Assembly: GCA_002699585.1 (NCBI GenBank)
Contig: PABP01000038.1
Location: forward strand, 248,001-312,000
Reading direction: 5' to 3'
Length of the DNA stretch: 64,000 nt
Origin: Anaerolineaceae bacterium
GTDB taxonomy: Bacteria > Chloroflexota > Anaerolineae > Aggregatilineales > Phototrophicaceae
In this document: positions 1 through 64,000 of the stretch, in pieces
Numbering within the stretch: the stretch's first letter is position 1
Layout of the letters: each line of letters opens with the position of its first letter
Made by a program: the position numbers and the translations under genes
The notes under the pieces: generated by a model
Database searches by the model: none
Told to the model about the DNA's origin: nothing
Seen by the model: the letters and a program-made list of their open reading frames with translations, nothing else

Positions 1-844
1 TGGGCGTTCCTCTCAGGCTGTACATGATAGCATTACGCAAAAGCTCCTGCAAGGCATAGCGCAAGTAACGTGGTGCACCTTTGATGTACAGCTCATTGGG
101 CATTTCAAGTTCAATACGCGACATGTAATCGGCTTGATTTTCTGTTTCCGGGTCCAGCAGTTGGATTTCATGCAGCTCTTCCACGAAGTCTTCCATGAAA
201 TCCACCATATCGATTTTGCGGCGCTCCTGGCGAACGGTCTCGCGAATGTCACCCGTGCGCAGGGCTTCCAGCCGTTCCAGCAGCATCATGAAGCGATTGG
301 CGCGGCTCATGTGGTTGGCAATCAGTCGGGTGAAGCCACCAATACGGCGCGCAATCCGCGCTTCAGCAGAGTCGCCATCGTCGGCATGCTGCTGGAGCGT
401 CTTCTGAATCAAATCAACATGGCCCTGGGTTGTCCGAACGGCGTCGCGCATTTCATCACGGAAGCGGCCAATCACCTGATCGACGACCTGCCAGTCGGTA
501 ACATCCAGTGTCAGCATGGTGTAGATCACCCCGCCTGCCCCAACAATGCTTGAGGCCCAACACGGGATATATTCACCAGAACGGAAGATATGGAAGCGCT
601 GCGGCTCCGCGGCTTGCAACATCCGTTTACGGACAGCCGCCAGTTTGTATTCATCGTCGTTGATGCCTGTATCGAACAAGGCTTCCGCCAGGGGCCAGCC
701 TTCATTGCGGATGACGCGCAGATCATTCCCAAGGAGCGTCCCCGCCGCCCGATTATGTAAGACCAATCGACCGTCTGATCCGAAGATCAAGACGCCGTGG
801 CCCAATGCATCCAATACAAGTTCGATGTCTAAAGCTTCCGCCAT
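1..844 (-). CDS. PAS-domain histidine-kinase-like protein, partial, lacks phosphoacceptor His
   Basis: A continuous minus-strand reading frame starts at ATG 842-844 and runs off the left edge of the window (at least 281 codons). An N-terminal PAS-like domain (about residues 5-115; GHGVLIFGSDGRLVLHNRAA) is followed by a dimerisation-helix region and the start of an HATPase domain with an N-box (LQELLRNAIMYS, about 267-278). Where kinases have HELRTP the protein reads DEMRDA, so Asp (about residue 130) sits at the His position. The rest of that helix aligns well (QGHVDLI against the usual QGYLELL). It is therefore a kinase-fold protein that probably cannot autophosphorylate by the usual route, and could be a scaffold or a degenerate paralogue. 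No membrane segment or signal peptide is visible. A promoter-like site lies just upstream at 882-910. The missing C-terminus leaves the ATP-binding motifs untested. Confidence 0.8.
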   Translation of the reverse strand, partial: MAEALDIELVLDALGHGVLIFGSDGRLVLHNRAAGTLLGNDLRVIRNEGWPLAEALFDTGINDDEYKLAAVRKRMLQAAEPQRFHIFRSGEYIPCWASSIVGAGGVIYTMLTLDVTDWQVVDQVIGRFRDEMRDAVRTTQGHVDLIQKTLQQHADDGDSAEARIARRIGGFTRLIANHMSRANRFMMLLERLEALRTGDIRETVRQERRKIDMVDFMEDFVEELHEIQLLDPETENQADYMSRIELEMPNELYIKGAPRYLRYALQELLRNAIMYSLRGTP

Positions 845-881
845 AGCCCATCCTGGTGTGGGTCAGCAATACGTACTTTTG

Positions 882-910
882 AGTATACCCCCAGGTCAAA
901 TTCACCACAA
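882..910 (-). promoter_or_regulatory. Predicted sigma-70 promoter for the PAS kinase-like gene
   Basis: On the minus strand TTGTGG (905-910) is separated by exactly 17 nt from TATACT (882-887). The start codon follows about 38 nt downstream of the -10. The same TTGTGG-17-TATACT pair occurs at 14754-14782. This suggests the gene is transcribed separately from lysS upstream. Confidence 0.5.
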
Positions 911-962
911 TTGAAGAATAGTGCCAGTCCTGAGGGATGCCCAAAGAGCAACCCTCGATTAA

Positions 963-2513
963 CTATTCAGCACCTTGCTGGCGCATATGCGGGAACAGCA
1001 GTACATCGCGGATGGTGCGCTGGTCGGTGAGCAGCATCACCAGACGATCCACACCCATGCCGAAGCCACCATTGGGTGGCATGCCGTAGCGCATGGCGCG
1101 CAGATAATCTTCATCAAGCGGCGTTTCATCATCGTCGCCTTCACGATAGAGGGCAGCCATGAATTCAAAGCGCTGTTGCTGAATCAAGGGGTCGTTCAAC
1201 TCGGTGAAAGCATTGCCCATTTCCATACCGGCGATGAAGAACTCAAAGCGCTCAACATGAACATCATCACCCGCATCTTTGGCAAATGGGGAAACATCAC
1301 GCGGATACTCGGTGATAAAAGTCGGCTGGATGAGTTCTTTTTCAACATAATCACCCAGCAGATGTTCGACGACCAAACGCCCCCAGGGTTCACCGGGTTT
1401 GAGCTTGGCATCGAATTTTTCCTGCATCATGACCGCTAGCGATTCCGCATCGGGGTAATCCATATAGTCGATGCCAAGTACTTCCTTGACCGCTTCGCGG
1501 ATGGTCATACGGCGCCAGGGTGGCGACATATCAATTTCCTGGCCCTGGAACGTGATGATCGGGCTACCTGTCACACGCTCAGCAATGTAGGCAAACATGC
1601 GCTCGGTGATGTCCATTACACCATGATAATCGATATAGGCTTTGTAAAACTCCATCATCGTGAATTCAGGATTGTGCTTCCAGCTCACACCTTCATTGCG
1701 GAAGTCGCGGCCAATCTCGTAGACGGCATCCAGGCCACCGACCAGCAGGCGCTTGAGGTAGAGTTCAAAGCTAATGCGAAGGAACAGGTCCTCGCCTAAT
1801 TGGTTGTGATGGGTCGTGAAGGGACGTGCGGCTGCACCACCGTAAATCGGCTGCAAAATAGGCGTCTCAACTTCGAGGAAGCCTTCGTTGTCCATGAATT
1901 CACGCATGGCCCTTAGCGTCAGGCTGCGCTTGCGGAAGACATCGCGCACGGTGCGGTTAACGGCCAGGTCAGCATAACGCTGGCGATAGCGCGTTTCTAC
2001 ATCGGTGAATTCACCAAACTCTACAACTGAGCCATCTTCGTTCACCTGCTGCTTAATGACTGGCAACGGGCTGACAGCCTTCGCCAGGAGCAAGAACTCA
2101 GATACCTTGACGCTCAGTTCACCGGCACGGGTACGCATCATATGGCCGGATGCCTGCACGAAGTCATCGACTTCGACTAGTTTTTCTTTGACAATCGCGT
2201 ACTGCTCTGCTGGCATATCGTTACGGCGCAGGAAAAGCTGCAAACGACCCGATTCATCCTCAATATGCATGAAGCTAACGCCGCCCTTCACATTCAGGCG
2301 ACGAATACGCCCGGTGACGGTCACGCTAATCGCCGCCAGGGCGGCTTCTGCTGCTTCGTCGTCGAGGCCATCTGTCGCTGCTTCGGCAGCCTGGATGGCA
2401 TCGCCAAGCGTATGCGAACGCTGCACCCGGCGCGGATAGAGGGCTACGCCACGCTCACGCAGGCGTTCGGCTTTATCAAGTCGTTCTTGCTCCAGCTTAT
2501 TCGGCTGCCACAT
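963..2513 (-). CDS. lysS: Lysyl-tRNA synthetase, class II
   Basis: 516 aa, close to the usual 490-510 aa of bacterial LysRS. It charges tRNA-Lys with lysine using ATP. An N-terminal OB-fold anticodon-binding domain (about 60-165; VTGRIRRLNVKGGVSFMHIE) precedes the class II catalytic core. Motif 1 is around EFMDNEGFLEVETPILQP, motif 2 contains RDFRNEG, and motif 3 is GFGMGVDRLVMLLT near the C-terminus. The LysRS signature GGAAARPFTTHHN is present. It lies downstream of greA with a terminator between them, so it probably has its own promoter. No Shine-Dalgarno is obvious before ATG 2513. Confidence 0.97.
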   Translation of the reverse strand: MWQPNKLEQERLDKAERLRERGVALYPRRVQRSHTLGDAIQAAEAATDGLDDEAAEAALAAISVTVTGRIRRLNVKGGVSFMHIEDESGRLQLFLRRNDMPAEQYAIVKEKLVEVDDFVQASGHMMRTRAGELSVKVSEFLLLAKAVSPLPVIKQQVNEDGSVVEFGEFTDVETRYRQRYADLAVNRTVRDVFRKRSLTLRAMREFMDNEGFLEVETPILQPIYGGAAARPFTTHHNQLGEDLFLRISFELYLKRLLVGGLDAVYEIGRDFRNEGVSWKHNPEFTMMEFYKAYIDYHGVMDITERMFAYIAERVTGSPIITFQGQEIDMSPPWRRMTIREAVKEVLGIDYMDYPDAESLAVMMQEKFDAKLKPGEPWGRLVVEHLLGDYVEKELIQPTFITEYPRDVSPFAKDAGDDVHVERFEFFIAGMEMGNAFTELNDPLIQQQRFEFMAALYREGDDDETPLDEDYLRAMRYGMPPNGGFGMGVDRLVMLLTDQRTIRDVLLFPHMRQQGAE

Positions 2514-2631
2514 AAGGGGTTGATTCTCCAGCAGTTGGGCTTGAAAAACGGGATGCGGATAATCACATCACCGTCCAAGGCATCTTTCACAATATGGTTT
2601 TCACAGTGGTTGTATGGTAGTAGAGATAGCC

Positions 2632-2666
2632 ATAAAAACAAAGGGCACACTCATCAGAGTGCGCCC
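2632..2666 (-). terminator. Rho-independent terminator after greA
   Basis: On the minus strand a stem GGGC-A-CACTC / GAGTG-C-GCCC (2643-2666, loop ATCA, one internal mismatch) is followed by a T-rich tract (complement of 2632-2642). It lies 27 nt past the greA stop codon, and separates greA from lysS. Confidence 0.75.
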
Positions 2667-2692
2667 TCAATAAGCTCGTGAAAAAGTTGAAC

Positions 2693-3166
2693 TCAGTTGA
2701 TGGACTTAATGACGAAGGTCAGATCGCCATCGGGCGCGCTGATGGTCACTTTATCGCCGACTTTTTGGCCGACAAGCGCCTGCCCCAGCGGGCTTTCGAT
2801 GGAAATCTTGCCCTGACGCGGGTTCGCCTCTGCCGGGCCAACCAGACGGTAGTCTTCAGTCTCTTTGGTGCCACGCTCCGTAACAGTGACTTTTGACCCA
2901 ATCTGGATCGTATCAGTCGCTCCGGTATCTTCGATAATCATCGCATTGCGCAGGATTTGCGATGCCCGTGTAATTTCTGCTTCTACAAAAGCCTGTTCGT
3001 TTTTGGCTTCTTCGTATTGATTATTTTCAACGAGTTCACCACCATCTTCCAAAGCCAGCTTCAAGCGTTCAGCGACTTCTGGACGGCGAACATTAATGAG
3101 ATATTCCAGCTTCTTTTCTAAGGAAGCCTTACCTTCAGGGGTCAGATATTCGACTTTCTCCACCAT
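2693..3166 (-). CDS. greA: Transcription elongation factor GreA
   Basis: 157 aa, the usual GreA length. It binds the secondary channel of RNA polymerase and stimulates cleavage of backtracked transcripts. The N-terminal coiled coil (about 1-75) carries the tip loop. It reads GGELVENNQYEEA where most GreA proteins have GDLSENAEY, so the first catalytic acidic residue is Glu instead of Asp. The C-terminal FKBP-like domain ends SPLGQALVGQKVGDKVTI. An AAGGAGA ribosome binding site lies 7 nt before the ATG. It is flanked on both sides by terminators and so is probably monocistronic. Confidence 0.96.
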   Translation of the reverse strand: MVEKVEYLTPEGKASLEKKLEYLINVRRPEVAERLKLALEDGGELVENNQYEEAKNEQAFVEAEITRASQILRNAMIIEDTGATDTIQIGSKVTVTERGTKETEDYRLVGPAEANPRQGKISIESPLGQALVGQKVGDKVTISAPDGDLTFVIKSIN

Positions 3167-3482
3167 TGGCGGTCTCCTTACTTACATACGCACATGTTGA
3201 TTACGCTCTCGACGCCGCTTGCAAAACTGCAACTCGGCACACGATTTCACACCAGTTTTTGCTCAAGGTCTTTCAACAAAAATGCTACTTGCAAAAGCGC
3301 CGTAGCCTGAGTGTAAAAAACACAGCCTGCGCTGTGTCTGAGTTTTTTATGTTTTCGCAGCACTTTATCATGAAAATATATGACTGTAAAGTAAAAACTA
3401 CGATAAATCGCGCTGCTAAATTCACATGAACTACAAAGCAGGTAGATTTGTATTGCTTATGATGGCCATCGCAGCGCGTATC
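3167..3482. other. 316-bp intergenic region between a histidine kinase gene and greA
   Basis: This AT-richer stretch holds the terminator of the upstream kinase gene (3315-3337). By position it should also hold the greA promoter. I could not pick a convincing -35/-10 pair for greA. No gene is evident on either strand; a plus-strand frame at 3166-3429 has no coding character. Confidence 0.5.
3315..3337 (-). terminator. Rho-independent terminator after the 297-aa histidine kinase
   Basis: A 7-bp perfect stem ACACAGC/GCTGTGT with loop CTGC (3320-3337) is followed on the minus strand by six U residues. A second T run lies on the plus-strand side (3343-3348), so it could act in both directions. 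Confidence 0.75.
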
Positions 3483-4376
3483 TTACGACATCCCTTTGAT
3501 TTTGATCGTAAACGTCGTGCCGTCCCCGGATGTGCTTTCCACATCAATCGTGCCACCGAGCTTTTCAATTAACCCATAGGCAATCGGGATGCCCAACCCA
3601 CTGCCCTTAAATTCGCGGACATGGTCGCTATCTGCGCGGAAGTAGATTTCGCCTAGTTTGCCACGTTCTTCATCGGACATGCCGATACCATTATCAGTCA
3701 CGGTGATGACCAGCGTACTGCCATCAGCAGCACCTTTGACCGTCACCTCGCCCGTTTCCTCTTCGCTATAGCGCAGGCCATTTTCCACAAGTTTGTTGAT
3801 CGCCAAAGCGAGCATATCGCCATCGGTCGTCAACAAAGGCAAACCATCTGGAATTTCAAACGTCAATTTGCGATTCAATTCTTCCGCGACAGGCTGCATG
3901 GCCTTTTCAACACGCATGGCAATGTTCTTGAACAGGTCCATCTTTTCATCAATTTTGAGCGTGTCTTTGCGGATTTTATTCATGTAACTGACATCCGCCA
4001 GCAGCGCTTCCATGCGCTTGACGTTCGTCTTAACGACACCCAGGAACTGTTTTTGCATGTCATTGAGTTCGCCCATGCTGCCGAGCATATCGGTGTAGCC
4101 GCGAATGCTGGTCATGGGCGTACGAAGTTCATGGACAGCATGGCCGACAAAATAAGCCTCCTCTTCCATGTAAGCGCCCATATCACCCGGAACAGATGCC
4201 TGACGTTTGGCTTCCGCAAGCGCCTCCTGGTGCTGCTCCTGGGCGTTACTGAGTTGCTCGGCGATGGCTTCGATTTGGCCGGGTAAGCGAATTGGAATAA
4301 TCTGGCCCGTACGCGCCGCCTCCAACAACTCATCGAGTGCCGCGCGTGCCTGCGCCAGCGCATTTTGTTCGGACAT
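3483..4376 (-). CDS. Soluble sensor histidine kinase
   Basis: 297 aa. A short helical N-terminus (about 1-65, rich in Ala, Glu and Gln, likely coiled coil) replaces any recognisable sensor domain. The HisKA domain carries an intact H-box (GHAVHELRTPMTSIRGY, about 77-93). The HATPase has an N-box (LVENGLRYS), a G1 box (VTDNGIGMSDEE) and a G2 box (KGSGLGIPIAYGLIEKLGG). With no membrane span it is probably cytoplasmic and driven by a partner. It lies 76 bp downstream of the GAF kinase, in the same direction, so the two may be co-transcribed. No response regulator is adjacent. Confidence 0.9.
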   Translation of the reverse strand: MSEQNALAQARAALDELLEAARTGQIIPIRLPGQIEAIAEQLSNAQEQHQEALAEAKRQASVPGDMGAYMEEEAYFVGHAVHELRTPMTSIRGYTDMLGSMGELNDMQKQFLGVVKTNVKRMEALLADVSYMNKIRKDTLKIDEKMDLFKNIAMRVEKAMQPVAEELNRKLTFEIPDGLPLLTTDGDMLALAINKLVENGLRYSEEETGEVTVKGAADGSTLVITVTDNGIGMSDEERGKLGEIYFRADSDHVREFKGSGLGIPIAYGLIEKLGGTIDVESTSGDGTTFTIKIKGMS

Positions 4377-4452
4377 GACATGGCCCCTTTATGACAGGTC
4401 AGCTATGTGTCCATTGTAATCAAATTGAGGCATTCTGACATTGAGATCAGGT

Positions 4453-6315
4453 TTAAGATTCCGACAAGCTGGATGTGCGTACGGTAATCGGCAAGCAAAA
4501 CGAAAAGCGAGAGCCTTTGCCCGGTTCACTTTCAACACGCAGTTGATCTCCCATCTGTCGGATAATCAACTGAGTGATTGTAAGTCCCAGGCCTGTCCCT
4601 GGCTGAGAACGGGTGTACTTATCGCTAGCCCGCCAGAAGCGCTTGCCAATATTAGCCAATTGGCTCGTATCCATACCAATGCCCGTATCCGAGACTGCAA
4701 ATTCGAGCTTGTCACCCTGTTTCTGCACGCTGAGGGTTATTTTGCCACCATTCGGTGTGTATTTGTACGCATTGCTGATAAGGTTATTCAAGACCTGAAG
4801 CAAGCGGTAAAAATCAGCCTGAACATTGGGCAAGTTCTCGCCGACCTCGACGATCCATTCATGTTCGCGAGCTTTGATTTCCGGCATCACCGTGTTGCGA
4901 GCAGATTCTACCAGTTCATCAATTACGACAGTCGTTGGTTCGAAATAAAACAGGCCACTTTCAATTCGGCTGATGTCAGAGAGATCAGACACAATGGCGG
5001 TCATGTGGTCAATCGTACCAATGATGTGCTGCGAATAGCGTTCAATAGACTCCGCATCCAGCTCATGACGCCGCATGTTTAGAAGCTCAGCATAGCCCCG
5101 AATGCTGCTCATCGGGGATTTGAGGTCATGCGCGACGATGCCCACAAACTCACTCTTAGCGCGATCCGCCTCTTTGATGCCCGCATATAAACGCGCATTT
5201 TCCAGGGTAATCGCCGCACGCGATGCCAATCGAACCAGCATATCGCGCTGATCCTCGGTGATTTGATGTTCCGCACAGCCCTTGAGCACAATGATAGCAA
5301 AGGTCTTTTCATTAACGATTAAAGGCAGCCCCAATAGTTGCTCACCCTCTCCATCGCTAAACAGCTCGACTTTGCCCGTATCCCATATGTGCTTTAGGGG
5401 CGGATAGGTTGCACCCAGATCTTCGAATTCTGCAACATCCAGGGTGGCACCATCCACATAGTAAGTCAGCACGCTGCGGATTGGCTCCCCTTTGGAGGCT
5501 ATTTGTCCCAAACATGCGCAGGTGGCATTCGCCAGACGACAGGCAATTTCTAACAGGGCCATACCGGCCTCGTCAAAATCGACCAACCCACTGAGCTTTT
5601 GATCTATACGACGCAATTCGCGCAGTTGGTCAATACGATGCGTCAGTTCCGCGCCGGTAACCGAGAACAGCTTGGCATTATCAATAGCGACCGCAGCTTG
5701 TCCGGCAAGTGTCTCAAGAAAGGTCAAGTCATCGTTGCTAAATAACCCTGCCGAACCCTGGTTTTCGACATATACCGCACCGATAACACCACCACGAACC
5801 AACAAGGGAATGGACATAATACTGCGCAGCGAAAGATCCACGATGCTGGATTGACCAGAAAAACGGGGGTCTTCTACGGCGTTGCTGGTGAGCACGCTCT
5901 CTGCATGGTCAATGGCATAGTTGACAATCGTGCGACTGTATTGCACCTCATCTGGCGAGAGACTGGTCTGGTCAAATTGGCGCGCGACTTTCAGTTCGGG
6001 TTCGCCATCATCGGATAACAGCATCAAAAAGCCGTGTTCCGCACCAGTCAGGCGGATACAGGCATCCATAACCTGCTCAAGAACTGTATCCAGGTCGAGC
6101 GATGTCCCGATAGCTTTCGTCACATCGTAGAGCGAATCCAGCCGAGAGCGCTCCGGCAGCTCACTCTGGTTCGCAATCAGAAGCTCCATCGTGCTAGCGA
6201 TCTGCTTGAGCAAGTCTTGCAGATAGTCAGCATCAATATGTTTACGTAGACGTGCGTCCAGCAAACGCATGATGCGCCTCGCATTTTTGACTTCTTTCTC
6301 ACTAAGGTGCGGCAT
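4453..6315 (-). CDS. Double-GAF sensor histidine kinase
   Basis: 620 aa, cytoplasmic. An N-terminal helical region (1-60) is followed by a GAF domain (about 65-220; SLDLDTVLEQVMDACIRLTG, then GVIGAVYVENQ). A second GAF-like module follows (about 235-375). The HisKA domain has an intact H-box (VGIVAHDLKSPMSSIRGY). The C-terminal HATPase shows an N-box (LNNLISNAYKYTPNGG), a G1 box (VSDTGIGMD) and a G2 box (QPGTGLGLTITQLIIRQMGG-like). GAF domains bind small ligands or chromophores, but no specific ligand can be read here. It lies 19 bp after nth in the same direction, and upstream of a second histidine kinase gene. Confidence 0.92.
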   Translation of the reverse strand: MPHLSEKEVKNARRIMRLLDARLRKHIDADYLQDLLKQIASTMELLIANQSELPERSRLDSLYDVTKAIGTSLDLDTVLEQVMDACIRLTGAEHGFLMLLSDDGEPELKVARQFDQTSLSPDEVQYSRTIVNYAIDHAESVLTSNAVEDPRFSGQSSIVDLSLRSIMSIPLLVRGGVIGAVYVENQGSAGLFSNDDLTFLETLAGQAAVAIDNAKLFSVTGAELTHRIDQLRELRRIDQKLSGLVDFDEAGMALLEIACRLANATCACLGQIASKGEPIRSVLTYYVDGATLDVAEFEDLGATYPPLKHIWDTGKVELFSDGEGEQLLGLPLIVNEKTFAIIVLKGCAEHQITEDQRDMLVRLASRAAITLENARLYAGIKEADRAKSEFVGIVAHDLKSPMSSIRGYAELLNMRRHELDAESIERYSQHIIGTIDHMTAIVSDLSDISRIESGLFYFEPTTVVIDELVESARNTVMPEIKAREHEWIVEVGENLPNVQADFYRLLQVLNNLISNAYKYTPNGGKITLSVQKQGDKLEFAVSDTGIGMDTSQLANIGKRFWRASDKYTRSQPGTGLGLTITQLIIRQMGDQLRVESEPGKGSRFSFCLPITVRTSSLSES

Positions 6316-6334
6316 TCATCTCAGCTTTCTAAAC

Positions 6335-7030
6335 CTAACCCTTTTGGGCTTCGGTGAGGTAATAATCACAATATTGAGAAATCGGGCACTGATCGCAGAG
6401 TGGGCCGCGCGCCTTGCAGATAGCACGTCCATGATAAATCATCTGCAAGTGAAATGGATAATACTCTTCCGAGGGGACGATGGCTTCCATAGCGGGATGG
6501 GCATTATTCGCGCTAATCTTTTCCGGTAGAAAACCGAGTCGCTTGCCCACCCGATGGATATGGGTATCCACCGGAAAAGCTGGCATGCCATAGCCAAAGC
6601 AAAGGACAATCGCGGCAGTCTTGGGGCCGACCCCAGGCAAGGCCATCAACCATTCTTTGGCCTCCTCAACAGGCATATCTTCCAGAAAGTCGATGTTATA
6701 TTCACCGCGCTCATCGTAGATTTGAGCAAGCGCAGCCTGGATACGTGGGCCTTTTGAATTGGCCAACCCCGCCGGACGAATCGTATCAATGAACTCGTCT
6801 TCCGGGGCATGACATACAGCGTCCCAGTTGGGGTATTTCGCCTTTAGGGCATCAAAACCGCGATCCCGATTGGCATCGGTTGTGCTCTGGCTGAGGATAC
6901 AACTGACGAGTTCGTCCATACCATCATGCGGCTTAAAGGTCTTACGACCATATTCGGCTTCTAAAAGAGGCGCTATTTTCCGATATTTTTCTTGAAGTGC
7001 CTCAATATCTTTGTTGGCAGGATTGCCCAT
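6335..7030 (-). CDS. nth: Endonuclease III (DNA glycosylase/AP lyase)
   Basis: 231 aa, slightly longer than the 211 aa of E. coli Nth. It removes oxidised pyrimidines in base-excision repair. The helix-hairpin-helix LPGVGPKTAAIVL carries the catalytic Lys, and VDTHIHRVGKRLG carries the catalytic Asp. A C-terminal iron-sulfur cluster motif fits Cx6Cx2Cx5C (from AICKARGPLC to SQYC). An N-terminal extension of about 20 residues precedes the helical core. Its start lies 93 bp from the next gene upstream. Confidence 0.93.
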   Translation of the reverse strand: MGNPANKDIEALQEKYRKIAPLLEAEYGRKTFKPHDGMDELVSCILSQSTTDANRDRGFDALKAKYPNWDAVCHAPEDEFIDTIRPAGLANSKGPRIQAALAQIYDERGEYNIDFLEDMPVEEAKEWLMALPGVGPKTAAIVLCFGYGMPAFPVDTHIHRVGKRLGFLPEKISANNAHPAMEAIVPSEEYYPFHLQMIYHGRAICKARGPLCDQCPISQYCDYYLTEAQKG

Positions 7031-7123
7031 TATATGACCTTCTATTCTTGCTTCTATTTGATTCTACTATTGACCAACGGATCCAAACGTAAGACACGGA
7101 TATATTTATCGAAATAATGCATT

Positions 7124-8197
7124 CTATCCTTGAATGCTACCCAAGAATGTCGCTTCTGCAACTTTTTGGAGTTGCCCCGTTTCTAGGCTGACCTTCCAGG
7201 TGCCGTTGTTCTGCACGCTGGTGAATAGAATCGCGCTGTTGTCTTCGGTCCACTGCAACGGATGCACATAGGTTGTAATGGGTTCCGTCAGCGGGCGCTG
7301 CGTCATCGACTGTAGATCCACTAACATAAAAACCGTGCGGATCGACTGCTGCTGCGTACCAAAATCAGCGACATCAGAGAGCGCATAGACGGCCAGCAAG
7401 CCATCATCCGTCAGCAGGACATCACCAGCCTGGGTAAAGTTGTTAAATTGCTGTGCAGCAATAGTGACAGCCCGATCACTCGACAGGTTGTAGTAGCGCA
7501 CATCAAAACCAGCGGGATTGTTATTCAGACTGAGGCGCACGAAGGCATCTCCCCGGATGCCCGCCCCACAAAAACAGCCCGGTTCATCGGGCAACGGGGT
7601 TAGCCCGCCTGTCTCCATGTCGAGTCGATGCAGACCAGCATACTGACTATACGCAACGTAACGCTCCAGACCATCCGGGTACATATCGACATAGAGCGAT
7701 TGGCCATCCTGGCTAAATGCAATCGGCAAGACCCGGACGCCTGTCTGTGGGCCATCTGCGAGAACCTCATGCGGTCCAGTGCCATCACTGGTCAAAACGC
7801 GTGTAACTGTTGTGATGGCTTCTGGCGGGCCATAGGTTAGCGTCCAGGCGATGAGGCGATTGTCATCAGATGTCGCCCAATCAATGCGCCGTGCGGTTTC
7901 ATCCATGTGGATATACGGGTGTTCAGCGGGCTGTGGACTATCCGGTTGCGCATAGAGGACAGTCCGTTGGCTGGCATCATAATAAAGGATACCATTCCGC
8001 AGGCGCGTATAACGCTCACCCTGGGTGGGTATACGCTGTGTTTCACCCGTGAGCACATCGACGAATATCAGCGTATCAGTCGATGCGCCACGTTCAAGAA
8101 AAACATCCCATACGCCATCGCTATCTGCCAGCGTGATGGCACCGACTGCTAGCAAAACAATCGACATCAGGCACATACCCAAAAAACGGCGCATCAT
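7124..8197 (-). CDS. Exported TolB/WD40-like beta-propeller protein
   Basis: 357 aa. It begins with a signal peptide (MMRRFLGMCLMSIVLLAVGAI) and has no lipobox I can identify. The rest is beta-rich, with repeats of the kind seen in propellers: ASDDNRLIAWTL, FSQDGQSLYVDM and WTEDNSAILFTS are DxxS/IxF-type blade starts. It resembles TolB-like periplasmic or surface proteins, but no enzymatic motif is visible. The start overlaps the sirtuin stop codon by 4 nt (ATGA), which indicates translational coupling. The specific function is unknown. Confidence 0.7.
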   Translation of the reverse strand: MMRRFLGMCLMSIVLLAVGAITLADSDGVWDVFLERGASTDTLIFVDVLTGETQRIPTQGERYTRLRNGILYYDASQRTVLYAQPDSPQPAEHPYIHMDETARRIDWATSDDNRLIAWTLTYGPPEAITTVTRVLTSDGTGPHEVLADGPQTGVRVLPIAFSQDGQSLYVDMYPDGLERYVAYSQYAGLHRLDMETGGLTPLPDEPGCFCGAGIRGDAFVRLSLNNNPAGFDVRYYNLSSDRAVTIAAQQFNNFTQAGDVLLTDDGLLAVYALSDVADFGTQQQSIRTVFMLVDLQSMTQRPLTEPITTYVHPLQWTEDNSAILFTSVQNNGTWKVSLETGQLQKVAEATFLGSIQG

Positions 8198-8952
8198 CCC
8201 TCCAAAGCCGTGATGACCTGTGGTAATAACTCCCCCGATGCGCCTGTCAGCTTCACTTTTGCAAGCGGCGTGATGGGCGTTGTATCCGGGTTGACTTCAA
8301 TAATAGACGCGCCATTTTGAGCTGCAAGCATGGGCAGTTGCGCCGCCGGGTTCACCAAGCCGGATGTACCCACAACGAGCATGACATCACAGAGCTGGCT
8401 GGCTTCAATCGCGCGATTGATAGCATGTACGGGGAGCGTCTCGCCAAACCAAACGACATCAGGCCGAACCATGCCCCCACAATATGGGCAGCGTGGCGGG
8501 ACGCTCTGGTCGGTTGGATCAAGGTTTTCTATCAAGGTCGGTTCACCCTGGCAATTATCGAGACACTTATTACGAGCGATATTCCCATGCAGGTGAACAA
8601 TGTCCTGTGACCCGGCGCGTTCATGCAGATCATCTACGTTTTGTGTCACAGTAAGGACGTCGCCTGGATGAAGTTGCTCCAGTAGCGCGAGGGCCATATG
8701 CCCCGCATTGGGCATCGATTCGCTGACAAGGCCACGCCGCCATTCATACCACTCCCAAACAAGCTGGGGATTGGCGCGAAAAGCATGCGGTGTCGCAAGC
8801 TGCTGCGGGTCGTAGCGCGCCCAAAGACCATCCATTGCCTCCCGAAACGTAGGCACACCTGATTCTTTGCTGACACCTGCGCCTGTCAAAATGACGAGGT
8901 GCCGAGCACTGCGGATGAGGTCAGCAGCATATTGTATCGGTTCCTGGGACAT
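8194..8952 (-). CDS. cobB: SIR2 family NAD-dependent protein deacylase
   Basis: About 252 aa from ATG 8952; an upstream TTG at 8973 is also in frame. Sirtuin motifs are in order: GAGVSKESGVPTFR (NAD binding), TQNVDDLHERAG, HLHGN with the catalytic His, a zinc site from two pairs (KCLDNC and CPYC), and VVGTSGLVNPAA. The YEWRR segment keeps the Tyr-x-x-Arg pair of class III sirtuins that accept succinyl or malonyl lysine, so desuccinylase activity is likely (inference). It is the first gene of a two-gene unit with the propeller protein, and is divergent from the ABM gene. Confidence 0.9.
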   Translation of the reverse strand: MSQEPIQYAADLIRSARHLVILTGAGVSKESGVPTFREAMDGLWARYDPQQLATPHAFRANPQLVWEWYEWRRGLVSESMPNAGHMALALLEQLHPGDVLTVTQNVDDLHERAGSQDIVHLHGNIARNKCLDNCQGEPTLIENLDPTDQSVPPRCPYCGGMVRPDVVWFGETLPVHAINRAIEASQLCDVMLVVGTSGLVNPAAQLPMLAAQNGASIIEVNPDTTPITPLAKVKLTGASGELLPQVITALEG

Positions 8953-8978
8953 CGGCGTACTTCTGCCCTTCAAACACC

Positions 8979-8987
8979 TGCTACAAT
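8979..8987 (+). promoter_or_regulatory. Extended -10 promoter element for the ABM gene
   Basis: TGCTACAAT (TG, one base, then TACAAT) lies about 39 nt before ATG 9026, with no good -35 at 17 nt. It is one of several TGnTAnAnT-type elements in this window. Confidence 0.4.
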
Positions 8988-9025
8988 CAGCGCCATCTTA
9001 CCCGTGAGATAACAAGAGAACAACT

Positions 9026-9322
9026 ATGATCCTTGAAGTGGCGATGCTAAACATCAAAGCAGGCCAATCACCTGCATTTGAAGCGGCCTTTAAAGAAGCC
9101 AGCAGCATTATCGCGTCGATGCCCGGTTACGTGCGGCATGAGCTACAAAAATGCCTGGAAGTTGACGATAAATATCTGCTGCTGGTCTGGTGGCAGAGAT
9201 TAGAAGACCACACCGTTGGTTTCAGGGGATCAGATGATTACCAGCGCTGGAAAGCCCTGCTTCATCACTTCTATGATCCGTTTCCGACTGTCGAGCATTT
9301 TACCCAGGTTGATCTTGGATAA
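9026..9322 (+). CDS. ABM-domain (antibiotic biosynthesis monooxygenase family) protein
   Basis: 98 aa, a single dimeric alpha/beta ferredoxin-like ABM domain. The start (MILEVAMLNIKAGQSPAFEAAFKEA) and the middle (MPGYVRHELQKCLE, then YLLLVWWQRLEDHTVGF) match the family pattern. Members range from monooxygenases to haem-degrading enzymes, and the substrate cannot be told from sequence. It converges on the glycosyltransferase gene, with 11 bp between the stop codons and no clear terminator. Confidence 0.8.
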   Translation: MILEVAMLNIKAGQSPAFEAAFKEASSIIASMPGYVRHELQKCLEVDDKYLLLVWWQRLEDHTVGFRGSDDYQRWKALLHHFYDPFPTVEHFTQVDLG

Positions 9323-9333
9323 AACGGAACTTT

Positions 9334-10503
9334 TTAAGAACGCCTTTTCCAACGGGGTTGCTCATTGATAATGGGCTGTTTGTGCGACCAGGCCCAGATA
9401 GACTCAGCAATTTCGTAAGCTGCGTTGGGATTGCCGATCTTACGAGCGAAGCCCGACCGCCGCTTGAGGCCTTCAACGCCCTCGCTCAGCCAGCCAACAA
9501 CGGTACTGGCCACGATTTCAGGATCGGGTGCATAAACCCCGGCGTTGTGCTCGGCCACATAGATGATATTGCCATCTTCCTGGCCGGGAATGCGATCATT
9601 CAGGATCATCGGCAGACCCGCAATGGCAGCTTCCGTGATGGATGCCGGACCCGCTTTGGTAATCATCATGTCGGACCCAGCCATCAAAATAGGCATGTTG
9701 GTAACAAAGCCATAGATATGTGTGGGCTGGTTCCAGTCAACCTCGTTCAAATCCTGACGCAGGGATTCGTTGCGACCAGAGACAATAGCTAACTGGCAAT
9801 TGAGCTGCTTCTGATTGATAGCACAAGCTGTCTCATAGATGCTGCCCATGCCATCACCACCAGCGACCATCAGGATCACCGGCTTATCCGGGTCCCAACC
9901 GAGCTGTTGGCGCGCCTCCTGGGTACTGACAAGGGATTCTACAAAGTCAGGGTGTACAGGCAGGCCTACGACGCGCATTTTTTCCGGGGACATTCCTAAT
10001 TCAACGCCGCGATCAAAGGCAAATTCAGTCGGTGCAAAGGTAAACTCAGCACGTTGCTCATACCAGAAGTGATGCGTGGTCACCAGATCGGTGATGACTG
10101 TCAGGAACGGCGGACGCTGCGGCAAACGCATAAAGGTATGCATCGATGGGCGCGTCAGGATGCTGTGGCAGGATACAACCACATCCGCCGGGTTTTCCCG
10201 GACCATTTTGCGATAGCGCGGCCCATTAATCATGTAGATCCAGCGCGATAGGACTTCTGTCCGGCGGGCTGTATCCGAAAGGCGATAGCCGAGCGCGTAG
10301 GTCGTCTTGCCGTGATTGACGATCCAGGGGTAAAACTCCGGCATGTAATTATAAGGGAAGCGACTCGCCTTAAAGACATCGACCAGCGTGGCCTGAACGC
10401 GATCTTCGCCGTATTTTTTGTAAAGCGCATCGCGGATAGCTTCAGCAGCGGCACGATGTCCCCCACCGGTATCCGACATTAAAAGCAAGACTCGTTTCTT
10501 CAC
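9334..10503 (-). CDS. MGDG-synthase-like glycosyltransferase (GT28 fold)
   Basis: 389 aa. The N-terminal MGDG-synthase domain opens with LLLMSDTGGGHRAAAEAIRDAL and contains HHFWYEQRAEF. The C-terminal GT28 nucleotide-sugar domain includes MVAGGDGMG, a KAGPASITEA donor-binding segment and GNIIYVAEHNAG. Relatives transfer glucose or galactose to diacylglycerol on the cytoplasmic membrane face, so a membrane glycolipid role is likely. UDP-GlcNAc-dependent transfer is the alternative. It has its own upstream region and a predicted promoter at 10542-10570. Confidence 0.85.
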   Translation of the reverse strand: MKKRVLLLMSDTGGGHRAAAEAIRDALYKKYGEDRVQATLVDVFKASRFPYNYMPEFYPWIVNHGKTTYALGYRLSDTARRTEVLSRWIYMINGPRYRKMVRENPADVVVSCHSILTRPSMHTFMRLPQRPPFLTVITDLVTTHHFWYEQRAEFTFAPTEFAFDRGVELGMSPEKMRVVGLPVHPDFVESLVSTQEARQQLGWDPDKPVILMVAGGDGMGSIYETACAINQKQLNCQLAIVSGRNESLRQDLNEVDWNQPTHIYGFVTNMPILMAGSDMMITKAGPASITEAAIAGLPMILNDRIPGQEDGNIIYVAEHNAGVYAPDPEIVASTVVGWLSEGVEGLKRRSGFARKIGNPNAAYEIAESIWAWSHKQPIINEQPRWKRRS

Positions 10504-10541
10504 AGGTCTTTTGCTCCGTCGATTTCAGATAATTTGGATCA

Positions 10542-10570
10542 ATTCTACAAATAAGAATAAGTTGCCACTA
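10542..10570 (-). promoter_or_regulatory. Candidate promoter for the MGDG-synthase-like gene
   Basis: On the minus strand TAGTGG (10565-10570), 17 nt, then TAGAAT (10542-10547), 39 nt before the start codon. The match to consensus is moderate. Confidence 0.3.
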
Positions 10571-10698
10571 ACACATATCGAGCATTTGTGCCCCATCATA
10601 CGATAGACGGTCTTTAAGAAACAATGGCTCATTCTAAAAACAGGATGCATAACCGTGTGGATTAGCGCCTGTTACGATGGCTTCGTAATATATAAACA

Positions 10699-10751
10699 CG
10701 GTTAGAAACTGCTTGGTTGTGGAATAACCGAACTTGGAATTATGGTATACT
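10699..10751 (+). promoter_or_regulatory. Extended -10 promoter and upstream inverted repeat before the M50 protease gene
   Basis: TGGTATACT (10743-10751) is an extended -10 about 33 nt before the TTG start at 10785. A 6-bp inverted repeat CGGTTA (10699-10704) / TAACCG (10725-10730) sits just upstream and could be an operator. No consensus -35 is present. Confidence 0.45.
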
Positions 10752-10784
10752 TGCGACTGACTAAGAGCTTCTGGAGTAGTCCCC

Positions 10785-11621
10785 TTGCTTACCAACCTTC
10801 TTGTTATGTTGCCGATCACGCTGATTGTGCTATTCGTCGGCATGACCTTCCATGAATTTGCTCACAACCTGGTGGCTTACTGGTGGGGTGACCCCACTCC
10901 GAAGGAACTGGGTAAGCTCACCTTGAATCCATTTGCACATATCGCTCCTGCAGGTTGGGCTGTTTATCTAGCGATTTTCGTCCTGATGGGCGGCTTGCTC
11001 GGCCAGTTCGGCCCCATTTTAGTGATCGTGCTATTTATCGTCATGTACATGCGCTATGGCGGCATGAGCTTTTTGGCGATTGGCCTGGCTCGCTTCCAAC
11101 CCCATCGGATGCGTAACCCACGCTGGGGCGCGTTCTGGGCGACGGCGGCTGGCCCGATTTCCAACTTCCTGTTGGCCATCGCCAGCGCACTGCTTTTGCG
11201 CCTGCTTTTCAATCCATTTTTTGCCTATGTCATGATGGCCCGTCCGAGCAGCATCAGCCAGCCAATGGATCTGGTCGCTGTTTTGCTAGTGGCTTCAGTC
11301 TACTATAATGTGCTGATTGGTTTCTTCAATCTGCTGCCGTTGGCGCCGCTCGATGGCTGGCACATGATGTTGGGTATCCTGCCGGGTCAATTCCTGATGC
11401 GTAAACAGGTTCCGGTATTTATCCAGCAGAACATGGCCCCACTGGCGCGCTTTTTGCAGGAACCCGCCTTTCAGTGGCAGCGCTGGGCACAGGCCACCCA
11501 GATGGTGTTCCTGTTCCTGTTCCTGATTAGCTTCTTGCCAGGGATTCCAAGCCCATTCGGCATTCTGATCGGGCAGCCCACCAACAATGTCGTGTTGGCA
11601 TTACTGGGCTTGTCCCTGTAG
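10785..11621 (+). CDS. Site-2 protease family (M50) membrane metalloprotease
   Basis: 278 aa with about six hydrophobic segments. The zinc motif HEFAH lies in the first helix (about residues 23-27). The second M50 motif, NLLPLAPLDGWHM, supplies the third metal ligand Asp. The start is TTG, with GGAG 5-9 nt upstream. It is a compact rhomboid-size form without a PDZ domain. Such proteases cut membrane-embedded regulators or signal peptides; no substrate is next to it. The HD protein gene follows after 6 nt, so the two are probably co-transcribed. Confidence 0.88.
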   Translation: MLTNLLVMLPITLIVLFVGMTFHEFAHNLVAYWWGDPTPKELGKLTLNPFAHIAPAGWAVYLAIFVLMGGLLGQFGPILVIVLFIVMYMRYGGMSFLAIGLARFQPHRMRNPRWGAFWATAAGPISNFLLAIASALLLRLLFNPFFAYVMMARPSSISQPMDLVAVLLVASVYYNVLIGFFNLLPLAPLDGWHMMLGILPGQFLMRKQVPVFIQQNMAPLARFLQEPAFQWQRWAQATQMVFLFLFLISFLPGIPSPFGILIGQPTNNVVLALLGLSL

Positions 11622-11627
11622 CGAGCT

Positions 11628-12158
11628 ATGGCAACCATTCTGTACCGTATCAAACAGGGCTTACGTGCCCTGTTTGCTTTTAGAGCAGATGTCGATGACG
11701 CGCTTGTGCGCTGTCATCTCTCCGGGCCAGAGTATGACTTATTCAAGACGATGGCCCGTGCGGAACAACTCCACAGCGTCCATGTGCTACGGTCGGTGCT
11801 GGCACAATCCCCAGAAACGCCCCCAGAATTAGCCGCAGCCGCCCTACTCCATGATGTCGGCAAAGCACGCTATCACCTGGCGGTGTGGCAAAAGACCGTT
11901 TCCGTACTGGCCGAGTCATTTGCACCGGGATTATTTGACAAACTCAGTATAGGCGATGACCTCAACTGGTGGCGTGTTCCTTTTATGGTTCGCCAGCAGC
12001 ACCCTACCTGGGGCGCAGACATGCTAAAAGCTATCGGCAGTGGCTCGCTAGTGATCTGGTTAGTTGGGCATCATGCTCATTCCCTTGACGCATGTGAGGC
12101 CCCTGAAGCGCATCTTCACCTGCTGGCGCGGCTCAAACAGGCCGATAGCGAGAATTAA
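11628..12158 (+). CDS. HD-domain phosphohydrolase-like protein
   Basis: 176 aa. The HD pair is in ALLHDVGKARYHLAVW. An upstream His (EQLHSVHVL) and a later GHHAH supply the other metal ligands expected of the superfamily. There is no partner domain. It may act on nucleotides or phosphate esters; the substrate is unknown. It follows the M50 gene by 6 nt. Confidence 0.78.
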   Translation: MATILYRIKQGLRALFAFRADVDDALVRCHLSGPEYDLFKTMARAEQLHSVHVLRSVLAQSPETPPELAAAALLHDVGKARYHLAVWQKTVSVLAESFAPGLFDKLSIGDDLNWWRVPFMVRQQHPTWGADMLKAIGSGSLVIWLVGHHAHSLDACEAPEAHLHLLARLKQADSEN

Positions 12159-12204
12159 ATTCCCTGAGCATTTCATACATATTCACGGCTTTTTGATGGC
12201 TGCG

Positions 12205-12213
12205 TGGCATAAT
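12205..12213 (+). promoter_or_regulatory. Possible extended -10 element before the TyrA-like gene
   Basis: TGGCATAAT lies about 42 nt before ATG 12255. A GAGGT ribosome binding site (12243-12247) decides that start. There is no good -35. Confidence 0.3.
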
Positions 12214-12254
12214 GGGCAGCAAAATCAGCCAAACGACAAGATGAGGTAAACATT

Positions 12255-13268
12255 ATGGCGCATCTAAACGTTACATTTATCGGCCTGAACCGCATGACAG
12301 GGTCCATGGGATTGGCCCTCAAACGTTATGAGCGTAAGGGTGGCAAACATCAATTTACGATCACGGGCCATGATTACAATACTGCTAACGAAAAAGAAGC
12401 CCAGAAGATGGACGCTATCGACCACGGCGACCATGACCTGGGACGGTCTGTATCCGCTGCGGACCTGATTGTGTTGGCGGCCAGCTATGAAGATGTCGAA
12501 GAAACGCTGAAGCTGATCGCCGGGTTTTTACGAGATGGCGCGGTCATCCTGGATATGTCACCGTTGAAAGAGCCATCTCTGCGCTATGCTACCAAGCATC
12601 TCAGCGACGAGCAGCATCTGGTCGGCATTACCCCTATCGTGAACCCCAAGCACCTGTTCGATAACGACAACAGCCTGGAAAATGCTGCCGAAGATCTCTT
12701 CGACGACAGTTCGATTTTGCTCAGCCCAGGGGCGAGCTGCATCAAAGCAGCCGTTGACCTGGCATTCAACTTTTGCAGCATCGTCGGCAGCAAACCGCGC
12801 TTCCTTGACCCGCTAGAGCATGATGCTGTCCTGGGCATGACCGAAGGCATTCCGCGCTTGCTGGGCGTGGCCCTGTTCCAGATGTTGATGGAACACCCTA
12901 ACTGGCAGGATATGGGCTGGTTCACCAATCCGGGCTTTGCGTCGCTCACCCGTCCACTTTTCGACATCCACCCGGATGCCCTGCGTGATGAATTCCTGAG
13001 CAACTCCGACGCCATGTCGCGTGGACTTGACCAGCTCATTCATGCATTGCAGTCCTACCGGGATTTACTGCGGGAACAGGATAAAGACGCGATTGAAGCG
13101 GCAATGGTGACCACATCAGCTCATTATGAAAAATGGGTCAATGCACGGCATCAGGCCAATTGGGATGAAAACGCAAAAATGCCGGAGGTCGACCGCAACC
13201 AGACTATTTTGAATACACTGTTCGGCAGCGCCATCAGCAAGCGATTTGGCGGCAATAAAGGCGATTAA
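12255..13268 (+). CDS. Prephenate-dehydrogenase-like NAD(P)-binding protein with altered motifs
   Basis: 337 aa. The N-terminal Rossmann fold reads TFIGLNRMTGSMGLAL, an expanded version of the GxGxxG loop. The all-helical C-terminal half resembles the TyrA dimerisation domain (ALFQMLMEHPNWQDM, DQLIHALQSYRDLL). The catalytic HPMAG region of true TyrA is replaced by LVGITPIVNPKHLF, with no His at the expected place. I infer a dehydrogenase-fold enzyme of unknown substrate, and not a secure tyrosine-pathway gene. No other aromatic amino acid genes are near. A GAGGT site 7 nt upstream supports the ATG. Confidence 0.65.
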   Translation: MAHLNVTFIGLNRMTGSMGLALKRYERKGGKHQFTITGHDYNTANEKEAQKMDAIDHGDHDLGRSVSAADLIVLAASYEDVEETLKLIAGFLRDGAVILDMSPLKEPSLRYATKHLSDEQHLVGITPIVNPKHLFDNDNSLENAAEDLFDDSSILLSPGASCIKAAVDLAFNFCSIVGSKPRFLDPLEHDAVLGMTEGIPRLLGVALFQMLMEHPNWQDMGWFTNPGFASLTRPLFDIHPDALRDEFLSNSDAMSRGLDQLIHALQSYRDLLREQDKDAIEAAMVTTSAHYEKWVNARHQANWDENAKMPEVDRNQTILNTLFGSAISKRFGGNKGD

Positions 13269-13325
13269 TCAGCGATCAACGAGCATACGAATTGACAACG
13301 ATTAACGCTCATAATGCCTTGCCGA

Positions 13326-13334
13326 TGCTATACT
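13326..13334 (+). promoter_or_regulatory. Extended -10 promoter for the UDP-sugar dehydrogenase gene
   Basis: TGCTATACT, identical to the element at 14774-14782, lies about 76 nt before ATG 13410. There is no consensus -35; a TTGACA at 13292-13297 is too far upstream to pair with it. Confidence 0.45.
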
Positions 13335-13409
13335 AGGCCATACGAATAAATCATGGGAACCGAGGCTGTTTGCCAACCGGTTATCATGGCACCTAAAGGA
13401 CATCAAGGC

Positions 13410-14723
13410 ATGAGCCATAAACAAACGTTGCTGGATAAGATCAACGACAAGAGCGCCGTCATCGGTGTGGTGGGTGCGGGCTACGTCGGGCTACCGCTGG
13501 CTGTCGAAATGGCCGAAGCCGGTTTGAAAACCATCGCCCTGGACCTGAATGCAGAAAAAATCGACATGCTCAACCGCGGCGAAAGCTACATTGAGGATAT
13601 TCCCTCGGAGCGATTGGCTGTCCTCATCGAAAATGGGACCCTCTGCGGCACAACCGACTACCATGACCTGGGACAAGCCGATGCCATAAGCATCTGTGTA
13701 CCGACGCCGCTCAGTAAGAACCGCGACCCAGATATGTCGTATATCAATCAGGCGACGACCAGCATTCAGGAGATTGCTAAGGCAGGGACACTGGTCATCC
13801 TGGAGAGCACGACTTACCCCGGCACGACTATCGAGGTGGTTTTGCCGCGCCTGACCGAAGGCGGCCTGGAAGTGGGTAAGGACATCTTCATTGCCTTTTC
13901 CCCGGAGCGTATCGACCCGGGTAACAAAACCTACAAAGTGCGCAATACACCTAAAATCGTGGGCGGCATCACAGAAGACTGCACGGAAGTGGCCTGTGCC
14001 CTCTATCATCATGCCATCGACACGCTGGTTCCTGTATCGTCACCGACCACCGCGGAGATGGCCAAACTACTGGAAAACACGTTCCGCGCCGTGAACATCG
14101 GTCTGGCCAATGAACTCGCGCTGATGTGTGATAAGCTCGGCATCGATGTGTGGGAAGTGATTAATGCCGCTTCGACGAAACCCTTTGGCTTCATGCCCTT
14201 CTATCCGGGGCCGGGACTGGGTGGTCACTGCATTCCGATTGACCCGCATTACCTGAGCTGGAAGCTGAAGACGGTCAATTACACGGCCCGTTTTATCGAG
14301 CTAGCCAGCGAGATCAACACGTCCATGCCGCTGTACGTTGTCAATAAGGTGACGGATGCACTCAATGAAGCCAGCAAGTCCGTGCGTGGCTCAAGGATTG
14401 TGGTGATTGGTGTGGCCTATAAGCCGGATGTCAACGACCTGCGCGAAAGCCCAGCTATCGACATCATCGAGATTTTGCGGCAAAAGGGCGCAGATGTCGT
14501 CTATAACGACCCCTATGTGCCATCGATGCGCCTGGAGGGCCAGACAGTCCTCAAGAGCACGGCTTACAGCACGGAACTCCTCCAAGAAGCCGACTGCGTG
14601 GTCATTATCACCAACCACAGCGACTATAATTGGATGGAAGTCCTGACTAACAGCAAGATGGTCGTCGATACACGCCATGTGATGGCACATTATCCCGATG
14701 GTATGAATGTCATCACACTGTAG
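13410..14723 (+). CDS. UDP-sugar 6-dehydrogenase (UDP-HexNAc type)
   Basis: 437 aa from ATG 13410. This start has AAAGGA 9 nt upstream; in-frame ATGs at 13353 and 13386 are less likely. It oxidises a UDP-sugar at C6 to the uronate with two NAD. Motifs: VVGAGYVGLPLAVEMAEAG (NAD), ESTTYPGTT, FSPERIDPGN, KLLENTFRAVNIGLANELA, the active-site Cys in GPGLGGHCIPIDP, and GVAYKPDVNDLRESPA. GGHCIPIDP and SPERIDPG are typical of the UDP-GlcNAc/ManNAc dehydrogenase branch (WbpA/WecC) more than of UDP-glucose dehydrogenase. It probably feeds surface polysaccharide or glycoprotein sugars. A strong hairpin follows the stop codon. Confidence 0.92.
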   Translation: MSHKQTLLDKINDKSAVIGVVGAGYVGLPLAVEMAEAGLKTIALDLNAEKIDMLNRGESYIEDIPSERLAVLIENGTLCGTTDYHDLGQADAISICVPTPLSKNRDPDMSYINQATTSIQEIAKAGTLVILESTTYPGTTIEVVLPRLTEGGLEVGKDIFIAFSPERIDPGNKTYKVRNTPKIVGGITEDCTEVACALYHHAIDTLVPVSSPTTAEMAKLLENTFRAVNIGLANELALMCDKLGIDVWEVINAASTKPFGFMPFYPGPGLGGHCIPIDPHYLSWKLKTVNYTARFIELASEINTSMPLYVVNKVTDALNEASKSVRGSRIVVIGVAYKPDVNDLRESPAIDIIEILRQKGADVVYNDPYVPSMRLEGQTVLKSTAYSTELLQEADCVVIITNHSDYNWMEVLTNSKMVVDTRHVMAHYPDGMNVITL

Positions 14724-14737
14724 CGACCTCATCAAAA

Positions 14738-14764
14738 AAGCCCCACACTTGAGTTGTGGGGCTT
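14738..14764. terminator. Strong hairpin terminator overlapping the next promoter
   Basis: A 10-bp stem AAGCCCCACA (14738-14747) / TGTGGGGCTT (14755-14764) with a 7-nt loop lies 15 nt past the dehydrogenase stop. The plus-strand T tract is short, while the minus strand has six U residues. The 3' arm contains the TTGTGG -35 of the next promoter. Confidence 0.65.
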
Positions 14765-14782
14765 CGTCACGCTTGCTATACT
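14754..14782 (+). promoter_or_regulatory. Predicted promoter for the winged-helix protein gene
   Basis: TTGTGG (14754-14759), 17 nt, then TATACT (14777-14782) preceded by TGC, giving the extended -10 TGCTATACT. The start codon is about 49 nt downstream. Confidence 0.6.
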
Positions 14783-14830
14783 GATTTCCATAGACTGATG
14801 CCAGCCCCATACCAACTGAGAGATGTCTCC

Positions 14831-15508
14831 ATGACCCAAGAGCTTCCTATGCATTTGAAACGTATCGAGGCGCTACCAAGTGCGCTTGATATTCTGCGGT
14901 ATCTGTACCAGCAGCCAAATCATGAAGCTGAGGTCGATGATATTTGCGACGATCTCAACATTGGCGACATCCGCTTTGGCAAGGCCATCCGCCGTCTGGT
15001 GACATTGGGTTATGTGCAGATGAATGCCCATCTGGTCTATGGCCTAACCCAAAACGGCGAAAAAGCATCGACTGAACTGGATGCATATGACCAGGCAATG
15101 GAAGGCGTTGTACAGGAACCGGAACGCGCCGTGCGTAAAGTCTATGTAGCGGCACCTCGGACACTGGTAGCAGGCCAACCCGCTACCCTGCAAATTGGCT
15201 TCCCAGGTGATGCACGCTTCACCCAGCCAGTCGAAGTCGTCCTACGCATGGAAACGCTCAACAGCACACTCGCAGAAACCGAAGATAAAATCATCCGGTT
15301 AGCCAGCAACCAGCAGATCGTTGATGCCGACCTAACACCTGACTGGTTCGACCAGATGCGATTTAAGTTGCAGGTATTCCAACTGGCAGCAGATGGCGAA
15401 GATTTGCACACTTGCGGTGGGATGTACGTCGATCTAAACGTTGTGGCTGAAGGCGAACCGGGCGAAGTCGTGGCTTTCTCTACCGACCTAACCTTCGACG
15501 GAATTTAG
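14831..15508 (+). CDS. Winged-helix protein with a beta-rich C-terminal domain, function unknown
   Basis: 225 aa from ATG 14831, chosen because the predicted promoter at 14754-14782 rules out the in-frame ATG at 14756. Residues about 8-75 look like a winged helix: ALDILRYLYQQPNHEAEVDD, FGKAIRRLVTLGYVQM, then a Val-Tyr-Gly-Leu wing. The second half (about 100-225) is beta-strand rich (VYVAAPRTLVAGQPATLQIG), similar to an Ig-like or ligand-binding sandwich. I do not recognise the family. It is probably DNA-binding and regulatory. Its stop codon overlaps the convergent nitroreductase gene by 4 bp. Confidence 0.55.
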   Translation: MTQELPMHLKRIEALPSALDILRYLYQQPNHEAEVDDICDDLNIGDIRFGKAIRRLVTLGYVQMNAHLVYGLTQNGEKASTELDAYDQAMEGVVQEPERAVRKVYVAAPRTLVAGQPATLQIGFPGDARFTQPVEVVLRMETLNSTLAETEDKIIRLASNQQIVDADLTPDWFDQMRFKLQVFQLAADGEDLHTCGGMYVDLNVVAEGEPGEVVAFSTDLTFDGI

Positions 15509-16185
15509 TCGTTATCAGGGATGAGCGTCACCATAATTTCATCAAGCGATTTTTTGTCGATATCCGGCACGGTCACGTCATTTGCCGGGTAGCCAACCGC
15601 CACGATCATCGTGGCGCGTTCGTTTTCTGGCCTGTCCAGCAATTCCGCCAGGAACTTCATGGGGCTAGGCGTGTGGGTCAGAGTCGCCAGACCCGCCAGA
15701 TGCAAACTCGACAGCAGCATGCCGCAAGCAATACCCACCGACTCATCCACGTAGTAGTGTTTGATGCGCTGCCCCGCTTCATCAAGGCCATACGCCTGCC
15801 GGAATACCACAATCAGATACGGTGCTTCTTCCAAGTGGGGTTTGTGCCAATCGGTGCCCAGCGGTGCCAGTGCATCCAGCCATTCCTGGCTCATGCGATG
15901 CTCGTAACTCTCTTTTTCTTCAGCTTCCGCCGCCTGCCGAATCTGTTTTTTGATGGCCGGGTCGCTGATAGCGACGAATGTCCAGGGCTGTTGATTTGCC
16001 CCCGATGGCGCAGTGCCAGCGGTGGCAATGGCATTGGCGATCAACTCATGCGGGATGGGATCTGTGCTGAAGTCACGAACAGTACGCCGCTTGCGCATAT
16101 CGGCCAAAAACTGCCGTGAGCGATCAAGCTGTTGCTCCAGCGCAAGCCGCTGGAAATTCAGCGAGATGTGGCCATCGTGCTTCAT
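15505..16185 (-). CDS. Nitroreductase-fold flavoprotein, iodotyrosine-deiodinase-like
   Basis: 226 aa. The FMN-binding start RRTVRDFSTDPIPHELI and the segment AGTAPSGANQQPWTFVAI are characteristic. AAEAEEKESYEHRMSQEWL and the following KPHLEEAPYLIVVF resemble the IYD (dehalogenase) branch, more than NfsB. It uses FMN and NAD(P)H, probably as a cytoplasmic dimer; the substrate is unknown. AGGAGA 8 nt upstream supports the ATG. This start overlaps the upstream gene's stop (ATGA), so the two are translationally coupled. Confidence 0.85.
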   Translation of the reverse strand: MKHDGHISLNFQRLALEQQLDRSRQFLADMRKRRTVRDFSTDPIPHELIANAIATAGTAPSGANQQPWTFVAISDPAIKKQIRQAAEAEEKESYEHRMSQEWLDALAPLGTDWHKPHLEEAPYLIVVFRQAYGLDEAGQRIKHYYVDESVGIACGMLLSSLHLAGLATLTHTPSPMKFLAELLDRPENERATMIVAVGYPANDVTVPDIDKKSLDEIMVTLIPDND

Positions 16186-16988
16186 GGTTTTTTATCTCCT
16201 GGGGGCATCCAGCCGAAGGGCGTATCTTCTTCAAGCTGGTCATATGGAATAGCAGGTTCTGTAGAAATCGCTTCGTCGAAGGAGCGCATCACCGGTAATT
16301 CGCCCCGGATTTCCTCACGACTGTTCAAGCGCCATAGGTCCACGGCGGAGTAATTCGTATGAGTGCTATAAGGCGCCAGGGCGATGCGTGCTACCCCACG
16401 CGCCAGGATGTCGAGCGGCATGGGCGCAACCTGTCGCAGGCCCAGTAGATTAATCAGCGGGATCGCCCCTAGTGCGCTCATCATGCGATAAAACAGAGGC
16501 CGAGGTTGGCCGCGCACATAAGATAAGGGCGCACGCACAATCGATGATTGCAAGCCAACCCGCCGCAGATATGTTTCGGCTTCGCGCTTGGCTTTGACAT
16601 AACGACGATTGATCCAGGGGGCATTAGCTGCACTCAGCAGCACCATGTGGGGCACCCCATCGCTGATGCACATATTGGCCGCGTTGCGTGCCGATAAGAA
16701 GTTCAAGCGATGAAACGTCAGGCCGCGCTTTGGATCATCCGTCAAGCTGCCGACGGTATGAATGAGTGCCGTATGCCCACGAGCACGGCCACGTAAACTG
16801 GCCGGGTCCCACATATCAGCTACTTGCCAGCGCACACGCGATGCTAGCGGCCCCAGGCGATCTTCGTTGTCGGAGCGAATAATCAGGGTGACATCCGCGC
16901 CCTCTGCCAGCAATGCAGACGCAATGCTAATACCGACAAAGGTACCGCCCCCGGTCACTACGACACGCTTTAGCCCTGACTTCATCAT
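16182..16988 (-). CDS. NAD(P)-binding epimerase/NDUFA9-like protein
   Basis: About 268 aa from ATG 16988; an in-frame GTG at 17006 is an alternative. The Rossmann motif VVVTGGGTFVGISIASALL opens the protein. LIHTVGSLTDDPKRG, VPHMVLLSAANAP and a YVKAKREAE segment fit atypical short-chain dehydrogenases of the NDUFA9/YwnB type. The usual YxxxK appears as Y-V-K-A-K, so catalysis is possible but not certain. Coupled to the nitroreductase gene by a 4-nt overlap. The two may form a small redox operon. Confidence 0.8.
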   Translation of the reverse strand: MMKSGLKRVVVTGGGTFVGISIASALLAEGADVTLIIRSDNEDRLGPLASRVRWQVADMWDPASLRGRARGHTALIHTVGSLTDDPKRGLTFHRLNFLSARNAANMCISDGVPHMVLLSAANAPWINRRYVKAKREAETYLRRVGLQSSIVRAPLSYVRGQPRPLFYRMMSALGAIPLINLLGLRQVAPMPLDILARGVARIALAPYSTHTNYSAVDLWRLNSREEIRGELPVMRSFDEAISTEPAIPYDQLEEDTPFGWMPPGDKKP

Positions 16989-17078
16989 AGTGTTCGTGTT
17001 ATCCACACTCTCTTTTGCTGTGATCTATCCTGCCCGACAAGGACAACTTCTTACGCCCCAATATCATAAGGCCCATAC

Positions 17079-17104
17079 AAAAAAACGCACGATTGCATGT
17101 GCGT
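17079..17104 (-). terminator. Rho-independent terminator with no annotated gene upstream
   Basis: Stem ACGCAC (17085-17090) / GTGCGT (17099-17104) with an 8-nt loop, followed on the minus strand by seven U residues. The nearest minus-strand gene upstream is more than 3 kb away, so it implies a transcript from the gap. Confidence 0.6.
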
Positions 17105-17368
17105 CGATTTGTGATAATGCGCGATGTTCAGGCGACATCACCCGCCTATTTTAACCACCGGAGTGACACCATACAAGCCATTCTTGATGCGTCGAAAGCC
17201 TGCGCCTAATGAAGCGATGCGTGGCTAGACTTGCCATTGTGTCCATTTTCATATACATTCATTGTTAACATTTAGGATACAACCTGTCGCCAAATATGAG
17301 AGTGCGATGGTGTTGAACCCAAAGCCATAGCGTGCAATGATGTTAAGGGGTCCATGTTTTTGTTAACC
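17085..17368 (-). ncRNA. Candidate small RNA of about 285 nt
   Basis: Bounded by a TTGTCA-17-CATACT promoter (17375-17403) and an intrinsic terminator (17079-17104). The predicted 5' end carries a hairpin AAGGGGT (17345-17351) / ACCCCTT (17366-17372), whose outer bases depend on the exact +1. I see no features of RNase P RNA, 4.5S RNA or tRNA. A 35-codon frame inside lacks a ribosome binding site. 6S RNA is possible but its long paired-rod structure is not apparent. It rests only on the promoter-terminator pair. Confidence 0.35.
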
Positions 17369-17374
17369 CCTTGC

Positions 17375-17403
17375 AGTATGTAATAACACAAAACATATGA
17401 CAA
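17375..17403 (-). promoter_or_regulatory. Predicted promoter for the candidate small RNA
   Basis: On the minus strand TTGTCA (17398-17403), exactly 17 nt, then CATACT (17375-17380). Confidence 0.45.
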
Positions 17404-17625
17404 TTAACGATCTTCCATTACGGATGATCCATCGAGGAAACAATACTCAATCGATAGCGTTAGAAGCCTTTTACAGATATGGATACTGTTGATTGGTGTT
17501 CACAGAGATACGAAGTTTGACAAGCATCACGGTGAAACCTATAGACGAAAACAAAGCATGAACATGTAACCCGTCATACTAACCCTATGACGCTGGAATC
17601 GGCACCTATCGTGAGTCAAAATTAC

Positions 17626-17649
17626 GTCTATCGAAACGATACGATAGAC
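17626..17649. promoter_or_regulatory. Perfect 8-bp inverted repeat upstream of recX
   Basis: GTCTATCG (17626-17633) and CGATAGAC (17642-17649) with an 8-nt spacer, about 107 nt before the recX ATG. It has no U tract, so an operator is more likely than a terminator. Confidence 0.4.
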
Positions 17650-17755
17650 ATCTTCCACTGAACGTTGTCATAATAAGCGTTGTTATTTGCTGCATCACAA
17701 TCAACGCCCTGTGCCATGGCTACAACGATGCATAGGCTTGAATGTACAAGTGACG

Positions 17756-18409
17756 ATGCCAACAATAACTTTGCTAGAGGTTCAAAAGAAGAACAAAGAG
17801 CGCGTCAACGTTTACCTGGATGGTGAGTTTGCCTTCGGGTTGAACATGATGGACGCGGCTTTGTTGCGTAAAGGCCAGGAACTGGACCCGAACGCTGTCG
17901 TTGAACTGAAGCATAAGGACGAGATCGTCCGTGCATTCGACCAGGCTGTCACGTTGTTAGCCCGCCGCCCATATAGCACACAAGAAGTTCGCAAAAAGCT
18001 AAGTCGTAAAGACCGCCCTCCGGAAGTCGTCGACGCTGCCATCAACCGTTTGATGCAGTACGGGTATCTGGATGATCGAGCTTTTGCGCGTTATTGGGTG
18101 GATAATCGCACACGGTTTAAACCGCGAGGGCGTCAGGCATTAGGCTATGAACTCCGGCAAAAAGGAATCGCCAATTCGCTCATTGATGAAGTTCTAGATG
18201 AGCATCACGAAGAAGACGATGCCGCTTACCGGGCCGCGGAAAGCCGCGCAAGGCGTTTCCGTGGCCAGCCGAAAGAAGCCTTTCGGCAGAAGGTCGGTGG
18301 TTTTTTGCAGAGGCGCGGGTTCAACTACAGTACGTCCAAGGCAGCGATCCAGGAACTCATCAACAACCTGGAAGCAGAAGACCCTGATTTTTTCAGTAAG
18401 GACGACTGA
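17756..18409 (+). CDS. recX: Regulatory protein RecX
   Basis: 217 aa from ATG 17756. Earlier TTG/GTG codons in frame are possible, since no Shine-Dalgarno decides the start. RecX modulates RecA filaments. Three-helix repeats are visible: ALLRKGQELD, then ALNRL-like units such as LLARRPYSTQEVRKKLSRK, AINRLMQYGYLDDRAFARYW (the most conserved RecX block), and GRQALGYELRQKGI. recA is not adjacent, as it often is in other bacteria; rny follows 100 bp downstream. Confidence 0.9.
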   Translation: MPTITLLEVQKKNKERVNVYLDGEFAFGLNMMDAALLRKGQELDPNAVVELKHKDEIVRAFDQAVTLLARRPYSTQEVRKKLSRKDRPPEVVDAAINRLMQYGYLDDRAFARYWVDNRTRFKPRGRQALGYELRQKGIANSLIDEVLDEHHEEDDAAYRAAESRARRFRGQPKEAFRQKVGGFLQRRGFNYSTSKAAIQELINNLEAEDPDFFSKDD

Positions 18410-18511
18410 TCCATCCCACTGTCTCATCGGTGACAATACATCGGATTGATGACAGTGAAAGGAGTGAGGCGGATAACTGGTTAGCGATATTTGCCAGTCC
18501 CGTCGCCAAAC

Positions 18512-20077
18512 ATGGAACCTATAGTTGTTGGAATCATTGCCCTGGTGGTGGGTGCAGTTGCAGGCGTCATTTTTGGACGCTGGAAGTTGACCAATCAGCA
18601 GCGCACAACCGGGCAAAGCCTGCTAACACAGGCCGAAGCCACCTCAAAAACAATCCTGGAAAACGCTGGTAAAGAAGCGAATCAACTGGTTGAGGATGCC
18701 AACCAGCGTGCCCAGAATAAGCTTGACGAAGCTGATAACCATATCTCTCGCCGCCGCAAAGAGCTGGAGCAAGAAGACGATGCCCTGTCGCGCCGCCGCG
18801 TCCAGCTTGATAAGCGCATGGACGACATCGAACGCCGTTCAGAGCGTATGGAGCAGCGTGAGCAGCAACTCAGCAAGCGTCAGAGCGCATTGGACCGCAA
18901 AGCCAATGAGCTAAAAACCCAACAAGAAGAGCAAATGGAGGAAATGCAGCGCATCGCCCAGATGACGATGGAAGAAGCACGCTCCTCTGTTTTGGAAACT
19001 GCTGAAAAAGAAGCCCGTAACGACATGGCACGCATCATCCGCCAGGTGGAAGCTGAAGCTCGTGAAGAAGCCGACCGCCGCGCCCGTGAGATCATCTCGA
19101 TGGTTGTCCAGCGCTTAGCCAGTGAGCACGTCAGCGAAATTTCCGTATCGGTTGTGACGCTGCCCAATGACGAAATGAAGGGCCGTATCATTGGCCGTAA
19201 CGGGCGCAACATTCGCTCGTTTGAAATCGCAACAGGCGTTGATGTCGTCGTTGATGACACGCCGGAAGCCGTCACGATCAGCAGCTTTGACCCGGTCCGC
19301 CGCGAAGTCGCCAAGCGCACCATGTCCAAGCTGGTGGCCGATGGCCGTATTCATCCGGCCCGCATCGAAAAACTAGTGTCGGATACCCAGGCCGAAGTCA
19401 ACGAAATGCTGCGCGAAGAAGGTGAAAGCGCCGCGTACATCACTGGTGTACATGGCCTGCACCCTGAAATTATCAAGCTGTTGGGTCAGCTCAAGTTCCG
19501 TACCAGCTATGGTCAGAACCAACACGCCCATGCTATCGAAACAGCTCATCTGGCGGGTATGATTGCCGCCGAGCTGGGCGCAAACGTCGATGTCGCCAAA
19601 GCGGGTGGTCTGTTGCATGACATCGGCAAGGCCATCGACCATGAAATCGAAGGCACACACGCCATCATCGGGTCCGACTTCATTAAGCGCTATGGTGTCT
19701 CAGAAGACATCGTGAACTGTGTCGCGGCCCATCACCATGAAGTCGAGCCAACCTGTGTCGAGGCTTACATCGTAGAAGCCGCTGACGCGATTTCCGGCGC
19801 TCGTCCGGGTGCTCGTCGTGAAAGCCTGGAAAACTACGTCAAGCGCGTGAAGATGCTGGAAGAAATCGCGAATGGCTTCGAGGGCGTCGAGCAGAGCTAC
19901 GCCCTGCAAGCCGGTCGTGAAGTGCGCATTTTGGTGCGGCCTGATGAAATCGACGACCTGGGCGCACTGGAATTGGCGAAGAACGTCGCCAAGCAAATCG
20001 AAGACAGCATGCAGTACCCGGGCCAGATCAAGGTCCACGTCATCCGCGAAACACGGGCGATTGACTACGCGAAGTAA
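18512..20077 (+). CDS. rny: Ribonuclease Y
   Basis: 521 aa from ATG 18512; an in-frame TTG at 18491 would add seven residues. Membrane-anchored endoribonuclease that starts mRNA decay. An N-terminal transmembrane helix (VVGIIALVVGAVAGVIFG) is followed by a long charged coiled coil (about 40-195). A KH domain follows (GRIIGRNGRNIRSFEIATGV), then an HD domain (AGGLLHDIGKAIDHE, with AAHHHE later). Length and domain order match the Firmicutes type. A terminator follows at 20101. Confidence 0.96.
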   Translation: MEPIVVGIIALVVGAVAGVIFGRWKLTNQQRTTGQSLLTQAEATSKTILENAGKEANQLVEDANQRAQNKLDEADNHISRRRKELEQEDDALSRRRVQLDKRMDDIERRSERMEQREQQLSKRQSALDRKANELKTQQEEQMEEMQRIAQMTMEEARSSVLETAEKEARNDMARIIRQVEAEAREEADRRAREIISMVVQRLASEHVSEISVSVVTLPNDEMKGRIIGRNGRNIRSFEIATGVDVVVDDTPEAVTISSFDPVRREVAKRTMSKLVADGRIHPARIEKLVSDTQAEVNEMLREEGESAAYITGVHGLHPEIIKLLGQLKFRTSYGQNQHAHAIETAHLAGMIAAELGANVDVAKAGGLLHDIGKAIDHEIEGTHAIIGSDFIKRYGVSEDIVNCVAAHHHEVEPTCVEAYIVEAADAISGARPGARRESLENYVKRVKMLEEIANGFEGVEQSYALQAGREVRILVRPDEIDDLGALELAKNVAKQIEDSMQYPGQIKVHVIRETRAIDYAK

Positions 20078-20100
20078 TCACGCCACCAAACAAAACAATC

Positions 20101-20127
20101 AAAGGGCGGCCCTGTGCTGCCCTTTTT
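20101..20127 (+). terminator. Rho-independent terminator after rny
   Basis: AAAGGGC (20101-20107) pairs with GCCCTTT (20119-20125), ending in a T run. It lies 23 nt past the rny stop, between rny and the convergent alkyltransferase-like gene. Confidence 0.8.
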
Positions 20128-20133
20128 GTTTAC

Positions 20134-20538
20134 CTAGAATGGCTTAGGTGGCATTAAATCGTGAGCGTCGAGCCAATCGTCGTCGGGGCCATCCCAACCG
20201 TATTGTTTGAGGTCCACGCGCTCTTTTTCGTCAAATTCGATGCCTTCAGCTTCCAGGCGTTGGCGCTGCTGCCGCGCCCCTGAACTGCCCGCTGGCAAGC
20301 TGATTTTCCCCTGGCTGTTTATCACGCGCTGCCAGGGCACCTCTGGATCGCGGACAGCCCGCATAGCTGACCCCACCCAACGGGCGCCCAAACGATGATA
20401 CTGGTCCGGGTCGCTGCCGTCAGGGACCGGGATCATACTGGCGATCTGGCCATAGGTGCTGACGCACCCGGCTGGAATCTGCTTGACGATCAACCAGACT
20501 GTCGCGTTATACGTCCTGGGATTGGGGGGATTCCACAT
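20134..20538 (-). CDS. Alkyltransferase-like protein (ATL), MGMT family DNA-binding domain
   Basis: 134 aa, only the DNA-binding domain of O6-alkylguanine-DNA alkyltransferase. The MGMT active site PCHRV is replaced by VPWQRVINSQG, with Trp where the catalytic Cys would be. That is the hallmark of ATL proteins, which bind O6-alkylguanine and hand it to nucleotide excision repair. VWLIVKQIPAGCVSTYGQIA is the typical helix-turn-helix entry. Divergent from the VOC gene, with a SOS-like palindrome (20576-20587) in the shared promoter region. Confidence 0.9.
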   Translation of the reverse strand: MWNPPNPRTYNATVWLIVKQIPAGCVSTYGQIASMIPVPDGSDPDQYHRLGARWVGSAMRAVRDPEVPWQRVINSQGKISLPAGSSGARQQRQRLEAEGIEFDEKERVDLKQYGWDGPDDDWLDAHDLMPPKPF

Positions 20539-20544
20539 AAATGT

Positions 20545-20573
20545 TTGACCTTCTGACTGAAAAACACTACAAT
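20545..20573 (+). promoter_or_regulatory. Predicted promoter for the VOC protein gene
   Basis: TTGACC (20545-20550), exactly 17 nt, then TACAAT (20568-20573). The expected start point falls on the palindrome at 20576-20587. Confidence 0.65.
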
Positions 20574-20575
20574 TA

Positions 20576-20587
20576 GAACATTTGTTC
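20576..20587. promoter_or_regulatory. LexA/SOS-box-like palindrome
   Basis: GAACATTTGTTC, a 5+5 palindrome with 2-nt spacer, fits the GAAC-N4-GTTC core of the Gram-positive-type SOS box. It overlaps the predicted start of VOC transcription and lies 38 nt before the ATL start on the other strand. Confidence 0.45.
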
Positions 20588-20629
20588 CCAAGGAGTAATT
20601 TTGTTCATTGAAAATAAAGGGCCTGAATC

Positions 20630-20989
20630 ATGGCAAAAATCAGCAAGATGACCTTGTGTGCAACTAACGTTACGGCGATGGTTGGTTTTTACAATGCCGT
20701 ACTGGAAGCTCATTTTACCCCTGTTGCCGATGATCCCGCAGGCTTTTACAAGGGGCAGATTGCTGATATTCCAACGCTATTGTGCCCGAACAGCATCGCA
20801 CAGGTGGATGCCAAACAGAATCGCCAGCAGTTTGATTTCGTCGTAGATGACATCGAGAAAACAGTTCAGGCAGCACTCGAAAACGGCGGAACAATCATCC
20901 AGGCCATCGAAAAACAAGGCGGCGCAGCGGTCGCCTCAGTATACGACCCTGACGGAAATTCGCTGGTGTTTATCCAGCAAACAGCTTAG
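20630..20989 (+). CDS. VOC (glyoxalase/bleomycin resistance) family protein
   Basis: 119 aa, a single beta-alpha-beta-beta-beta pair of the vicinal oxygen chelate fold. The pattern is visible in TLCATNVTAMVGFYNAVLEA and in the C-terminal ASVYDPDGNSLVFIQ. Members bind metals or sequester drugs, and the function here is not assignable. AAAGGG 8 nt upstream supports the ATG. Possibly damage-inducible given the palindrome at its promoter. Its stop codon overlaps the convergent PfkB gene by 4 bp. Confidence 0.8.
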   Translation: MAKISKMTLCATNVTAMVGFYNAVLEAHFTPVADDPAGFYKGQIADIPTLLCPNSIAQVDAKQNRQQFDFVVDDIEKTVQAALENGGTIIQAIEKQGGAAVASVYDPDGNSLVFIQQTA

Positions 20990-21981
20990 TCATTGATAGC
21001 TTCGACCAGTTCCTGGGGCGTGGGCGCATAATTGCCAACGTGCTGCACCACGATGCCGCTGGCGAAGTTGGCTAACATCACCGCCTGTACAAACGTCGCC
21101 CCGGCCAACCGCGCAACGGTCATCACAGCGATGGCTGTATCGCCTGCCCCGACCGTATCAAAGACATCCTGCACATCCGGCGATGGACAGTGCGTCATCG
21201 ACTGGCCATCGTATACAATTGCGCCTTCCGCCCCGCGTGTGATGACCATCGCACCCGACAAACCCAGTTTTCCGTAAATCGTCTGCACAGCCTGTTCAAA
21301 ATCGGCATGGGTGCGTAGGTCGGTCAGCAAATAAGCCGATGCCTCATCGGCATTACATTTGACCAGAGTTGCCCCGGCGTATTTATCAAGTTCGCCCTGG
21401 GCATCGACCGCGACCAGAACCTTATGCTGCTGACCATAGGCGATGATCGACCGCACCAGACCGGGCGTCAGCAAGCCACAAAGATAATCGGACAGCAAAA
21501 TCGCCTCGCCAGATTTAACGGACTGCCCTTGTTGCAGAATTTTCGCTTCAAGCTCAGAGGTGATTTCTGTGCGGGAAATGGTATCAATACGGGCGACCTG
21601 CTGCGGAAAACGCAGGCCCATCGTCGCCAGGATGCGCGTCTTGACCAACGTCGAACGGGCGTCATCGGACAGCAAATGGGCATCCACATGAGAATCTTGC
21701 AGGCAAGACTGCAAACTTGCCTGTTGCGGATCATCGCCAACGACACCCACCAAGCGAGTATCGGCTCCCAGGGCACGCAGGGTCATGGCCGGGTTGGCCG
21801 CCCCACCCGCGATATAACGGCGTTCGGTCTGCTCTAACACCGGGATAGGCGCTTCGCGACTCATGCGACGTGCTCGACCCACAATGTATTCATCGAGAAT
21901 GACATCGCCAATGACGAGGACGCGCTTATCGGTAAATTGCTGCACGAGCGCGATGAGTTGCTGACGTTCGTTTTCGGTCAT
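20986..21981 (-). CDS. PfkB-family sugar kinase, heptose-7-phosphate-kinase-like (RfaE1/HldE N-domain)
   Basis: 331 aa. Ribokinase-fold kinase: VLVIGDVILDEYIVGRARRM followed by EAPIPVLEQ is very close to the RfaE/HldE kinase domain. AGGAANPAMTLRALG and the anion hole/catalytic base region DTVGAGDTAIAVM are intact. It lacks the C-terminal nucleotidyltransferase domain of HldE. It may phosphorylate a heptose or other sugar phosphate for glycan synthesis. It starts immediately after the NUDIX stop (TAAATG), so they are one operon. Confidence 0.85.
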   Translation of the reverse strand: MTENERQQLIALVQQFTDKRVLVIGDVILDEYIVGRARRMSREAPIPVLEQTERRYIAGGAANPAMTLRALGADTRLVGVVGDDPQQASLQSCLQDSHVDAHLLSDDARSTLVKTRILATMGLRFPQQVARIDTISRTEITSELEAKILQQGQSVKSGEAILLSDYLCGLLTPGLVRSIIAYGQQHKVLVAVDAQGELDKYAGATLVKCNADEASAYLLTDLRTHADFEQAVQTIYGKLGLSGAMVITRGAEGAIVYDGQSMTHCPSPDVQDVFDTVGAGDTAIAVMTVARLAGATFVQAVMLANFASGIVVQHVGNYAPTPQELVEAIND

Positions 21982-22659
21982 TTAGTCGCCTTGCCGTTGG
22001 ACTGTCGATAAAGATAAATCATCGGAACAGACCGGATCGTAGTAGGTTTCATTTGATTGCATCAATTCAAAGGATTTGGGTACGCGCAGCCGATGCGATG
22101 GATGCATGGGAGAAGGCAGTTCATCAGCGCCATAATAAGCCCAATCGGTCGCTTCGATGCCGAGCTGTGGGGTGAGGTCATCACACTGCACATAGAAGAT
22201 CATATTGATGTGATGCACCTTCGACAGCGAACCCCATTTCGGGCCATCAAAAACGCCCAATAAGCGCTTCACACAGCCTTTGAGGCCAGCTTCCTCCCAC
22301 AGTTCTTTTAGGGCCGTCTGAGCAGGCGTATGGCCGATTTCAGACAATCCACCGGGCATGGCCCATGTTTGGTCCTGAGCACGTTTTATTAGCAGAATAC
22401 GGCCTTTTTCGTCGAATACAGCGGCATCTGCACCGATGGCCGGAGAAATGCGATGCCAGGGTTCTTCGTTAAACAGCACTTTCACGTCATCCAGGCTGCG
22501 CTCCTGCTCGGCCATCGCAGCAACCTGAGCCGCGAGTTCATTCATGCGGTGGGCGCGTTCGACTTCATAGGGATTGTTGGCAAAGTGACGGCCAATGGTG
22601 GCCATGCCGCGCATTTCATCGGCAATCAGGTAAAGCGCCTGACGATCTGAGGCATTCAT
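21982..22659 (-). CDS. NUDIX hydrolase with N-terminal NUDIX_N-type domain
   Basis: 225 aa. A helical N-terminus of about 65 residues precedes the NUDIX domain. The Nudix box reads MPGGLSEIGHTPAQTALKEL followed by WEEAGL. The two metal-binding glutamates (ELWEE) are present, but the upstream Glu of the box is His (IGH) and the usual Arg is Lys. Activity is likely, on nucleoside diphosphate derivatives such as ADP-ribose or sugar nucleotides (inference). GGAGA 7 nt upstream supports the start. First gene of the NUDIX-PfkB pair. Confidence 0.85.
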   Translation of the reverse strand: MNASDRQALYLIADEMRGMATIGRHFANNPYEVERAHRMNELAAQVAAMAEQERSLDDVKVLFNEEPWHRISPAIGADAAVFDEKGRILLIKRAQDQTWAMPGGLSEIGHTPAQTALKELWEEAGLKGCVKRLLGVFDGPKWGSLSKVHHINMIFYVQCDDLTPQLGIEATDWAYYGADELPSPMHPSHRLRVPKSFELMQSNETYYDPVCSDDLSLSTVQRQGD

Positions 22660-22756
22660 AGGTTCGTCTCCATGTGTCGTTGGTTACTTTACAGGGGACA
22701 GCTCGAACGCGCCAAGTGTGCCCCAGCGTAGGCAAACTGCCGGATAACGACGTTAT

Positions 22757-24598
22757 TCATCGCGAGCCACGCAGCACAAAGAGCAGCACAAAAGCGGGCA
22801 AACGCAGCATGCGGCGGATGCGCCAGGGCTGCTTATACAGACGATACAGCCATTCCAGGCCCAGATCACGCATCTGTTCAGGCGCACGCGGTATGATCCC
22901 AGCGATGAAATCCAGCGCACCACCGACGCCCATCGCCATCTTCACATCCAGGCGATGCAAATTACGTGCGATCCACTTATCTTGCTTAGGCGCACCATAA
23001 GCCACCAGCAGGATGTCGGCCCCACTGGCATTGACCATCGCGACAATCTCGTCTTCTTCCTCAGCCGCAGGACTACCACTGTAGGTGCCAACGATCTGGA
23101 TTTCCGGCAGGTGTTCACGCATGACCGCCGCCGCCTGATCCGCGACACCAGGAGCCGCCCCCAGTAGGAACAGCTTCCAGCCTTTTTTGGCGGCCTCTTC
23201 CGCAATCATAACGACGCCATCACTACCCGTTACGCGCTCCGGTAGCGGCTGACCTAAGCGCTTGGCCGCCCAAAGCAAGCCGACGCCATCCGCCAGACAT
23301 AAATCGGCACGACGCAGAATGGTCGCAAAGTTGAAATCGCGCTGGGCCATGACCATGAATTCTGGATTGACGGTACACACCTGATGATGGCGGCTGTCGT
23401 CGCGTATCCAGCGATCAATTTGGTTCATCCATTTGCGATAGGTGATGCGGTCCACAGGCACGCCCAGGATACGAATGACATCGCGGTCTGTCGGTAGCTT
23501 GGCTGCGACGGTTGGCTCAGATGATGGTTGCACATCCACTTCTGGCTCGGCGTCTGAGTTGCCATCGAGAATATCGCGGGCGGCGGCAATAGCCTGATCG
23601 GGCGTCACCAGCCGCATACAAGTCCGTTCTGGGCAACCTTCCCGCAGGCCGACATCATGGTTGATGTAGCTGCACGGCCCACAGCGGACATCGGTCCGCA
23701 GCACCTTGACGATCCCACCCGGCGACCAAGGTGACCAGGCTTTTTCGTTGCTGGGGCCAAAAATAGCGAGAGTCGGGGTACGGACGGCTGCCGCCATATG
23801 GGTCACGCCGCTATCCGCGCCAATGTACAGGTCCGCTGAGCGTAGGACATCGGCGAGCTGTGTCAGCGACGTTTTGCCTGCTAAATTAATCGCGGACTGC
23901 TGCATAGCGTCGGCCACCTGCTGCGCATGGTCATCTGGCGTGCCCACAAGCACGATTTGCGCGTCGTAAGCTACTGCGAGGGCATCTGCCACCTGAGCGA
24001 ACTTCTCCGGCGACCAGCGACGTGCCAGACTGTAGCCACCACCACCAGCGTGGATCACGATGCGGCGACCATGGTACAGACCAATCGGCAGAATACCGCC
24101 GTCAAGCGCTACCTGTGCCCCACGTGGGTCTGAACGGGAGCCAGCCAGGGCGACCAGGTCAAGCCAGTACTGGGCCTGATGTTTGGCACCAAAACCTTCA
24201 TCCGGCAGCGAATGGGTCAAAAACCAGCCGTTGCCATTATCCAGGCCGACGACATCCCGCGCACCGGATGCTTTGGCAATCAGATAGTATTTAAGCGTGC
24301 CCAACTTGAGTGTGAAATGCTGGAAGAAAATCACGCTGTCATAATGACCAGAGCGCAAACCGAGGATACGACGCAAGTTAGCTGGCCTCAGAACCGACAG
24401 CGTGCCATTGAAAGAGGCTTTGTCAAAGGTGATGACCTCATTGAGCAGGTCCGGCTGGAGGATTTTGCTGGCCTGGGCACTACAAAACAGAGCGATATGC
24501 GCCTCAGGATAGGTTTCTCGCAAGGCGGCAATAGCCGGTGTGGTCAACACCAGATCGCCAATATCGCCTAATTGAACCAGCAAAAATCGATAAGCCAT
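22757..24598 (-). CDS. Fused GT9 (heptosyltransferase-like) and WecB/TagA/CpsF (GT26) glycosyltransferase
   Basis: 613 aa with two complete enzymes. Residues about 1-345 are GT9: FLLVQLGDIGDLVLTTPAI, the donor-site segment VIHAGGGG, and YIGADSGVTHMAAAV. A Glu/Pro-rich linker (about 345-372) leads to a WecB/TagA domain (about 373-613). That domain has TVNPEF, ADLCLADGVGLLWAAKRLG and ERVTGSDGV. Each half is normally a separate protein. The fusion suggests two successive transfers onto one acceptor. The neighbours (PfkB heptose-type kinase, GT4 enzyme) fit surface glycan synthesis. A Cys cluster (RCGPC, REGCPERTC) lies around residues 305-327 of the GT9 part. Confidence 0.9.
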   Translation of the reverse strand: MAYRFLLVQLGDIGDLVLTTPAIAALRETYPEAHIALFCSAQASKILQPDLLNEVITFDKASFNGTLSVLRPANLRRILGLRSGHYDSVIFFQHFTLKLGTLKYYLIAKASGARDVVGLDNGNGWFLTHSLPDEGFGAKHQAQYWLDLVALAGSRSDPRGAQVALDGGILPIGLYHGRRIVIHAGGGGYSLARRWSPEKFAQVADALAVAYDAQIVLVGTPDDHAQQVADAMQQSAINLAGKTSLTQLADVLRSADLYIGADSGVTHMAAAVRTPTLAIFGPSNEKAWSPWSPGGIVKVLRTDVRCGPCSYINHDVGLREGCPERTCMRLVTPDQAIAAARDILDGNSDAEPEVDVQPSSEPTVAAKLPTDRDVIRILGVPVDRITYRKWMNQIDRWIRDDSRHHQVCTVNPEFMVMAQRDFNFATILRRADLCLADGVGLLWAAKRLGQPLPERVTGSDGVVMIAEEAAKKGWKLFLLGAAPGVADQAAAVMREHLPEIQIVGTYSGSPAAEEEDEIVAMVNASGADILLVAYGAPKQDKWIARNLHRLDVKMAMGVGGALDFIAGIIPRAPEQMRDLGLEWLYRLYKQPWRIRRMLRLPAFVLLFVLRGSR

Positions 24599-24675
24599 CG
24601 CTCAACACGACACAATGTTACGAATCAGTATGGAGCCATTTTATAGGCATTATGGCCAATATACACGGGGCGTTT

Positions 24676-25779
24676 TCAGGATGAGGCAGCCGCAACCAGG
24701 GCATCCAGGGTTTGCTGCGCGGCCTGTTCCCAGGTGAATTGTGCTGCCTGCTGGTAACCTTTTTCCCGCAAGGATTGGCGCAGGTCGGCATGGGAGACTA
24801 ATAAATCAATCGCGCTGATGAGGGCATCCTCGTCCAGCGGGTCAATCTGGATCCCCGCGTCAGCCACCAGTTCTGGTAGGCTGCTGGTATTGCTGGCGAT
24901 CACGGGCGTCCCGACATGCATGGCTTCCACCACTGGGAAGCCGAAGCCTTCATACAACGACGGAAAGACCATGCCCATCGCTCGACGCAGCAGCGACCCT
25001 TTGTCGGCTTCGTCGATATAGCCTGTCAAATAGACGCCTTCGACATCGGCCAACCAGGCTTCATCGAACAGCCAGCCTTTGCCACCTGCCAGCACCAGGC
25101 CGACTTCGCTATCAGGGTTGGATCGTTTCCAGTGGGTAAAGGCACGGATAAGGCGCTCGATGTTTTTGCGCGGTTGCAACGTGCCGATAAACACGAGGTA
25201 GCTATTGGGAATGCCATATTTAGCCGAGAGATGCAGACCCTCACCCGCTGATGGCACATCCACGCCAGGGTAAACCACACGGATTTTAGTCGGATTCACC
25301 CGATAGAAGGCGTGCAGGTCATCGGCTGTCGCTTGACTATCCGCCAGGATCAGGCTGGCACGATTGGCACTGTAGCGTGTCGTCAGGTCGAGATAAGCGC
25401 GTTGGCGCGTTGGATGCGCCTGTGGGAAACGTAAATAGCCCAGGTCATGGATCGTCACTACGCTGCGGCCAGGGAAGACAAAGGGTAAGGTATGCGCAGG
25501 CACAAAGGTTACATCCGGGCGATGCTGAACCAGCGCAGCAGCAAAGCGCAGATGCGTCCAAAGGCGCGGGAATGGAATGACATGGTAGGTGGTGTGATCA
25601 GATGCAGGGAACAAATCCCCAGCAGGAGCATCCCGAAAATAAAGCGACAGGCGATGCGGCTGTTCCAGGGTGTTATTCAAGTCGATGAGGCCACTTATCA
25701 GACGATGGGCATAATGCTCGGTGCCCGTCACACGGGCGACCGTCGTTCGGCTGGCATCAATGGCGATGTCATATGGCAT
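24676..25779 (-). CDS. GT4-family glycosyltransferase
   Basis: 367 aa from ATG 25779. That start leaves an 8-nt gap after the upstream stop; a start at 25848 would overlap the upstream gene. GT-B fold: the N-terminal domain has IDASRTTVARVTGTEHYA and VVTIHDLGYLRFP. The C-terminal donor domain has YLVFIGTLQPRKNIERLIRA, LAGGKGWL and the EX7E region FPSLYEGFGFPVVEAMHVG. It resembles mannosyl/rhamnosyltransferases of the WbaZ/MtfB type; donor unknown. It lies between the acidic-repeat membrane protein and the fused glycosyltransferase, all on the minus strand. Confidence 0.9.
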   Translation of the reverse strand: MPYDIAIDASRTTVARVTGTEHYAHRLISGLIDLNNTLEQPHRLSLYFRDAPAGDLFPASDHTTYHVIPFPRLWTHLRFAAALVQHRPDVTFVPAHTLPFVFPGRSVVTIHDLGYLRFPQAHPTRQRAYLDLTTRYSANRASLILADSQATADDLHAFYRVNPTKIRVVYPGVDVPSAGEGLHLSAKYGIPNSYLVFIGTLQPRKNIERLIRAFTHWKRSNPDSEVGLVLAGGKGWLFDEAWLADVEGVYLTGYIDEADKGSLLRRAMGMVFPSLYEGFGFPVVEAMHVGTPVIASNTSSLPELVADAGIQIDPLDEDALISAIDLLVSHADLRQSLREKGYQQAAQFTWEQAAQQTLDALVAAASS

Positions 25780-25787
25780 AAGCTGTA

Positions 25788-27062
25788 CTAGCGACGGATG
25801 ACCGGGACCAGCAGCAGCAAAACAGCAATTACAGCCGCAACCGGCCATGCATCAGCCGCCAATGAGAGCACATCAGCGGGCAACAAGGCAGCCGTTACAG
25901 CGGTCGCCGCGCCACTGAGCAGCGCCACCATGACGCCAAACGCGGCCATTGCGCCACTGCGCGGCTGGGTCAGCAAGCCCGTCAATACCAGTGCCACACC
26001 TACCCCACCGATTAGCAAGGGCCAACCATTCGCCAGAGATATATCGCCCGGTTGCACCAGATAAAAAGCCACTGCTCCGACAGCGAGCAAGGTCATGCTG
26101 AGGAAGAAACTGCCACGCGCCCAACGATGCGTCGTCCACCAATGACTGAGCAAGCCAATACTGAGGACGCCTACCAGCGCGATCATCACCAGCATGGGAT
26201 CAATCTGAGGTGCAGTTTCATCAGCGGTGGTCGTGATGAAAGTCAACCAGGCCCCCAGGCCGATCAAGAGCAAGGCTGGCACAACGGAAGCGATTTGACC
26301 ACGCCGCAGCGAAAAGATCTCAGGATAGGCGATGGTCGCCCCCTGGCTGTAACCGGCGCTTATATAATCGGCATCCGCAGCCGGAACAGGCAGGGACTCG
26401 GTATAGTCATACTCATCAACGGGGACATATTCGCCCTGTTCAGCGAAGTCATATTCTTCGTCCGGGCCAAAGTCCTCATCGGTCTCATCAGATGTCAGTT
26501 GATCGAGGGAAGCAACCGCCGCCAATGCCGCCGACACATCGAAATCATCGACGGAAGAAAAATCGCGGCTGTCTACAGGCTCCGGCTCAGCAAGAGGTTC
26601 GACTTGCGCGTCATCTTCGGATGGTGCCCACTCCGAATGATCTTCTTCATCGGATGCATCATCACCAGTGAATTCCTCAGCCAATGGTTCTTCAGCGAGA
26701 GGTTCTTCAGCGAGAGGTTCTTCAACAAGCGCTTCTTCGACTGTGGCCTCTTCGACTGTGGCCTCTTCGACTGTGGCCTCTTCGACTGTGGCCTCTTCGA
26801 CTGTGGCCTCTTCTTCAACAGGTGCCTCTTCTTCGCTGATTTCCGTATCAGCTATAGGCTCGTCAAAGGACTCAGCCGCAGCAAGCTCGTCAGACGCCTC
26901 TAGCACCAGGTCCGGCGCTTTGGCCTCAAGCGATGATGGCTCAAGGGCTTCTTCAGCGACCTCAGGCGTATCCTCGGCTGCATACAACTCATCATCGAGC
27001 GATGCAGACGCTTCGTCTTCGGAATTATCCAGTTCGGGAGGTGTCAGGTTTTCGTCGTCCAT
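25788..27062 (-). CDS. Membrane protein with long acidic repeat N-terminus
   Basis: 424 aa from ATG 27062; a longer frame to 27149 has an implausible basic leader. The first 250 residues are extremely acidic and low-complexity, with tandem VEEAT and LAEEP pentapeptides (coded by 15-bp repeats at 26686-26820). Six to seven hydrophobic helices follow, starting at VVPALLLIGLGAWLTF and ending at AAVIAVLLLLVPVIRR. The family is not recognised. The acidic part is probably disordered and cytoplasmic or on the outside surface; the topology cannot be fixed. It lies upstream of the GT4 gene and may share its transcript. Confidence 0.6.
   Translation of the reverse strand: MDDENLTPPELDNSEDEASASLDDELYAAEDTPEVAEEALEPSSLEAKAPDLVLEASDELAAAESFDEPIADTEISEEEAPVEEEATVEEATVEEATVEEATVEEATVEEALVEEPLAEEPLAEEPLAEEFTGDDASDEEDHSEWAPSEDDAQVEPLAEPEPVDSRDFSSVDDFDVSAALAAVASLDQLTSDETDEDFGPDEEYDFAEQGEYVPVDEYDYTESLPVPAADADYISAGYSQGATIAYPEIFSLRRGQIASVVPALLLIGLGAWLTFITTTADETAPQIDPMLVMIALVGVLSIGLLSHWWTTHRWARGSFFLSMTLLAVGAVAFYLVQPGDISLANGWPLLIGGVGVALVLTGLLTQPRSGAMAAFGVMVALLSGAATAVTAALLPADVLSLAADAWPVAAVIAVLLLLVPVIRR
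26686..26820. repeat. 15-bp in-frame tandem repeats in the acidic membrane protein gene
   Basis: Nine 15-bp units: two copies of GGTTCTTCAGCGAGA and a variant (26686-26730), then five GCCTCTTCGACTGTG units (26731-26805, four identical) and one diverged copy. Each encodes five residues, so copy number changes would keep the frame. Confidence 0.9.
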
Positions 27063-27142
27063 GGTGCATATTGTGCGGTTTTTTTGCACCTTGCGCAAGT
27101 GCAGCCGATAGGCAGATTGCCAACGCGTCATACAAACCTTAA

Positions 27143-27171
27143 TTGACATTTTCGATACCCAGGCATATTAT
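27143..27171 (+). promoter_or_regulatory. Predicted promoter for the PadR operon
   Basis: TTGACA (27143-27148), exactly 17 nt, then TATTAT (27166-27171). Its position rules out in-frame starts before about 27178. Confidence 0.7.
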
Positions 27172-27217
27172 GTCGTTAAACGATGTATCGCTACCCGACA
27201 CATACAGGATGGATTTC

Positions 27218-27553
27218 ATGACACTAGCTGAATACTTACCGTTGAGAGAAGCCACTTTTTTTATCATGGTGTGCTTAGCGGATGACCCCAAACATGGTTA
27301 TGCCATTCTGAAGGAAGTCGAAACACTGAGCGATGGCCGTATCGTCTTGAGCACCGGCACACTTTACGGGGCTATCAAGCGGCTGCTGGCCCAGGGATGG
27401 ATTGAACGCATGGATACCGATGACACAGATGGGCGGGACAAGAAATCCTATTGCCTGACGGACCTGGGGCGACGCGTCCTGCAAGCGGAAAGCAATCGGC
27501 TGGCGCATATCGCCACACTCGGCCAGCGTGTTTTGAGCAGGAGCCAAAGCTAA
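27218..27553 (+). CDS. PadR-family transcriptional regulator
   Basis: 111 aa from ATG 27218, which has AGGATGG 5 nt upstream; ATG 27209 is the alternative. Winged-helix PadR domain: EATFFIMVCLADDPKHGYAILKE, STGTLYGAIKRLLAQGWIE and a C-terminal dimer helix. It probably represses the promoter at 27143 and its neighbour. The stop overlaps the next gene start (TAATG), the common PadR plus membrane-protein arrangement. Confidence 0.9.
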   Translation: MTLAEYLPLREATFFIMVCLADDPKHGYAILKEVETLSDGRIVLSTGTLYGAIKRLLAQGWIERMDTDDTDGRDKKSYCLTDLGRRVLQAESNRLAHIATLGQRVLSRSQS

Positions 27554-28164
27554 TGCGCCTAGTGACGACTTTTATCATGGGACTGTACGCATCCCTGCTC
27601 CACGCCTACCCGGCACCTTATTATGAGCAGTTCGGTGACGAAATGGCCGATGTCTTCGCGCAGCGGCTCAGTGAAGAGACTCGGCCAACAAAATGTTTTG
27701 CCATCACTTTGCGAGAATTTAGCGATTTAGGAGTGAATATCATGCGGGAACAATGGGCACATTATCAGGAACTCAAACAGACTAACCCGAAGGCCGCCCA
27801 GATCATGGCGACCAAGTTCATCTTCAGGACATTTAGTATTGTGTACGCTGCCTTCTTCCTTTGGATGTCGATCAAGCTATGGGAAAATGGCAGCTACTGG
27901 AATGGGTTGGTCACGCTGGTATTTGAGACCATTTTGCTGGTTGGCGTCCTGATTGGCTGGCGCTGGCAAGGCATCGGGGCCATCGTTACCCTGACAAGTG
28001 CCGTCACCCTGACTGTCATTACCATGATGGCACTCAACGTCATGGTCGAGAATATCATCATCAGCCTTCTGCTATCCCTGGTGTGGACGTTGCCCGGTTT
28101 TTGCTTCGGCCTCATGCTGCTGATGCTCAACCGCAACATACGTAAATCCAAGCGATTAGCATAG
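27553..28164 (+). CDS. Membrane protein paired with PadR
   Basis: 203 aa. A cytoplasmic N-terminal helical part (YPAPYYEQFGDEMADVFAQRL) resembles the permease-prefix regions often encoded next to PadR genes. Four hydrophobic helices follow (about 95-195), including LVTLVFETILLVGVLIGW and LPGFCFGLMLLML. No catalytic motif. Translationally coupled to PadR through TAATG. Function unknown. Confidence 0.65.
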   Translation: MRLVTTFIMGLYASLLHAYPAPYYEQFGDEMADVFAQRLSEETRPTKCFAITLREFSDLGVNIMREQWAHYQELKQTNPKAAQIMATKFIFRTFSIVYAAFFLWMSIKLWENGSYWNGLVTLVFETILLVGVLIGWRWQGIGAIVTLTSAVTLTVITMMALNVMVENIIISLLLSLVWTLPGFCFGLMLLMLNRNIRKSKRLA

Positions 28165-28186
28165 CGTAAAATAACCAGACTGAGGC

Positions 28187-28214
28187 TTGATCTGCTAGCG
28201 CCTATCGCTATAAT
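28187..28214 (+). promoter_or_regulatory. Strong promoter for tRNA-Cys
   Basis: TTGATC (28187-28192), 16 nt, then the perfect -10 TATAAT (28209-28214), 12 nt before the tRNA 5' end. Confidence 0.7.
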
Positions 28215-28226
28215 GGCTGTCTGTAT

Positions 28227-28297
28227 GGCGATGTGGCCGAGTGGCTAGGCAACGGTCTGCAAAACCGTTTACACCGGTTCGATTCCGGTCGTCGCCT
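28227..28297 (+). tRNA. tRNA-Cys (anticodon GCA)
   Basis: 71 nt. The acceptor stem GGCGATG pairs with CGTCGCC, with one G-T wobble. The anticodon stem ACGGT/ACCGT encloses CTGCAAA, giving anticodon GCA (28259-28261). The T arm CCGGTTCGATTCCGG is canonical. The discriminator base is T, as expected for tRNA-Cys, and CCA is not encoded. Confidence 0.95.
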
Positions 28298-28307
28298 CAA
28301 ACGAAAT

Positions 28308-28330
28308 GCCCTCATCACGAGGGCTTTTTT
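28308..28330 (+). terminator. Rho-independent terminator after tRNA-Cys
   Basis: Stem GCCCTC (28308-28313) / GAGGGC (28319-28324), loop ATCAC, then six T. Confidence 0.85.
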
Positions 28331-28350
28331 GTACCTGGATATGTTGGCTT

Positions 28351-28539
28351 ATGAATCCTAAACAGTCCAAACCCAAGCCGGAACTGTCAGATGCAATTAT
28401 CGGCAAACATCCGCCGAAGCCGCTGACGAATTACACGCTATCCACAGTTTGCCCGGCCTGTGGTCATGATACCTATAAGCTGGCGTGTAAAGTTCGCTGC
28501 AAACGCTGCGGATTTATGTGGGATTGCAGCGAACTATAA
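28351..28539 (+). CDS. Small zinc-ribbon protein
   Basis: 62 aa with six Cys. The arrangement CPAC, then about 12 residues, then CKRC, is a typical zinc ribbon. Hydrophilic, with a Pro/Lys-rich N-terminus and no other domain. Begins only 21 nt after the tRNA-Cys terminator and has no clear promoter or ribosome binding site, so it may depend on read-through. Its 3' end overlaps the convergent mazG gene by 6 bp. Function unknown. Confidence 0.6.
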   Translation: MNPKQSKPKPELSDAIIGKHPPKPLTNYTLSTVCPACGHDTYKLACKVRCKRCGFMWDCSEL

Positions 28540-29973
28540 GCCGTTTTCTTTGGCACGATTCCATATCGCATCCATCTCTTCTAAGGTCATTTCATTGAGG
28601 GCACGATTTTGGGCGGCAGCTTGTTTCTCGATGTAGGTAAAACGATTATAGAACTTCTGGTTGATGCTGCGCAGCAACGTTTCCGGGTCATCGACGCCCA
28701 GCCAACGCAGCCAATTGACCATTACAAAGATCAAATCGCCGATTTCCTGGGCCTTGTGCTCTGGATCAGTCGCCTCAAAGATTTCCTGCATTTCTTCTCT
28801 GAATTTGTCCTCAACGCCCGTCACATCTGGCCAATCAAAACCCACCTGAGCGACCTTATTCTGGAATTTGTGGGCGACCCACAATGCAGGCGCACCCATC
28901 GGGATGCTATCGAGCAAACCCTGCGCCGACTGACCGTTGTCGGCTTTTTCCGTTTTTTTGATGGCTTCCCAGTTACTAACCACCTGATTGGGGTCGCCAT
29001 CGACATCGACATTGCCCCACACATGCGGATGCCTGCGGATCATCTTACGATTGATGCGGTCCATAATATCCGTCATGTAGAATTCACCATCATCAACGGC
29101 AATCTGGGCATGGAGGACAATTTGCAGCAGCAAATCCCCTAGTTCCCCAGCAAGCTCCTGTGTTTCGCCCTTGTCGATGGTATCGAGCACTTCATAGGCT
29201 TCTTCAATCAAATAGGGGCGCAAGGACTCATGCGTCTGTTTGCGATCCCAGGGGCAGCCCTCTGGTGCACGCAAATGAGCGATAATTTCCTGAAAGGCCT
29301 CAAAGCTAGTGTATTCACCCAAAGCGGGGACGTAGAGCGTCGTCAAGTGATTGAGATGGTCGCTTTGGTCCATTTGGTGTAAGGCAACCTTCTCAACGAG
29401 GGCATCTTCACCCAACCCATGCACCAGCGTCACAGCGAACTCATCCGGGTACTGGTTCAGCAGTGTCAGTTTGACATCAGAAGCCATCGTCTGGTTAAAG
29501 ATTGAAGCGACCAGGGCCGGATATTGCGGATTAATTGGCGGATGGTGCATGGTCGCCAGCAGCATGCCATCGAAAACTTGCAGGCCATCAGTGGCATCGA
29601 TGCCGGCCTGATGCAGCACCGGCTCAATGAAGCTGACTCCATGCACGATTTCGACAGCCACATCGGACTGGGCCAGCAAAAGCTGAGTCGGCCCATCACC
29701 CACCATCGGATCACCCGGCACAGCGTAGACGACATCCCCTTGCTGGGCAGCAACAAGTAACTGCGCGACAATGGCATCGGCCACATCACTGATGTTGTTT
29801 TCCGAGTAGAGGTCATCAAAGTCGCGATACTGGCCATTGTTGGGCAGTTGATCCACACAGGGATAGTGACGGGTGCGCAAATAGACTGTCTCGGCGCTTT
29901 CTAAAATGTGCCATGCGCGGCGCGTGATGTCATCAACAGAGCCTGAACCCAGGCCAACGATTGTGATGCTCAT
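28534..29973 (-). CDS. mazG: Nucleoside triphosphate pyrophosphohydrolase MazG with N-terminal methylase-like domain
   Basis: 479 aa. Residues about 1-220 are a tetrapyrrole-methylase-like domain (MSITIVGLGSGSVDDITRRA, VYAVPGDPMVGDGP), as in the YabN type. The MazG domain follows: LRAPEGCPWDRKQTHESLRP, then EEAYEVLD and GELGDLLLQIVLHA, supplying the EExxE and ExxD metal ligands. A second, degenerate MazG repeat is near the C-terminus (EIGDLIFVMVNWLRW). It hydrolyses non-canonical NTPs. Monocistronic on the minus strand by position. Confidence 0.93.
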   Translation of the reverse strand: MSITIVGLGSGSVDDITRRAWHILESAETVYLRTRHYPCVDQLPNNGQYRDFDDLYSENNISDVADAIVAQLLVAAQQGDVVYAVPGDPMVGDGPTQLLLAQSDVAVEIVHGVSFIEPVLHQAGIDATDGLQVFDGMLLATMHHPPINPQYPALVASIFNQTMASDVKLTLLNQYPDEFAVTLVHGLGEDALVEKVALHQMDQSDHLNHLTTLYVPALGEYTSFEAFQEIIAHLRAPEGCPWDRKQTHESLRPYLIEEAYEVLDTIDKGETQELAGELGDLLLQIVLHAQIAVDDGEFYMTDIMDRINRKMIRRHPHVWGNVDVDGDPNQVVSNWEAIKKTEKADNGQSAQGLLDSIPMGAPALWVAHKFQNKVAQVGFDWPDVTGVEDKFREEMQEIFEATDPEHKAQEIGDLIFVMVNWLRWLGVDDPETLLRSINQKFYNRFTYIEKQAAAQNRALNEMTLEEMDAIWNRAKENGL

Positions 29974-30057
29974 AATGTGCTTTCTAGCTGTTTGTCTGAC
30001 CCCGCTATTGTAACGAGAGTCGCGGAGACTGCCTATTGCTGAATGCCCTATGGACGA

Positions 30058-31119
30058 TTATGCATACAGGCTGAGGCCGTCTAATTCCTCAAAGGCTTTG
30101 ATGGCACGTTCCGCCCGCAGCCAGCGGTCATCACGCAGCCAGTCCGGCGTCCAGGCATTGAGCAGAAATGCAATGCAGCGGCCAATCGACGCACGGTAAT
30201 CGTCCCAGCAGGCATCCCAGGTATAGTTTTTGACGCCGAGGCGCAACAGCGTGTCATAGTAGCGCTGGACGAGTCGTTTCTCCTGGAACTTGCGAATATT
30301 ATCCGGCGCAAAGCAGGCAATAAAATAGGCAAGGTCGGTCGTGCCCATGCCCAGCCGCCAATTCTGCCAATCCACGATTTTGACTTCACGCGGGGCATAC
30401 ATGAAATTGTTGGGATGTGTGTCCCGATGGATGAGAGTTACATCTTTGCCTGCCAGCAAGCGCTCGCGGAAGCTATGTGGCCATTTGCTGACAACGGCCT
30501 CCAGGACCTGCTGTTGACCCACGCCCAGACGGCCTAAATCAAGCATATGCGCCTTAAATGCCGCGTAACTAGCCTGATATGCTTCTAGCTGTTTATCGAG
30601 CGCCTCAGCGGTTGGCAGCTCGGCATGATCCGTCAGATGCGCATTGTTCCACCAGTAGGCATGTAGATGCCCCAACCCTTCCATGACTTTTTCGTAATGG
30701 AACTGTGACAACGGTTGGCCGTTGCGCGCCGGTTTGAAGTGCTCCGATATGTCGTCAAGGATGACAAAAGAATAGCCCGATTCCGGTTCATATTCAGCGA
30801 CATGACAGGGAATAACCGGAAAATCCTGGGGACGATAACGCTTGAACATTTGCGGCGCGATGTCCTGGTAAAAGCGTACTTCCTTCGCGCCCCATTCCGC
30901 ATTGGGCTTGTTGATCTTCATGAATATACGGCGCGGGGCGTTTTTCAGCGCGCGGACATCATCGTAATGTACAAGGAAGCTCCCACGTTCGCCCTCTTTG
31001 GTTTCGGCAGCCTCCAGCAAGCGTATAGTGGTTACTTGCTGTGTGTTGAGAATGCCGTGCTCTTTGAAGATCAGCGTTAGCAATTGGGGCGTTACTTCGT
31101 CTAGCCTTGTAAATAGCAT
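30058..31119 (-). CDS. Phosphotransferase (CHK/APH kinase-like fold) protein
   Basis: 353 aa from ATG 31119, the start of the conserved part; the frame is open to 31176. APH/CHK-type kinase motifs: the catalytic loop LIHRDTHPNNFMYAP (HxDx4N) and the metal-binding VKIVDWQNW. It resembles the ecdysteroid-kinase-like group by the DWQ motif. The substrate is not assignable, and it need not be an antibiotic. Isolated between mazG and the S9 gene. Confidence 0.75.
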   Translation of the reverse strand: MLFTRLDEVTPQLLTLIFKEHGILNTQQVTTIRLLEAAETKEGERGSFLVHYDDVRALKNAPRRIFMKINKPNAEWGAKEVRFYQDIAPQMFKRYRPQDFPVIPCHVAEYEPESGYSFVILDDISEHFKPARNGQPLSQFHYEKVMEGLGHLHAYWWNNAHLTDHAELPTAEALDKQLEAYQASYAAFKAHMLDLGRLGVGQQQVLEAVVSKWPHSFRERLLAGKDVTLIHRDTHPNNFMYAPREVKIVDWQNWRLGMGTTDLAYFIACFAPDNIRKFQEKRLVQRYYDTLLRLGVKNYTWDACWDDYRASIGRCIAFLLNAWTPDWLRDDRWLRAERAIKAFEELDGLSLYA

Positions 31120-31250
31120 AGCTGTCTCTTTCTGGCTGAGGTCTATTAGCGTGTCATCGCACATACATTTTGCCAAGTATACGAGATTCGGAAGGCTTTT
31201 GTGGTAAAACCCAACAAAGCGTATGACAAACGCAAAACAGGCGTTAACGC

Positions 31251-31281
31251 AAAACAGGCCCTATCAACATGATAGAGCCTG
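31251..31281 (-). terminator. Terminator at the end of the ribosomal protein block, after rpsI
   Basis: A 12-bp stem CAGGCCCTATCA (31255-31266) / TGATAGAGCCTG (31270-31281), with one wobble and a 3-nt loop, is followed on the minus strand by four U. Two copies of CGCAAAACAGGC lie just beyond (near 31231 and 31248). Confidence 0.8.
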
Positions 31282-31307
31282 CTAAGATGACCAAATAGAT
31301 GTTTGGC

Positions 31308-31703
31308 TTAACGCTTGGTGTAGGTCGGGGCCTTACGCGCACGCTTGAGACCTGGTTTCTTACGTTCCTTGACGCGAGCGTCACGGGTGAGGAAACCTTG
31401 AGCCTTCAGTGCAGGACGCATGCTTTCATCAACCTTCAGCAAAGCACGAGCAATGCCCAGTTTGATGGCATCGCGCTGGCCGGTGACACCGCCACCATTG
31501 ACGTGAATGCTCACATCATAGTTGCGTTCAGCACCAACGATCACCAGTGGCATAACCAGCCCCATCAGATCGCCTTCGCGCGGCATATAGTCTTCTGCCG
31601 GCTTATCGTTAATCACAATGTTGCCCTTACCGCCAGGGAACAACCGCACACGCGCAGTCGCGGCCTTACGGCGGCCAACACCTTCATAATACTGTGCAGA
31701 CAT
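31308..31703 (-). CDS. rpsI: 30S ribosomal protein S9
   Basis: 131 aa. Opens MSAQYYEGVGRRKAATARVRL and ends RARKAPTYTKR, the basic tail that reaches the P-site tRNA. Last gene of the minus-strand translation block, 20 bp after rplM, followed by a terminator. The rplM-rpsI pairing is conserved across bacteria. Confidence 0.97.
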   Translation of the reverse strand: MSAQYYEGVGRRKAATARVRLFPGGKGNIVINDKPAEDYMPREGDLMGLVMPLVIVGAERNYDVSIHVNGGGVTGQRDAIKLGIARALLKVDESMRPALKAQGFLTRDARVKERKKPGLKRARKAPTYTKR

Positions 31704-31723
31704 CGTAATATCGCTCCTGTCGC

Positions 31724-32167
31724 TTAGAATTCTAGAACTTCAGGTTTTTGCGCTTCGTGAGGATGATCCCCACCCGCATAAACCTTCAGTTTCTTCAACA
31801 TCTTGCGGCCTAGTGGGCCCTTCGGCAGCATGCCCTTAACGGCGAACCGAATCGCACGATCAGGATGCTTGGCCAACAATTCGCGTAGGCTTATCTTTGA
31901 CAAGCCACTCGGATAACCACTGTAACGATAGTAGAGCTTATCGTCCAAACGATTCCCGGTAACATGGATTTTCCCGCAGTTGATGACGATCACGTAATCA
32001 CCGCAATCCAGGTTATTAACATAGTTGGGTTTGTGCTTGCCCTTGAGCAGCGGCGCAATTCTTGACGCCAAGCGGCCCAGGGTTTGCCCCTGTGCATCGA
32101 CCACGTACCAACGCCGTTGAATATCATCGGGGGTGGTTACGACAGTCTTTTGAATCTGTACTTTCAT
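31724..32167 (-). CDS. rplM: 50S ribosomal protein L13
   Basis: 147 aa from ATG 32167, which has AGGA 8 nt upstream; a GTG one codon earlier is also in frame. Contains ADSGQTLGRLA-type RWYVVDAQGQTLGRLASRIA, GKHKPNYVNNLDCGDYVIVI and the C-terminal HPHEAQKPEVLEF. Follows truA by about 50 bp. Confidence 0.97.
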   Translation of the reverse strand: MKVQIQKTVVTTPDDIQRRWYVVDAQGQTLGRLASRIAPLLKGKHKPNYVNNLDCGDYVIVINCGKIHVTGNRLDDKLYYRYSGYPSGLSKISLRELLAKHPDRAIRFAVKGMLPKGPLGRKMLKKLKVYAGGDHPHEAQKPEVLEF

Positions 32168-32219
32168 CACTCTTTCCTTCAGATTTACTCAGAGCCGTGA
32201 CTCTTTTGACGATTCGTTT

Positions 32220-32996
32220 TCAATCTGTCTGTCTGCTGCTTTCTGCATTCGGGAATCCATCAGCGTAGCGAACAGCATCCAGATACAAACCATAGGGAGG
32301 GGCTAAACGCCCAGCTCGTGCCAGATCGGCACTTTTAAAGGCTGCTTCAAAATCCGCAACAGTGCGGAGAGCAAGCCCAACATCGACCAACATGCCGACA
32401 ATACGCCGGACCATGTGCTTCAAGAATGCGGTGGCTTCAATCGTATAGACCAAGCCCGTGCATGTTTGCTGCTGCGCCCACTCGGAAACAAATACGTTTC
32501 GTACGGTATTGTTGCCGATGGGCGGTTGGCCAAAAGTCGCAAAATCATGTTCACCCAACAACAGGCTGGCCGCGCGCTGCATCGCCTCTACATCGAGATC
32601 ACGCTGGAACTGCCATGCCCGCTTGATCAGCAAGGGGTTTGGCGCATCCCCAATGTGTATCCGATAATGATAGCGACGCGACTGCGCATCAAAGCGCGGG
32701 TGAAAGTCTGGTGCTTGCCCGATGACTTGTAATGCGATGTCATCCGGCAAACGCGCATTCAACGCCTTGAGCAGTGTCTGCGGATCGTGACGCCAATCGG
32801 CATCAAAGGCAATCACTTGCCCGACCGCATGAACACCAGTATCGGTACGCCCTGCACCCCAAACAGTCGTGGGTGTGCCCAGGATCGCCGCCAGGCTTTT
32901 TTCTAGCTCGCCTTGTATTGTCGGGACACCATCACGTTGCCGCTGGTATCCCTGGTAGGCAGAGCCGTCATAAGCCAGTAAGGCACGATACCGCAT
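32220..32996 (-). CDS. truA: tRNA pseudouridine synthase A
   Basis: 258 aa. Makes pseudouridine at tRNA positions 38-40. The catalytic Asp lies in GAGRTDTGVHAVGQV; other conserved blocks are YDGSAYQGYQRQ and FLKHMVRRIVGMLVDVG. Between rplQ and rplM, as in Firmicutes. 20 bp gap to rplQ. Confidence 0.96.
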   Translation of the reverse strand: MRYRALLAYDGSAYQGYQRQRDGVPTIQGELEKSLAAILGTPTTVWGAGRTDTGVHAVGQVIAFDADWRHDPQTLLKALNARLPDDIALQVIGQAPDFHPRFDAQSRRYHYRIHIGDAPNPLLIKRAWQFQRDLDVEAMQRAASLLLGEHDFATFGQPPIGNNTVRNVFVSEWAQQQTCTGLVYTIEATAFLKHMVRRIVGMLVDVGLALRTVADFEAAFKSADLARAGRLAPPYGLYLDAVRYADGFPNAESSRQTD

Positions 32997-33016
32997 GGCT
33001 GGCTGTTCGGCAGACG

Positions 33017-33421
33017 TTAGTCTTCTACGCCTTCGACCAGCTCTAGCAGCACCATCGGCGCATTGTCGCCTTTGCGTACACCCAGCTTATAAACGCGGGT
33101 GTAGCCGCCGTTGCGTTCAGCATAGCGTGGCGCAATTTCGTCGAACAGCTTCTGGACCATGACACGGTCGTTACCCAGGCGGCTGGCAGCAATACGACGC
33201 GCATGCACGGCGACAGCTTCGTCACCTTGTGCTTCTGCTTTGGCCAGGCCGCGCTTGGCGACGGTAATCAGGCGTTCGGCATAGGGGCGTACGAACTCAG
33301 CTTTGGTTTTCGTTGTTTTGATACGCCCATGGGTAAACAAGGCATAGGTCAGGTTTTTAGCCAGGGCCTTGCGATGTCCGCTACTGCGGTTGAGCTTTTT
33401 TCCACTAATACGATGACGCAT
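33017..33421 (-). CDS. rplQ: 50S ribosomal protein L17
   Basis: 134 aa. Starts MRHRISGKKLNRSSGHRKAL, followed by LFTHGRIKTTKTKAEFVRPY. A slightly extended C-terminus (VLLELVEGVED) is present. 47 bp after rpoA. Confidence 0.97.
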   Translation of the reverse strand: MRHRISGKKLNRSSGHRKALAKNLTYALFTHGRIKTTKTKAEFVRPYAERLITVAKRGLAKAEAQGDEAVAVHARRIAASRLGNDRVMVQKLFDEIAPRYAERNGGYTRVYKLGVRKGDNAPMVLLELVEGVED

Positions 33422-33468
33422 CGTTGCGTACTCCGTCCTAAGTCTTACTTGATTACTGAACTAGATGG

Positions 33469-34479
33469 CTACTCTTCTTCGCCCTCGTCGATGGGCCAGT
33501 AGCCTTTCTCGCTGAGCTTATCAGTTAGCTCATCGAGTGATTTTTCGCCAAAGTTACGAATGGCCAACATTGCATCCTGGCCACGCTGCAACATGTCGAT
33601 GACATCGCCCACGCTGGTGATACCCGTCCGCTTGAGCGAGTTGAACACACGCACGCTGAGGTCCAATTCTTCAATTGGCTTGTCATACAGCGGCGGGCGT
33701 TGTGTTTCTGCTGGCGGCGGTTCCTGCGGCTCGAAGTCGCTGAGCGAATCAGGATCAATACCACTGACGATGACCAGGTGGCGCATCAGAATCTGAGCAG
33801 CCTGACTCATCGCTTCTTCCGGGCGAATCGACCCATCGGTCCAGACTTCCAGCACCAGTTTGTCATAGTTGGTGCGCTGGCCGACGCGGGCACTTTCTAC
33901 TGTGAAGTTGGCACGACGAATCGGGCTAAAGATGGCATCAACCGGCAGCTCACCAATCGGCAAACGGCCACGATCTTCTGCTGGGCTAAAGCCGCGCCCT
34001 GCGCGCACTTCAAATTCCATTTCGATATGGGCATCGGGGGAATCAACCGTGAACAGATAGAGGTCCGGGTTGATGATCTGCACTTCAGGCGGGCACCAAA
34101 TATCGGATGCCAACACGGTGCCTTCACCACGATGATCCAGGCGTAGACGAGCACTTTCGCCTTCATGCAAAATCAGGCGCAACTGCTTGACCTGCAAAAT
34201 TAATTGGGTCATGTCTTCACGCACGCTCGGGATCGCGCTGAACTCGTGGTGCACGTCAGAAACGCGCACGCTGGTTACAGCGGCACCGGGCAGCGAAGAC
34301 AATAGTACACGACGCAGGGCGTTGCCCAGCGTCAAACCAAAGCCGCTTTCCAGCGGGCTAATGATGAAACGACCATAGTTCTGCGTTACCGCATTGGTTT
34401 CTACCTTGTGGGGCAGCACCATATTGCTGGTAATCTGATTGACATTGCTAGAACTTGACGTTGATGAGGGATAAACCAT
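33469..34479 (-). CDS. rpoA: DNA-directed RNA polymerase subunit alpha
   Basis: 336 aa. The N-terminal assembly domain contains PLESGFGLTLGNALRRVLLSS. The C-terminal domain has the helix-hairpin-helix LKRTGITSVGDVIDMLQRG and NFGEKSLDELTDKL that bind UP elements and regulators. A proline-rich linker (EPQEPPPAETQRPP) joins them. An unusual Ser/Asn-rich N-terminal extension (about 1-20) precedes the conserved part. rpsD, usual just upstream, is absent. Confidence 0.97.
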   Translation of the reverse strand: MVYPSSTSSSSNVNQITSNMVLPHKVETNAVTQNYGRFIISPLESGFGLTLGNALRRVLLSSLPGAAVTSVRVSDVHHEFSAIPSVREDMTQLILQVKQLRLILHEGESARLRLDHRGEGTVLASDIWCPPEVQIINPDLYLFTVDSPDAHIEMEFEVRAGRGFSPAEDRGRLPIGELPVDAIFSPIRRANFTVESARVGQRTNYDKLVLEVWTDGSIRPEEAMSQAAQILMRHLVIVSGIDPDSLSDFEPQEPPPAETQRPPLYDKPIEELDLSVRVFNSLKRTGITSVGDVIDMLQRGQDAMLAIRNFGEKSLDELTDKLSEKGYWPIDEGEEE

Positions 34480-34636
34480 GTATGTCGGTTCTCCTAATAC
34501 TTATCCGCAACACTCACATGCGACACTACACCGCTTACGAAGGACTTATCTCTGACTATCAAAAATAGCGACTGACCTTTACAGGCCGAATGTCGCTGAT
34601 GTACTCCTGTGTGACAGTCGATAGCAGAGATCGAAA
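34480..34636. other. rpsK-rpoA spacer with inverted repeat, no rpsD
   Basis: 157 bp, too small for rpsD. It contains an AGCGAC (about 34567) / GTCGCT inverted repeat. No promoter was confidently found. Confidence 0.4.
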
Positions 34637-35038
34637 TTAGACGCGGCGTTTCTTTGGCGGGCGAACACCGTTGTGCGGTACAGGCGTCACATCTGTAATC
34701 GAGCGCACCTTAAGCCCACTACCCTGTATCGATCGAATGGCGGCTTCGCGGCCAGGACCAGGGCCTTTCACAAACACGTCAACTTCTTTCATGCCGTGTT
34801 GTTTGGCTGTTTCCGAGGCTGTTTCAGCAGCGAGACGTGCGGCATAGGGCGTGCTCTTGCGGCTGCCCTTAAAGCCGGATGTACCAGCGCTTGCCCAGGT
34901 AATGACGTTACCGGACTGGTCCGTCATTGAGATAATTGTGTTATTGAATGTTGCGTAGATGTGCGCCTGCCCGTAAGGAATATTCTTATAGACCTTTTTG
35001 GCGGGACGACGACCACCTTCTTTTCTTGTTCTGGCCAT
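34637..35038 (-). CDS. rpsK: 30S ribosomal protein S11
   Basis: 133 aa. Conserved [39 protein letters not shown], and the C-terminal [18 protein letters not shown]. The gap before it from rpsM is 213 bp, large for this cluster. Confidence 0.97.
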
Positions 35039-35251
35039 CCTACCTCTCCAGCTTCTAGTTTACGTGCCTGGAATGACGTGAAAGCGCGCCCAGCTACTAT
35101 TTTGAACCAGGCGCCTCACACTATAAAGTCTGTATGTTGCACATCGACACTGCGCCATACATAGATGCGCACGATAGCTTGCCGATGTACGCTTTAGGCT
35201 GACAATGCCCCTACAGGAGTTCCCCCTAAAGGCGATACCAACCAGATGAGC

Positions 35252-35638
35252 TTATTTCTTGCCCGCACCACGCCGACGGCCACGACCTGGAACCGTCTTC
35301 TTGACGCCGCGGCGCGTACGTGCGTTGGTACGTGTACGCTGGCCACGGGCCGGCAAATTACGACGATGGCGCAAACCACGATAAGCGCCAATTTCCATCA
35401 GGCGCTTGATGTTAAGCTGAACCTGACGACGCAGGTCACCTTCTGTAGTGATACCGCCGATCATCTCGCGGATACCCTGTAACTCAGATTCCGACAGATC
35501 ACGCACACGGGTCGTGGGATCAACGCCAGTCTGGTCCAGAATATTCTTGCTGGTTGTGCGACCAATACCATAGATATAGGTCAGCGCAATCTCAACCTGT
35601 TTATCACGAGGCAGATCGACACCTTCAATACGAGCCAC
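35252..35638 (-). CDS. rpsM: 30S ribosomal protein S13
   Basis: 128 aa. Starts [20 protein letters not shown] with [15 protein letters not shown] basic tail ending [11 protein letters not shown] contacts tRNA. Follows rpmJ by 35 bp. Confidence 0.97.
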
Positions 35639-35673
35639 GTTATATCCTCCTTATTCGCCAGCCTGTAGCAGGA

Positions 35674-35790
35674 CTAACCCTGCACCTGCTTGTGCTTGGG
35701 ATACTTGGAGCAGATAATCATGACCCGCCCCTTGCGCTTGATTACACGGCAAGCCGAGCAACGGCGCTTAATCGATGTAGATACTTTCAT
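35674..35790 (-). CDS. rpmJ: 50S ribosomal protein L36
   Basis: 38 aa. Minus-strand frame from ATG 35788-35790 to TAG 35674-35676: [16 protein letters not shown] at the start and YPKHKQVQG at the end. The zinc ligands are Cys11, Cys14, Cys27 and His33. Leads the alpha operon, with a predicted promoter at 35828-35856. infA, its usual upstream partner, is not here. Confidence 0.95.
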
Positions 35791-35827
35791 AGTCTCAGCT
35801 TCAATCTATGCCTGTAGCGAATACGAC

Positions 35828-35856
35828 ATGCTAGCAAATATACATAAATCTGTCTA
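35828..35856 (-). promoter_or_regulatory. Predicted promoter for the rpmJ-rpsM-rpsK-rpoA operon
   Basis: On the minus strand TAGACA (35851-35856), exactly 17 nt, then TAGCAT (35828-35833) preceded by TGC. The start codon is about 38 nt past the -10. It lies between the S33 hydrolase and rpmJ. Confidence 0.5.
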
Positions 35857-35967
35857 CGGTGATTTTGTGCAAACTACCATTACGAGGGCACAAAAAAATG
35901 AACGGCAACACCCAGCCGCGCCCATAAAGATAACAGATTTGGTAACCGCTGTGTAGGGTAAATTGCC

Positions 35968-37425
35968 CTATCCAGGCAGCGACCAGGTCAGTTTTTGCCC
36001 AGCGCAGGTGGTATCGAGCGGTGCAAGCGGGTCTCGCAGGAAGCGCATGGTAATGGCGGTCGCACAATCCAGGCGATTAATCATGCCATGTGCGCCACTT
36101 TCAAAAAATACGTACTGGCTGTTGGGCAAAGTTTCCGCAGCGGATTGTGCCCACTCCGGCGGCGTAATCGGGTCAAAGCGTCCACTTAATAACAAAACCG
36201 GCATGTCACTGACGATCGGCTGATGCGCGTCGAGATTAGCAGGAGGCACGTCCCACTCAATGCAGGAGGCAAACTGCCCGCGCAAGCTATGACGCAGCGG
36301 TTCTGCAACTTCAACTCGTACCTGGCCATCACCGCGCAAGATACTCTCAATATGATCCGAAGGGATTTCTTCCTGGCACTGGATGCTCATATAGAGGCCG
36401 TCGCTCAGTGGAATATAAGCCCCGGTAGGCAAATCCTCTGAGTAGCCGAAATAGGCATCAAAGACGCTGTAGTCGCCTTCAATGAGCTGTGACAGTGTCG
36501 CTGGCAGCGAGGGGATGCCCTGGGTGTCGTAAAGCCACTGAATCAGCATATCTATCAACACGGCATCATCAAAGTAAAAACTCTGGCCTGTGAATGGGAT
36601 TTCGTATGCGGCGGGACTGTTGTTGAGCCGTGCCAACCAGATATAGAAATCATCTTCCAGGTCCGGGAAAGCTGCCTGACAGGCGGCATCTTCATAGCAA
36701 GCAGCGAACAAGGCATCAATCGAGCGTTGGGCCGCAGGCAGGCGGCCATCATACACGCTGGCTTGCACCGGATACACAGAATCCAGCACCAGCGCACGGA
36801 TCGTCTCTGGATAGTCGCGCATGACAGCCGACCCCAGGCGCGTGCCATAAGATATGCCAATGAGGTTCACAGGTGGCAGCCCCATCTGGACGACCAGATC
36901 ATGGATGTCAGCGGCATTTTCGCGGGTATTATAAGCAGCCAGTTCCACACCCGCCGAGCGCAAGCGCTCCGCACAGGATTTCACTGGCAAATTCACATAC
37001 TGTTGGAACTCCGAGCATAGCAAATTCGGTGTTGTTAGGGCCGTGCCGCGCTGTTCAATGAGGATAATGTCGTGGAACAAGCGCAAAGGCGATGTCCGCC
37101 AGAAATCCAGTTCAGCAATGGCGCTACCCCCTGGCCCACCCGATAAATAAACAATTGGGGCCTGATCGGTCGCACCAGAAGCCTTTAGAGTCAGGACAGG
37201 CAGTCGGATCGTGCGACCATCGAATGTCTGTCGGTTCTGCGGCACAGTCAGCACGCCACATTCATACGTCTCGCCTGCTGTTTCTGCACTCATATCAAAT
37301 AGACTGACCTCTTCAGGACAATCAGCGGACCGATACGAGGACTGTTGAGCAGCGATTGTGCTGATGCCTAAGACATAACACCAACACAGCAATATTAAGA
37401 CACGAACGCTAAATACTCTGGTCAT
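35968..37425 (-). CDS. Exported alpha/beta hydrolase, S33/TAP-like peptidase
   Basis: 485 aa. An N-terminal signal peptide (VFSVRVLILLCWCYVLGIST) precedes an alpha/beta hydrolase with a TAP-like C-terminal region. Features are the oxyanion VYLSGGPGGSAIAEL, the nucleophile elbow GISYGTRLG, the acid in LLLSGRFDPITPPEWA, and the catalytic His in SGAHGMINR. Resembles tripeptidyl/prolyl aminopeptidases acting outside the membrane. It starts inside the map stop codon (ATGA overlap), so it is translationally coupled to methionine aminopeptidase, deep in a ribosomal protein cluster. That location is unusual. Six Cys pairs suggest disulfides. Confidence 0.88.
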   Translation of the reverse strand: MTRVFSVRVLILLCWCYVLGISTIAAQQSSYRSADCPEEVSLFDMSAETAGETYECGVLTVPQNRQTFDGRTIRLPVLTLKASGATDQAPIVYLSGGPGGSAIAELDFWRTSPLRLFHDIILIEQRGTALTTPNLLCSEFQQYVNLPVKSCAERLRSAGVELAAYNTRENAADIHDLVVQMGLPPVNLIGISYGTRLGSAVMRDYPETIRALVLDSVYPVQASVYDGRLPAAQRSIDALFAACYEDAACQAAFPDLEDDFYIWLARLNNSPAAYEIPFTGQSFYFDDAVLIDMLIQWLYDTQGIPSLPATLSQLIEGDYSVFDAYFGYSEDLPTGAYIPLSDGLYMSIQCQEEIPSDHIESILRGDGQVRVEVAEPLRHSLRGQFASCIEWDVPPANLDAHQPIVSDMPVLLLSGRFDPITPPEWAQSAAETLPNSQYVFFESGAHGMINRLDCATAITMRFLRDPLAPLDTTCAGQKLTWSLPG

Positions 37426-38228
37426 GGTAGGGTCAGTATCATCGGCTCGCCTTCGGTGACGGCAATGGTATGCTCGGTATGCGCATTGAGCGACCCATCT
37501 CTAGTGACGACGGTCCAGCCGTCGTCCAGTTCCATCAGGTCATTGCGTCCCATGATAAGCATGGGTTCGATAGCGAAGGTCATACCGGGCTGCAGTTCGT
37601 AGTCTACAGGTCCGCGCATATTGGGTTTGAGGCGGCGCGGCCACCAGTTCGGCACCTGGGGAGCCTCGTGCATGGCCTTGCCGACACCATGCCCAGTATA
37701 TTCCGAGGCGACGCTGTAGCCGTGTTGGGCGGCATATTTGCTGGTCAGGCGGGCGATGTCACTGATGTGATTGCCCGGTACACACAGCTTAATCGCTTCC
37801 GCCAGGGTTTCTTCCGTGACGCGCAGCAAGCGCTCCACCATTGGCGACACCTCGCCCACGCCAGCCGTATAGGCCGCATCACCGACATAACCTTTATGGA
37901 AACAGGCGACATCAATACCGACGATGTCACCCTCTTCCAGAATGCGATCTTCACGCGGAATGCCATGCACCAACTCGTTATTGACTGACGCCGTGATCGT
38001 CGCCGGGAACGGCGGGTGGTTGCCGGGTGCATAGTCCAGAAAAGCGGGGATGGCCCCATGATCGCGAATGATTGTTTCCGCAATGGTATCCAGCTCTTTT
38101 GTGGAGACACCAGGGCGCAGCGCGGCACGGGTCGTCGCCAGCACTTCCGCGACGATCTGTCCGGCTTCGCGCATGATGGCGATCTCTTCCGGCGTTTTTA
38201 AAATGATTTCTGGTGCTTGGCTTGGCAT
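37422..38228 (-). CDS. map: Methionine aminopeptidase, type I
   Basis: 268 aa. Removes the initiator Met. The five metal ligands are in place: Asp in GIDVACFHKGYVGDAA, Asp in the same block, His in GHGVGKAMHEAP, Glu in FAIEPMLI, and Glu in TEHTIAVTEGEP. AGGA 7 nt upstream supports the ATG. Follows adk by 45 bp, the conserved adk-map order. Confidence 0.96.
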   Translation of the reverse strand: MPSQAPEIILKTPEEIAIMREAGQIVAEVLATTRAALRPGVSTKELDTIAETIIRDHGAIPAFLDYAPGNHPPFPATITASVNNELVHGIPREDRILEEGDIVGIDVACFHKGYVGDAAYTAGVGEVSPMVERLLRVTEETLAEAIKLCVPGNHISDIARLTSKYAAQHGYSVASEYTGHGVGKAMHEAPQVPNWWPRRLKPNMRGPVDYELQPGMTFAIEPMLIMGRNDLMELDDGWTVVTRDGSLNAHTEHTIAVTEGEPMILTLP

Positions 38229-38273
38229 TCCTAACTTCCTGATGTCTATTTCCGTGATGTTTCTTAAGCGCTG

Positions 38274-38975
38274 TTATTTAACAGCGTCGATGATGGATTC
38301 AATATCAGATCGTACGGCTTCAATCGATTGGTCGGCATTAACGCGCTGGACGATACCCTTGGCATCATAGTATTCGATAAGCGGTTGGGTCGCTTCGATG
38401 TAGGTATCAATGCGCTTGATAACAGCGGCAGCATTGGCATCATCCGGGCGGCGTTGCAGTTCGACGCCATCTTTGAGGGCCACCAATCGCGGCGGGTATG
38501 TCCCGGACGGATCATCATCGTAATGATAGGTGACGCCTTCGTTGTTGTAATAGATGTTGTAAGTCTCATCAGAATCTGACGCTTTGACGCGGCCAAAGGC
38601 ACGCTTAAAGGCCACATAGTGATCAAGTTCGAGCAGCAGCACGGCGTTGACCGTCTCGTCTTTTTTCTCAAGGAAGTTAGCTAAGAACTCCGCCTGCGGG
38701 ATGTTACGCGGGTAGCCATCGAGAATAACACCATCCTGGGCATCTGGCTGTGATAGGCGGTCCGCGACGACTTCGTTGGTTGTGTCATCGTCAATCAGGC
38801 GCCCCTCAGCCATGATTTGCTGGACGCGCTGTGCCAGTTCATCTTCACGGGTCCGCATCGCCCGGAAGAGATCGCCCGTCGATACATGTGGTATCTGGTG
38901 GGATTCACTAATTTGGGCCGCTTGCATGCCTTTGCCCGCGCCCTGCACACCCATAAAGATCAGGTACAAACCCAT
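38274..38975 (-). CDS. adk: Adenylate kinase, divergent P-loop and LID
   Basis: 233 aa. Converts ATP plus AMP to 2 ADP. The P-loop is GVQGAGKGMQAAQ, where most bacteria have GKGTQ. The AMP site TGDLFRAMRT and DGYPRNIPQAEFL are present. The LID (about 130-175) is long and acidic (ASDSDETYNIYYNNEG), lacks zinc Cys, and ends RRPDDANAA before a normal C-terminus. GGAGA 7 nt upstream sets the start. A terminator and an 8-bp inverted repeat lie before it, so it may be transcribed apart from secY. Confidence 0.9.
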   Translation of the reverse strand: MGLYLIFMGVQGAGKGMQAAQISESHQIPHVSTGDLFRAMRTREDELAQRVQQIMAEGRLIDDDTTNEVVADRLSQPDAQDGVILDGYPRNIPQAEFLANFLEKKDETVNAVLLLELDHYVAFKRAFGRVKASDSDETYNIYYNNEGVTYHYDDDPSGTYPPRLVALKDGVELQRRPDDANAAAVIKRIDTYIEATQPLIEYYDAKGIVQRVNADQSIEAVRSDIESIIDAVK

Positions 38976-39015
38976 CTGAGATTCTCCGTTTATTTAAAAG
39001 ATACTTGATAAACAG

Positions 39016-39059
39016 GTCCGGTTCACTTTAGTTTGAACATTATTTCACAGAAACCGGAC
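39016..39059. promoter_or_regulatory. 8-bp inverted repeat in the adk upstream region
   Basis: GTCCGGTT (39016-39023) and AACCGGAC (39052-39059), 28-nt spacer. A second short repeat GTTCA/TGAAC lies inside. No clear -35/-10 within it. Could be an operator or an RNA leader hairpin of the adk-map transcript. Confidence 0.4.
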
Positions 39060-39064
39060 TTAAA

Positions 39065-39108
39065 CAAAAAACGAGGACGTACAGTCTGATCTATACGCCT
39101 CGTTTTTG
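39065..39108 (-). terminator. Bidirectional-looking terminator after secY
   Basis: Stem ACGAGG-A-CGTA (39071-39081) / TACGCCTCGT (39094-39103) flanked by A6 and T5 runs. Lies 65 nt past the secY stop, between secY and adk. Confidence 0.75.
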
Positions 39109-39172
39109 TTATTCTGGTTACATTCGTCATGCTATTAAGGCTACATCATCATAGCCAAACTTACCCACTCAC

Positions 39173-40501
39173 CTAGCGCATAAAGCCTTCGTAGTTACGC
39201 ATGACAAGCTGAGCTTCTAGCTGGCGCAGTGTGTCGATGACCACGCCGACAACGATGATGAGACCAGCACCAGACAAAACCATCGCCGGGTTGTTCTGCG
39301 CACTGAGCGATTCCAGCGGGTACAGAATCTGGTTGATGAAGTCCACAATACCGGGAACAATCGCAATCAGGCCGAGGAAGAGCGCACCCACAAAGGTAAT
39401 GCGGCGCGTCGTCCGTACGATGTAGTCTTCGGTCTTTTTACCGGGGCGGATACCGGGGATAAAGCCACCCTGGCGCTGTAATGTTTCCGCCAGACGATAT
39501 TGGCCCACCATGACATCCGCATAGAAGAAGGTGAAAGTCACCGTCATCAGGAAGAATGTGCCCCAGTAAAGCAGCCCCTGCTGGTTACCAAACGCCTGCT
39601 GGATTTCATAACCGAATTGACCAGGCTGCGGGTTAAACAAGCTGACAACCACTGCCGGGAAAACAATAATGGCCTGGGCGAAGATCAGCGGGATCATGCC
39701 GACCGGGTTGACCTTCAGCGGGATGTACTGGCCGCGGCCCATCTGGTACTGCTTGTTACCACGAACGCGCTTACCATACTGCACCGGGATGCGGCGGACG
39801 CCTTCCTGGATGTAGATAATCGCGAAAATGCTGAGCATCAAGATAAGCAAGAACATCACCAGATTGTAGCCGAGACGTTCCGGGTTGCTGGTCAGCAGGT
39901 TAAACAGATTGAGCGGTGCTGTCGCCACGATACCTGCGAAAATGATAATCGAAATACCGTTACCAATACCCTGCTCAGTGATAAGTTCACCTAACCAGAC
40001 AGCAAACATACTACCCGCGACCATCGTTGCCACAACCGAGATGGTCAGCAAGACATCCGTACCGAAGCCCGGAATAATGGCTGCGCCACCCACGCCAGAG
40101 AAAATCGCAATCTGGCCAATGGATTGCAAAACCGCCATCGGGATCGTCAGGTAATAAGTGTAGCGCTGGAGTTTTTCCTGGCCACCCGGCTCACGCTGGA
40201 GTGCTTCTAGCGCGGGGATGACAGGCGTCAACAGGTTGAAAATAATGGATGCGGTAATGTAAGGATACACGCCGTTCGCCAACACGCTGAAGTTGGAAAC
40301 CGCACCACCGGACAGCAGGTTCAAAACACCGACGAAACCACCCGCAACGTCGCTTTCCAGCACGCTGTTAAGAGCGGTCTTGTCCACGCCAACCACCGGG
40401 ATGTGGGTGGCAAATTGGTAAACCACCAGTATGAAGAATGTAAATAGTAGCTTGTTTCGCACTTCCGGTACGCGGAAGGCGTTACGCAGGGCTTGCAGCA
40501 T
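39173..40501 (-). CDS. secY: Protein translocase subunit SecY
   Basis: 442 aa with ten transmembrane helices; channel of the Sec translocon. Signatures: GVYPYITASIIFNLLTPVIP (helix 2/3), and the second signature RITFVGALFLGLIAIVPGIV near the C-terminus. AAGGA 7 nt upstream decides the ATG. Terminators lie on both sides, so it is likely a separate unit between rplO and adk. Confidence 0.97.
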   Translation of the reverse strand: MLQALRNAFRVPEVRNKLLFTFFILVVYQFATHIPVVGVDKTALNSVLESDVAGGFVGVLNLLSGGAVSNFSVLANGVYPYITASIIFNLLTPVIPALEALQREPGGQEKLQRYTYYLTIPMAVLQSIGQIAIFSGVGGAAIIPGFGTDVLLTISVVATMVAGSMFAVWLGELITEQGIGNGISIIIFAGIVATAPLNLFNLLTSNPERLGYNLVMFLLILMLSIFAIIYIQEGVRRIPVQYGKRVRGNKQYQMGRGQYIPLKVNPVGMIPLIFAQAIIVFPAVVVSLFNPQPGQFGYEIQQAFGNQQGLLYWGTFFLMTVTFTFFYADVMVGQYRLAETLQRQGGFIPGIRPGKKTEDYIVRTTRRITFVGALFLGLIAIVPGIVDFINQILYPLESLSAQNNPAMVLSGAGLIIVVGVVIDTLRQLEAQLVMRNYEGFMR

Positions 40502-40605
40502 GACGCAGTCCTTATCTCATGAACGACATCTGAAGAACGATATTTGCGCAAAAACAGATTTTCGCTTATTTCGCTCATCTATTCAGATTGTTTTTTCAAA
40601 TTGCT

Positions 40606-40635
40606 GATGGGCATCGGCCACTGCGATGGCCCCAT
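40606..40635 (-). promoter_or_regulatory. Hairpin in the secY leader
   Basis: GGCCA (40617-ish) / TGGCC inner stem with outer ATGG/CCAT arms, about 105 nt before the secY start. No U tract. Possibly a leader structure. Confidence 0.3.
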
Positions 40636-40669
40636 GCATCAACCAGCCATTGAGTGATACCACATTTTG

Positions 40670-40710
40670 GAGAAAACGAAAACGGACAATGGAGTGTCCT
40701 GCCATTGCCC
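40670..40710 (-). terminator. Terminator after rplO
   Basis: Stem GGACAATGG (40684-40692) / CCATTGCCC (40702-40710), 9 bp with one wobble, 8 nt past the rplO stop. On the minus strand it is followed by GTTTTCGTTTTC. Confidence 0.65.
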
Positions 40711-40717
40711 GCTGACG

Positions 40718-41242
40718 CTAACCCTGGTCTTGAAGCTTGGCCAGGTCTTCTTTACGCAGCTTTTTGACCGTCGCATGTGCCCCGGTCAGCAGCAGTTCAA
40801 GCTTTTCCGTGCTACCACCGGCTTTTTCGATTTTATCAATCGCGCTCTTGGTGAAGCGATGGGCCTGAACAGTCAGCTTCTTATCAATATCGCCGTTGCC
40901 CAGGATGACCACCGGCTCTTCTGATTTGCGAACGAGACCGACAGCCGCCAAAGATTCTGGCGTGACGGTTGCACCGTCTTCAAATCGCTCATTGATGGCT
41001 TCAACATTGACTTCCTGATAATCGATACGGAAGATGTTGGTGAAACCACGCTTGAACGGCAGACGGCGTACGAGCGGCAACTGGCCGCCTTCGAAGTAGG
41101 CACGCTTGCCGCGACGACCGCGTGCACCCTGGCCTTTTGTACCACGACCAGCCGTTTTACCTTTGCCAGCCGCTATACCGCGCCCAACACGCGACTTTTT
41201 GCGCGTAGAACCGGCAGCAGGCTTGAGATCATGCAGCTTCAT
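40718..41242 (-). CDS. rplO: 50S ribosomal protein L15
   Basis: 174 aa from ATG 41242; the frame extends to 41266. [20 protein letters not shown] and [23 protein letters not shown] are the conserved glycine/arginine-rich N-terminus. Longer than the usual 145-150 aa, with an extended Lys-rich C-terminus. End of the spc-type run, followed by a terminator. Confidence 0.96.
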
Positions 41243-41342
41243 AGTGTTCGGCAGTCTGATCCACACCCTATAAGGGGTGCTTGATCAATGCCTGACTCCT
41301 TTCCTGATGCTAAACGCCAGAAGGTGCTAGGCACCCTGACGT

Positions 41343-41540
41343 CTATTCGCTTACGGGTTCGACCGTCAAAAGGTGGCTGACTTTGTTAATCATGCCACGC
41401 ATAACGGGCGTGTCTGTTACGACAACGCTGCTGTTAAGCTTGCGGAGTCCCAGTGCTTCAACGGTCTTCTTTTGCTGAACATTGTAACCGATGGCGCTCT
41501 TAATCAGGGTTACCTTCAGCTTTGCTGTTTCTTTAGCCAT
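41343..41540 (-). CDS. rpmD: 50S ribosomal protein L30
   Basis: 65 aa. [20 protein letters not shown] and the following [14 protein letters not shown] are standard. Three base pairs after rpsE. The C-terminus ends TVEPVSE. Confidence 0.95.
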
Positions 41541-41543
41541 GGT

Positions 41544-42107
41544 TTACTCCTTGTCGCCAAGTCCCCGGCGCTGCCATACGGGCATGACCTCTACAACAGG
41601 CTTGCCACGCATGTCTGCCAATAATTCCGGGCTTTTGAGTTGGCTCAAAGCTTCGATGGTCGCCATCGCGACGTTGAGCAAGTTGGCGCTACCCTGGCTT
41701 TTGGACAGGATGTTACGCACACCTGCGACTTCCAGGACAGCACGCACACCACCACCTGCGATCACACCGGTACCAGGGGCAGCCGGCTTCAGCAGGACGC
41801 GAGCACCACCATGTATACCCGTAACGGTATAGGGAATGGTTGTGTCTGCCAAAGAGACACGTTTGATGTTCGCACGGGCTTTTTCGTTCGCCTTGCGGAT
41901 GCTATCGGGCACAGCGCGGGCTTTACCAACGCCGATGCCGATGCGTCCCTTACCATCGCCGACCACGACAACGGTACGGAAGGCGAAACGACGACCGCCC
42001 TTGATTACTTTAGCAACGCGTCGAATATCGACTACGCGCTCATCAAGTTCTTCGCGATCATCATCACGACGCCTGTCGCGACGACGACCTCCACGATTAT
42101 CTGCCAT
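41544..42107 (-). CDS. rpsE: 30S ribosomal protein S5
   Basis: 187 aa. An Arg/Asp-rich N-terminus (about 1-25) precedes VVDIRRVAKVIKGGRRFAFR. The double-stranded RNA binding core continues with VGKARAVPDSIRKANEKA and GTGVIAGGGVRAVLEVAGV. Between rplR and rpmD, the conserved order. Confidence 0.97.
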   Translation of the reverse strand: MADNRGGRRRDRRRDDDREELDERVVDIRRVAKVIKGGRRFAFRTVVVVGDGKGRIGIGVGKARAVPDSIRKANEKARANIKRVSLADTTIPYTVTGIHGGARVLLKPAAPGTGVIAGGGVRAVLEVAGVRNILSKSQGSANLLNVAMATIEALSQLKSPELLADMRGKPVVEVMPVWQRRGLGDKE

Positions 42108-42123
42108 ACGTTTGTCTCCCGTC

Positions 42124-42498
42124 TTAGAACTTCAAGCCTGCTTCACGGGCACCTTCGGCAACCGCAGCAACGCGTCCATGATACTTAAAACCACCCCGGT
42201 CGAAGACGATTTCTTCAATACCGGCATTCTTAGCACGCTCCGCCACGACCTGCCCTACCACGCGAGATGCTTCCGTCTTGGTTTTGCCGACGACCTTCGA
42301 AGCGACTTCGCTATCGATGGTGGAAGCCGAAACAAGTGTTTGGCCCTTATCGTCGTCAATGACCTGCACGAAGATGTTCTTCGTGCTACGGAAGATCGCC
42401 ATACGTGGGCGGGCTGCCGTCCCATGTGCTTTTGCACGTACACGGCGCTGGCGGCGGTGGCGAGCTTGATATTTACTACGACCTTTAATATCAGCCAT
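42124..42498 (-). CDS. rplR: 50S ribosomal protein L18
   Basis: 124 aa. [20 protein letters not shown] then [20 protein letters not shown]; 5S rRNA-binding domain ends [19 protein letters not shown]. 12 bp after rplF. Confidence 0.97.
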
Positions 42499-42510
42499 GT
42501 TGCACTACCT

Positions 42511-43059
42511 TTATTTCTTACCAGCCTTACCAGCTTTACGGATAATAGTCTCGTCGGAGTAGCGAACACCTTTGCCTTTGTAAGGCTCCGGCGGGCGCCA
42601 ACCGCGGATGTTAGCCGCGATCTGGCCGACGACTTGCTTATCGATCCCATCGACAATGACCGTCTGACCACGCGATTCTTTGGGAACATCGAACGAGACG
42701 TTCTCCGGTGGCTCGATAATCACATCGTGAGAATGGCCCAGCTTAAGGCTCAGGTTCTTGCCTTGCATCTGCGCTTGATAGCCGACACCTGTAATGAGCA
42801 GGGTCTTCTGGAAGCCTTCGCTGACGCCAGTGACCATATTGGCCAGCAGCGCGCGCGTCAGGCCGTGCAGCGCTTTGTGATGTTGGAGGTCAGTCGGGCG
42901 CTCGATGATGATGTTGCCATCTTCAACTTTGACCGACATATCCGGGTTAAAGGTGTCGGTGAGTTCACCTTTAGGCCCTTTAACCGTCACCTCGTTCTTC
43001 TTGACTTCAACCTGTACCTTAGCCGGTACGGGAATGGGTTTCTTACCTATACGTGACAT
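42511..43059 (-). CDS. rplF: 50S ribosomal protein L6
   Basis: 182 aa. MSRIGKKPIPVPAKVQVEVK; two-domain L6 fold with GPKGELTDTF and GYQAQMQGKNLSLKLGHSH. The C-terminal signature is AANIRGWRPPEPYKGKGVRY. 13 bp after rpsH. Confidence 0.97.
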   Translation of the reverse strand: MSRIGKKPIPVPAKVQVEVKKNEVTVKGPKGELTDTFNPDMSVKVEDGNIIIERPTDLQHHKALHGLTRALLANMVTGVSEGFQKTLLITGVGYQAQMQGKNLSLKLGHSHDVIIEPPENVSFDVPKESRGQTVIVDGIDKQVVGQIAANIRGWRPPEPYKGKGVRYSDETIIRKAGKAGKK

Positions 43060-43072
43060 AATCCCTTACTCC

Positions 43073-43483
43073 CTACCAGACGTAACACAGCACTTCGCCG
43101 CCAACGCCTTCTTTACGCGCTTGCTGCGCGGTCATGACGCCTTTGGGCGTGGTAACGATTGCGATACCCGTGCCACTGAGCACGATAGGCAGATCGCTAC
43201 GCTTGCGATACACACGACGACCGGGTTTGCTGACACGTTGCAGCTTGGTGATGACCGGGCGGCGCGTGCGGCGCGTGCCGTGATATTTGAGTGTAATATG
43301 GATCATCGGAACAGGTGATTCTTCACCCATATGATAATCCCCGATATAGCCTTCATCCCGCAGGATACGGGCTATTTCCAATTTAATCTTACTGACGGGC
43401 ACAATCACCTCGCGGTGTTTTGCCATCAACGCATTGCGCACGCGCGTCAGCATATCTGCAATCGGATCATTTGTCGTATTCAT
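43073..43483 (-). CDS. rpsH: 30S ribosomal protein S8
   Basis: 136 aa. NDPIADMLTRVRNALMAKHR at the start and VLSGTGIAIVTTPKGVMTAQ near the end, the rRNA-binding S8 signature. 26 bp after the S14 gene. Confidence 0.97.
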   Translation of the reverse strand: MNTTNDPIADMLTRVRNALMAKHREVIVPVSKIKLEIARILRDEGYIGDYHMGEESPVPMIHITLKYHGTRRTRRPVITKLQRVSKPGRRVYRKRSDLPIVLSGTGIAIVTTPKGVMTAQQARKEGVGGEVLCYVW

Positions 43484-43509
43484 CGTGCTCTAGCTCCTGC
43501 ACTACCAGA

Positions 43510-43692
43510 TTACCAGCTCGACTTCACCACGCCAGGGATCTGCCCAGCCAATGCCATCTCGCGGAAGCAGATACGGCACAGACCAAAACGACGAATATAG
43601 CCACGTGGGCGACCACAGCGTTTGCAGCGGTTGCGCACGCGCACGTCATATTTACGGCGTTGTTCACGGTACGGCATACATTTCTTGGCCAT
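43510..43692 (-). CDS. rpsN: 30S ribosomal protein S14, zinc-binding (type Z)
   Basis: 60 aa from ATG 43692; the same frame extends upstream to 43848 but only this short form is conserved. [13 protein letters not shown], then zinc pairs C23xxC26 ([11 protein letters not shown]) and C39xxC42 (LCRICFRE), and the end PGVVKSSW. The compact zinc form is typical of Gram-positive-type and thermophilic lineages. Confidence 0.96.
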
Positions 43693-43729
43693 ATGTCTTC
43701 CTTCTCGCTTATCTACTGTTGACTGTGGA

Positions 43730-44281
43730 CTAGCCGCTGAACGGCATGCCCAGCAGTTCCAGTAACCTGCGGCCTTCCTCGTCAGTATCTGCCGAGGTGA
43801 CCAGTGTAATTTCCATGCCCCGAACTTTGTCAACGGAGTTGAAATCAATCTCCGGGAAGATCAGCTGCTCGCGCAGGCCAACGGTATAGTTACCACGACC
43901 ATCGAACTTAGCCGGGACACCACGGAAGTCTCGAATACGTGGCAGAGCCACGTTCATCAGACGATCCATCAGGCTCCACATGCGCTCGCCACGAAGTGTC
44001 ACTTTGACACCGATGGCACGACCTTCACGAAGTTTGTAGGTCGCAATGCTCTTGCGCGCACGGGTAATGACGGGCTGCTGGCCAGTGATGGTACGCAGGG
44101 TTTCTACCGCGCCGTCCATCAGCTTGGGATTTTCGTTAGCTTCGCCCATACCAATGTTGACAACAACCTTTTTGATGGTGGGAACCTGGTTAATGTTCTT
44201 GTAACCAAAATCTTCCATCAAGGTTGGTACAATTTCTTCCCGGTAGCGTGCTTGCAAGCGGGGTAATGTTTTGTCGCTCAT
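43730..44281 (-). CDS. rplE: 50S ribosomal protein L5
   Basis: 183 aa from ATG 44281 (GGAG upstream); the longer frame to 44353 overlaps rpl[38 protein letters not shown] and [18 protein letters not shown] mark L5, which binds 5S rRNA. Ends [11 protein letters not shown]. Confidence 0.97.
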
Positions 44282-44297
44282 CAGGCTTTTGCTCCGG

Positions 44298-44621
44298 TTA
44301 CTCAATATCTGCATTGCACTTTTTGCAAACGCGCACTTTATAGCCATCCTCACGGAAGCGATAGCCGATGCGCGTGGTCTGTTCGCATGATGGGCAAACG
44401 ACCATCACGTTCGACAGCTGCAAAGGTGCATCTTTTTCGATAATCTGGGCCGGGATCGTCTGGCCACCCGCTTGGGAAGCCTTCATGTGGCGTTTGACAA
44501 CGTTGATGCCACCCACGATGACCCGGTCTTGCTTTGGCAGCACTTTGATAACCTCGCCGCGCTCGCCCTTGTCTTTACCGACGATGACCTCGACGGTATC
44601 GCCTTTTTTCACTCGTTGCAT
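44298..44621 (-). CDS. rplX: 50S ribosomal protein L24
   Basis: 107 aa. KOW motif [20 protein letters not shown] at the N-terminus. The C-terminus keeps a zinc-ribbon (CPSC, then CKKC) found in part of the bacterial L24 family. 16 bp before rplE. Confidence 0.96.
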
Positions 44622-44633
44622 CGCATGGACTCC

Positions 44634-45005
44634 TTACAATGTCTCTGGGGCCAACGATACGATCTTCATGAAACCCTTGTCGCGCAGTTCACGAGCGACG
44701 GGGCCAAAGACGCGTGTACCGCGCGGGTTGGTCAAATCATCAGCCAGGATGACGGCAGCATTGTCGTCAAAGCGGATGTAGGAGCCATCGCTGCGACGGT
44801 ATTCCTTTTTGACGCGAACGACGACAGCGCGGATGATGTCACCCTTTTTAAGGTTACCCTGGGTGCTGGCACTTTTAACGGTGCCCACCACGACGTCACC
44901 TACATGACCGTATTTGACTTTTGAGCCGCCCAGAATGCGGATAACCAGGATTTCCTGGGCACCGCTGTTGTCGGCAATTTTCAGTCTCGATTCCGTTTGA
45001 ATCAT
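44634..45005 (-). CDS. rplN: 50S ribosomal protein L14
   Basis: 123 aa. [20 protein letters not shown] and the C-terminal [21 protein letters not shown] are diagnostic. 12 bp before rplX, the usual rpsQ-rplN-rplX order. Confidence 0.97.
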
Positions 45006-45017
45006 GATGCAGGCTCC

Positions 45018-45272
45018 TTAAATGCTCGGTTGGTCGATAACTTCTTCGACCACCCAGCGCTTGAGTTTACTCAGGGGCCGGCTTTCCACGATGCGGACAA
45101 CTGCACCAACCGGAATTGAGTTGCTTTCGTCGTGAGCGTATACCGTGCGGGTAGACTTCACAACCTTCTTGTAGACCGGATGCATGTTACGGCGTTCGAT
45201 AGCTACCGTGACCGTATTCTGCATCTTGTCACTGACGACACGACCTATCAATCGTCTACGACTATTCGCCAT
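45018..45272 (-). CDS. rpsQ: 30S ribosomal protein S17
   Basis: 84 aa. RLIGRVVSDKMQNTVTVAIE, HPVYKKVVKSTRTVYAHDE and VRIVESRPLSKLKRWVV are the S17 OB-fold blocks. 2 bp after rpmC. Confidence 0.97.
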   Translation of the reverse strand: MANSRRRLIGRVVSDKMQNTVTVAIERRNMHPVYKKVVKSTRTVYAHDESNSIPVGAVVRIVESRPLSKLKRWVVEEVIDQPSI

Positions 45273-45274
45273 GT

Positions 45275-45499
45275 TTAACTTTCCTCACTCGCTACCTGCG
45301 CAGCTAATTCGCGCTGGCGCAGGATGGTTTCTATGCGGGCGATTGTACGGCGAGCCTTCTTGAATTCTGACGTATCCGTCAGTTCACCTATCGAATAGTT
45401 CAGGCGCATGGTGAGCATATCTTGCTTTAGCTCTTCCAGCTTATCCTGAAGTGCATCGTCAGACATCGCACGTAGTTCACCAGACAGTATGGCGGGCAT
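45275..45499 (-). CDS. rpmC: 50S ribosomal protein L29
   Basis: 74 aa. LRAMSDDALQDKLEELKQDM and RRTIARIETILRQRE form the two-helix L29. Its start overlaps the rplP stop by one base. Confidence 0.94.
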   Translation of the reverse strand: MPAILSGELRAMSDDALQDKLEELKQDMLTMRLNYSIGELTDTSEFKKARRTIARIETILRQRELAAQVASEES

Positions 45500-45933
45500 T
45501 AGCTCACCTCCAGGCCACTTATCGGGTCAATACGCTTGACGAATTTGGTTGAGCACGGCAGTTTCGCAGCCGCCAGGCGCATGGCCTCGCGGGCGATATC
45601 TTCCGGCACACCACTCATTTCAAACAGCACACGACCGGGCTTGACAACCGCCACGTAGTATTCAACGGCACCCTTACCGCTACCCATGCGCGTCTCCGCA
45701 GCTTTTTGGGTGTACGGTTTATCCGGGAAAACGCGAATCCAAACTTTACCGCGGCGTTTAATGTAGCGCACCAGGGCACGACGAGCAGCTTCGATTTGAC
45801 GGCTGGTCATCCAGACAGGTGATGTTGCCTGCAGACCATAGTCACCGAAAGCCACTGTCGAACCACGATTGGCTTTACCATTCATGCGCCCGCGCATTTG
45901 TTTGCGGTATTTAGTCCGCTTTGGCATTAGCAT
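45499..45933 (-). CDS. rplP: 50S ribosomal protein L16
   Basis: 144 aa from ATG 45933, 8 nt after a GAGGAG site. [40 protein letters not shown] and [20 protein letters not shown] identify L16, which helps place the A-site tRNA. Confidence 0.97.
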
Positions 45934-45969
45934 CGTAATTACTCCTCGTCAACAAATAGCGCCGCGGTT

Positions 45970-46632
45970 CTAACTGACATAAACGTCGGAACGCGACTCT
46001 TCTTCCAGCACATCGCCAGTGTAGATCCACACCTTGATGCCGATAAGACCAAAGGTTGTTGCCGCTTCTGCGGTGCCATAATCGATACCAGCACGCAGGG
46101 TATTACGCGGCACGCGGCCTTCTGTCATCATTTCGCGGCGGGACATATCAGCGCCACCGAGGCGGCCACTGACTTCGATACGGATACCTTCCGCACCCTG
46201 GCGAATGGCCTGGGTCATGGCACGCTTCATCGCACGGCTATGACCGATACGGCGCTCCAATTGGCTACCGATATTTTCGGCGACCAGGGTGGCGTCTAGG
46301 TCAGGCTTTTCAATTTCGCTGACTTCGACGCGGACGGTCTTGCCGCCGGTCCGTTCCTGCAATGTTTGGCGTAGCTTCTTTACGGTTTCGCCCTTGCGAC
46401 CGATAATCAGGCCAGGACGAACGGTGTGAATGGTGATGACCACGACGTTGGGCTGCCGTTCAATTTCGATACGGCTGACGCCCGCACGAGCAGTTTCCTT
46501 CTTTACGAAGTTACGAATCATGCGGTCTTCTTGCAGCAGATCGACGAAACGTTCGCCTTCTGCGTACCAACGAGCGTCCCAATCGCGGGTGATCTTCAAC
46601 CGTATGCCAATGGGGTTTACTTTACGTCCCAT
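45970..46632 (-). CDS. rpsC: 30S ribosomal protein S3
   Basis: 220 aa. MGRKVNPIGIRLKITRDWDA, then a KH type II domain with GLIIGRKGETVKKLRQTL. The C-terminal domain has GRLGGADMSRREMMTEGRVP and GLIGIKVWIYTGDV. 3 bp after rplV. Confidence 0.97.
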   Translation of the reverse strand: MGRKVNPIGIRLKITRDWDARWYAEGERFVDLLQEDRMIRNFVKKETARAGVSRIEIERQPNVVVITIHTVRPGLIIGRKGETVKKLRQTLQERTGGKTVRVEVSEIEKPDLDATLVAENIGSQLERRIGHSRAMKRAMTQAIRQGAEGIRIEVSGRLGGADMSRREMMTEGRVPRNTLRAGIDYGTAEAATTFGLIGIKVWIYTGDVLEEESRSDVYVS

Positions 46633-46635
46633 GCG

Positions 46636-46977
46636 CTAGATATCCTCTCGCTCTTCAAGTGTGACCCAAAGGTGGGAAAGGCGCCGGACACGTGGCTTAT
46701 AGCGACCGCGTGCACCTGCTTTGTAGCGCTTCAAACGCGGGCCTTCACCCGACCAGATCTCAGCAATGAAGAGATCATCACGCTGTAGTTCGAAGTTATT
46801 TTCCGCATTGGCCATTGCGCTAGCAACAGTCTTGCGGACCAACTCCGCACCTTTTTGTGGCATGTAGTCCAGGACCACAAGGGCTTCCTCGGCACCCATG
46901 CCACGCACCTTATCACACACCAGTGCTAGTTTTTGAGAAGAGATCGGCAAAAAGCGCGTCTTGGCTTTTACTTGCAT
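46636..46977 (-). CDS. rplV: 50S ribosomal protein L22
   Basis: 113 aa. VKAKTRFLPISSQKLALVCD at the start, then ANAENNFELQRDDLFIAEIW. The exit-tunnel loop region reads GEGPRLKRYKAGARGRYK. 12 bp after rpsS. Confidence 0.96.
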   Translation of the reverse strand: MQVKAKTRFLPISSQKLALVCDKVRGMGAEEALVVLDYMPQKGAELVRKTVASAMANAENNFELQRDDLFIAEIWSGEGPRLKRYKAGARGRYKPRVRRLSHLWVTLEEREDI

Positions 46978-46989
46978 GATAAATATCTC

Positions 46990-47265
46990 CTATCTCTTCT
47001 TTTTCCGCTCGGCCAGGTGCCCGCGATAGGTGCGCGTGGGCGCAAACTCGCCAAGCTTGTGGCCGACCATGTTTTCGGTGATGTAGATCGGCACATGACG
47101 CCGACCATCGTGCACCGCAATCGTATGACCAATCATCTGCGGGAAGATCGTGCTAGCACGGCTCCAGGTCTTGATGACAGTCTTCTTGTTCTGCTCATTG
47201 AGTCCTTCGACTTTGTTGAGCAGACTCGGCTCGATAAACGGGCCTTTTTTAAGTGAACGTCCCAT
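46990..47265 (-). CDS. rpsS: 30S ribosomal protein S19
   Basis: 91 aa. [41 protein letters not shown] and the C-terminal [16 protein letters not shown] are characteristic. 21 bp after rplB. Confidence 0.97.
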
Positions 47266-47286
47266 CTCGATACTCCTCGTGCTAGA

Positions 47287-48120
47287 CTAACGCCGCTTGC
47301 CGCGCCGACGGATGATGAAGCGATCGGTGCGCTTGTTGTTACGTGTACGCACACCGAGAGCTGGTTTACCCCAAGGGGTCTTGGGCGCAGCCATACCGAT
47401 ACCGCTGCGACCTTCACCACCACCATGTGGGTGGGAACCCGGATCCTGGGCGGTACCACGGACACCCGGACGCCAGCCTAGCCAGCGACGGCGACCTGCT
47501 TTACCCAGCGTGATGTTACCATGCTCGGTATTACCCACCTGGCCGAGGGTCGCCATACAATTTTCGTGTACCTGGCGCATTTCGCCACTCGGCATACGCA
47601 GGGTTGCATAGGTTCCTTCTTTAGCCAGCACCTGGGCAGAAACACCCGCAGAGCGTGCGATCTGGCCACCCTTGCCCGGTTTCAGCTCGACATTGTGGAC
47701 AACTGTACCAACCGGAATCTCTTTCAGCGGCAGGGCATTGCCTGGGCGTAGTTCTGCCAGCGGGCCATTGCCGATGGCATCACCCACTTTTAGCCCAAGC
47801 GGCGCAATAATATAGCGCTTCTCGCCATCTTCGTAATGAACCAGCGCAATACGTGCGGAACGGTTCGGGTCGTACTCGACGGCGATGACTTCGGCGCGGC
47901 TATCAAACTTGTCGCGCTTGAAGTCGATAATGCGATAACGGCGTTTGTGGCCGCCACCACGGTGACGAACGGTGACACGCCCTTGATTGTTGCGGCCACC
48001 ACTCTTGCGCAGAGCAACTGTCAATGAGCGCTCTGGCGTGCTTTTGGTAATTTCCTCGAACGTGTACCCCGTCATTCCACGGCGGCCCGCTGAGGTCGGT
48101 TTATAGGCTTTAACCGGCAT
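47287..48120 (-). CDS. rplB: 50S ribosomal protein L2
   Basis: 277 aa. [20 protein letters not shown] then [20 protein letters not shown]. The peptidyl-transferase-proximal signature is [20 protein letters not shown], and the tail is [14 protein letters not shown]. 11 bp after rplW. Confidence 0.97.
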
Positions 48121-48131
48121 TGTCGGCCTCC

Positions 48132-48431
48132 TTAGACGTTGAACAGTTCAAGTTCTTCACCGGCCTCAAGCGTAACAATCGCTTTTTTCCAGGCACGGTG
48201 ACGAATGAACATTTTACGACCACGACGACCACGCTTAGCCGGCATAACCATCGTGCGAACTTTTGTGACCTTACCAGGGATGTCGAAGATCAATTCAACA
48301 GCGTTCTTGATCTGAATCTTGTTCGCGTTGGTATGAACTTCAAAGACATACTGGTTCAACTCGGTCAAAATGTTGCTTTTTTCTGTAATGACCGGGCGGC
48401 GAATGACATCATACTCATGTAGCTCAGGCAT
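48132..48431 (-). CDS. rplW: 50S ribosomal protein L23
   Basis: 99 aa. [20 protein letters not shown] and [20 protein letters not shown] are standard. Forms the tunnel-exit docking site. The start overlaps the rplD stop by 8 bp. Confidence 0.95.
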
Positions 48432-49074
48432 CGCTCACGGCCTCCTTCTCGGTGCCCCAGATGCGCTTGATGACATCAAGAGCATCGATCGGGACAATCA
48501 CTTTGTCGTATTGGAGCAGATCACGCACGTTAAGGTAGCTGGCGCGCAGACCGTGTGCCTTCGGCAAATTGTTCAGGCTGCGGCGGATGTTTTCGTTACC
48601 ATCGGTATAGATAACGAGTGCATTTTCGCCACCGGTCAGTGCTTTCAATACTTGCTTCACATCTTTAGTGCGCGGTTGATCCATCGTCAAGCTATCGACA
48701 AAGATCAACTGATCATCGCGCAGCAGTGCGCTGAGGGCACTGCGAATGGCGCCGCGACGCATCTTCTTCGGCATATTTTTGGCATAGCTGCGGGTCTTAG
48801 GACCGTGAGCCTGGCCACCACCGACAAAGATAGGCGCTGTACGAGCACCGTGACGAGCACGGCCTGTACCTTTTTGGCGATAAATCTTGGCTGTTGAGCC
48901 ACGAACTTCGCCACGACGCTTGGTATTGTGCGTCCCCTGACGAGCATTCGCCATCTGGCGCACATAAGCCTGATGCATCAGGCCAACATTGACTTCTACT
49001 TCGAAAATATCAGCCGGCACGGTCAGCTTTTCAACTTCTTTGCCTGCTGTATTCAATACTGGAACTTGTGTCAT
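48424..49074 (-). CDS. rplD: 50S ribosomal protein L4
   Basis: 216 aa. RQGTHNTKRRGEVRGSTAKIY then RQKGTGRARHGARTAPIFVGG and GPKTRSYAKNMPKKMRRGA. In other bacteria L4 also autoregulates its operon. 20 bp after rplC. Confidence 0.97.
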   Translation of the reverse strand: MTQVPVLNTAGKEVEKLTVPADIFEVEVNVGLMHQAYVRQMANARQGTHNTKRRGEVRGSTAKIYRQKGTGRARHGARTAPIFVGGGQAHGPKTRSYAKNMPKKMRRGAIRSALSALLRDDQLIFVDSLTMDQPRTKDVKQVLKALTGGENALVIYTDGNENIRRSLNNLPKAHGLRASYLNVRDLLQYDKVIVPIDALDVIKRIWGTEKEAVSDA

Positions 49075-49093
49075 CGTTCAGCCTCCTCCGCGC

Positions 49094-49732
49094 CTAAGAT
49101 TTCTTGAGTGCGGATTTGATAATGACAATGCCACCGCGTGCACCCGGTACCGACCCGCGAACTGCGAGCAAGTTTTTGTCGGGATCAATGCGAACCACTT
49201 TGAGATTCTGCACTGTCACGCGATCATTGCCCATGCGACCACTCATACGTTGGCCTTTAAGTGTACGACCAGGGGCCGCGCACATGCCAATCGAACCTGG
49301 CGAGCGCATGCGATCGGATTGACCATGGGTCTTGGGACCCCGAGCGAAGCCGTGACGCTTAATCGTACCTGCAAAACCACGACCTTTACTCGTTCCGATG
49401 ACATCTACGAAATCACCTTCTGAGAAGACATCCACCTTAATCTCTGCGCCTTCGGCAAGTTCGTCCGATTCGCCATTGCGAACCCGGAACTCGCGGAGAA
49501 TGCGCAGCGCTGGCAGGTTGTTCTTTTGTAGGTGGCCGAGCTGGCCCTTGGTTACTCTCTGCGGCTTGGTTTCTTCAAAACCAAGTTGGATCGCAGCGTA
49601 GCCATCGCGCTCTGCATCGCGTACTTGCGTGACATAGCAGGGGCCTGCTTCTATCACTGTTACAGGGACAACATTACCCTGTTCATCGAAAACCTGGGTC
49701 ATGCCCACTTTTCTGCCAATCATGCCTTTCAT
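49094..49732 (-). CDS. rplC: 50S ribosomal protein L3
   Basis: 212 aa. [20 protein letters not shown]; the signature [20 protein letters not shown] lies in the middle, followed by [21 protein letters not shown] 265-bp gap with hairpins separates it from rpsJ, so it may have its own promoter. Confidence 0.97.
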
Positions 49733-49997
49733 GATTCAGCCTCCAGAGGGGGGTTAGCGAGCCAGTTTAAGTGTTGCTACCGACATGATGATCCTCAACA
49801 TGCGATATTAAACCAGCGCGGGACTAGTTCCCCTCCCACACAAACTACCTGATTTCACTTGTTATGACACCGAACGGGGTGGCTCGTCCTCTCAGACGAG
49901 TGTACCAGACTTATTAACTGCCCAGCACGTACACGCGGGTATCTTTAGTCTGACCAGACGACGCAACAAATGTGGTCTGGCTTGCAAAGTGTCGTAC
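49733..49997. other. 265-bp rpsJ-rplC spacer with hairpins
   Basis: In most bacteria rpsJ and rplC are a few bases apart. This spacer holds hairpins CTCGTC/GACGAG (49883-49900) and CCAGAC/GTCTGG (49954-49980), plus a short GGGA/TCCC repeat near 49822-49834. No clean promoter was found. Possibly a ribosomal protein leader. Confidence 0.45.
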
Positions 49998-50309
49998 TTA
50001 TATCTTCATCTCGATATCGACGCCAGCCGGCAAATTGAGCCGCATAAGCGCGTCGATGGTCTTGCTTTCAGGATCGAGCACATCGATAAGGCGCTTATGC
50101 GTCCGAATTTCGAAATGTTCGTGCGAATCCTTGTCGATGAAGGTTGAGCGCCGTACCGTGAAGCGTTCCAGCTTCGTCGGCAGCGGCACTGGGCCGACTA
50201 CCCGTGCACCTGCACGTTCGGCGGTTTCGACAATCCGTCTTGCCGATTCATCCAGCACACGATGATCGTATGCTTTCAACCGAATACGTATCTTGTTTCT
50301 GACTGCCAT
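49998..50309 (-). CDS. rpsJ: 30S ribosomal protein S10
   Basis: 103 aa. [20 protein letters not shown], then [20 protein letters not shown] and the C-terminal [16 protein letters not shown]. Also NusE in antitermination. Follows tuf with a strong hairpin between, and is detached from rplC by 265 bp. Confidence 0.97.
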
Positions 50310-50398
50310 TGCGAACCCTTCAGTTCGTCACTTACTGTCTTTGATCGCAACCACTAATGTGGCTGCGGGTCTTCAAACAGCGTCACATTGAGATAAAT

Positions 50399-50427
50399 AT
50401 ACCGGGGTCAGGGTGCGACCCCGGTAT
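50399..50427 (-). terminator. 11-bp hairpin between tuf and rpsJ
   Basis: ATACCGGGGTC (50399-50409) / GACCCCGGTAT (50417-50427), 7-nt loop, 24 nt past the tuf stop. The following minus strand (ATTTATC) is only weakly U-rich, so it could be a partial terminator, attenuator or mRNA stabiliser. Confidence 0.5.
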
Positions 50428-50450
50428 GTATTATCCAGTGTAAGCGACGC

Positions 50451-51650
50451 CTACTCCGTGATTTCGGTAATGATGCCCGCGCCGACGGTCAGACCACCTT
50501 CGCGAATCGCGAATTTGGAGCCGTTTTCGAGAGCAACCGGGGTGATCAGTTCCACGTCCAGGTTGACGTTGTCACCAGGCATCACCATTTCCACGCCTTC
50601 CGGCAGGGTGATGTTGCCAGTCACATCCGTGGTGCGGATGTAGAACTGCGGACGGTAACCACTGAAGAAGGCCTTATGGCGACCACCTTCGTCCTTCTTG
50701 AGGACGTAGACTTCGCAACGGAAGTTGCGATGTGGGGTGATGCTGCCCTTCTTGGCCAGGACCATACCGCGTTCAACTTCTTCACGGGTGGTACCACGCA
50801 GGAGGATACCGGCATTGTCGCCAGCTTCCGCACGGTCGAGTTCCTTATGGAACATTTCGATACCGGTGACGGTTGTGCTCTGGATATCGTCGCGCAGACC
50901 GACGATGTCGATTTCCTCACCCTTCTTCAGGGTGCCACGTTCCACACGACCGGTAACAACCGTACCACGGCCCTTGATGCTGAAGACGTCTTCAACAGAC
51001 ATCAAGAACGGCTTGTCGGTATCACGTTCCGGGGTCGGGATCCACTCGTCAACAGCGTCCATCAGCTCAAGGATGGATGCGTATTCGGGTGCGTTGATGT
51101 CTTCGCTGTCGCTTTCAGTCGCAGCCAGGGCACTACCCTTGATGACCGGTGTTTCCGGGTCGAATTCGTAGCTTTCGAGCAACTCGGAAAGTTCCATCTC
51201 GACCAGTTCGATCAGTTCGGGATCATCCATCTGATCGGTCTTGTTGAGGTAAACAACAATGGCCGGGACGTTAACCTGGTTGGCCAGGAGAACGTGCTCA
51301 CGAGTCTGCGGCATCGGACCATCAGGAGCGCTCACGACCAGGATCGCGCCGTCCATCTGGGCAGCACCTGTGATCATGTTCTTGATGTAGTCACGGTGGC
51401 CTGGGCAGTCAACGTGTGCATAGTGACGGTTGTCGGTTTCATATTCAACGTGGCGGATGTTGATGGTGATACCACGCTGGCGCTCTTCAGGAGCGTTGTC
51501 AATGTCTTCATAGTTCTGACGTTGAGCTTGACCGCGTAGGCCCAGAACCTTGGTAATAGCAGCGGTCAGAGTGGTTTTGCCGTGATCGACATGACCGATC
51601 GTGCCGATATTTACATGTGGCTTTGAACGATCGAACTTACCTTTTGCCAT
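50451..51650 (-). CDS. tuf: Elongation factor Tu
   Basis: 399 aa GTPase that delivers aminoacyl-tRNA. G1 is [10 protein letters not shown]3 DCPGH, G4 NKTD, and G5 GSALAA. Domains 2 and 3 are complete ([33 protein letters not shown]). Odd residues: the switch region reads [10 protein letters not shown] (usually ITINTSHVEY). Near the end GGLTVGAG replaces the nearly invariant GGRTVGAG. Lies between fusA and rpsJ. Confidence 0.97.
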
Positions 51651-51724
51651 TTTGCGAATTCCTTTATATGTAACTTCTGGCTTCAGATGTTCGTAAAAGC
51701 GAGGCCGGATTGCCTCTGTTCTAC

Positions 51725-53827
51725 TTATCGCTGACCGCTAATGACTTCTTCAGCCACTGAATTGGGAGCGATAGTATACTGGTCAAATTCCATCGTGAAG
51801 TTGCCCCGGCCCTGCGTCATGTTACGTAGATTGGTCGCATAGCCGAACATTTCTGCCAAGGGCACTTGAGCGCGGATGGTGGTTGTACCCTCACCACGTG
51901 GCTCCATGCCTTCAACAATACCACGACGGGAAGAAAGATCGCCGACGATTGCACCCGTATAATCATCTGGGGCAACCGCTTCTACTTTCATCGACGGCTC
52001 CATAATGACGGGTCCGGCACCGCGGATACCGTCTTTCAAACACATGGAACCCGCGATCTTAAAGGCCATTTCATTACTGTCGACGTCGTGCATACCACCA
52101 TCAACCATTGTCGCTTTTACACCGACAACTGGATAGCCTGCGATAACGCCGCCTTCCATGGCTTCATACATGCCCTTTTGGGCTGCACGAATGAACTCTG
52201 CGGTGATGGCACCACCACGGATGCTATCACTGAACAGAATGGGTTCACCTTTAGCCTCTTCGCGGTCCGCATCGGTCATGGGCGAGAACTCAACCACGAC
52301 ACGAGCATACATACCGCTACCACCGGACTGACGCTTGAGCGTCGTATCGGCGGTGTAGGTGCGCGTGATGGTTTCACGATATGCCACACGCGGGCGGCCT
52401 ACCTGTGCTTGCACACCATATTCGCGCTTCAGACGGTCGACCAAAACTTCCAGATGAAGCTCACCCATCCCTTTGATCTTGGTCTGGCCCAGATTGGCAT
52501 CGACCTCGACCTGGAATGTAGGATCTTCTTCGGCCAGTTTACGTAGGGCCACACCCATCTTGTCCTGGTCGGCTTTACTATCTGGCTCGACGGCCACTTC
52601 GATCACAGGTTCTGGGAACTTGATGTTCTCCAACAGGATCGGATGATCAGGAGCACAGAGGGTATCACCAGTGAAGGTTTCCTTCAGACCAATGATGGCG
52701 GCGATATTACCGGCGTGCACTTCTTCAACATCTTCGCGACGATCTGCAAACATGCGCACGATACGGCCAACACGTTCACGAGTGCCTTTGCTACTGTTGT
52801 AAACCTGCGTCCCGCTGCGGAGTACACCGCTGTAGACGCGGGTAAATGCCAGACGACCATACTGGTCGGTGATGATCTTAAAGACCAAAGCCGACATGGG
52901 TTCGCTGTCATCAGCACTGCGCAGCATTTCGACTTCCATATCGCGCGGATCATGGCCTGTAATCGGAGGGACATCCAATGGTGAAGGCAGGATCAATACG
53001 ATTGCGTCGAGCAGCATCTGCACGCCCTTATTCTTGAGGGCAGAACCGCAAAGAACTGGGTGAATCTTGCCAGCGATTGTGCTGGCGCGCAGGGCGGCAA
53101 CGATATCGTCGTCAGAGATTTCTTCTTCCATCAGGAATTTCTCTGTCAGGACATCATCGCTCTCAATGACCTTGTCGATCATTTCTTGGCGCATGGTTTC
53201 GGCAGCTTCACGATGGCTTTCCGGGATCGGGTGACGCTGAATGTCGGTGCCGAGATCGTCACCGTAAGTCACCAATTCCATAGCCATCAGGTCAATGATG
53301 CCGTTGAAGTCATCACCGCTACCGTAAGGGATCTGAATCGGAACAGGATTGCCATGCAAGCGACTTATGATCATGGAGACCGTACGCTCGAAGTTGGCAC
53401 CTGTGCGGTCCATCTTATTAATGAAGCACATGCGCGGCACGTTGTATTCGCTGGCCTGACGCCAAACTGTTTCTGACTGCGGCTCAACGCCTGCAACACT
53501 ATCAAAGACAGCGACGCCACCGTCGAGTACGCGCAAGCTGCGCTGGACTTCTGCAGTGAAGTCAACGTGACCTGGGGTATCAATAATATTGATCTGATGA
53601 TCAGCCCAGTGTGTCGTCACAGCGGCGGAGGTAATGGTGATACCACGCTCACGTTCTTGTTCCATGTAGTCGGTGGTTGCAGCACCGTCGTGCACTTCAC
53701 CGATGCGGTGAACCATACCGGTGTAGTACAGTACGCGCTCAGTGACCGTTGTTTTGCCCGCGTCAATGTGGGCAATGATGCCGATGTTGCGCACTTTATT
53801 GAGATCGAATGTGCTTTTCTTCGCCAT
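51725..53827 (-). CDS. fusA: Elongation factor G
   Basis: 700 aa from ATG 53827 (AAGG upstream); a GTG five codons earlier is in frame. Translocase GTPase: [20 protein letters not shown], the switch [28 protein letters not shown]. Domains II-V follow to the C-terminal [19 protein letters not shown]. Standard position between rpsG and tuf in the str operon. Confidence 0.97.
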
Positions 53828-53872
53828 TTTGACCTTATCCACAAAACCTGAATATCTTCAGGCTTTTGCCTA

Positions 53873-54337
53873 CTACTTAAAGTGAGCGAAAGCGCGGTTG
53901 GCTTCCGCCATACGGTGAACTTCATCGCGCCTGCGAACGGAGTTCCCCTGACCATTAGCTGCGTCCATCAGTTCGGCAGCCAGCTTACCGGCCATACTAC
54001 GACCACCGCGGCTGCGAGAATTCTGGATCAGCCAGCGCATGGCTAACGTGACAGCACGTTCTTCTTTGACGTCAACCGGAACCTGATAGGTGGAGCCACC
54101 TACACGGCGTGGTTTGACTTCAACAGTCGGACGTACATTACGCAGCGCGGTTTCGAAAACTTCTGCTGCGTCTTTGTTCATACGTTCTGAAACCATATCG
54201 AGCGCATCGTACATAATACGACGGGCTGTACTCTTCTTGCCGCCATACATCAGGCGGTTGATGAACATAGCGATATGGACATTGGCAAACCGTGGATCCG
54301 GCTCAACAATGCGCTTGGGCGGTGTTCTTCTCCGCAT
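53873..54337 (-). CDS. rpsG: 30S ribosomal protein S7
   Basis: 154 aa. MRRRTPPKRIVEPDPRFANV; FINRLMYGGKKSTARRIMYD; RGGRSMAGKLAAELMDAANG. Nucleates the 30S head. 17 bp after rpsL. Confidence 0.97.
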   Translation of the reverse strand: MRRRTPPKRIVEPDPRFANVHIAMFINRLMYGGKKSTARRIMYDALDMVSERMNKDAAEVFETALRNVRPTVEVKPRRVGGSTYQVPVDVKEERAVTLAMRWLIQNSRSRGGRSMAGKLAAELMDAANGQGNSVRRRDEVHRMAEANRAFAHFK

Positions 54338-54354
54338 CGCTTATATACCCTTTC

Positions 54355-54774
54355 CTATTTCTTAGCCCGCTTGGTTCCGTACTTACTGCGGCCCTGCTGA
54401 CGGCCTTCGACACCAGACAGGTCAAGCGCACCACGAACAACGTGATAGCGTACACCTGGTAGGTCCTTCACACGTCCGCCACGTACCAAGACAACGCTGT
54501 GCTCTTGCAGACGATGGCCCTCACCACCAATATAGGCGGTGACTTCAATGCCATTGCTGAGGCGAACACGAGCGACCTTACGCAGTGCAGAATTCGGCTT
54601 TTTGGGCGTCATGGTGAATACGCGTGTGCAAACACCACGTTTTGCCGGAGCACCCTTGGGCTGACGAGTACGCTTCTGGCTGTAAGCGTTCAGCGTATAC
54701 TGCAGTGCGGGAGCCTTGGTCTTCTTCTTTTTAGACTGGCGGCCTTTGCGAACCAATTGATTAATGGTTGGCAT
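54355..54774 (-). CDS. rpsL: 30S ribosomal protein S12
   Basis: 139 aa. [20 protein letters not shown], then [20 protein letters not shown], with both streptomycin-site lysines wild type. [16 protein letters not shown] shows Gly and Arg where most bacteria have Pro and Asn (YIPGEGHNLQ). First gene of the block, downstream of the promoter at 54978-55006. Confidence 0.97.
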
Positions 54775-54839
54775 GTAACTCTCCGCTAACTTAAGTGATC
54801 TTTAAATGCATCCAGATATCATTATGCCTTTAGGCACGC

Positions 54840-54867
54840 AAAAAGGCGCACTGTAACAGGAACGCCT
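54840..54867 (-). terminator. Intrinsic-terminator-like hairpin in the rpsL leader
   Basis: Minus-strand stem AGGCG..CTG / CAG..CGCCT (54844-54867) followed by five U. Lies about 105-130 nt after the predicted start and about 70 nt before rpsL, so it could attenuate the whole str operon. Confidence 0.5.
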
Positions 54868-54977
54868 ATCGAATCCGGACATGGCGAGTTACTGCAAAAG
54901 TCAGCACTGTCGCCACAAGTGCTCAATTCGATATCCATTGCCTACGTATGAGGGTAAATATCGGGATAGCGCGATAC

Positions 54978-55006
54978 ATGGTATCAGCCTGCTATAAGGT
55001 TGTCAA
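54978..55006 (-). promoter_or_regulatory. Predicted promoter for the rpsL-rpsG-fusA-tuf operon
   Basis: On the minus strand a consensus TTGACA (55001-55006), exactly 17 nt ending in TGA, then TACCAT (54978-54983). Start about 200 nt before rpsL. Confidence 0.7.
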
Positions 55007-55198
55007 GGGACATCGACATGGGTTTTAGGCATTGTTACAGAGGAATACCGGGGGAATATCAGGCACTCTGCTCAACACAAACGCGCCTTATAAATACACT
55101 CCCGAAGGCACAGCGTCGTGTTAAGCCAGTACCACGATACCGTTTGATTTTAAGGTCTGTTCGCTATTTTGCTTGCCACAATGATAGCAGATAGATAC

Positions 55199-56287
55199 TC
55201 AGGCTGTCTGTAGTTTGTCGACCATCTTTTTCAGGGTTTCAAGGAGTTCATCAACGGCAATGGGTTTGGCCAGGATGATATCGGCCCCGGCTTTGATAGC
55301 CTGCCCCATCTGATACCCGCCTGTGACGTTGCTGGTAATGGCAATCGGCATATTCGGCTTGACGCGGCTGTGATCGGTGATGGATACCATCTCTTTGACT
55401 GCCGCAGGCGTGGTGGTTGTAGAAAGTGAATTTCCACGATCTGCCGAACTTTCCGCCACGATATGTTTCAGCAAGCCCTTGGGCGCATTGCTGTCCGTCG
55501 ACGATTGTGACTTTGGCTGGATAGCGTCCGCAGCTTCTACCAACTGGCGGGTCGAAAGTTTGTGGTGGTTGCGTAGATAACGGATGAGGTCAATGCCTTT
55601 GCTATCGCCAACCGTTAGCTCCATAATCACCATATCGGGTGGGTTCTCATCAATGATGCGCATGAACTCAGTATCTTGCATAGCTACCGTCGCCTGGAAG
55701 CCCGCCTTCTCCACGACGAAACTCAGCACACGACAGACAGCAGCACTTTCATCAAAAATCAGGACGCGCTGATTTTTGCCAATGGCAGGTACATCAAGCA
55801 AGTTGTTGATGCCGACCTGTGTTTTTTCATCGGCCAGTGGCTTAACAACAAAATGAACTTGCAACTCTAAACGCCCTAGCCGCAACCGATCCCGATCATG
55901 AACCCGATAGGCCATGTTTGTTTCCAGGACGCGGCCATTGATGTATGTTCCATTGGCGCTGCCCAGATCCTGGATCGTGACACGATTGTCACGGGCCTGA
56001 AACATGGCATGCCGCCGAGATACGCCCGCGCTCTGGCCGTCAAATGGGGTTACATCTACATCTGGGAAGATGCCACGGGCTTCGTCCGTGCGACCAATGA
56101 GCATGGCAGGCCGGGTCGTGATGTTGATGATGTTAGCTGTACCCACAACGCGCAATTCAATGACCCACGGCAGCACCGGTTCTTCCAGTGATCCGGTGCG
56201 CTCCAAGGGCATTGGCTCGGCATCAACTGGTTTTCCCAGATAGCCGGTGCGCTTGTCTTCCTTATTGGGTTTATTGAATAGCGGCAT
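55199..56287 (-). CDS. FHA domain plus degenerate response-regulator receiver protein
   Basis: 362 aa from ATG 56287, with GGGAG 6 nt upstream; a TTG at 56305 is less likely. The FHA phosphothreonine-binding domain (about 40-145) has IGRTDEARG, VSRRHAMFQ and the SANGTYINGRVL loop. The receiver domain (about 172-362) keeps an acidic pair (IFDES) and the Lys (LAKPIAV). At the phosphoacceptor site it reads VIMELTVGD, so Glu replaces Asp. A Ser/Thr-rich insert of about 60 residues lies between beta-3/alpha-3 and beta-4. Likely an adaptor reading Thr phosphorylation. Confidence 0.85.
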   Translation of the reverse strand: MPLFNKPNKEDKRTGYLGKPVDAEPMPLERTGSLEEPVLPWVIELRVVGTANIINITTRPAMLIGRTDEARGIFPDVDVTPFDGQSAGVSRRHAMFQARDNRVTIQDLGSANGTYINGRVLETNMAYRVHDRDRLRLGRLELQVHFVVKPLADEKTQVGINNLLDVPAIGKNQRVLIFDESAAVCRVLSFVVEKAGFQATVAMQDTEFMRIIDENPPDMVIMELTVGDSKGIDLIRYLRNHHKLSTRQLVEAADAIQPKSQSSTDSNAPKGLLKHIVAESSADRGNSLSTTTTPAAVKEMVSITDHSRVKPNMPIAITSNVTGGYQMGQAIKAGADIILAKPIAVDELLETLKKMVDKLQTA

Positions 56288-56446
56288 TTTCTTCTCCCGA
56301 TCCAAAGTTGGATATGGACCGTTTTATTGCAAGCTTTGTGTGCCTCTCAGGGTCACCAACCCTATTCTAAGGGCAAACTAGCGATTGAAGCCTTGAGTCA
56401 TGGCAAGGTGAAATGTCCGCCCCGGCACGCGCAGGCAACGCAAAAC

Positions 56447-56471
56447 AAAAAGGCATAGCCGAGGCTACACC
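56447..56471 (-). terminator. Rho-independent terminator after the CBS gene
   Basis: GGCATAGCC (56452-56460) / GGCTACACC (56463-56471), wobble pairs in the middle, followed on the minus strand by five U. Lies about 115 nt past the CBS stop. A perfect palindrome CCTATATATAGG (56492-56503) lies between. Confidence 0.6.
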
Positions 56472-56586
56472 CTATCAACTTGCCCTATATACCTATATAT
56501 AGGAAAAGAGACCTAGTTAGAAGCGTATGACGCCAACCCGGTTCCAGGCCGCGAGACTGTCCTTCTCAGGTTACAATCGGCGATAT

Positions 56587-57018
56587 TCAGTCTTTGGCGT
56601 TGGCGAATTGCGACTCTTGAACATAGGCGCGCATGACGTCACTGCTGGTCAAGATGCCCAACAACTCGGCCTTATTCATGACAACCAGCGCATTGATGTG
56701 ATGGGTCAACAACTTCTGAGCCGCTTCAGGAACAGGCGTATTGGGCGTGACGCAGATGGGTTCCGGCGTCATAATCATGCCAACTTCCGTCTGGTTGAGA
56801 ACCGCCTCGTCCTGCCAGCGCTCACGAACGATGTAGGGTGAATACTGCGCGAGACGACAATCGCGGTCACTGACAATGCCACTCACTTTGGCATCCTCAT
56901 TAATCACCACCAGATGACGACATCCGCGCAAGTCCATCAAGTCAATCGCTTCTTGTAACGTACTTTTTTCTTCAATACAGACCACATCATGGGTCATAAT
57001 GTCACCAACGTTTAACAT
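56587..57018 (-). CDS. Tandem CBS-domain protein
   Basis: 143 aa, a single Bateman module: CBS1 with IMTHDVVCIEEKSTLQEAID and HLVVINEDAKVSGIVSDRDC, CBS2 with IMTPEPICVTPNTPVPEAAQ and LGILTSSDVMRAYV. Such stand-alone pairs bind adenine nucleotides and regulate other proteins. GGAG 6 nt upstream supports ATG 57018. Monocistronic. Partner unknown. Confidence 0.9.
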   Translation of the reverse strand: MLNVGDIMTHDVVCIEEKSTLQEAIDLMDLRGCRHLVVINEDAKVSGIVSDRDCRLAQYSPYIVRERWQDEAVLNQTEVGMIMTPEPICVTPNTPVPEAAQKLLTHHINALVVMNKAELLGILTSSDVMRAYVQESQFANAKD

Positions 57019-57120
57019 CGTCAGCTCCAGTAAAAATACTATTTTGCAATGTGCTTGTGGATCGACCTAATCAGCCACCTTTACAGGAGGCCCTATCAGA
57101 GTCAGATCATCAAAGTTAAT

Positions 57121-57513
57121 TTATACGGCACTCGCGGGCTTGGACGGCACGAGCTTGTCCTGTAGATGTTGATAGACTTCGAAGCGCTCAGCATAGGGAA
57201 CATTGGGCAGCAGATTGCGCAACACCATCATCGGCGGATGGCTAAACACGCTCTGCATATAGGCCACATCCACATCGGACAGGCGATAATGGCGCTCGTC
57301 CAATGCTTCCCAGGAAAACCGTTTTTTCAATTTCTCTGTGACGTAGGGTACGCTATCCGTAAAAACAATATGAATGAGTTGAGAGGACTCTGGCAAGCGC
57401 GTCAACATTTCACAGGTAGGTTTATCCCCCACGCTGACCGTCCGCAACCAGAACTGATCGTTATGCTTCAGTAAGTAAATGACACCCCAGTGTGTCGTAC
57501 GATTCTTGATCAT
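57121..57513 (-). CDS. Hypothetical protein, possible degenerate GIY-YIG (T5orf172/MUG113-like) domain
   Basis: 130 aa from ATG 57513, 8 nt after GGAGG; TTG 57531 is rejected. The layout GVIYLLKHND, then MLTRLPESSQLIHIVFTD, VTEKLKKRF and HYRLSDVDVAYM follows the T5orf172-type GIY-YIG order (GxIY, RL..LP, E..L..RF, L....). The second YIG/KIG is missing (FWLRTV), so nuclease activity is doubtful. This is pattern-level similarity only. Has its own promoter (57585-57613). Confidence 0.5.
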   Translation of the reverse strand: MIKNRTTHWGVIYLLKHNDQFWLRTVSVGDKPTCEMLTRLPESSQLIHIVFTDSVPYVTEKLKKRFSWEALDERHYRLSDVDVAYMQSVFSHPPMMVLRNLLPNVPYAERFEVYQHLQDKLVPSKPASAV

Positions 57514-57584
57514 CAGTAGCCCCTCCAACAAGAAACACTTTTAACGGACGGGTTGGGGAATAAAGTGAAGATGCATTCCCTCTA

Positions 57585-57613
57585 AGGATATGATAAACCA
57601 TATTTATGAACAA
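57585..57613 (-). promoter_or_regulatory. Predicted promoter for the GIY-YIG-like gene
   Basis: On the minus strand TTGTTC (57608-57613), exactly 17 nt, then TATCCT (57585-57590), about 72 nt before the start codon. Confidence 0.45.
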
Positions 57614-57695
57614 GAAGTGTACAGTTTGTTATCCATTGGTCATGACAATGAGCTACACGTTAGCGATGTAGACACTAAACTGGCTCATCTTACGG

Positions 57696-58445
57696 TTAAC
57701 TGTCACCTGGGGTTGTACCTGCCAATTGAGAAAAGAGTTGCAGAATCGCATCAACGGTCTGGGCTTGCTGGTCGGCACGGCTGATGGTTGCTGGATTGTC
57801 ACCATCCTGCTCGCCGTAATAGCCAAATTGGGCATGGTTACCGCCTTCAATGATGACGAAGTCTGTCTCAGCAGGCAGTGAACTGGCACTTTGTTGGATA
57901 CTGTCTTCGCTGGCTAGGCCATCTTCCGTACCAGAGATAGATACCACCGACAAATCTGTACGACTCGTCAGATTGTCATTGGCTGGGTAGGATGCCATCA
58001 TCACGAGACCATCGACAGCCTCGTTAGATTCAGCAAAGAGTGAAGCCGCCACCCCACCCAAACTGTGCCCACCCACAACCCAGGTCTCGATCTCCGGGTG
58101 CGCATCGATAACCGCCTGGGCCGCATTCACATTAAAGAAGGCGAGATTGAGCGGTGCATAGACAATCGCTGCATAGTAGCCATTTTCCGCAACGGACAGA
58201 GCCAGAGGCGCATAAGCCCCAGCCTGCACCCGACCACCAGGATACAAAATCAGCCCTGCTGTGGGTTGGTCATCAACTGGCGAAAATGACAGATAGCCGT
58301 CATCATCAACGGCAACAGCATCATTCCCTTCCAGAGCAGCCACGGCCTCTGGCATCAGCGGATTGGTTGAACTGGCCCAGATGACAAAACCACCTACGGC
58401 AATAATGACAATAACAAGTATGGCAATCAGGATTCGGCGTAACAC
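57696..58445 (-). CDS. Membrane-anchored alpha/beta hydrolase
   Basis: 249 aa from GTG 58445, chosen because the longer frame (to 58844) lies inside the MFS gene and has no coding character. An N-terminal transmembrane helix (LRRILIAILVIVIIAVGGFVIW) anchors it, with the catalytic part outside. The core has ILYPGGRVQAGAYAPLA (oxyanion), GGHSLGGVAASLFA (nucleophile Ser), SGTEDGL (acid region) and GGNHAQFG (His). Substrate unknown; the acyl-hydrolase families with PF12695 look closest. It starts 66 bp after the MFS stop. Confidence 0.82.
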   Translation of the reverse strand: MLRRILIAILVIVIIAVGGFVIWASSTNPLMPEAVAALEGNDAVAVDDDGYLSFSPVDDQPTAGLILYPGGRVQAGAYAPLALSVAENGYYAAIVYAPLNLAFFNVNAAQAVIDAHPEIETWVVGGHSLGGVAASLFAESNEAVDGLVMMASYPANDNLTSRTDLSVVSISGTEDGLASEDSIQQSASSLPAETDFVIIEGGNHAQFGYYGEQDGDNPATISRADQQAQTVDAILQLFSQLAGTTPGDS

Positions 58446-58510
58446 AGTGATTTTCCCGTTCTGTTGAATATCTCTATTGAATATCTCGTAAGAAGTGATC
58501 GCAAGCGTGA

Positions 58511-59785
58511 CTATGACGAGCGAGGCGCGATTTTTGCCTTTTCTGTGTCGCCTTCTCGCCCAATAATGCGGTTCCAGACAAAGATCGCAGAAACACCTGT
58601 CAGGATGGCACCCAGGACACCGGGCAACAACGTCGACAAACCGAGCAAGCCATTGCCCAACACCGGACCGATCACACGGGTGAAGCTTTCCAGGGATGCC
58701 GATATACCCAGGATACCGCCTGCTTCTTTGCGAGAAGCGGCCTTGGTCAAAGCCGAGTTGATAACTGTGTTGAAAATTCCGCCAGCAGCCGAAACAGGAA
58801 TCAGCGCGATAAACAGGACCGGTATCGACGGTGAAACAGCCCACCCTACCAAGCCAATTGCCATGCCCACCGAAGCCCAGAAGAGCAAAATCGTTTCGCT
58901 GAATCGGTCTGTCAATTTACCAACCAGGTAACCTTGAACGATCACCGAGATAAAGCCTACATAGGTCAGAACACCGCCTACACCAGCGGCATCCAACCCC
59001 AGTCGCAAGGATCCCCATAAGCTAAAGGCAGCCTGGAACATCGTGAAGGCGGAGCTAAAGAGCAACCGCAATACGAGCAGCGGACCAATTTGGGGCCGTG
59101 TAAGCGAACGACGAAAAGCCTCAAAGCTAAAACCACGCTGATCCGAATCCTGGAGTTCTGCACGTCGTTCGGCAGTTAAGGACTCCGGCAGAGTGAATAT
59201 CACTTGCAGGACGTTGAACAGGCTGATGGCCGAAGCGATGAATACAGGCAGCGCATATTCCCAGTTGAAGCTTTGCAAAAAGGTCGATGTGCCTTCGGCA
59301 ACAGCTGGATTTATGGTTGCACGCCCCAATGCGCTGAACATCCCGCTCAGGGCAGGACCAATGATGAAGCCTAATCCAAAAGCAGCGCCCAAGAGGCCAA
59401 GACCGCGAGCCCGGTTTTTCTCATCAGTGACATCGGTAATGTAGGCCTGCGCGACTGAAATGTTGCCACCTGTCAGGCCATCCAGGATGCGACTGAGGAA
59501 CAAAAGCCGCAGATCACCGGCGAACGCGACCATTACTAAGCTGATAAACGTGCCAAAGGTACTCACCAGCAGCACCGGACGGCGACCATATTGGTCGCTT
59601 AAGCGGCCCAGGATCGGCGCACCAATAAGCTGCGCCAGCGCATATGATGAAAGTAATAAGCCAAGCGTCAATTCATCGGCGCCAAACTCTAAGGCCAGGA
59701 AGGGCAATAACGGAATCAGAAAGCTGAACCCCATCAGGCCAATAAAGACGACCATAAAGACCGTAAAAAGACTGCTTTTACGCAT
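58511..59785 (-). CDS. MFS drug-efflux-type transporter
   Basis: 424 aa from ATG 59785 (AAGGG 9 nt upstream). Twelve predicted helices. The MFS motif between TM2 and TM3 reads GRLSDQYGRRPVLLVSTFG, and motif C-like GNISVAQAYITDVTDEKNRA matches the TetA/TCR antiporter group. Substrate unknown. Promoter at 59818-59845. May be co-transcribed with the downstream alpha/beta hydrolase. Confidence 0.9.
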   Translation of the reverse strand: MRKSSLFTVFMVVFIGLMGFSFLIPLLPFLALEFGADELTLGLLLSSYALAQLIGAPILGRLSDQYGRRPVLLVSTFGTFISLVMVAFAGDLRLLFLSRILDGLTGGNISVAQAYITDVTDEKNRARGLGLLGAAFGLGFIIGPALSGMFSALGRATINPAVAEGTSTFLQSFNWEYALPVFIASAISLFNVLQVIFTLPESLTAERRAELQDSDQRGFSFEAFRRSLTRPQIGPLLVLRLLFSSAFTMFQAAFSLWGSLRLGLDAAGVGGVLTYVGFISVIVQGYLVGKLTDRFSETILLFWASVGMAIGLVGWAVSPSIPVLFIALIPVSAAGGIFNTVINSALTKAASRKEAGGILGISASLESFTRVIGPVLGNGLLGLSTLLPGVLGAILTGVSAIFVWNRIIGREGDTEKAKIAPRSS

Positions 59786-59817
59786 AGACTGCATCCCTTA
59801 AATTGTGACAACGTCGG

Positions 59818-59845
59818 CTTATAACACAACGTTCGTTTGTGGCAA
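59818..59845 (-). promoter_or_regulatory. Predicted promoter for the MFS transporter gene
   Basis: On the minus strand TTGCCA (59840-59845), 16 nt, then TATAAG (59818-59823). About 33 nt before the start codon. Confidence 0.5.
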
Positions 59846-59916
59846 CGTCAGTCAGTGGATCAACGACAGTGAGAACTATACATCTGCTTTATGAGCGCAG
59901 GCTCAGTATTTAAGAA

Positions 59917-59943
59917 ATAAAAAGGCACGAGCTTGCCCGTGCC
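59917..59943 (-). terminator. Terminator after the renalase-like gene
   Basis: GGCACG (59924-59929) / CGTGCC (59938-59943) with an 8-nt loop, followed on the minus strand by five U. Lies 26 nt past the stop. Confidence 0.75.
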
Positions 59944-59968
59944 CTCATGTCATCCTACTATGGCAGGA

Positions 59969-60979
59969 TTATGCAAATATCTCCATGATGGATTTTGCAG
60001 CTTCCAGCCCACTCATATAGGCGCCTTCGATGCGACCGCGCCCACCAAATGCATCGCCTGCAAAGACGAGCGGCAGACCCCGTGCGATAAGTGTATCGCG
60101 CGGGTGGGTAATCAATGGTACGCTGTAACGCCAGCGCTTGATCTGATCTTCCGCGATGGTAGCGTTGGCTCCCAGATAAGGCTTGATAGCCTCATGTAAA
60201 AACGTGAGGATTTCTTCATCAGGCATATCAAAATGACTGCGGCTCCAGTTGCTGCTGGCATGTGCCGTCAGAATGGTTCTGTCTGTGATACCCTTGGCCT
60301 TGTTGTTGGCAATCCAGTAGACTGGCTCCACAAAGTTCTGGACAGCACCCGGTTCCGGCAAGGTGACTTCCCCGTCAATCACATGTATACCGCAGATGCA
60401 GGGACCATACTGGATGCGCTGCAATGCCGAGCGATCTTCCGGGGCCAAGGTGACTTTAGAAAGTAACTCCAGCGATTGTGGCACCGGCGGCGTCATCAAA
60501 AGAACCTGGCTATGGAAAGCGGCATGGTTATTGGCTTTGACCTGCCAATGATCTTCGATCCAACTTATGTCGGTCACGCGCACATCGACTTCCAGATCCT
60601 GAATGTCTTTAGCCAGGTGCTTGGCGAGTTTGTTCATGCCACCATTGGTGACGTACCGCGGATGGCCATCACTGACGGTACGCTTGAGGCTGCCATCGCT
60701 CCAACCGTAACCCCAGATCCGAACCAGATCTTCACTCAACCACTCATCAATTTCCGCTTTAAAAATATTTGTACGGGCTGTAAAAAATTGCGCACCATGA
60801 TCGGCGACGCCCCCGGCAATGCGGCGCGTCGCAAGACGCCCACCCACGCTGGGGCCTTTATCGACGATAGCGGTGCTGATACCATTTTTTTGTAGTTCGC
60901 GTGCAGCAATCAGCCCTGATAGGCCGGCTCCAACAACGAGCACTTGTTTCTCCACGCGGCGTGTCCTTTCAACATCCAA
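59969..60979 (-). CDS. Renalase-like FAD-dependent amine oxidoreductase
   Basis: 336 aa. The N-terminal dinucleotide-binding motif is VLVVGAGLSGLIAARELQKN, followed by VDKGPSVGGRLATRRI and ADHGAQFFTAR, the NAD(P)/FAD amine-oxidase pattern typical of renalase and bacterial homologues. The C-terminal FAD motif is VFAGDAFGGRGRIEGAYMSG. Bacterial renalases oxidise isomeric dihydronicotinamides; that is the best guess here. Monocistronic. Confidence 0.85.
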   Translation of the reverse strand: MDVERTRRVEKQVLVVGAGLSGLIAARELQKNGISTAIVDKGPSVGGRLATRRIAGGVADHGAQFFTARTNIFKAEIDEWLSEDLVRIWGYGWSDGSLKRTVSDGHPRYVTNGGMNKLAKHLAKDIQDLEVDVRVTDISWIEDHWQVKANNHAAFHSQVLLMTPPVPQSLELLSKVTLAPEDRSALQRIQYGPCICGIHVIDGEVTLPEPGAVQNFVEPVYWIANNKAKGITDRTILTAHASSNWSRSHFDMPDEEILTFLHEAIKPYLGANATIAEDQIKRWRYSVPLITHPRDTLIARGLPLVFAGDAFGGRGRIEGAYMSGLEAAKSIMEIFA

Positions 60980-61207
60980 CGAGCTTTTTGGTCAGAATAT
61001 CGTTTACTATTTCGCTAGATGATACAACACGACCCTCATATTGACCACGAACCGAGGCGTAAAATCACGTAACTTGCTTATTAACATCCTGTTTTAGAGG
61101 CTGACAAGGGGTATCCTATAGTAGATGGGGCAACGTTCTTGTATGTTTCTGACAAAGCGCTATTAACAATTCGATGGGCAATTGATAAAATAGCTTTAAT
61201 TAAATAC

Positions 61208-61590
61208 GGGAGCGAATTAGATTCGACAGCGGAGGCTGATGCCGCGATGCGTGTCGCAGCGTCACACTGCGTTATCAATGGCAAAGCACATTAGGTGCCG
61301 AAGATAACTCCTTTGCCCTCGCCGCTGCGTAAGTAGCTGTGAGAGGTAGCTAAGCCAAAAGTGCTTAGCCGTCCACACGAATCGTCCCCGTCCGGGGCGT
61401 GCTGGGCGTCATAAAAGACGAGGGTGCAGCCTGATCGACGCCGATACAGTCAGGCCAAGATCTTATCGGCTAGTCCTGGGTTTACCGCGTTCGCGGGGCT
61501 ACCCGGGATGAAACTGAACAGCGAACTACACACGTAGACGCGCGAGCATCGAATCTGTTGGACCCGGGGGGCAGGTCCCCGGCGCTTCCA
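61208..61590 (+). ncRNA. ssrA: tmRNA (transfer-messenger RNA)
   Basis: About 383 nt. The 5' end GGGAGCG pairs with CGCTTCC (61583-61589) to form the tRNA-like acceptor, discriminator A, no CCA encoded. GATTCGACAG near the 5' end is diagnostic. The tag frame runs from GCC 61297 to TAA 61332 and encodes AEDNSFALAAA, a typical degradation tag ending. The T-loop is unusual: the stem CCGGGG/CCCCGG encloses GGCAGGT, not TTCRANY. A -10 like TTTAAT (61195-61200) precedes the 5' end by 7 nt. A strong terminator follows. Confidence 0.93.
61297..61332 (+). other. ssrA: tmRNA proteolysis-tag reading frame
   Basis: Codons GCC GAA GAT AAC TCC TTT GCC CTC GCC GCT GCG TAA give AEDNSFALAAA. It ends in three Ala, one more than the common ALAA. 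Confidence 0.9.
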
Positions 61591-61594
61591 TCAA

Positions 61595-61628
61595 CAAAAA
61601 ACACCGCTGGTTGCAGCGGTGTTTTTTG
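61595..61628. terminator. Strong bidirectional terminator after ssrA
   Basis: ACACCGCTG (61601-61609) / CAGCGGTGT (61614-61622), loop GTTG, with six A before and six T after. Serves ssrA on the plus strand and the convergent nucleotidyltransferase gene on the minus. Confidence 0.9.
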
Positions 61629-61661
61629 TTTAGCTATTATGCCCTTTGAAGATTTACAGTC

Positions 61662-62729
61662 CTACATTTCGACGTAGCTGTTTTCCGCGAGCACGAAACG
61701 CATTGATGCGGGTGGCTTGGTCGTGCGCGTGACCTTAGCATTGTGGGCCAGCAGGCTGCGATCAATGCGGCCCTCAATGTTACGGATTTCGCAGTTGTTC
61801 ATGACGATGCTATATTCGATCTCGCTGCCTTCGACCACGACATCATTGCCAAGCGAGGTATAAGGGCCGATGTAGCTATCTTTAATGATGGTGTTATCGC
61901 CGATGATGACCGGGCCACGTACCACACTGTTGATGATTTTGCTATTTTTGCCGACCAGGACGCGGTGCGACACATCACTTTCGCCTTCGCATTTGTCTTC
62001 CGGCGGGATCGAATATGGCAGCGTTTCCAGAACCAGTTGGTTAGCCGTCACAATTGGATCAGGCTTGCCGGCATCAATCCACCAGCCATTGAGTACATAA
62101 GGCGCAACCTTATTACCATCATCAATCAACACCTGGATGGCATCAGTGACTTCCAACTCGTTACGCCAAGACGGCTTGATGCGGCTGATAGCATCCCAGA
62201 TGGAGGAACGGAACAGGTAGACGCCAGCAATAGCCAGGTTTGACGGTGGGTCTTTCGGTTTTTCCACAACGCCTTTGATAAGGCCATCTTCCAACACGGC
62301 GATACCAAAGCGGGTCGGATCGGGCACTTCGCCAAGGGCGACTTGCGCTTCATAGTCGCTGGCCTCGAAGCCCGTGAGCATGTCTTTCATCTTGTCCTGG
62401 AAGATGACATCACCCAGGAACACGACGAAGTTGCTATCGCCGATAAAGTCTTTGCAGAGGCTGATCGCATGGGCCAGGCCGTTGCGCTCTTCCTGAGCGA
62501 TATAGCTAATATTAACGCCCAGATCAGAACCATCACCCAACATATCGCAGATGGGCGAATCCATGTCATTGACAACGACGCCGATTTCGGTCAGGTTGGC
62601 ATCTTTCAGCACGTCAATGGCATATTCGATCAGGCGTTTGTTGGCAACGGGAACGAGCGGTTTGGGCATGGTCAATGTGACTGGGCGCAGGCGTGTGCCC
62701 ATCCCAGCGGCAAGAATGATTGCTTTCAT
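61662..62729 (-). CDS. Sugar-1-phosphate nucleotidyltransferase, long G1P thymidylyltransferase type
   Basis: 355 aa. The N-terminal NTP-transferase domain (about 1-235) has MKAIILAAGMGTRLRPVTLT, MPKPLVPVANKRLIEYAI and VVFLGDVIF. A left-handed beta-helix with hexapeptide-like repeats (NSKIINSVVRGPVIIGDNTI) fills the C-terminus. It makes an NDP-sugar, probably dTDP- or UDP-glucose, for glycan synthesis. AAGGA 6 nt upstream supports the ATG. A perfect TATAAT lies upstream. Confidence 0.9.
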   Translation of the reverse strand: MKAIILAAGMGTRLRPVTLTMPKPLVPVANKRLIEYAIDVLKDANLTEIGVVVNDMDSPICDMLGDGSDLGVNISYIAQEERNGLAHAISLCKDFIGDSNFVVFLGDVIFQDKMKDMLTGFEASDYEAQVALGEVPDPTRFGIAVLEDGLIKGVVEKPKDPPSNLAIAGVYLFRSSIWDAISRIKPSWRNELEVTDAIQVLIDDGNKVAPYVLNGWWIDAGKPDPIVTANQLVLETLPYSIPPEDKCEGESDVSHRVLVGKNSKIINSVVRGPVIIGDNTIIKDSYIGPYTSLGNDVVVEGSEIEYSIVMNNCEIRNIEGRIDRSLLAHNAKVTRTTKPPASMRFVLAENSYVEM

Positions 62730-62960
62730 TCGTTGTCCTTCCGTAGATTGCTAATGAATTGATTATATAGTGAATAATGTGACCGATGAACAAAATTAGT
62801 CGGATAAATGCAGATTATGATGGTTTTCTTGCGTATCAATACCCATCTGTTAAGTAGCAGAACATGTTATGGATTATACAAAGGCCACCTATCATTTTCC
62901 TTGCAAGGGGGCATATAGGCCGTCTACCACTGAGGTTGCCTATGTGTGCAACCGATTGCT
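62730..62960. other. 231-bp spacer upstream of the nucleotidyltransferase gene
   Basis: Holds the -10 TATAAT (62762-62767, minus strand) with a weak TTCATC -35. A 9-bp CATATAGGC / GCCTATGTG repeat lies near 62910-62945. No gene evident. Confidence 0.45.
62762..62767 (-). promoter_or_regulatory. -10 element for the nucleotidyltransferase gene
   Basis: A consensus TATAAT on the minus strand, 32 nt before the start codon. TTCATC lies 17 nt upstream as a weak -35. Confidence 0.45.
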
Positions 62961-63992
62961 TTAGATAAGGCCATAGTAGAGCGGCGGGTTATCAGACAGC
63001 CGGACATCATCCAGATTGGCGATGCAAAGATAACCGCGATCATACAGGTATTCCACATAGGCCCCGGCCTGCTGCAAAGCAAGCAGGTGGTTAAAACCGT
63101 GTTTCTCCGGGTACATCACCTGCGTGATCTGGAAGATGGTCATGGGGTCACTGGACTTAGCAAGAATATCGATGACGCGCTGCTTCTTCTGGTGGATGCG
63201 GGTTTCCAGTTCATCAATGCGTTTGTGCATATCCGTGACGGGGTCTTCATGGCCACCCAAGACCAGACGAATGCCCTCAACCCGGCGCATTTTGTCGAGT
63301 GCCTCCAGATAGTGGCCCACACCCGTATAGTGCGTGATGCTTTCCGCAGCCAGGTGAGGCGCGGTCCGCGACAGGATGTGATCGGCACTGAGCAGGACAT
63401 CACCTAGCCGAATAGCGATCTGCCCGGAGCAGTGACCGGGTACATGGTAAATCTGCATGCCATCAACCTCGTCACCCTCTTCTAAGGTGAAGTCCACAGG
63501 CATCGAGCGCACATGCATCTTACTGAAACTATACATTTGCAACAGTTCAGGCAAGGCATCCTGGGGCACACCCGCTTCCTGAAGATAGATAGTCAGGTTT
63601 TTGGTAGCAATCAGCACCCGTTCGTCGTAATTGGTGAGGATACGCCTGTCCAGCGGATGAATACCAATTTGCGCACTACCTATGGCATCCATGATGTAAC
63701 CCAGGCCACCAAAGTGATCCACATGGCCATGCGTGATGATGACGCGCTCAATATCCGATGGCTGGAAGGCTTCGCCATATTCATCAGCTAACGAGGACAA
63801 GCCACTGAGAAGATCGTCTGTGCTGGTTTGATAGCCAGAACCCGTATCGACCAGGGTGGGAACCCCGGCCCCCAGCAACAGATAGGCATACCCGATAAAA
63901 CCAGGGAATACGTCCATCGGAATGCGATAGATACGCGCCCCAGTGCTGCTCTCGAAACGTTGAATTACAGGTCGTGTTTGCGTCATAATCAT
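62961..63992 (-). CDS. MBL-fold metallo-hydrolase
   Basis: 343 aa; ATG 63986 two codons in is an alternative start. Metallo-beta-lactamase fold with metal ligands ITHGHVDHFGGLGYI (HxHxDH), VPGHCSGQIAIRLGDVLLSA (later His and Asp), and a C-terminal His in GGHEDPVTD. A winged-helix-like C-terminal part (QVMYPEKHGFNHLLALQQ) resembles LACTB2-type members, which cleave nucleic acids or thioesters. Substrate not assignable. Near the window edge, upstream region unseen. Confidence 0.88.
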   Translation of the reverse strand: MIMTQTRPVIQRFESSTGARIYRIPMDVFPGFIGYAYLLLGAGVPTLVDTGSGYQTSTDDLLSGLSSLADEYGEAFQPSDIERVIITHGHVDHFGGLGYIMDAIGSAQIGIHPLDRRILTNYDERVLIATKNLTIYLQEAGVPQDALPELLQMYSFSKMHVRSMPVDFTLEEGDEVDGMQIYHVPGHCSGQIAIRLGDVLLSADHILSRTAPHLAAESITHYTGVGHYLEALDKMRRVEGIRLVLGGHEDPVTDMHKRIDELETRIHQKKQRVIDILAKSSDPMTIFQITQVMYPEKHGFNHLLALQQAGAYVEYLYDRGYLCIANLDDVRLSDNPPLYYGLI

Positions 63993-64000
63993 CTTTGTGG

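Follow-up and report, generated by a model that had tools for sequence, protein, structure and literature searches.

What is a gene for a putative exported hydrolase doing inside a near-universal cluster of ribosomal protein genes, directly behind the gene for methionine aminopeptidase? The question arises from a 64-kb stretch of DNA (the window, whose genome is designated G000 and whose coordinates are used throughout), in which the genes of the block all lie on the minus strand in the order secY, adk, map, hyd, rpmJ, rpsM, rpsK, rpoA, rplQ. Models were used to check adk (adenylate kinase, 38274-38975; TIGR01351, 183.3 bits against a cut-off of 168), map close behind it (type I methionine aminopeptidase of 268 residues, 37422-38228; TIGR00500, 276.5 bits against 171.35; Peptidase_M24), and rpmJ (35674-35790; TIGR01022, 57.4 bits against 22.7). 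The genes secY (40501-39173), rpsM (S13, 35252-35638, with homologues behind rpmJ in relatives), rpsK, rpoA, and rplQ were named by recognition of their translated reading frames. The hydrolase gene, hyd (35968-37425, 485 residues), passes the Pfam cut-offs for both PF08386 (Abhydrolase_4, "TAP-like"; 58.3 bits, cut-off 21) and PF00561 (Abhydrolase_1; 55.8 bits, cut-off 25.8), and its start codon ATG shares the bases ATGA (37425-37422) with the map stop codon TGA. This bears out the first-pass annotation, which had reported a gene for an exported S33 TAP-like hydrolase starting within that stop codon.

Published work (PMC3087516) gives the common order of the cluster as infA, L36, S13, S11, S4, rpoA, L17, and describes Gammaproteobacteria and Magnetococcus as being without infA nearby. 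Compared with this infA-rpmJ-rpsM-rpsK-rpsD-rpoA-rplQ arrangement behind map, the window keeps map, rpmJ, rpsM, rpsK, rpoA, and rplQ in order, but infA and rpsD are elsewhere in the genome and hyd separates map from rpmJ. The rpsD gene (S4) lies at G000:C5:172056-172664, away from the ribosomal block and not in the rpsK-rpoA gap; infA lies at G000:C23:370231-370434; both are thus on different contigs from the block. An infA query found no copy in 41 loci of the family or in 20 further stretches, and in the 88 genomes of the order with matches to both genes, infA and map are on different contigs in 86 and far apart in 2 (G067 and G007; judged by eye). Since infA lies elsewhere across the order, hyd did not displace it; replacement of infA by hyd is likewise rejected because the query found infA in none of these 61 loci and because in 15 of the 41 family loci rpmJ follows map closely, with neither an intact hyd nor infA. 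The absence of infA from this site is wider than the presence of the hydrolase and would be older.

The linkage described in the window extends well beyond it. The order map-hyd-rpmJ is present in 21 genomes (the window and 20 others) from three genera of one family, f1, which appears to be Phototrophicaceae, and these 20 further genomes rule out a strain-specific insertion. The bearers comprise two genomes of genus g1, 18 of g7, and one of g12 (G113, in which about 1.1 kb with an opposite-strand reading frame separates hyd from rpmJ); a second g12 genome, G075, has hyd before rpmJ, with map on another contig. Tight linkage to map is common to the other genera as well, the hyd start falling -4 to +18 bases from the map stop in 18 of the 21. 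The other g1 genome, G067, is apparently Phototrophicus methaneseepsis ZRK33, a species that the NCBI taxonomy places in Chloroflexota, Ca. Thermofontia, Phototrophicales. We take its GTDB class to be Anaerolineae. In a sample of 101 genomes of the order, of which 95 have a match to map (E<=1e-60) and 71 to the hydrolase (E<=1e-20), a same-strand hydrolase gene next to map was found, among the matches listed, in 20 genomes, namely both of g1 and 18 of the 20 of g7 (tables compared by eye), and, again among the matches listed, in none of the other sampled genera or families. A class-wide search gave hydrolase matches at E<=1e-70 in 4 of 150 genomes, the window's own included, at a cut-off that would miss most divergence of the g7 kind, many g7 copies scoring weaker, so that a hydrolase next to map may also occur elsewhere in the class. 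The match in G009, from the same family, is a copy that is not at map, and the stretches around those in G232 and G251 (the latter with just 319 bases upstream) contain neither map nor rpmJ. A scan of relatives by name returned seven loci, all of them Phyllobacterium paralogues. No account of a map-hydrolase pair was met in the literature surveyed, which dealt with related topics and was not searched for the pair by name.

Within the family the junction is variable. A search gave 52 map orthologues, of which 41 loci were read (40 and the window). In 11 of these hyd is present; in 15, rpmJ follows map closely, after a gap of at most 402 bases; in 3, other genes occupy the junction; and in 12, rpmJ is absent from the stretch read, some stretches ending early. 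Seven of the remaining 11 were seen in shorter form, six with rpmJ following map and the hydrolase absent, and one (G115) uninformative, as it stops 420 bases past map; the other four lay outside the comparison. The map/rpmJ junction thus looks like a hotspot of change within the family. At two loci (L081 and L082, from G028 and G058), map is followed by a reading frame of more than 1100 codons whose start resembles a Ser/Thr protein kinase by eye. Among the twenty additional stretches, L145, L146, and L148-L152 have rpsM close after map with no rpmJ detected between; these are 7 of 9 genomes from the order's other families.

The explanation favored here, and considered probable, is that hyd was inserted at the seam between map and rpmJ, joined an adk-map unit as its final gene, and encodes an exported enzyme that is useful but dispensable. 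In a clade within f1, a gene for a TAP-like serine hydrolase would have entered, probably in a single early event, after the map stop codon and before a pre-existing promoter of the rpmJ-rpsM-rpsK-rpoA operon. Across seven close pairs, dN/dS (calculated with our own NG86 script) is 0.21-0.40 for hyd and 0.03-0.09 for map; the pair G000-G067, the eighth, was saturated. Along with the shared gene order in 20 further genomes and the invariant residues described below, the hyd values mark the arrangement as more than chance. Judged from these ratios, hyd is under purifying selection and evolves much faster than map; this pace and its loss in several lineages are what would mark it as dispensable. 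It is quite possible, if not the preferred view, that hyd is a chance passenger: the junction, lying between units and prone to rearrangement, would collect genes, and hyd would have no functional reason to be there. The mixed contents of the 41 family loci and the several losses of hyd speak for this; the retention of hyd in place across 21 genomes, in 18 of them with its start -4 to +18 bases from the map stop, and the purifying selection on it speak against. The two accounts may overlap, in that hyd could be useful and yet its position accidental.

What the enzyme does must be judged from its relatives. The N-terminus of the hyd product is hydrophobic with an end resembling a signal peptidase site, and residues 1-26 (37348-37425; TIAA|QQ), read by eye, form a putative Sec signal peptide. 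Ser192 (GISYG; codon 36850-36852), Asp418 (GRFDP; 36172-36174), and His446 (GAHG; 36088-36090), which from the family motif we take to be the catalytic triad with Ser192 as the nucleophile, are unchanged, together with ten cysteines, in all 21 map-adjacent copies, and the triad is also present in all seven rows of a second alignment (the window and six Phyllobacterium relatives). Among solved structures, the best relatives are entries for Hip1 (Rv2224c; PDB 7sfm and 5ugq; of the MEROPS S33 tripeptidyl-peptidase/Hip1 cluster), which match at E 1e-33 in a profile search, while a sequence search aligns Hip1 with hyd residues 56-451 (E 3e-16). Hip1 chains are also the top Foldseek matches (E 5e-9, TM 0.53) of a hyd model that is itself poor (pLDDT 54, pTM 0.61). 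Hip1 resembles hyd in this sequence and profile match and, by motif, in its Ser-Asp-His triad; it differs in being only about 20% identical in the fold alignment with the poor model, and in that hyd is linked to map (gene context was compared on the hyd side alone). Streptomyces has tripeptidyl aminopeptidases, listed in PMC5994538 as secreted by Sec, which by that description share with hyd the TAP type and its putative Sec export. A second copy of hyd, 36% identical, is present elsewhere in G000.

The best guess, drawn from family membership, is that hyd encodes an exported peptidase. It is possible, if somewhat doubtful, that this TAP-fold enzyme is instead an esterase or some other non-peptidase. 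According to PMC11878206, most members of S33 are not genuine peptidases, and hyd falls below the cut-off of every curated NCBIfam model scored; a prolyl aminopeptidase was rejected at 32.0 of 259.75 bits for TIGR01249 and 29.5 of 167.65 bits for TIGR01250. In addition, the profile search aligns TnmK1 (8e18, "secreted hydrolase") at E 2e-8 over positions 44-435, almost the whole protein, and the fold search with the poor model also lists TnmK1, TnmK2, and esterases. However, the best full-length matches are the Hip1 entries, and PMC11878206 also places Hip1 with the tripeptidyl-peptidases, in one of the three clusters that it recognizes as genuine peptidases within S33. Under the favored explanation, the product would be exported via Sec, would fold with disulfides (as the ten invariant cysteines suggest), and would most likely trim short peptides off N-termini, or hydrolyze related small substrates, outside the membrane.

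The history of the gene can be followed in two trees and in what is left at the site. In a species tree made with FastTree from adk, map, S13, S11, and RpoA (61 rows, 21 of which miss one or more genes; drawn without support values), all bearers of hyd fall in one clade, which also takes in G077, G110, G069, G075, G063, and G082; in its sister pair, G100 and G044, rpmJ is close behind map. Between map and rpmJ, G069 (g10) has N- and C-terminal remnants of the hydrolase (CPF...CGTLYMLPNRQ near the start, GYGAID..DSCA near the end), G063 has C-terminal pieces (...FEFYIGQDE at the end), and G082, a relative of G063, has a trace of a few hydrolase residues, all read by eye. The simplest reading, and the one that fits best, is one early gain followed by later losses. 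In the hydrolase tree (42 rows, comprising the 21 adjacent copies and 21 others, with long frames trimmed to their last 490 residues), the g7 copies form one group and the two g1 rows pair, while G113 groups with the copies of G077 and G075, away from g1 and g7, so that g12 may have gained hyd separately. (The G075 copy, counted among the others, adjoins rpmJ, so its grouping with G113 is consistent with a position common to g12.) Nevertheless, it is rather unlikely that the junction gained hyd two or more times, once for g1 and g7 together and again for g12. A tree in which all adjacent copies are forced into one clade is 19 log units worse, which favors separate gains, but the AU test does not reject it (p 0.131), the species tree sets g10, g12, and g13 inside the clade of bearers, and the remnants in G069 (g10) also weigh against separate gains.

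The transcription of hyd was addressed by taking the best σ70 site (extended -10 included) of each stretch and comparing its score with those from 300 dinucleotide shuffles. A promoter-like site precedes rpmJ at p<0.05 in 37 of 39 related genomes (these are non-independent, and combined p-values overstate the result), including all 21 with hyd and 16 of the 18 without intact hyd, the other two being at p 0.053 and 0.086. (In these 18, rpmJ lies no more than 420 bases from map; the remnant-bearing G063, G082, and G069 are among them, as are two genomes of other families.) Control gaps, scored with 150 shuffles, reached p<0.05 in 2 of 47 cases for rpsM-rpsK and 0 of 33 for adk-map. The site in the window, TAGACA-17-TGnTAGCAT (35828-35856), has p=0.013, and the aligned site in G067 has p=0.003. 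Thirteen of the 18 genomes without intact hyd have TAGAC(A/G/T) as the first hexamer, with a spacing of 17 bases to the second, and most have the site shortly after the map stop; G000 and G067 resemble them with TAGACA 37-39 bases before rpmJ. The g7 site differs in sequence (TTTACA or similar, a spacing of 16-17 bases, and TGnTACAAT or similar) and in place, being farther from rpmJ and near the hyd stop, so the same pre-existing promoter can be claimed for g1 only. No promoter was found directly before hyd in any of the 21 genomes (last 150 bases of map and 20 bases more). Of the two results that the first-pass annotation had named as speaking against it, an insertion confined to this strain and separate transcription from a promoter belonging to hyd, sequence analysis on this scale thus turned up neither.

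The gaps on either side of the adk-map-hyd stretch contain candidate terminators. After secY there is a predicted intrinsic terminator (39069-39105), a hairpin of -19.4 kcal/mol followed by a T run. A hairpin and T run occur in 7 of the 16 secY-adk gaps scanned (G000, G067, G110, G071, G075, G087, and G103; a seventeenth gap, the 25 bases of G096, was below scannable size), and the G067 hairpin (-19.7) is different from that of G000. The best promoter-like site before adk is a weak one, TTGTTT-17-TGnAATAAT (39039-39067; score 10, no significance figure). An inverted repeat (GTCCGGTT...AACCGGAC) lies across it at 39016-39059 and, by eye, is not evident in G067. Between hyd and rpmJ, a terminator-like hairpin with a T run is present in 4 of the 21 genomes with hyd (G000, at 35892-35919 with -10.0 kcal/mol, G067, G094, and G083, which include both g1 genomes). 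It looks conserved between G000 and G067 only, in which the T run can be aligned together with its flanks; with a candidate terminator in just these four, read-through into rpmJ is possible in g7. Upstream of this hairpin, a second extended -10-like site (35927-35955, TACACA-17-TGnTATCTT), kept by eye in G000 and G067, would start a transcript just before it. A known RNA leader was rejected: the sole Rfam match over 33-41 kb (E up to 5), to a snoRNA, scores 15.9 bits where 40 are required and was taken as chance.

Taken together, the transcription unit here is likely to be adk-map-hyd, with adk as its first gene and hyd transcribed along with adk and map. The first-pass annotation had placed hyd inside the ribosomal protein block and linked it to genes under growth-rate control. 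The placement stands for gene order; for transcription it does not, as one predicted transcription unit ends there and the next begins. Given the promoter-like site at rpmJ, with which the downstream ribosomal unit would begin, and the terminator-like hairpin before rpmJ in 4 of the 21 genomes, hyd is predicted not to belong to that unit. Membership in the upstream ribosomal operon is doubtful as well, because in both G000 and G067 a strong predicted terminator separates secY from adk. It is therefore unlikely that hyd is a working member of a ribosomal operon, read through from the spc operon and set at a growth-rate-controlled level, even though the genes from adk on are on the same strand and tightly spaced, 9 of the 16 secY-adk gaps scanned have no terminator, and none was found before rpmJ in 17 of the 21 genomes with hyd. 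That the clade has wired external peptide scavenging to map, making adk-map-hyd a growth-linked peptide-salvage operon in which the harvest of outside peptides follows the demand for new protein, is a long shot. There is no sign of shared chemistry between hyd and methionine aminopeptidase; their link appears to be one of expression. Under the seam explanation, a near-universal gene cluster can host a lineage-specific, dispensable, exported enzyme where two transcription units meet: the added gene would be expressed from upstream, and the essential ribosomal operon would keep its own promoter. The predicted units are directly testable in P. methaneseepsis ZRK33 (presumed to be G067), for which PMC8941918 reports a closed genome and deposited RNA reads.

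At the level of translation, the start of hyd (picked mechanically as the first in-frame ATG, GTG, or TTG near the map stop) is at -4 relative to the map stop in 4 of the 21 genomes (G000, G067, G071, and G097), at 0 to +18 in 14, and at +35 to +65 in 3. In G000, anti-Shine-Dalgarno pairing before hyd is absent, the best value being +0.3 kcal/mol; of 11 other genes of the block, 9 pair at -4.4 or better, with rpmJ at -2.7 and rplO at -1.8. Shine-Dalgarno pairing is not strong in any of the four genomes where map and hyd overlap (+0.7 to -2.7); among the 17 without overlap it is -4.9 or better in 7 and weaker in 10. In two published studies, coupling was nearly abolished by gaps of about 20 nt (PMC10666635) and 13 of 14 overlapping pairs tested were strictly coupled (PMC6728339). 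The ATGA termination-reinitiation pairs described there resemble map-hyd of G000 in having a 4-base overlap and no Shine-Dalgarno pairing; they differ from map-hyd of the relatives, 17 of the 21 genomes being without overlap. Strict translational coupling of hyd to map is thus plausible in G000, where the ATGA and the missing Shine-Dalgarno pairing suggest that hyd is translated by ribosomes just ending map. With the overlap present in only 4 of 21 genomes, strict coupling is probably not general in the clade. At the map stop of three loci (L075, L077, and L141, from G039, G065, and G089), ATAA is found where the g7 relatives G071 and G097 have GTGA; this would make ATA the overlapping start, and the first usual start is 17-38 bases farther on.
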